Virus record (IMG/VR): IMGVR_UViG_3300028786_000156
Location: 1 to 20,008 of that record
From: a virus
Length of the DNA: 20,008 nucleotides
Reading direction: 5' to 3' (one strand)
Shown here: piece after piece, positions 1 through 20,008 of the stretch
Numbering within the stretch: position 1 is the first letter of the stretch
Layout: each line of letters starts with the position of its first letter
Translations under genes and position numbers: made by a program
The notes under the pieces: generated by a model
Seen by the model: only the letters and a program-made list of their open reading frames with translations
Told to the model about the DNA's origin: nothing
Database searches by the model: none

Positions 1-1143
1 TACCTGCGCGTGGTGTGGGACGACCAGGTCGCCGACCGCCCGTGGGTCAGCACCGTGGGCGCCGACGCCGCCGCGCCTGAGTTCGCGTACGGCAAGCTGC
101 GCGCGGTCACCTTCTGGACCGTGGTCCGTGTCGACGGCCGCGAGGTCTGGCGGCACCTGGAGCGCCACGAGCGCGGCTTCATCCTCAACGGCCTCTACAA
201 AGGCGGCCCGAGCGACCTCGGCAAGCAGATGCCGCTCGAAGCGCACCCGGACACCCGGGGCCTGCGCGACGTCATGGACACCAAGGCGCCGAAGAACCTC
301 ACCGCCTCGTACGTGCCCAACGTCCGCCCCGCCCGCGCCTGGCGGAACATCCCGGCCGCCGCCCACTGGGGACAGTCCGACTACCAGGGCATCGAAGGCA
401 TCATGGACGCCCTCGACGAGACGTACTCCAGCTGGATGCGCGACGTGCAGAACGGCAAGGGCCGCATCATCGTCGCGGACTCCCTGCTCCGGTCCAACGG
501 GCCTGGACAGGGTGCCTCCTGGGACGAGGACCGTCGCATCTACTCGGGCCTCAACATGCTCCCTCGGGCAGGCGACCCCAACCCAATCACGTCGGTCCAG
601 TTCGAGATCCGCGTCGCCGAGCACCGCGACACCTGCCGGGAGCTGGTCGAGCAGGCCGTCCGTCAGGCTGGCTACTCGGCGAGCACGTTCGGCGAGACCG
701 GCGACGGCGCGGCCATCACCGCGACCGAGATCCGGGCACGGGAGCGGCGCAGCATGGCCACCCGCGCCCGCAAGGCCCTGTACTGGGGGCCGGGCATCGC
801 CGACATCGTCGCTGCGCAGCTCGCTGTCGAGCAGGGTTTGTTCGGCGTCTCCGGGCTCGATCTGGAGCCGCCGAAGGTCGAGTTCCAGGACTCCATCAGC
901 GACGGGCCCGCCGAGATCGCCGCGACCGCCGCCCTGCTCCGGCAGGCGGAGGCGGCGTCCACGGAGACGCTCGTGCGGATGAGGAACCCCGACTGGGACG
1001 ACGCGCAGGTCAAGGCTGAGGTCACCGCGATCAACAGCGAGTCCGGCCGGGCTGTCGCCGACCCCACCCAGACCGGAGCGGAGGGCGGCGGGCATGCCGG
1101 TTTCCCCAGCGATGGCGGAGGACCTGGCAGCGGAGGTCCGTGA
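1..1143 (+). CDS. Phage portal protein, C-terminal part (5' end outside window)
   Basis: Portal subunit of the SPP1 gp6-like type. Such proteins form the dodecameric ring at one capsid vertex through which DNA is packaged and ejected. The frame is open from the first base (Tyr-Leu-Arg precede the GTG at 10), so the true start lies upstream and about 380 residues are visible. Portal-like features are the region YGKLRAVTFWTVVRVDGREV (beta strands of the wing), HWGQSDYQGIEGIMDALDET (stem/clip region), and the helical stretch TATEIRARERRSMATRARKA near residue 245, typical of the crown side. The C-terminus is Gly-rich (GGGHAGFPSDGGGPGSGGP) and probably disordered. The last 50 bases overlap the next gene in another frame. 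Family assignment rests on recognised sequence character and on the following MuF, scaffold and capsid genes. Confidence 0.9.
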   Translation, partial: YLRVVWDDQVADRPWVSTVGADAAAPEFAYGKLRAVTFWTVVRVDGREVWRHLERHERGFILNGLYKGGPSDLGKQMPLEAHPDTRGLRDVMDTKAPKNLTASYVPNVRPARAWRNIPAAAHWGQSDYQGIEGIMDALDETYSSWMRDVQNGKGRIIVADSLLRSNGPGQGASWDEDRRIYSGLNMLPRAGDPNPITSVQFEIRVAEHRDTCRELVEQAVRQAGYSASTFGETGDGAAITATEIRARERRSMATRARKALYWGPGIADIVAAQLAVEQGLFGVSGLDLEPPKVEFQDSISDGPAEIAATAALLRQAEAASTETLVRMRNPDWDDAQVKAEVTAINSESGRAVADPTQTGAEGGGHAGFPSDGGGPGSGGP

Positions 1144-2215
1144 CCTCTACGAGGCCGCAGAGTTCGCCCTCCTGGCCCGCCTCGCGGCGGCGCTGGCGGA
1201 GGGCATCGAGTCCCCCCGGTGGGCGCAGTTGAAGGCTGCGGCGGTGGGAGACCTGCGCAGCGCGGTCGAGACCATCTCGGCCGCGCTGCAGCAGGACGCC
1301 GACGGCGCTATCGCCCGCGCACTCACCGAGGCGTACGGGCGTGGCCGGCAGGCGGCCGTCGCCGAGCTGGGCGGTCTGGACATCGGCCGGGAGCTGGCTG
1401 CGCGTCGCGCCCTGCCGAATGCCGCGTCCGTCGACCGGCTCGCCGCCTCGATGGCGGACGACACCCGGCCGCTGTACCAGCGCATCACCCGCGTGGTCGT
1501 GGACACGTACCGGCGTGTCACCGCCCGCGCCTCCGGCACCGTCCTCCTGGGCGCGCAGACCCGCAGGCAGGCCGCACAGCAGGCCCTCAACGAGTTCGCC
1601 GGGCGGGGGATCAGCGGATTCACTGACCGCGCCGGCCGCAACTGGGACATGGCCTCGTACGCCGAGATGGCCGTGCGCTCTGTCACCGGCCGCGCCGCAG
1701 TCGAGGGCCACATCGACGCGCTCGGTCAGATCGGCGTCGGCCTCGTCATCGTGAGCGACGCGCCGCTGGAGTGCCCGCTGTGCCGCCCGTGGGAAGGCGA
1801 GATCCTGTCGCTGTCGGGCCCGTCCGGTCCGCACACGGTCCGGGAGCGGCACGCGATCGAGCGCAGGCAGACCGTGGCCGTGCACGTCGTCGGCAGTCTC
1901 CTGGAGGCCCGCGCCGCAGGCCTGTTCCACCCGAACTGCCGCCACTCGCTGTCGGCCTACCTCCCGGGCGTCACGACGCGCCCGCAGGCGCCCCCGCACC
2001 CGCAAGGGGCGACCTACGAAGACACCCAGCAGCAGCGCTACCTCGAACGCCAGGTGCGTGCGTGGAAGCGCCGCAGTGCTGTGGCCATGGACGACACGGC
2101 ACGCCGCACGGCGAACGCCCGCGTCCGCGAGTACCAGGCCCGCATCCGCGCACTCACGGCGGACAAGGGCCTGCCACGCAAGAGCGCCCGCGAGCAGATC
2201 GGCTCCGCGCGCTAA
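1094..2215 (+). CDS. MuF-like minor capsid protein (phage minor capsid protein 2 type)
   Basis: A 373-aa minor head protein, predicted to join the procapsid at low copy near the portal. The N-terminal 160 residues are Ala-rich and helical. The diagnostic part is C-terminal: GRNWDMASYAEMAVRS (about 181-196), then ECPLCRPWEGEILSLSG (226-242) with Cys227 and Cys230, then LFHPNCRHSLSAYLPG (277-292) with His279, Cys282 and His284. This Cys/His arrangement is characteristic of the MuF/Phage_min_cap2 families. A basic, helical tail (about 310-373) follows. ATG 1094 is chosen because GCGGAGGG (1078-1085) sits 8 nt upstream. ATG 1112, in the same frame, lacks a ribosome site. The gene overlaps the portal gene by 50 bases, which suggests translational coupling. 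No ADP-ribosyltransferase or nuclease toxin domain is evident at the C-terminus, although some MuF proteins carry one. Confidence 0.85.
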   Translation: MPVSPAMAEDLAAEVRDLYEAAEFALLARLAAALAEGIESPRWAQLKAAAVGDLRSAVETISAALQQDADGAIARALTEAYGRGRQAAVAELGGLDIGRELAARRALPNAASVDRLAASMADDTRPLYQRITRVVVDTYRRVTARASGTVLLGAQTRRQAAQQALNEFAGRGISGFTDRAGRNWDMASYAEMAVRSVTGRAAVEGHIDALGQIGVGLVIVSDAPLECPLCRPWEGEILSLSGPSGPHTVRERHAIERRQTVAVHVVGSLLEARAAGLFHPNCRHSLSAYLPGVTTRPQAPPHPQGATYEDTQQQRYLERQVRAWKRRSAVAMDDTARRTANARVREYQARIRALTADKGLPRKSAREQIGSAR

Positions 2216-2268
2216 CCCAGCCCGGCACGCCGCACGGCAGCCGAGCGACCCGAAAAGGGAGACACACC

Positions 2269-2994
2269 ATGCCCAAGAAGACCCTGCCGCGTCATCGCAA
2301 GGACTACGTCTGGGCCCACCCGTACGGCCACGGCCCTTTCTCCCCGGTCCTCTACGCGGATGGTGGCGCAGGGGACGGCGGCGGCTCCGGATCCAGCAGC
2401 AGCGGCACCGGCGCTGACGGCGGCCAAGGCGCTGGAGGCGATGGCGGCCAGGGCGGCGCCGGAGCAGGCAGTGCAGGCGCTGGCAGCGGCCAAGACGGCG
2501 GCGGAGACACCACCGACTGGAAGGCCGAGGCCCGCAAGTGGGAGCAGCGCGCCAAGGACAACAAGACCGCCGCTGACGACCTCGCCGCGCTCAAGGCCTC
2601 GCAGATGAGCGACCAAGAGAAGGCCGTCGCCGACGCGGAGAAGAAGGGCCGCACGTCCGCCGCCGCCGACTACGGCCTCAAGCTCGCTGGCGCCGAGTTC
2701 CGCGCCGCCGTCGCAGCCGCGCACATCGACCTCGGCGAGGCTGCCGAACTCATCGACGTGGCCCGCTTCGTCGCCGACGACGGCGAGGTCAACGTCGCGG
2801 CCATCAAGTCCGCAGTCACCAAGCTCTCCAAGCTCGCGCCCGCTGGCGGCCCCGGCCGGTCCGGCGGCGACTTCGGCGGTGGCTCCGGCGACCAGGCGGC
2901 ATCCCTCGACAAGCAGATCGAGGACGCGACCACGAAGCGCGACTTCGCGACCGTCATCCGACTCAAGCGGCAGAAGGCCGCACAAACCACATGA
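2269..2994 (+). CDS. Capsid scaffolding protein
   Basis: A 241-aa scaffold, predicted to fill the procapsid and guide capsid protein assembly. The layout is a basic/aromatic N-terminal 30 residues, a flexible Gly/Ser-rich linker (about 31-80), then a charged helical core starting DWKAEARKWEQRAKDNK (83-99), which is the signature of scaffolds of this actinophage group. A second Gly-rich linker (about 191-208) precedes a basic amphipathic C-terminal helix (KQIEDATTKRDFATVIRLKR), the usual site of coat-protein contact. The ATG at 2269 has GGGAG at 2257-2261. The frame is open much further upstream, but that stretch is only the shadow of the MuF gene. No protease motif is visible, so maturation probably depends on scaffold exit rather than a fused HK97-type protease. 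Confidence 0.85.
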   Translation: MPKKTLPRHRKDYVWAHPYGHGPFSPVLYADGGAGDGGGSGSSSSGTGADGGQGAGGDGGQGGAGAGSAGAGSGQDGGGDTTDWKAEARKWEQRAKDNKTAADDLAALKASQMSDQEKAVADAEKKGRTSAAADYGLKLAGAEFRAAVAAAHIDLGEAAELIDVARFVADDGEVNVAAIKSAVTKLSKLAPAGGPGRSGGDFGGGSGDQAASLDKQIEDATTKRDFATVIRLKRQKAAQTT

Positions 2995-2997
2995 CCT

Positions 2998-3004
2998 GAG
3001 GAGG
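2998..3004 (+). promoter_or_regulatory. Strong ribosome binding site of the capsid gene
   Basis: GAGGAGG lies 4 nt before ATG 3009 and is among the strongest Shine-Dalgarno matches in the window. That fits the most abundant virion protein. Confidence 0.7.
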
Positions 3005-3008
3005 CACC

Positions 3009-4208
3009 ATGGCCGGCATCACCGGGATGGGCACCACCTTCAACCTCCCGAACTACGCGGGCGAGCTGTTCTCGCTCACCCCCGACGACACCCCGCTGCT
3101 GTCGGCCATCGGCGGCCTCACCGGCGGAGGCATGACCACCGCCACCGAGTTCGAGTGGCAGACCTACGACCTGCGCGACCCCGCGCAGAACGTCCAGGTG
3201 GAAGGCGCGACCGCCCCCACCGCCCAGGAGCGGGCCCGCGGCAACGTGCGGAACGTCGCGCAGATCCACCAGTCGAAGGTGTCCGTCTCGTACACCAAGC
3301 AGGCCGCGATCGGTCAGCTGGCGACGCCAGGCTCGGCGCCGTTCCGGAGCGTCGACGGCTCCAACCCGGTCAACAACGAGCTGGACTGGCAGGTCGCCCA
3401 GGAGCTCAAGAGCATCGCGCTGGACGTGAACTACTCGTTCATCAATGGCGCGTACGCCAACCCGACGTCCAACGCGACGGCCCGCAAGACCCGCGGGCTG
3501 CTCGCCGCGATCACCACGAACCGGATCGCGAAGGGCGTCACCACCACGGGCGCCAGCTCGGCAACGGACACGATCACCTCGACCGCCCACGGCCTGACCG
3601 ACGGCAACAAGATCGTGTTCACCATCACGGACGTGGCGACGAACATCGTGGCCGGCCGCGTCTACTACGTCGTCAGCTCGGCGACGAACACCTTCAAGGT
3701 CGCCACCTCCCTCGGCGGCACCGCGCTCACCCTGGGCACCGCCACCGGCCTGGCCTACACCAAGCCCTGGGCGACTGCCCTGACCGGCGACATCGTCAAC
3801 GACATGATCCAGCTGGCCTACGACAACGGCGGGATCAGCGAGCAGTTCACGGCCACGCTGCTGTGCAACAGCATCCAGAAGCGGGCCATCACCAAGGCCT
3901 TCGCGTCGCAGTACGGCCAGTACACGGAGACCTCGCGCAACGTCGGCGGCGTGGCCCTGACGACCGTCGTGACGGACTTCGGGACGCTGAACCTGATGAT
4001 GGACCGGCACATGCCGCAGGACACCATCGCCGCCGTCAGCCTGGAGCAGCTGACCCCGGTCTTCCTCAACGTCCCCGGCAAGGGCGTGTTCTTCGAGGAG
4101 CCCCTCGCCAAGACGGGCGCCTCCGACGAGGTCCAGCTGTACGGCGAGATCGGCCTCAAGTACGGCGCGGAGAAGGCCCACGCGGTCATGACCGGGCTGG
4201 TGGTGTGA
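3009..4208 (+). CDS. Major capsid protein (HK97 fold, SU10/DUF5309-like) with inserted domain
   Basis: A 399-aa major head protein forming the icosahedral shell. The N-terminal segment (NLPNYAGELFSLTPDDTPLL, about 12-31), the E-loop region (YDLRDPAQNVQVEGATAPTA), the long spine helix (ELDWQVAQELKSIALDVNYS) and a C-terminal strand with GEIGLKYGAEKAHAVMTGL are all as in SU10-type capsid proteins. Residues about 172-252 (nt 3522-3765) look like an extra module. They contain DTITSTAHGLTDGNKIVF, then GRVYYVVSSATNTFKVATS, the HGL...G...YYV...TF beta-domain pattern seen in many phage surface and fibre proteins. The core resumes at PWATALTGDIVNDMIQLAYD. The gene follows the scaffold by 14 nt with a strong ribosome site. 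The capsid assignment is confident; the family name and insert boundaries are judged by eye. Confidence 0.9.
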   Translation: MAGITGMGTTFNLPNYAGELFSLTPDDTPLLSAIGGLTGGGMTTATEFEWQTYDLRDPAQNVQVEGATAPTAQERARGNVRNVAQIHQSKVSVSYTKQAAIGQLATPGSAPFRSVDGSNPVNNELDWQVAQELKSIALDVNYSFINGAYANPTSNATARKTRGLLAAITTNRIAKGVTTTGASSATDTITSTAHGLTDGNKIVFTITDVATNIVAGRVYYVVSSATNTFKVATSLGGTALTLGTATGLAYTKPWATALTGDIVNDMIQLAYDNGGISEQFTATLLCNSIQKRAITKAFASQYGQYTETSRNVGGVALTTVVTDFGTLNLMMDRHMPQDTIAAVSLEQLTPVFLNVPGKGVFFEEPLAKTGASDEVQLYGEIGLKYGAEKAHAVMTGLVV

Positions 4209-4209
4209 C

Positions 4210-4539
4210 GTGGCGACGTACGAACGAGGTGCAGGCGACCACATCGCCGAGCGGCTGCGGCCTGTCCCCGGCAGCGACGACGAGGCGCGTCTGGACGCCC
4301 TCGCCGACGACCCGTCGACGGACTGGCGGCGCATCGACGACGAGCCGCTGACGCCCGCTGACGACGACCCGCCGCCGTCCATCCCCCCGGGCCCTGCGGA
4401 CAAGCTGCCCGCCCGCTCGGCCTCCAAGTCCGACTGGTTCTCCTTCGCTGTCGCCCGGGGCATGGACGAGGACTTGGCCGACAAGGCCACGCGCGACGAG
4501 CTGGCCGCGCTCTACCACGACGGAGGTAACCCCTCATGA
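4210..4539 (+). CDS. Small acidic phage protein with LEM/SAP-like C-terminus, function unknown
   Basis: A 109-aa protein of unknown role in the head-gene block. The first 75 residues are acidic and Pro-rich (LTPADDDPPPSIPPGPADK) and probably disordered. The C-terminal part, SKSDWFSFAVARGMDEDLAD followed by KATRDELAALY, resembles the short helix-extended-helix (HeH/LEM or SAP-like) ends of many phage neck or capsid-associated small proteins. The GTG start is one base after the capsid stop and has no good ribosome site, so translation is probably coupled to the capsid gene. The stop overlaps the next start (ATGA at 4536-4539). A role as a capsid accessory or head-tail adaptor is inferred only from position. 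Confidence 0.7.
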   Translation: MATYERGAGDHIAERLRPVPGSDDEARLDALADDPSTDWRRIDDEPLTPADDDPPPSIPPGPADKLPARSASKSDWFSFAVARGMDEDLADKATRDELAALYHDGGNPS

Positions 4540-5045
4540 CCCTGTCCAACACGATCATGTCCGTCTCGGCGGCCGCGCAGCTGTCGAACACCCTGGACCT
4601 GACGAGCGCCTCGTCGACCCTGCAGTACCGCAAGGCCATCACCCTCGCCAACGGCACGGGCCTCGGCCAGGCCGACAAGGTGTTCAGCGACACCAGGACC
4701 CTCACCGCGTCCTCCGCCGAGGATCTCGACCTGGCGGGCGTCCTGGTCGACGCGCTCGGCTCCACGCTGACCTTCGCCCGCGTCAAGGGGCTGGTCATTG
4801 AGGCAGCGTCCACGAACACGAACAACGTCATCGTGGGCGGCGCGGCGAGCAACGGCTTCATCTCCTGGGTAGGCGCCGCCGCGCACACCGTGACCGTGCG
4901 GCCGGGCGGCGTCCTGGCGCTGTTCGCCTCGGACGCCACGGCGTACGCGGTGACGGCTGCCACGGCGGACCTGCTGCACATCGCCAACTCCGGTGCTGGC
5001 ACGTCGGTGACGTACAACGTCGTCATCATCGGCTCGTCCGCGTAA
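4536..5045 (+). CDS. Probable capsid decoration / head-associated beta-protein
   Basis: A 169-aa Thr/Ser/Ala-rich protein predicted to be all beta. The central pattern QADKVFSDTRTLTASSAEDL, then LGSTLTFARVKGLVIEA, NTNNVIVGGAASNGF, TVTVRPGGVLALF and TADLLHIANSGAGTSVTYNV repeats short strands separated by turns, as in a compact beta-sandwich. Proteins of this type are common in phage genomes right after the capsid gene and are usually called decoration or head-fibre proteins. That label here is an inference from position and fold. There is no signal peptide or membrane segment. Its ATG overlaps the stop of the preceding gene (ATGA), and GGAGG lies 9 nt upstream inside that gene, so the two are probably translated together. 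Confidence 0.7.
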   Translation: MTLSNTIMSVSAAAQLSNTLDLTSASSTLQYRKAITLANGTGLGQADKVFSDTRTLTASSAEDLDLAGVLVDALGSTLTFARVKGLVIEAASTNTNNVIVGGAASNGFISWVGAAAHTVTVRPGGVLALFASDATAYAVTAATADLLHIANSGAGTSVTYNVVIIGSSA

Positions 5046-5058
5046 GGGGTGATGGCCG

Positions 5059-5475
5059 GTGGCCAGGGTCTACGCAACACCGGCCGACCTCGCCGACTAC
5101 ACCGGCTCGGCCGCGCCCGCCGCCGCTGAGCGGCTTCTTCGGGACGCCACGACGATGCTGGAGGCCAGGGTCTTCCGGCTCTGCTGGTTCGTGGCCGACA
5201 CCGACGGCTACCCCAGCAACACCGTGGTCCGGACGGCGTTCACCCAGGCGGTGTGCGCTCAGGTGGCCTGGTGGGACGAGGTTGGGGACTCCACCGGTGC
5301 GGCCGGTGTCGGCTGGGGGTCGGTGGAGATCGGGTCCGTGAAGCTGGGGCGGTCGGTGACGACCGTCAGCGGCGATGCGTCACCGGCCCGTCAGGTCGCG
5401 CCTCAGGCAATGGATGCGTTGCTGTCCACTGACCTGACGCCGGACATCTTCGAGCTGGGGTCGGTGTCGTCGTGA
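5059..5475 (+). CDS. Head-tail connector (adaptor) protein, gp6/gp15-like
   Basis: A 138-aa protein that begins MARVYATPADLADYTGSAA and continues with helices AAAERLLRDATTMLEARVF and TAFTQAVCAQVAWWDE. This is the typical helical adaptor that docks under the portal ring (HK97 gp6/SPP1 gp15-like). The C-terminal third (VGWGSVEIGSVKLGRSVTTV) is the usual extended portion with Ser/Thr repeats. GTG 5059 is used with AAGGGG at 5044-5049. The nearby ATG 5052 is in a different frame. The stop overlaps the next start in GTGA (5472-5475). The order adaptor, closure, neck, tail terminator, tail tube in the following genes supports the call. Confidence 0.8.
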   Translation: MARVYATPADLADYTGSAAPAAAERLLRDATTMLEARVFRLCWFVADTDGYPSNTVVRTAFTQAVCAQVAWWDEVGDSTGAAGVGWGSVEIGSVKLGRSVTTVSGDASPARQVAPQAMDALLSTDLTPDIFELGSVSS

Positions 5476-5789
5476 GCAGCGTCCCGGGCACGTTGCTGCG
5501 CCACGAGGTGACCGTCGAGCCGTACACCGGCGACGGGCCGTACGGGCCGATCTACAGCGAGGCGACGCCCGTCCGCTGCTTCCTCGACCAGAAGACCCGC
5601 ATGGTCCGGAATCCGGGCGGCAGGGAGGTCACCAGTACCTCGACGTTCTACGCCCGCCTCGACACCGTGTGCCCCGCCGAGTCCAGGGTGACGCTGCCTG
5701 ACGGGCGTCAGACGACCGTCATCGCCGCCCTGCGACGCGACGGCGGCGGACTGCCCACACCGGATCATCTGGAGGTGCAGCTGCAATGA
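5472..5789 (+). CDS. Head closure (stopper) protein
   Basis: A 105-aa protein of the SPP1 gp16/HK97 gp7-like closure family, which plugs the filled capsid and offers the docking surface for the tail. It opens with LLRHEVTVEPYTGDGPYGPI, the beta-strand plus 'tgDG.yGp.y' loop that marks this family. It continues through VRCFLDQKTRMVRNPGGREV and STFYARLDTVCPAESRVTLP to RRDGGGLPTPDHLEVQL, a short all-beta barrel with a terminal 'PDHLEV' strand. The GTG start is inside the preceding stop (GTGA) and the stop overlaps the next ATG (ATGA at 5786), so the three neck genes are probably translationally coupled. Confidence 0.8.
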   Translation: MSSVPGTLLRHEVTVEPYTGDGPYGPIYSEATPVRCFLDQKTRMVRNPGGREVTSTSTFYARLDTVCPAESRVTLPDGRQTTVIAALRRDGGGLPTPDHLEVQLQ

Positions 5790-6133
5790 GCCAGTACACC
5801 CACCTGAATTGGGAGGGTCGGCGGCTGTCCAGCCAAGAGCAGCACCTCGTCGGCGAGGGCCTGGACCGCGCGCTGGAGCATCTCCTGGGCAAGTCTAAGG
5901 AGATCGTGCCGCTCGAAGAGGGCACGCTGGAGCGCTCCGGCAAGGCCTCCCGCGAAGGCCTGCTCGGCGCCGTGTCCTTCGACACCCCGTACGCGGTCCG
6001 GCAGCACGAGGAAATGGACTACCGGCACCTCCCCGGCCGCACGGCCAAATACCTCGAAGGCCCGATGAACAGCGAGCGCGACGTGCTGCTCCAGCTGATG
6101 GCCGCGCCCCTACGCGAGTGGCTGCGCGGCTGA
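5786..6133 (+). CDS. Neck / minor capsid protein (HK97 gp10-like)
   Basis: A 115-aa protein at the place of the HK97 gp10-like or Minor_capsid_2 tail-completion gene. The N-terminal helix ALEHLLGKSKEIVPLEEGTL is followed by the diagnostic stretch YAVRQHEEMDYRHLPGRTAK YLEGP (residues about 70-95). This is the aromatic/His-rich 'YA..QHE..dyrH..GrtaKYLE.P' pattern of these minor capsid proteins. A C-terminal helix (ERDVLLQLMAAPLREWLR) ends the protein. The role is probably to join the head-closure ring to the tail terminator. The start overlaps the preceding stop. A 57-nt gap follows, with a weak GC-rich hairpin (CCCGC-TCGC-GCGGG, 6150-6163) that has no T-run. Confidence 0.8.
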   Translation: MSQYTHLNWEGRRLSSQEQHLVGEGLDRALEHLLGKSKEIVPLEEGTLERSGKASREGLLGAVSFDTPYAVRQHEEMDYRHLPGRTAKYLEGPMNSERDVLLQLMAAPLREWLRG

Positions 6134-6179
6134 CCAACCCCCTTCCCCACCCGCTCGCGCGGGCCCTTCGGCATGCCCG

Positions 6180-6184
6180 GGAGG
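6180..6184 (+). promoter_or_regulatory. Ribosome binding site that decides the tail-terminator start
   Basis: GGAGG lies 6 nt before GTG 6191. The in-frame ATG at 6173 lies upstream of this site and has only a pyrimidine-rich and hairpin sequence before it, so GTG 6191 is preferred. Confidence 0.65.
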
Positions 6185-6190
6185 TGGTGC

Positions 6191-6625
6191 GTGAGCTACA
6201 CCACCGACCTAGTCGACGGCACCGCCGCGCTGCTCGCTGACGCAGGCCTCGGCATCTACCGCCCGGCCGGACCCGCTTTCGCCACGACCGAGACCGGGAT
6301 CGTCGTCGTCTCCATGCCGGACGCTCCCGACCGGATGTTCTGCCTGACCACCTACCCGGTCGACGACTCGGGGATGGCGGAGACCGTCACCGGTCTACAG
6401 GTGCGCATGCGGGCGTCCGTGGACCCGCGCCAGGTGATGGCCATGTCGGACGCCGTCTTCGACCTGCTCGACAACCGCAGCCACTTCCGTCTCGGGTCCG
6501 TGCTGGTCGATCTGGCCTGGCGCCAGTCCGAGGCCTCCCTCGGCCTGGACGTCCACGGGCGGCTGGAGCTGTCCGCGAACTACTACCTGCGCACCCTGCG
6601 CGACTCACCCCACCTGTACGAATAA
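6191..6625 (+). CDS. Tail terminator protein
   Basis: A 144-aa protein predicted to cap the tail tube at its head-proximal end and fix tail length together with the tape measure. It starts MSYTTDLVDGTAALLADAGL and contains PDRMFCLTTYPVDDSGMAET, VTGLQVRMRASVDPRQVMAM and DAVFDLLDNRSHFRLGSVLV. This is the beta-alpha-beta pattern with 'lQvr.R......v....d.vfd.L' seen in minor capsid/tail terminator families of actinophages. The end (ELSANYYLRTLRDSPHLYE) has the usual N-Y-Y-L strand. GTG 6191 is chosen from its ribosome site; starting at ATG 6173 would add six residues. The position directly before the tail tube gene fits. Confidence 0.8.
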   Translation: MSYTTDLVDGTAALLADAGLGIYRPAGPAFATTETGIVVVSMPDAPDRMFCLTTYPVDDSGMAETVTGLQVRMRASVDPRQVMAMSDAVFDLLDNRSHFRLGSVLVDLAWRQSEASLGLDVHGRLELSANYYLRTLRDSPHLYE

Positions 6626-6639
6626 GGAGTTGATGGGCC

Positions 6640-7107
6640 ATGTCGACGCCCACCCCGGAGACCGCTCTTGCCCGCAGGTGGCGGTTGGAGTTCAACATGG
6701 GCTCCGTCTCCAGCCCGGACTGGCAGCTGTACCCGGCCGTCACTAACTTCAACTACGAGACGCCGCCCAACATTGAGGACTCCAGCACCTACGACGATGC
6801 CGGATGGGCCGACAACACCAAGACCGGTCAGGCCTGGAACGTCAGCGTCACCCACAACCGGAAGGCGACGGCCGACGCCACCGCCTACCACCCCGTGCAC
6901 GAGGCCGCCCGCGCCGCCGCCCTGGCCTTCGGCGCCGCGTCCGAGGTCGGTATCCGGTGGATGGACCGCGACGGCCTCCCCGAGGCCTACCAGGGCATCG
7001 CGCTCGTCACGTGGGCCCCGGCGGGCGGTGAGCGCACCGCGCTGGACAAGGTCGCGGTGACCTTCACGGGCAAGGGCGTCCTCGCACAGATCGACAACCC
7101 GCTGTAA
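6640..7107 (+). CDS. Major tail (tube) protein
   Basis: A 155-aa tube protein that polymerises in hexameric rings around the tape measure. It shows the short version of the siphovirus tube fold: RRWRLEFNMGSVSSPDWQLY, VTNFNYETPPNIEDSSTYDD, GWADNTKTGQAWNVSVTHNR and a late strand AVTFTGKGVLAQIDNP. The 'p..v......e..dsstydd.Gw.....tg..w.v.v...rk' pattern is typical of Streptomyces phage tail tubes. The ATG at 6640 has AAGGAG about 10 nt upstream; ATG 6633 is out of frame. The stop overlaps the next start as TAATG (7105-7109), as is usual between tube and chaperone genes. Confidence 0.88.
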   Translation: MSTPTPETALARRWRLEFNMGSVSSPDWQLYPAVTNFNYETPPNIEDSSTYDDAGWADNTKTGQAWNVSVTHNRKATADATAYHPVHEAARAAALAFGAASEVGIRWMDRDGLPEAYQGIALVTWAPAGGERTALDKVAVTFTGKGVLAQIDNPL

Positions 7108-7607
7108 TGGCGATCCGTTTCGAGGCGCTGGAAGACCTCTTCGACGACGCGCTGGAACTGCCTGTCGGCGGCAAGACCTACCGGGTCCCGTCGCCGTCGG
7201 CCGAGGACGGCCTCAGGGTCCAGACGATCACCACCCTCGCCGCCCGGCTCCTGTCCGGCGGCGAGGCCATCGACACCGAAGCCCTGGACGACGACGAGGA
7301 ACGCGACCTGTTCCAACTGTCGCTCGGCCCCGTCTACGACGAGCTGCTGACGGACGGCGTCTCCTGGTCGGCCCTCCGTCATGTCGGGTTGACGGCGATG
7401 TTCTGGATCACCAACGGCGTCGAGACCGCACAGACGTACTGGAAGGCGGCCGGAGACCCTTCTCTACTGGCCCCGAATCGGGAAGCACGTCGCAAGGCCA
7501 AGAAGACTGGATCGGCCGCGGCGAGCAAGACCCCGCGACGGGGCTCTACGAGTGGTACGAGCGCCCCGCGGGCTACCGCGAAAAGCCGCAAGGCCGCGAA
7601 GACCTGA
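7107..7607 (+). CDS. Tail assembly chaperone, short (G-like) product
   Basis: A 166-aa zero-frame product of the tail chaperone locus. The folded part (about 1-125) includes FEALEDLFDDALELPVGGKT, a helical core and HVGLTAMFWITNGVETAQTY, all typical of the DUF7426-like chaperones next to tube genes in Streptomyces phages. From about residue 126 the composition changes to Lys/Arg/Ser/Thr/Ala-rich low complexity (REARRKAKKTGSAAASKTPR onward), as often happens where the ribosome is meant to change frame. The protein binds tape measure and tube subunits during tail assembly and is normally absent from virions. It lies between tube and tape measure genes and starts by TAATG overlap. Confidence 0.85.
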   Translation: MAIRFEALEDLFDDALELPVGGKTYRVPSPSAEDGLRVQTITTLAARLLSGGEAIDTEALDDDEERDLFQLSLGPVYDELLTDGVSWSALRHVGLTAMFWITNGVETAQTYWKAAGDPSLLAPNREARRKAKKTGSAAASKTPRRGSTSGTSAPRATAKSRKAAKT

Positions 7608-7798
7608 CCTGGGCTGCCCTGCTGGAGCAGTGGCCGCTCATCGAGGCAGACCTCCACTCCGTCTACGGCATCGACGTCGGCGAGCAGCGGCTACTCCGGC
7701 GGCGCTCTTGGCGCTGGCTCCGGCTGCGCATCCTCGGCCTGCTCTCCGTCGAGTCACGGCTGAGCCGCCACTTCGCACCCCCACCAGCCAAGTCATAG
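7107..7798 (+). CDS. Tail assembly chaperone, frameshifted (GT-like) product
   Basis: The -1 frame continues past the zero-frame stop to TAG 7796-7798 and encodes a coherent domain. It reads DWIGRGEQDPATGLYEWYER, then DLTWAALLEQWPLIEADLHS and the Arg/Trp-rich SWRWLRLRILGLL. This 'LTW..LLe.WplIe.Dl...yg.d......l..RswrWlr.ri.gLl' pattern is the known C-terminal part of actinophage tail chaperone fusions. I found no ATG, GTG or TTG in this frame from about 7379 to its end, so it needs ribosomes coming from the zero frame. The switch should lie before about 7510, because the peptide is sensible from there. No perfect X-XXY-YYZ heptamer was found, so the exact slip site is open. The fusion would be about 230 aa. 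It ends 12 nt before the tape measure start. Confidence 0.8.
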
Positions 7799-7810
7799 GA
7801 GGGGGTCCGG

Positions 7811-10800
7811 ATGTCTCTGACCATCGGCGAACTGGTCGGCTACGTCCGGGCAGACGACTCCCAGTTCCAGCGCGTCCTCACCCAGGACGAACTGCGCATG
7901 CGGGGCTTCCAGCGCGACATCGACGGCCGCCTCCGCGACATCCGTGGCCGGTTCGTGTCCGAGGGCCGCGGCATGGGCCAAGGACTCAGGGAGGGCACGC
8001 GCGAGAGCGGCCGCCTGCACACCTCCCTCGGTCGCCTCGGCGGCATGGCGGGCGCGCTCGGCGGCGTCGTAGCGCAGGGCGCATTGATGGCGGCCAAGCT
8101 CGGCGCCGCTGTGCCGGTCGCGGCCGGGCTGGCGGCGACGCTGGCGAACATCGCGCCGGCGGCCGCGGTCGGTGCGACGGCCGTCTTCGCGCTGGCGCAG
8201 GCTGTGGCCGCCCTCAAGATCGGCACCAGCGGCATCGGGGGCGCTCTGTCCGCGGCTTTCGCCCCGTCCACCGGCGGCGGTGGGGGTGGTGGCGGGGGCG
8301 GTGCGGCGAAGCAGCACGCGAACGCCCTGCGGCAGCTCAAGGACGCGCAGGAGCAAGCCGCGCTCGCCAACCAGCGGGCCGCCCGCGCCACCGAGGACGC
8401 TGAGCGGAACCTCACCGACGCCCAGAAGGCCGCCCGGCGGGCACAGCAGGACCTGACGGCCGCGCGCAAGGAGGCCGCGCGCGAGCTGGAGGACATGAAC
8501 AACCAGCTCAAGGACGCCAAGCTCGACGAGCGGCAGGCCGTCCTCGACGTCCAGGACGCCGAGGCGGAGCTGGCCAAGGTCCGCGCCTCCAACTCGAACG
8601 CCTCGGATGAGGAGATCGCCAAGGCGCAGCTCGGCTACGACCAGGCCGTCCAGGCCCTGGCGGAGCAGCGGACCGAGACCACGCGTCTCCAGTCCGACAC
8701 CGACGCCGCGAACAAGGCCGGCGTCGGTGGCTCCAAGACGGTCGTGGACGCGCAGCAGCAGGTCTCCGACGCCAACCGCGACGTCAGCGATGCCGTACGA
8801 GCGCTCAAGGACGCGCAGGAGGAGCAGGCCCGCACCGCGAAGGAGGGCCTGGAGAACGTCAAGCGCGCCCAGGAAGGCCTCACCGAGGCTGTGGGCGGCT
8901 CGACGGGCGGCGTCAACAAGCTCAACGACGCCATGTCCAAGCTGTCACCGTCCGCGCAGGCGTTCGTACGGCAGGTCATCGCCCTCAAGCCCGCCTGGGA
9001 CGCCCTGAAATTGGACGTCCAGGAGGCGCTCTTCAAGGGCCTGGCAGGCGAGCTGCACAGGACCGCGGCTTCCGTGCTGCCCGTGCTCCGTACGAACCTC
9101 GTCGACTCCGCCCGCGCCCTCAACGACATGGCCAAGGGGGCCGCCGCCTCCGCCCGCGAGATGGCCGACAACGGCACCCTCGGGCAAGCGATGCGTTCGG
9201 CGTCGAAGGGCCTGCACAACCTGTCCGGCGTGCCGGGCATCGTTGTGAAGGCCTTCACCCAGATCGCGGCCGCCGCCGGGCCGTCGTTCGAGCTGCTCAC
9301 CAAGCGGATGGGCGAGGGCGCGGCCTCGATCGGCAAGAAGCTCGACAAGGCCTTCGCGTCCGGGCGGATGCGGGCGGCCATCGAGCACGCCATCGACCTC
9401 ATCAAGGACCTGGTCGAGGTCGGCGCCAACCTGGCCGACATCCTCGGCTCAGTCTTCAAGGCCGCCGAGGTGAGCGGCGGGGGCTTCGTCGGCGTCCTCA
9501 AGACCATCTCGGGCATGCTCGCAACCACCTTCGCGAGCAAGGCCGTACAGAGCGGCCTCAAGGCGCTGTTCGAGACCATGTCGGTGCTGGGCACGACGGT
9601 GGCCCCGCTGCTGGACCAGGCGCTGCGGGCGCTCGGTCCGGTACTCGCGGCCCTCGGCCCCCCGGCACAGGCCTTGGTGGTGGCGCTGGGCGCTGCTCTG
9701 TCGCCGATCATCAAGGCCCTCGGCCCGATCCTGGCCGACCTGGCCGGGGCGGTGGGCGACGTCGTGATGGCGTTCCTGCCGTTCCTGCCCGTCCTGTCGG
9801 ACCTGATCGTCACCGCGCTGACGCCGCTGTCGCCGATCATCAAGAAGCTCGCCGAGGCCTTCGTCAAGATGACGCCGGGCCTCGCGAAGGTCGCCAACGT
9901 CCTCGGTCAGGCGCTGGGCCCGGTCCTGGCGTCCATCCTGAACATCGGGGTGCAGCTGGTCGAGCAGTTCGCGGACCAGTTCCTGACGGTCCTACCGTTG
10001 CTGGCAGAGGCCTTCACCGACGTGGCCCCGGCCGTCCTGGCGATGGCACAGGGCGCGGCCTCGGTCTACAAGGCACTGGCCCCGCTGCTGCCGCAGATCA
10101 TGACGCTCAGCACGCAGATGCTCCAGCAGCTCCTGCCCGCGCTGCTGCCGCTGCTCCCGCCCCTGACGGAGCTGACGATCCTGTTCGTTCGCCTCCAGAC
10201 GGCCGGGGTCGTGGTCGCGCTCAAGGGGCTGGGGCTGCTGGTCAGCTTCCTCAAGACCCTCCGGGAGGCGTTCAAGCCGGCGGTGGAAGCGGTGCGCTGG
10301 CTCACTACGAAGATCGCGGACCTGTTTGAGTGGCTGTCCGATCACCTCGTCGGCCACTCGGTCATCCCCGACATGGTCAGGTCCATCGTGCACTGGTTCG
10401 CCAGCCTGCCCGGAAAGGCCTGGAACGCGCTCAGCTCATTCGGCTCGAAGATTGCCGACCGCGCTTCGGACGCCGGAGCGCGGATGGTCTCGGCGATCCG
10501 CTCCAAGCTGGGCGATGCGGTCCGTTGGATCGGTGGCCTGCCCGGTCGGGTCAAGGGTGCTCTCGGTGACCTCGGCGGCGTCCTCTACAACAGCGGCAGG
10601 GCCCTGATCCGGGGCTTCGTGGACGGCATCAAGTCGATGTGGGGCAGCGCCACCAAGACCGCCTCGGGGCTGCTGAGCGACATCAAGGACCACTTCCCGA
10701 ACAGCCCCGCGAAGAAGGGGCCGTTCTCCGGGCGCGGCTGGGTGACGTACTCCGGTCACGCCATCGCCCGCGACTTCGCTGCCGGCCTGGACAGTCAGCA

Positions 10801-11077
10801 CGGCCTCGTCGCCGACTCGGCCAGCGCCCTGCTCGCCGCCGCACAGAAGGGCATCGCAGGGTCGGCATCGCCAATGGCCAGCCTCGTCACCTCCCCGGCC
10901 AACGCGGGCCCCGGCGGCACGCAGGCCGGTACGGCGTCCGGCTCGGGCGGTGTCCTCAAGGGCCGGGTCGACGTCGGGATCGATGTGCGTGGCGGTCAGG
11001 ACAAGTTTGTCCAGTTCATGCGGGAGATCATCAGCTCCGGTGGCGGCGGCGACGTGCAGTTCTTCTTCGGATCCTGA
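7811..11077 (+). CDS. Tape measure protein
   Basis: A 1088-aa protein that sets tail length and is ejected with DNA. Order of parts: a charged N-terminus (1-70); an Ala/Gly-rich hydrophobic stretch (about 76-150), likely to form membrane-active helices; a run of ten Gly (155-164); a long coiled coil rich in Ala, Gln, Asp, Arg (about 168-360); the family motif KLSPSAQAFVRQVIALKPAW (377-396); then long hydrophobic helices. The C-terminal module holds LYNSGRALIRGFVDGIKSMW and HFPNSPAKKGPFSGRGW, hallmark endings of this family. AGGAGGGGG starts just before the ATG. At roughly 1.5 angstrom per residue the tail would be about 160 nm, an estimate from the general rule only. Confidence 0.93.
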   Translation: MSLTIGELVGYVRADDSQFQRVLTQDELRMRGFQRDIDGRLRDIRGRFVSEGRGMGQGLREGTRESGRLHTSLGRLGGMAGALGGVVAQGALMAAKLGAAVPVAAGLAATLANIAPAAAVGATAVFALAQAVAALKIGTSGIGGALSAAFAPSTGGGGGGGGGGAAKQHANALRQLKDAQEQAALANQRAARATEDAERNLTDAQKAARRAQQDLTAARKEAARELEDMNNQLKDAKLDERQAVLDVQDAEAELAKVRASNSNASDEEIAKAQLGYDQAVQALAEQRTETTRLQSDTDAANKAGVGGSKTVVDAQQQVSDANRDVSDAVRALKDAQEEQARTAKEGLENVKRAQEGLTEAVGGSTGGVNKLNDAMSKLSPSAQAFVRQVIALKPAWDALKLDVQEALFKGLAGELHRTAASVLPVLRTNLVDSARALNDMAKGAAASAREMADNGTLGQAMRSASKGLHNLSGVPGIVVKAFTQIAAAAGPSFELLTKRMGEGAASIGKKLDKAFASGRMRAAIEHAIDLIKDLVEVGANLADILGSVFKAAEVSGGGFVGVLKTISGMLATTFASKAVQSGLKALFETMSVLGTTVAPLLDQALRALGPVLAALGPPAQALVVALGAALSPIIKALGPILADLAGAVGDVVMAFLPFLPVLSDLIVTALTPLSPIIKKLAEAFVKMTPGLAKVANVLGQALGPVLASILNIGVQLVEQFADQFLTVLPLLAEAFTDVAPAVLAMAQGAASVYKALAPLLPQIMTLSTQMLQQLLPALLPLLPPLTELTILFVRLQTAGVVVALKGLGLLVSFLKTLREAFKPAVEAVRWLTTKIADLFEWLSDHLVGHSVIPDMVRSIVHWFASLPGKAWNALSSFGSKIADRASDAGARMVSAIRSKLGDAVRWIGGLPGRVKGALGDLGGVLYNSGRALIRGFVDGIKSMWGSATKTASGLLSDIKDHFPNSPAKKGPFSGRGWVTYSGHAIARDFAAGLDSQHGLVADSASALLAAAQKGIAGSASPMASLVTSPANAGPGGTQAGTASGSGGVLKGRVDVGIDVRGGQDKFVQFMREIISSGGGGDVQFFFGS

Positions 11078-11092
11078 CGGGAGGAGCACCCC

Positions 11093-14000
11093 ATGGCGTT
11101 CCCGACTGACCCGCTGGGCACCCTGGTAGAGATCAAGCCCGGGAGCACGTGGACCGACATCACCACGGATGTGAAGCTGTCGGATCGGATCACGATCACG
11201 CGCGGGCGCGCCAACGAGCGCGCCCGCGTGGACCGTTCCACCTGCACGCTCACCCTCAACAACAAGGACGGCAAATACTCGCCCAGGAACCCCCTGAGCA
11301 CCCTGTACGGCACCATCGGCCGCAACACCCCAATCCGCGTCTCGGTCCTGGCCGGGCCCGTGGCCCTGGACCTGCCAGGCGCCAAGGTCGGCGTCGCGGG
11401 CGGCTACGCCACCACCCCCGACAACGCCGCCCTCGACATCACCGGCGACCTGGACGTGCGCTTCGACGCGACGCTCACGAACTGGATCACCTCCGGCTCC
11501 GGGGCCTCGACCGAACTCTGTGGAAAGTTCAACTTCACCGGCGGCAGCAAGTCGTGGATCCTCATGGTCCGTAACGGCGCCCTCCGCCTCGAATGGTCAG
11601 TCGACGGCACCAACATCCTGAACGCCACCTCCACCGCCAACCTCGCCGTACCCGCGCACGGCCACCTCGCCGTACGCGCCACCCTCGACGTCGACAACGG
11701 CGCCTCCGGCAACACCGTCACCTTCTACACCTCGGACTCCATCACCGGCACCTGGACCCAGCTCGGCAACGCCATCGTCCAATCCGGCACCACCTCGATC
11801 TTCAACTCGACCGCCGCCCTCGAAGTCGGCACCGTGTCGACGCTCGGGTTCCAGGTGTGCGCTGGCAAGGTCCACAAGTTCCAGCTGCGCAACGGCATCG
11901 GCGGAACGCTGGTCGCGAGCCCGGATTTCACCGCGCAGGCCTCCGGTACGACCAGCTTCACCGACTCGGCTGGCCGCACCTGGTCGAAGGCCGGCAACGC
12001 GAGCATCACCAACCGGCAGACCCGTTTCTCGGGCGAGGTGCCCGCGTGGCCGACGCGGCGCGGGCCGTCCGGCCAGGACGCCTACGTTTCCCTGGAGGCC
12101 GCGGGGATCCAGCGGCGCCTCATGCAGGGCACCAAGCCGCTGGACTCCACGCTGCGGCGCCGCATCCCCTCCGGGACGCCGCTCGCCTACTGGCCTATGG
12201 AGGACGGCCAGGACTCCACTCAGGCCTACTCGCCGACGGCGGGCGTACGCCCCATGGTGACCAGCGGGATCAGCTTTGCCGCCGACGACACCCTGCCGGG
12301 CTCGGCATCCCTGCCGACGCTGCCCACCGCCTCGTACGTGACCGGGGTCGTCCCGGTCGGCTCCGGCGGCGGCTGGCACGTCGAGATGGTCTACAAGCTC
12401 GCCTCCGTCCCGGCCAGCCTCACCACCTTCTTCCAGGTCTACCTCACCGGCACCGTCGTCCGCCGCGTCATGGTGCGCCTCAGCACGACCGCCATCAGGA
12501 TCGAGCTGCGCGACAGCGACGACACGGTGCTGTCCACCACCGACCAAACCGACGCCACCGCCATCTCCGACTTCACCGGAGGCTGGTCCCGCCTTCAGAT
12601 CTTCTCCACCAATGCCGGGGGAGGCGTCGCCGACTTTACGGCCCAATGGATCAAAATCGGGGGAACCTCCACCTGGTCCGCAGTGGCCTCCTCCCTTGGG
12701 CCCGGCAACGTCTCCACCGTGACCACGAACAGCGTCTCGGCCTCATACGACGGCTTCTCGCTGGGCCACATCGCCGTTTTCGACAGCACCAGCACCCTCG
12801 TCTACAACAACGCCGACACCGGATTCAACGGCGAGACCGCCGGTACCCGCATGGCGAGGCTCGCCACCGAGCAGGGTCTCCCGGTCACCGTGTACGGCGA
12901 TCTCACGACCCAGGAACAGGTCGGCCCGCAGCGCCCCGACGTCCTCCTCACGCTGCTCCAGGACGCCGCCGACGTGGACGGCGGGATCCTCTACGAGCCG
13001 CGCGAGACCGTCTCGCTGGCGTATCGCGACCGTGCGGGCCTGGAGAACCAGGCCGTCATCTTGGCCCTGAACCGTCTCGGCACCGGCCATATCGCGCCGC
13101 CGTTCACGCCCGAACCCGACGACCAGACCGTCCGCAACGACATCACGGTCACCCGCGTCGGCGGCTCCAGCGGCCGGGCCACCCTCGACACAGGAGCCCT
13201 GTCCACCCAGGACCCCCCGAACGGCATCGGCCTCTATGACGACTCCATCCCTCTTAACCTCTACGACGACCTCCAGCCCGACCAGCACGCGTCGTGGCGC
13301 CTGCACCTCAGCACCTGGGACGAAGACCGGGTCCCGGCCGTCAGCCTGAGGCTGCACAAGGCCACCGGCCTGATCCCCGCCGCCTCGCTGCTGGACATCG
13401 GGGACCGCTTCACCGTCGCCAACCCGGGCCTCGACTTCGCCCCGGGCGGCCTGGACCTGCTCCTCCAGGGCCAGAAGGAGGTCATCGGGGTCCGCACCTG
13501 GACCATGGACCTCACCGGCTCGCCAGCGGCCCCGTGGAACGTCGCCCACGTCGACGACGCGATGTACGGGTGGGCGGACACCGACGGCTCCGCCCTGGCC
13601 GCGTCCTGCACCTCAACGGCGACCTCGATCAGCGTGACCAGCACCAGCGGCGTGTGGGTCACCGACCACAGCGACACCCCGTTCGATCTGCGCGTCGGCG
13701 GCGAGGTCATGACCGCCGTCGCGCTCGGCACAGTCGTCAACCTCGCCGATGACCCCCTGCTGCTGGCCGGAACCATCAGCGGCTGGTCCGGCTCCAACTC
13801 GACGATCACCTACGACACCGCCATCATCAACAGCGCACACGGCGCCGACGCGTCGATCAAGTGCGTTCCCAACGGCAGCTCGGCATCTGGCGGCGTCAAC
13901 TCGGCGGTACGCAGCCCGGTCGCCTCCGTCACCGCGGGCGCCTCGTACACCGTGTGCGGCTGGGTGTACTCGCCGCTGGGCTGGTCGGATCTGCGGACGG

Positions 14001-14329
14001 CCGTCGACTGGTACGACGCGTCCAACGTGTTCATCTCGTCGTCGACCGGCTCCGCAACGGTGGTGGCGGCCGGCGTCTGGACGTTCTTGAAGCAGACGTT
14101 CACCGCGCCCGCGCTGGCCTCCCGCGCCACCACCCGCGGCCGGTGGGGCGGCACTCCCGCCGCCACGGACATCTCGTACTGGTGGGCCCTGCGCCTCATC
14201 GCCGACGCCAGCGTGTCGACGACCAGCCCGCAGGCCATGACCGTTGCCCGCTCGCTCAACGGCGTCGTGAAGGCGCAAGCGTCCGGCGAGGCCGTCAGTC
14301 TCGCCTACCCCGCCTATGTCGCCCTGTAG
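11093..14329 (+). CDS. Modular distal tail / minor tail protein with LamG-like and CBM-like insertions
   Basis: A 1078-aa tail-tip protein with the actinophage core TDITTDVKLSDRITITRGRA (21-40), CTLTLNNKDGKYSPRNPLST (51-70), then RFSGEVPAWPTRRGPSGQDA (311-330) and EAAGIQRRLMQG. Between core strands lie extra domains. Residues about 88-308 form a LamG/concanavalin-like module (DNAALDITGDLDVRFDAT, LRLEWSVDGTN, VTFYTSDSITGTW). Residues about 363-575 form a second one (PLAYWPMEDGQDSTQA). Residues about 884-1043 resemble a family 4/9 carbohydrate-binding module (ADASIKCVPNG, YTVCGWVYSP, WTFLKQTFTAP). The core then ends SPQAMTVARSLNGVVK to PAYVAL. The core probably builds the tail tip; the modules probably bind cell-surface glycans. 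The ATG is 15 nt after the tape measure stop, with GGGAGGAG. Confidence 0.88.
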   Translation: MAFPTDPLGTLVEIKPGSTWTDITTDVKLSDRITITRGRANERARVDRSTCTLTLNNKDGKYSPRNPLSTLYGTIGRNTPIRVSVLAGPVALDLPGAKVGVAGGYATTPDNAALDITGDLDVRFDATLTNWITSGSGASTELCGKFNFTGGSKSWILMVRNGALRLEWSVDGTNILNATSTANLAVPAHGHLAVRATLDVDNGASGNTVTFYTSDSITGTWTQLGNAIVQSGTTSIFNSTAALEVGTVSTLGFQVCAGKVHKFQLRNGIGGTLVASPDFTAQASGTTSFTDSAGRTWSKAGNASITNRQTRFSGEVPAWPTRRGPSGQDAYVSLEAAGIQRRLMQGTKPLDSTLRRRIPSGTPLAYWPMEDGQDSTQAYSPTAGVRPMVTSGISFAADDTLPGSASLPTLPTASYVTGVVPVGSGGGWHVEMVYKLASVPASLTTFFQVYLTGTVVRRVMVRLSTTAIRIELRDSDDTVLSTTDQTDATAISDFTGGWSRLQIFSTNAGGGVADFTAQWIKIGGTSTWSAVASSLGPGNVSTVTTNSVSASYDGFSLGHIAVFDSTSTLVYNNADTGFNGETAGTRMARLATEQGLPVTVYGDLTTQEQVGPQRPDVLLTLLQDAADVDGGILYEPRETVSLAYRDRAGLENQAVILALNRLGTGHIAPPFTPEPDDQTVRNDITVTRVGGSSGRATLDTGALSTQDPPNGIGLYDDSIPLNLYDDLQPDQHASWRLHLSTWDEDRVPAVSLRLHKATGLIPAASLLDIGDRFTVANPGLDFAPGGLDLLLQGQKEVIGVRTWTMDLTGSPAAPWNVAHVDDAMYGWADTDGSALAASCTSTATSISVTSTSGVWVTDHSDTPFDLRVGGEVMTAVALGTVVNLADDPLLLAGTISGWSGSNSTITYDTAIINSAHGADASIKCVPNGSSASGGVNSAVRSPVASVTAGASYTVCGWVYSPLGWSDLRTAVDWYDASNVFISSSTGSATVVAAGVWTFLKQTFTAPALASRATTRGRWGGTPAATDISYWWALRLIADASVSTTSPQAMTVARSLNGVVKAQASGEAVSLAYPAYVAL

Positions 14330-14338
14330 GAGGGACAG

Positions 14339-14755
14339 ATGACCAACTGGCTCGCCGGGATGAAGATCACCGCCGCGCGGCTCAACGACAACACCCTGAC
14401 GGACAGCACCACTTCCGGTCTCACCGCCGCCACCAACTGGACCGTCGTCAGTTTCAGCGGTCGGAAAGTCAGCGGGATTACCACGGTGCACATGCTGGTC
14501 ACCCGGACCACAACAGCGGTGTCGGAAATCGCCACGAATTCCGGCAACATTGCCGACACCGACATGTGCACCCTCCCGGCTGGCTGGCGGCCCCCGGAGT
14601 CGATCAACGCCGCGTGGGGCAATGGCAGTGTCGACGGCGAATGCACCATCACCGCCGCCGGTCTGGTCTCGCTCCGATCCATCTCGGGTAACGCCGGTAT
14701 TGCCACTTCCACCAATGTGCGCTGCACCGCAGTGTGGATTTCAGAGAACGGCTAA
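14339..14755 (+). CDS. Small tail-tip / fibre protein
   Basis: A 138-aa protein that begins MTNWLAGMKITAARLNDNTL, the recurrent N-terminal signature of small tail or baseplate proteins after the tip protein in Streptomyces phages. The middle has strand-rich Ser/Thr segments (WTVVSFSGRKVSGITTVHML). The C-terminal half (TLPAGWRPPESINAAW, then GECTITAAGLVSLRSI) is the 'LPaGyRP......a.vng....g.v.i...G.v' beta-domain found at the tips of many phage fibres. It may be a receptor-binding or fibre-tip subunit, but that is inference. The start has GGAGGGA 5 nt or so before the ATG and lies 9 nt after the tip-gene stop. Confidence 0.75.
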   Translation: MTNWLAGMKITAARLNDNTLTDSTTSGLTAATNWTVVSFSGRKVSGITTVHMLVTRTTTAVSEIATNSGNIADTDMCTLPAGWRPPESINAAWGNGSVDGECTITAAGLVSLRSISGNAGIATSTNVRCTAVWISENG

Positions 14756-14763
14756 GGAGCCCG

Positions 14764-15009
14764 ATGGCACTGCAATCCCCTCAGGACGGCACCGACTACA
14801 GCTACGCGATCGTCGGGCACAGTGTCGCCAGGGTCGGCGACTACCCGATGGGGTTCACGATCGGCTTGTCGACGGACAACATGGCCGATCCGGCCGCGCT
14901 GGCAATCGTGCAGCAGCTGGTGGACCTCCTGGCCGCCTCGGCGACGTTCGTCGTGGACACGGCGCAGCGCACGCACACGCGCGTTGAGGCGATCAGCCCG
15001 ACCGCATAG
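14764..15009 (+). CDS. Small phage structural protein, function unknown
   Basis: An 81-aa protein (MALQSPQDGTDYSYAIVGHS to the end THTRVEAISPTA). It has one strand-rich N-terminal half and a hydrophobic helix (DPAALAIVQQLVDLLAASA). There is no signal peptide and no clear transmembrane segment. ATG 14764 is chosen because AAGGAG (14754-14759) sits 4 nt upstream. An upstream in-frame ATG at 14734 would overlap the previous gene and lacks a ribosome site. It is the last gene before a terminator, so it closes the tail gene unit. Its role in the virion or tail assembly is not known. Confidence 0.65.
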   Translation: MALQSPQDGTDYSYAIVGHSVARVGDYPMGFTIGLSTDNMADPAALAIVQQLVDLLAASATFVVDTAQRTHTRVEAISPTA

Positions 15010-15016
15010 CGCCACC

Positions 15017-15045
15017 ACGCCCCGAGCCGTCCGGCCGGGGCGTTT
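15017..15045 (+). terminator. Intrinsic terminator between tail genes and lysis cassette
   Basis: A perfect 8-bp stem, ACGCCCCG (15017-15024) with CGGGGCGT (15036-15043), encloses an 11-nt loop that can itself pair (GCC/GGC) and is followed by TT then CTC. It sits 8 nt after the stop of the last tail gene and 20 nt before the endolysin start. The T-run is short, as is usual in Streptomyces, so partial read-through is plausible. Confidence 0.7.
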
Positions 15046-15055
15046 CTCATGCCCT

Positions 15056-15061
15056 GGAGGG
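15056..15061 (+). promoter_or_regulatory. Ribosome binding site supporting the TTG start of the endolysin
   Basis: GGAGGG is followed by four bases and TTG 15066. No ATG or GTG in the same frame lies near it, and the encoded KLVTRADLGW is a typical amidase N-terminus. Confidence 0.65.
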
Positions 15062-15065
15062 CCCG

Positions 15066-15890
15066 TTGAAGCTCGTCACCCGCGCCGATCTCGGCTGGCC
15101 CGCCTCGGCCGCCCCCACCCAGACCTCGACGAAGGGCGTCAAGGTCCACTACGAGGGCACCACGGTGAGCACCAAGCTGCTCACCGACCACACCGAGTGC
15201 ATCGCCCAGTGGAAGGCCATACGCGAAGCCCACCTGGCGAACACCAAGGAGAACTACTCCGACATCGCCTACAACTACGGCGCCTGCCCCCACGGCTACC
15301 TGCTCGAAGGTCGCGGCCTCGGCAAGCGCACCGGCGCCAACGGTGACCAGCCGCTGAACAAGGCGCACTACGCCGTCTGCGGCCTCGTCGGCAACAAGGG
15401 CCTCACCGAGCCGACCGACGCCATGTTGGGCGCGATCCGCGACGGCATCGAGCTGCTGCGCCAGCACGGCGCCGGAGACGAGATCAAGGGCCACAAGGAC
15501 GGCTACGCGACCTCCTGCCCCGGCCCCGCCCTCTACACCTGGGTCCAGGCCGGCGCACCCCGCCCGGCCGGCACGACCACCCAGCCCGTGACGGACACCA
15601 AGCCCATCGTCGACCTGTCCAAACTCATCGCCGCGGCGAAGCACGACCCAGCCGCGAAGGGCCAGCCGGTCACCTACTCCGGCACCAAGACCGTCGAGAA
15701 GGCCCTCGTGAAGGAAGGGCTACTCGACGAGGCGTACGCAGATGGCTCGTACGGCACGCGGACGGTCGTTGCCTACCAGAAGTGGCAGCGCCGCTGCGGC
15801 TTCACCTCGCCGACGGCCGCCGACGGCATCCCCGGCAAGACCACACTCACCCGCCTGGCCAAGCGCCACGGCTTCACCGTGAAGGACTGA
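15066..15890 (+). CDS. Endolysin: N-acetylmuramoyl-L-alanine amidase with peptidoglycan-binding domain
   Basis: A 274-aa lysin that should cut the amide bond between muramic acid and L-Ala of the peptidoglycan stem. Residues about 1-160 form an Amidase_2/PGRP domain. Zn ligand candidates are His28 (in VKVHYEG), His143 (in KGHKDG) and Cys151 (in ATSCPG), matching the His/His/Cys set of T7-lysozyme-like amidases. The pattern YSDIAYNYGACPHGYLLEGR is the conserved core. A Pro/Thr linker (about 163-185) leads to a C-terminal PG_binding_1-like domain (about 205-274; DGSYGTRTVVAYQKWQRRCG, then DGIPGKTTLTRLAKRHG). There is no signal peptide, so release should depend on the holin downstream. The start is TTG. 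It opens the lysis cassette, right after a terminator. Confidence 0.92.
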   Translation: MKLVTRADLGWPASAAPTQTSTKGVKVHYEGTTVSTKLLTDHTECIAQWKAIREAHLANTKENYSDIAYNYGACPHGYLLEGRGLGKRTGANGDQPLNKAHYAVCGLVGNKGLTEPTDAMLGAIRDGIELLRQHGAGDEIKGHKDGYATSCPGPALYTWVQAGAPRPAGTTTQPVTDTKPIVDLSKLIAAAKHDPAAKGQPVTYSGTKTVEKALVKEGLLDEAYADGSYGTRTVVAYQKWQRRCGFTSPTAADGIPGKTTLTRLAKRHGFTVKD

Positions 15891-15895
15891 CCCTC

Positions 15896-16078
15896 ATGAG
15901 AATCGCCAGCATTGCCAAGTCGCTCATCGCCGGTATCGCCGCCGGCGCCGCGTCGGCCGTCACAGCTGCGCAGGACAACGTCATCTCCACCGGCGAGGGC
16001 GTCACCATCGCGCTCGCGGTCCTCGGCGCGTGGGGCATCACCTATGCGGTGCCCAACCGCCCGAAGACAGACGCCTGA
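15896..16078 (+). CDS. Holin candidate (two transmembrane segments)
   Basis: A 60-aa membrane protein. After the basic MRIASIAK start come two hydrophobic stretches, SLIAGIAAGAASAVTAA (about 9-25) and GVTIALAVLGAWGITYAV (about 33-50), separated by QDNVISTGE and ending in PNRPKTDA. Size, two-TM topology and the 'AWG.TYAVPN' ending are typical of class II-like holins next to Streptomyces phage lysins. It should form the membrane pore that lets the endolysin reach the wall. The ATG is 5 nt after the endolysin stop; its ribosome site would lie in the end of the endolysin gene (GAAGGA). The activity is inferred from context and topology. Confidence 0.8.
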   Translation: MRIASIAKSLIAGIAAGAASAVTAAQDNVISTGEGVTIALAVLGAWGITYAVPNRPKTDA

Positions 16079-16080
16079 TC

Positions 16081-16084
16081 GGAG
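16081..16084 (+). promoter_or_regulatory. Ribosome binding site supporting the TTG start at 16092
   Basis: GGAG lies 7 nt before TTG 16092 and 2 nt after the holin stop. No ATG or GTG near that site is in the right frame, so TTG is the likely start. Confidence 0.55.
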
Positions 16085-16091
16085 CGCCTCC

Positions 16092-16352
16092 TTGGACGCC
16101 ACCACCTTCGGCGCGGTCCTCGCGTGTGTCGGCGTGCTGTCCGGCTCGGTGGTGGCGTACATCGGCAAGCGCGGCGAGCGGGCCGACGTGCTCACGGACC
16201 AGGTCCAGGAGGAGCGTGACGGGCTTGTGCGGCGCCTCGCTGAGAAAGACACACGGATCGCGGCGCTGGAACAGCAGCGTCACGACTACCTCGTCAGGAT
16301 CACGCAGCTTGAGATAGAGAACATCCGACTCGGAGGAAACCCGACCCCATGA
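16092..16352 (+). CDS. Membrane-anchored coiled-coil protein of the lysis cassette
   Basis: An 86-aa protein with one N-terminal transmembrane segment (TFGAVLACVGVLSGSVVAYI, about 5-24), then a charged helix (KRGERADVLTDQVQEERD to RITQLEIENIRL, about 26-80) with hydrophobic residues at heptad spacing, so probably a coiled coil. Similar TM plus coiled-coil proteins often stand next to holins in actinophages and are variously called second holin, antiholin or spanin-like. None of these can be shown here. The start is TTG 16092. The stop overlaps the next ATG as ATGA (16349-16352), so the product is probably co-translated with the collagen-like protein. Confidence 0.75.
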   Translation: MDATTFGAVLACVGVLSGSVVAYIGKRGERADVLTDQVQEERDGLVRRLAEKDTRIAALEQQRHDYLVRITQLEIENIRLGGNPTP

Positions 16353-16993
16353 CCCGGACAGAGCGCACCATCGTTCAGCACTGGCGCGGCATCGCCACCT
16401 TGTGCGCGCTGCTCTTCCTGGCCGGGGTCGCGGTCATCCTCTGGCACCGCCAGGACATCTCGGACCGCAAGCACGCGGTGGCGTACGCAGCAGCAACGGC
16501 CGAGGCCAACCGGCGCGGCAAAGCGGTGAGCACACTCGCCGGGGACGTACGGGCCCTGCGCGCGCAGGTCAAAGCGGCTGGCAAGACGCCGGCCGCACCC
16601 GACCCGAGCAAGGCCGTCGCAGGCCTCACCGACCGCACCGAAGTGCCCGTCCCGATTCCAGGCCCGCAGGGCGCACAAGGCACTCCGGGGGCGAGCGGCG
16701 CCAACGGCAAGGACTCCACCGTGCCGGGGCCCGCTGGCCCACAGGGCGAGCAGGGGATCCAAGGCCCGGCCGGACCAGCAGGCCCCGCGGGCGCGGATGG
16801 GCAGGACGGCAAGGACGGCACCGATGGGGCGGACGGCAAGGACGGGCAGGCCTGTCCGACCGGCTACTCGTGGCAGGCCCCGGCGGATGATCCTGACGCG
16901 CTGGTCTGCCGTAAGGACGATGCCCCGGCCCCCACGCCTTCCCCGACCGCTTTGGCCTTGGTGGCGCTGCCGCCGGACCGCCGCCGCATCTGA
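16349..16993 (+). CDS. Membrane-anchored collagen-like protein
   Basis: A 214-aa protein. Residues about 15-33 (GIATLCALLFLAGVAVILW) form a single transmembrane segment, followed by a helical region (about 36-78) that could be a trimeric coiled coil. Collagen-type Gly-X-Y triplets run from about 105 to 122 and, after a short break (STVP), from 127 to 168; the last part is rich in GKD/GTD/GAD. A small end domain has Cys169 and Cys187 (ACPTGYSWQAPADDPDALVC), perhaps disulfide-bonded, and a Pro/Thr-rich tail. The topology predicts the collagen stalk outside the membrane. The function is unknown. The gene overlaps the preceding one and is 9 nt before the fibre gene. Confidence 0.8.
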   Translation: MTRTERTIVQHWRGIATLCALLFLAGVAVILWHRQDISDRKHAVAYAAATAEANRRGKAVSTLAGDVRALRAQVKAAGKTPAAPDPSKAVAGLTDRTEVPVPIPGPQGAQGTPGASGANGKDSTVPGPAGPQGEQGIQGPAGPAGPAGADGQDGKDGTDGADGKDGQACPTGYSWQAPADDPDALVCRKDDAPAPTPSPTALALVALPPDRRRI

Positions 16994-17002
16994 GGAGCCC
17001 CT

Positions 17003-17956
17003 ATGACGCTGCCGACCCGTACGGCCGCCGGCCTGTACCGCAATCTGGCTACCGGCGTCCTCCTTGAGGGCACGGTGGAGCTCGATCCGTATCCGGGGGT
17101 GTGGCACGACAACACCGGCCACGAGGTGTTGAAGGGCGGGAGCGGGCCGGTCACCCTCGTCGCGGGCGCCTGGTCGCTGGCGCTGCCGAGGACCGATGCG
17201 GGTGGCGTCAATCCGACCACGGGCAGGCTGTGGCGGCTGACGGAGACCATCGGCACCGAGCCTGTGCGCGTGCGCTACTTCGCGCTGCCTGCGGGGGACG
17301 GCAGCGCGCTGGACGTGACCGAGCTGATCGAGGCGAAGCCCGGTCCGCTGACCTACCTACCGGTGGCAGGCGCCACCGGTGCCACCGGACCGGCAGGGCC
17401 TACCGGCGCGACCGGGCCAGCGGGCGCTACTGGAGCTGCGGGGGCTGCCGGAGCGACCGGCCCGCAGGGTCCGGCGGGCACCCCGGGGAGCAACGTCGCC
17501 TACAGCGACGGCATCTTCGTCATCGACGACCCGGCTCTCACGATCCTGCCGACTGCCGCGTCGTGGACCGTCGTCCAGTCGCTCCCGGGAACCAAGCTCC
17601 AGGACTCCTTCGAGGCGCAGGTCGGGGACTGGTTCGAGCCTCTGGGCAATGCCCTGATCGGCGGCACCGGTAGCCAGTGGCTGGACTGGGCCCTCCTGGA
17701 CAACACCGGGGCCATCGACACCTTCGCGGGATCCACCATCGGCACACCGCTTCCCCAGGGCAACCCGGTGATTTACCCGAGCACCTCCTTCAACACCATC
17801 ACTAGCCCGCCCGTCTTCAAGATCGCGGCCCGCCACATCGACGGCGGCGGCAAGGCGACCCTCGCCCTCGTCCACCAGGGCTCCGGCGACCGCAAGATCT
17901 ACACGCACCCCGAGTTGCCGTTCCAGCTCAGGATCCGCAGGACCAGGCCCGCCTGA
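17003..17956 (+). CDS. Collagen-like phage fibre protein
   Basis: A 317-aa protein in three parts. Residues 1-120 are a beta-rich head (TAAGLYRNLATGVLLEGTVE, VTLVAGAWSLALPRTDAGGV) of the kind that attaches fibres to virions. Residues about 123-164 are fourteen Gly-X-Y triplets rich in GAT and GPA, probably a trimeric collagen-like shaft. Residues about 165-317 form a globular beta-domain (LPGTKLQDSFEAQVGDWFEP, GSQWLDWALLDNTG), probably the distal tip. There is no signal peptide or membrane segment, unlike the neighbouring collagen-like protein. It may be a tail or capsid fibre, perhaps for attachment to hyphae. Its place after the lysis genes is unusual but known for fibres. GAGGAG is 6 nt before the ATG, and a strong terminator follows. 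Confidence 0.75.
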   Translation: MTLPTRTAAGLYRNLATGVLLEGTVELDPYPGVWHDNTGHEVLKGGSGPVTLVAGAWSLALPRTDAGGVNPTTGRLWRLTETIGTEPVRVRYFALPAGDGSALDVTELIEAKPGPLTYLPVAGATGATGPAGPTGATGPAGATGAAGAAGATGPQGPAGTPGSNVAYSDGIFVIDDPALTILPTAASWTVVQSLPGTKLQDSFEAQVGDWFEPLGNALIGGTGSQWLDWALLDNTGAIDTFAGSTIGTPLPQGNPVIYPSTSFNTITSPPVFKIAARHIDGGGKATLALVHQGSGDRKIYTHPELPFQLRIRRTRPA

Positions 17957-17971
17957 CCCCCGCACAGCACT

Positions 17972-18011
17972 GCGCCCCCGTCCCGGCTTCGGCCGGCGGC
18001 GGGGGCGCTTT
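17972..18011 (+). terminator. Strong intrinsic terminator at the end of the late genes
   Basis: A perfect 9-bp stem, GCGCCCCCG (17972-17980) with CGGGGGCGC (18000-18008), is followed by TTT. It encloses a 19-nt loop containing a second small hairpin around CGGCTTCGGCCG. It lies 15 nt after the fibre stop and 14 nt past the end of the convergent minus-strand gene, so it could stop both transcripts, but the T-run exists only on the plus side. Confidence 0.75.
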
Positions 18012-18025
18012 CGTCATGCCCGGGA

Positions 18026-18592
18026 TCAGCTCGCGTACCGCGTCACCTTCGTGACCTTGCACGTGATCTTCCCCGACGCATCCGCTGTACCCTGCGCCGT
18101 CTCCTTCGCCGCCTGCCCCGGCGCCAGGTTGTTGGTCGCCGCGATGCCCTCGCTGATCCGCGTACCCTTCGCGTCCACGAACTCCAGCTCGATCATGTAG
18201 TTGCTGGCCTTGCTCGATCTGTTCGTGATCGTCAGCTTCGCCGACGGCCAGTGCAACGCCGAGTCCACAACGCACGCCGTGATCTTCACGTCGCCCTCCG
18301 GCCCCGCCTCGTCGGCCGCGGACGTCTTCTGCGGCGCGCTGCTGGTCTTCGTGCCGCTGCTCGCCGCGGGCTTGTCGCTTGTGTCGCTGCTGCTACCGCC
18401 GAGCACCGCGCCGATGATGCCGATGACGACGACCAGGCCGACGATGCCGAGGCACCCGAAGCCGAGTATCTTCCCGATCGGGTTCTTCTTCGGCGGCGGG
18501 GGCGGCGCTCCCCATGCGGGGCCCTGCGGCTGGCCCCAGCCGGGCGGCTGCTGATCGGATGGCGGCTGCGGAGGAAAGGACTGCTGAGACAT
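18026..18592 (-). CDS. FxLYD-type single-TM protein with Pro-rich N-terminus
   Basis: A 188-aa protein. Residues 1-35 are Pro/Gln/Gly-rich and cytoplasmic (QPQGPAWGAPPPPPKKNP). Residues about 38-65 form one transmembrane segment (IGKILGFGCLGIVGLVVVIG). A Ser/Thr/Ala-rich linker (66-97) leads to an outer beta-domain of about 90 residues: DVKITACVVDSALHWPSAKL, TITNRSSKASNYMIELEFVD, then EGIAATNNLAPGQAAKETAQ. That is the FxLYD/DUF4352-like sandwich common in Streptomyces, with Cys107 and Cys178 placed for a disulfide. It is not part of the phage virion set. It could be a lysogenic conversion (moron) gene or a host gene at a prophage edge. GGGGGG lies just before the ATG. It converges on the late genes and is followed by the GntR gene upstream on the same strand. 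Confidence 0.75.
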   Translation of the reverse strand: MSQQSFPPQPPSDQQPPGWGQPQGPAWGAPPPPPKKNPIGKILGFGCLGIVGLVVVIGIIGAVLGGSSSDTSDKPAASSGTKTSSAPQKTSAADEAGPEGDVKITACVVDSALHWPSAKLTITNRSSKASNYMIELEFVDAKGTRISEGIAATNNLAPGQAAKETAQGTADASGKITCKVTKVTRYAS

Positions 18593-18622
18593 GACGGCCC
18601 CCCAGAGGCACTTGATGAGGAG

Positions 18623-18637
18623 GACAGACTGACAGAC
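18623..18637. repeat. Tandem GACAGAC direct repeat upstream of the FxLYD-type gene
   Basis: GACAGAC occurs at 18623-18629 and again at 18631-18637, an 8-bp period. It lies in the 89-bp gap between the GntR stop and the FxLYD-type start, 31-45 bp upstream of that start, where a promoter would be expected. No convincing -35/-10 pair is seen. It could be a regulator site or chance. Confidence 0.35.
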
Positions 18638-18681
18638 CTATCGGACAACCACCGCCACCGTGACGATGCCGTGACACATCA

Positions 18682-19446
18682 TCACTCGTCGGGACGCTCT
18701 ATCCCGATCTCGTACGCGACTTCCCACCGCACGTCCGCAACGGTGATGTCGGCCGTCTCGACCGGCCGGCCGTCGGTGTCGTAGTACGTCCGCTCGATGT
18801 GCATGAGCAGGTCGCCCACGCTGATGCCGAGGAGGTTGGCCTCCTCCTGCGTCGCCCGGCCGGGGCGCGGCACCTCGACGGCCGCGTCGATGATGACGCC
18901 GATCGTCCGCATCCGTCCGACGACACCCATGCCAGCGAGCGGGCCCATCTCGGGAAGGACGATCGGGGTTCCGTCGGTGATGGCCATCGGCTCCCAGCTG
19001 CTCGACAGCTGGACGGGCATGCCGTCGGCGAGGAACTCGTACGTGGTGTGCACGCAGGGGTCGCCCTCGGCGATGCCGAGTCGGGCCGCGATGTCGGCGG
19101 GCGCCGGCACGCGGGCCCGGCTGTGGTTCTCCCACGTCCCGGCCTTGCCCTGCTCCTTCATGTCCGCACGGAACGGGCTGCCGCCGCGCTCCTCGCGGTG
19201 ACGGGATCGGATCATGCGCATGCGCTCGCGCGGCTGCCGTACATACCGGCCGGATCCGGCCCGGCCTTCGAGGAGGCCCTCTATGACGAGGCGATCGAGG
19301 GCGCGCTGCGCCACGTTGCGGCCGACGCCGTACTCCGTCGCGAGCGCGGCCCCAGAGGGGATCTTTTCACCCACGCCCCAGTCGCCCGCCTTGATGCGGG
19401 CGCGCAGGTCATCGGCGACCTGGAGGTACGGGGCCTCTCGGGGCAT
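18682..19446 (-). CDS. GntR family (HutC/UTRA-type) transcriptional regulator
   Basis: A 254-aa DNA-binding repressor candidate. The N-terminal winged helix-turn-helix (about 6-70) reads YLQVADDLRARIKAGDWGVG, then KIPSGAALATEYGVGRNVAQ and RALDRLVIEGLLEGRAGSGR YVR. The effector part (about 90-247) is UTRA-like, with HTTYEFLADGMPVQLSSSW and the late HIERTYYDTDGRPVETADIT motif typical of HutC-type regulators. Such regulators control pSAM2-like integrative elements (KorSA) and some prophages in Streptomyces; here the target is not known. ATG 19446 has AGGAGAG 4 nt upstream. It faces a palindromic site and two small plus-strand genes, so auto-repression and control of the divergent unit are plausible. 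Confidence 0.88.
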   Translation of the reverse strand: MPREAPYLQVADDLRARIKAGDWGVGEKIPSGAALATEYGVGRNVAQRALDRLVIEGLLEGRAGSGRYVRQPRERMRMIRSRHREERGGSPFRADMKEQGKAGTWENHSRARVPAPADIAARLGIAEGDPCVHTTYEFLADGMPVQLSSSWEPMAITDGTPIVLPEMGPLAGMGVVGRMRTIGVIIDAAVEVPRPGRATQEEANLLGISVGDLLMHIERTYYDTDGRPVETADITVADVRWEVAYEIGIERPDE

Positions 19447-19460
19447 ACGGCTCTCCTGCT

Positions 19461-19477
19461 GGCCCCAATCGGGGGCC
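19461..19477 (-). other. Hairpin in the 5' leader of the GntR gene
   Basis: GGCCCC (19461-19466) pairs with GGGGCC (19472-19477) around a 5-nt loop. On the regulator transcript it lies 3 nt upstream of the AGGAGAG ribosome site (complement of 19451-19457). It may affect translation start or simply be chance in GC-rich DNA. Confidence 0.35.
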
Positions 19478-19501
19478 GGGCGGTGCTGGTTGACGTCGTC
19501 C

Positions 19502-19507
19502 TTGACA
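19502..19507 (+). promoter_or_regulatory. Possible -35 element (TTGACA)
   Basis: A consensus TTGACA stands in the divergent region, 79 bp before the plus-strand gene at 19581. No good -10 is found at 16-18 bp spacing (AGAAGC at 19525-19530 is poor, and lies in the palindrome). It is reported only as a candidate promoter part. Confidence 0.3.
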
Positions 19508-19524
19508 AAGCTACTGCATAAGGC

Positions 19525-19542
19525 AGAAGCTTCTTAAGAAGC
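19525..19542. promoter_or_regulatory. Nested palindrome, candidate operator of the GntR regulator
   Basis: AGAAGCTTCTTAAGAAGC holds two overlapping perfect palindromes: AGAAGCTTCT (19525-19534) and GCTTCTTAAGAAGC (19529-19542). GAAGC half-sites occur at 19526-19530 and 19538-19542 on the plus strand and at 19529-19533 on the minus strand. It is an AT-richer island in GC-rich DNA, between the divergent GntR gene and two small genes, 83-ish bp from the regulator start. Known GntR-family operators are palindromes in just such places. Binding is inferred, not shown. Confidence 0.6.
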
Positions 19543-19580
19543 CCTACCGTACGTGATCAAGCACTCACCAGGGGATACCC

Positions 19581-19817
19581 GTGCGTCCACTCATCGAGAG
19601 CATCACCGCACGGCTCGAAGCCGCCACCGGCAACACCGTGGCCCGCATCGAATACCCCGACCACGTACGCCTAGAAGTCGCCATCCCCGCAGGCCTCACC
19701 GACCAGAACCGCGGCTTCCTCCTCTCCGCGCTCGCAGACGCCGACGACTACGGCCACGACCGTGCCGACTCCGAGCCCGAATACGTGTGGGCCAGCATCA
19801 AGGTCGAAGACGAATGA
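19581..19817 (+). CDS. Small hypothetical protein (78 aa)
   Basis: A 78-aa protein not recognised as a named family. It begins MRPLIESITARLEAATGNTV, has a beta-like stretch IEYPDHVRLEVAIPAGLTD, a helix (RGFLLSALADADDYGHDRAD) and ends in a strand plus acidic tail (YVWASIKVEDE). It has the character of small soluble proteins of Streptomyces phages and integrative elements. The GTG start has AGGGGAT upstream. It begins the plus-strand unit divergent from the GntR gene, with the palindrome 39 bp upstream, so it may be repressed by that regulator. Its stop overlaps the next ATG (ATGA at 19814). Confidence 0.65.
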   Translation: MRPLIESITARLEAATGNTVARIEYPDHVRLEVAIPAGLTDQNRGFLLSALADADDYGHDRADSEPEYVWASIKVEDE

Positions 19818-20008
19818 GCACCGACTTCGCCTCACAGGTAGGCGTAACGGTTCCCTGCTACCGACTCCACCGAGACGGTCGGCGCGAAGACTTCGACACC
19901 ACATACGTAGTCGCCCGCGACTCCGAGGTGCCCGACCAGATCCCGCCTCGCCACATCCCCTGCTCTCTCACCTGCTGCACCGGCACGGAGAACCACGATG
20001 AGCATTGA
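19814..20008 (+). CDS. Small Cys-containing hypothetical protein (64 aa)
   Basis: A 64-aa protein (MSTDFASQVGVTVPCYRLHR to TGTENHDEH) with a strand-rich middle and a Cys cluster near its end: CSLTCC at about 50-55, plus Cys15 and a C-terminal His pair. The Cys/His arrangement could bind a metal, but no known motif matches fully. It is translationally coupled to the preceding gene by ATGA. The stop TGA is the last three bases of the window. A possible next start ATG (19998-20000) lies in its end but cannot be judged. Function is unknown. Confidence 0.6.
   Translation: MSTDFASQVGVTVPCYRLHRDGRREDFDTTYVVARDSEVPDQIPPRHIPCSLTCCTGTENHDEH

Follow-up and report, generated by a model that had tools for sequence, protein, structure and literature searches.

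Collagen rods that carry a small domain at the bacterial surface are familiar from streptococcal Scl and similar cell-surface collagens. Among phage lysis proteins, LysZ of the Corynebacterium phages CL31 and Cog is a product of the lysis cassette with a single transmembrane (TM) segment and N-in-C-out topology (PMC13056207). As reported in that paper, deletion of LysZ leads to small plaques, a defect rescued on hosts that lack the lipoglycan layer, and LysZ has been proposed to act on the outer glycan layer (PMC13056207). A small membrane protein with the reverse orientation, LysF1b, has one TM segment, is N-out-C-in, overlaps its holin gene and controls mycobacteriophage lysis (PMC13056207).

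The window analysed here, a stretch of viral DNA of 20,008 nucleotides, encodes at 16349–16993 a membrane-anchored protein with a collagen stalk, whose location and architecture are well supported. The genes of its lysis cassette and the parts of the stalk protein are listed below with coordinates and strand.

15066–15890 (+): endolysin, amidase-like, with a peptidoglycan-binding end and a TTG start (phrog_1493 endolysin, E 9.4e-38)
15896–16078 (+): probable holin of 60 aa with two hydrophobic segments, called from position and size only
16092–16352 (+): partner gene with an N-terminal TM segment, a coiled coil and a TTG start (sequence; pair kept in relatives; charge bias)
16349–16993 (+): membrane-anchored collagen stalk protein, 214 aa (ORF, PHROG 1806, Pfam Collagen, AlphaFold2 model)
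16388–16444 (+): TM segment of the stalk protein, residues 14–32, predicted N-in (hydropathy; charge bias)
16445–16576 (+): extracytoplasmic part of the long helix, residues 33–76 (AlphaFold2 helix 3–76; alignment)
16661–16714 (+): Gly-X-Y block 1, residues 105–122 (sequence)
16727–16852 (+): Gly-X-Y block 2, residues 127–168 (sequence)
16853–16933 (+): Cys-X17-Cys hairpin tip, residues 169–195 (Cys spacing in relatives; predicted hairpin)
16967–16987 (+): C-terminal basic motif, residues 207–213 (LPPDRRR here, LDPxRRxY in most relatives)

The endolysin product gave weak matches to Amidase_2 and PG_binding_1 in Pfam, both below cut-off. The probable holin had no PHROG or Pfam match; the homologous slot is annotated as holin in the phages SF1, SF3, OnionKnight and Kromp. 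The stop codon of the partner gene (16350–16352) overlaps the ATG start codon of the stalk gene as ATGA, with the stalk gene starting 4 bp inside its partner, and the overlap with the coiled-coil gene reported in a preliminary description of this lysis cassette is real. Beyond that description, we found that the product of the coiled-coil gene also has a TM segment, with a charge bias that predicts the opposite orientation.

A TM segment, a helical region, two blocks of Gly-X-Y triplets and a two-Cys end domain had likewise been proposed for the stalk protein, and all were confirmed by hydropathy, AlphaFold2, shuffled sequences and Pfam Collagen. The TM segment reaches a KD hydrophobicity of 2.45 over residues 14–32. 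The AlphaFold2 model, a monomer prediction built with 65 relatives, has a single continuous helix over residues 3–76 (block pLDDT 84–98), followed by a non-helical linker and then by the collagen region; in the alignment, the extracytoplasmic part of the helix carries the conserved motif RGxAVSTLAGDVRALRxQV. The collagen region comprises 6 + 14 triplets with a break of four residues between the blocks. Among 20,000 shuffled versions of the protein no chance run exceeded 7 triplets (99.9th percentile 5), and Pfam Collagen (PF01391) matched with 35.3 bits, above the curated cut-off of 27.2. The tip contains Cys169 and Cys187 and a predicted beta-hairpin (173–176/186–189, pLDDT ~84), and a third cysteine, Cys19, lies inside the TM segment.

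A PDB fold search with the predicted stalk model gave no match better than E 7, and the tip alone had no match in Pfam. The sequence matches of the tip in the PDB were repeat beta-propeller proteins, whose shared 'PDG' looks like chance, and a Pfam VMAP-C match to the stalk helix was rejected because it fell under the curated cut-off. The LPXTG motif and hydrophobic tail of sortase-anchored surface collagens were not found at the C-termini of the family, which usually read LDPxRRxY and have no hydrophobic tail.

The stalk protein matches PHROG 1806, 'collagen like minor tail' (E 1.5e-33, residues 20–136), across its N-terminal part and collagen. Relatives are encoded by four isolated Streptomyces phages, SF1, SF3, OnionKnight (gp25) and Kromp (gp28), in which they are annotated as hypothetical, collagen like minor tail or minor tail proteins, and an alignment search of viral contigs, which used tip patterns, gave 333 relatives. 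When Streptomyces genomes were searched with query stretches from Streptomyces loci, 45 of 199 species genomes had a match (E ≤ 1e-15), with some decayed copies and weaker collagen matches among them. A phylum-wide sample of 396 genomes contained three with a match, all of them part of the Streptomyces sample, and no family match outside Streptomyces, and at this search depth the family appears to be restricted to that genus. In the SF1 record (NC_028807; locus L001, 7890–8417) gp45 is placed on the minus strand, over the collagen gene that has a plus-strand annotation in SF3; the minus-strand call is probably a misannotation. In the literature covered, outside of which most subscription papers fall, we found no earlier description of a PHROG 1806-type protein as a membrane stalk.

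The family has two N-terminal subtypes, A and B, built on one common plan. Subtype A combines a linker of ~67 residues with a collagen region of ~76 residues, while the corresponding values in subtype B are ~34 and ~102; an AlphaFold2 model of a subtype B protein has the same hairpin tip and a shorter helix, ending at residue 62. The Cys-Cys spacing of the tip is the same in 77 of 77 unique relatives. Among the modules, the tip has the highest conservation, with a mean pairwise identity of 73% versus 54% for the helix, a difference that is partly a selection effect due to the use of tip patterns in the alignment search; relatives found via other stretches have an equally conserved tip. Such high conservation is unlike that of a receptor-binding fibre. 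In a minority of relatives (L012, L084 and L266) the stalk and the C-terminal motif are the same but the two-Cys tip is of another type, PPxGWTYT..C..C, suggesting that tips can be exchanged as modules.

The prediction that this protein should sit in the host membrane, also made in the preliminary description, is supported by sequence across the family. A TM segment is present in 85 of the 85 complete members analysed and an N-terminal one in 1 of 61 other phage collagen ORFs, bearing in mind that a TM segment was needed to place the starts of the 85 members and that copies without it are broken. In all 85 the net charge is higher on the N side of the segment, predicting an N-in stalk, and in 79 of 80 partner proteins the count of positive residues predicts N-out/C-in. 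These opposite charge biases would place the collagen rod outside and the coil of the partner inside the cell. Taken as a prediction from sequence, a membrane protein of the host envelope, and not a fibre, is well supported, and the name of PHROG 1806, which refers to the tail, may mislead, as architecture and context point to the host membrane.

Intact stalk copies close an endolysin, holin and TM/coiled-coil cassette. The start codon of the stalk gene and a stop codon overlap as xTGA in 84 of the 85 unique complete members, for which the choice of start favoured such overlaps, and where the upstream sequence is long enough the overlapping ORF is nearly always a conserved TM/coil gene. The subtype A partner begins MDATTLGAVL..., and in subtype B the slot of this N-anchored coil gene is filled by another coil gene. 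The product of the latter (in L014, L015, L088, L252–L260 and L266) looks unrelated and has its TM segment at the C-terminus, in an XhlA-like layout. Upstream ORFs in 69 loci match endolysin families as assigned by PHROG scan, at least 55 of them via phrog_1493 alone. The lysins are diverse across loci (22% of pairs align) and several unrelated holin layouts occur, with the coil-stalk pair kept. A search with the partner gene alone in 61 Streptomyces genomes gave seven matches, and a collagen gene directly adjoined the partner in all seven.

Conservation away from lysis genes had been named beforehand as an observation that would speak against a membrane protein of the lysis cassette; when this was tested, intact copies were found beside lysis genes. 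The copies L251, L261, L264, L265 and L093 are broken or truncated, lack either the TM segment or the lysis neighbours, lie in Streptomyces chromosomes, in some cases as a 3' end only, beside housekeeping genes, and were set aside from the cassette rule as likely prophage relics. The sole unexplained exception is L262, which has the TM segment, collagen and tip and no recognisable lysis genes just upstream.

Directly downstream of the stalk gene in the window, at 17003–17956 (+), lies a gene for a second collagen-containing protein, without a TM segment. Its first 120 residues have 35–42% identity to tailspike/minor tail proteins of large Streptomyces phages (Kela, Frankenweenie), and we regard it as a probable tail fibre, encoded after the lysis cassette and separate from the stalk protein. 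The late genes are followed by a proline-rich membrane protein with no Pfam match (18026–18592, −) and a GntR-UTRA type regulator (18682–19446, −).

With textbook rises per residue of 0.15 nm (helix) and 0.286 nm (collagen), the predicted stalk length is 32.1 ± 2.1 nm if the linker is fully helical and 35.8 ± 2.0 nm in a second length model with the linker partly extended. The first value is close to the thickness of the Streptomyces wall, taken here from purified sacculi of one species, S. coelicolor, which measure 30.16 nm (PMC7300013). The length is also nearly constant, as the coefficient of variation (CV) of the triplet count is 0.16 in the family and 0.82, about five times more, in the other phage collagen ORFs, which form a mixed set rather than a single family. 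Subtypes A and B reach a similar stalk length by different splits between linker and collagen. Within subtype A the two lengths seemed to compensate significantly when all sequences were used, an effect that weakened once near relatives were thinned out (rho −0.23, p 0.12), and this claim was dropped; the length argument therefore rests on overall constancy and on the comparison of A with B.

The combination of a wall-length membrane rod, neighbouring lysis genes and an overlap with a holin-like partner is best read as that of an accessory lysis protein, spanning the wall in the manner of LysZ or a spanin, a reading to which we assign a probability of about 0.5. It is more likely that the product of a gene usually labelled as a tail part acts on the host envelope, at lysis or close to it. 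The reading builds on features taken from the sequences themselves (architecture, Streptomyces restriction, cassette position, gene overlap, near-constant length and conserved tip), and from these we infer trimer formation, wall crossing, a tip ligand and the role in lysis. The stalk would belong to the late lysis cassette of temperate Streptomyces phages, sit in the cytoplasmic membrane of the host by means of its N-in TM segment and be translationally coupled to the holin-like partner, whose coil would lie in the cytoplasm. The extracytoplasmic helix and the collagen rod, presumably trimeric, would pass through the peptidoglycan and present a small hairpin tip, closed by a disulfide, at the outer wall face. 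Once the endolysin opens the wall, the stalk could then link the membrane to an outer envelope component and help to disrupt or release it, like corynephage LysZ or a spanin.

The preliminary description had suggested that the protein may link membrane and wall in lysis. A link of this kind would fit the wall-length stalk and has a precedent in LysZ, and the overall interpretation given there is partly supported. More tentatively, the protein might be a collagen-based, wall-length 'spanin of monoderms', with the rod length held near wall thickness and the hairpin tip coupling the outer glycan layer to the membrane at lysis. It counts against an accessory lysis role in general that the need for a spanin-type protein in Streptomyces is not obvious, as the host has no outer membrane.

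The same stalk could instead serve as a surface protein of the infected cell or lysogen with no use in lysis, its tip blocking superinfection or re-adsorption, or altering hyphal contacts. A wall-length stalk with an outer tip, the exchange of that tip for a second type and the temperate nature of the phages, several of which have integrase or repressor genes after the cassette, would all suit such a function. Nevertheless, the stalk gene overlaps a holin-like gene by 4 bp and keeps its place inside the late cassette, both of which point to expression with lysis, and more variation would be expected in a tip that blocks receptors, which makes this function unlikely. We are more doubtful that the stalk and its coil partner set lysis timing as a regulator of the holin, with the wall-engaged stalk as brake or sensor. 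The overlapping gene pair with opposite predicted topologies, the precedent of LysF1b in mycobacteriophage lysis control (PMC13056207) and the use of the same coil-stalk pair with unrelated holins are in line with such a regulator, but timing alone leaves the constant wall-length stalk and the highly conserved tip unexplained. That the protein is a virion tail component, either a minor tail protein or a fibre, as its PHROG and GenBank names, the frequency of collagen in phage fibres and the tail-fibre-like gene just downstream in the window would have it, is improbable given the N-terminal TM segment with its consistent charge bias (against 1/61 other phage collagen ORFs with such a segment), the lysis-cassette position, the near-constant length (triplet CV 0.16 against 0.82 in the controls), the conserved tip and the finding that no relatives beyond the two closest have the downstream fibre after the stalk gene.

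If the accessory lysis protein is the correct reading, a gene that is widespread under a tail label encodes a lysis factor of the host envelope, and monoderm bacteria have phages with a wall-crossing equivalent of spanins, which bears on whether phages of such hosts need more than holin and endolysin. It would also be an unusual collagen, one at work in the membrane and wall of a bacterium. In any case, the way in which PHROG 1806 and its relatives are annotated deserves a second look.

Compared with known systems, the protein resembles spanins of the lambda Rz/Rz1 type in its N-in anchor and long extracytoplasmic rod, both predicted (charge bias, AlphaFold2 helix), in its overlapping neighbour and in the place of its gene at the end of the lysis cassette. 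It differs in its monoderm host and in a collagen rod that replaces the coiled coil alone. Spanins also have a lipoprotein partner, or are unimolecular lipoproteins with a TM segment, whereas the stalk has no outer-membrane lipoprotein partner and its neighbour combines an N-terminal TM segment and a cytoplasmic coil with no lipoprotein signal; membership among the spanins fails on this point. The partner in turn shares with LysF1b (DUF2746) of F1 mycobacteriophages a small size, one TM segment in a (here predicted) N-out-C-in orientation, a cytoplasmic helix and an overlap with the neighbouring lysis gene, but is followed by a collagen gene, and the partner proteins had no match to Pfam PF10874 (DUF2746) even at E 1–10. 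Unlike Scl, the stalk lacks LPXTG or a C-terminal anchor, has an N-terminal TM segment and is phage-encoded among lysis genes. With the PHROG 1806 proteins of SF1, SF3, OnionKnight and Kromp it has in common the TM segment, helix motif, collagen, Cys hairpin and C-terminal basic motif, as well as its place after endolysin, holin and coil genes. The stalk has no detectable sequence relation by BLASTP (E 0.8) to CL31 clg_49, which is likely LysZ from its position and size, and LysZ lacks collagen and acts in a mycolate host envelope. By analogy, the closest functional parallel nevertheless appears to be LysZ of the corynephages, with which the stalk shares one TM segment, a predicted N-in-C-out topology, a place in the lysis cassette and an origin in an actinobacterial phage.
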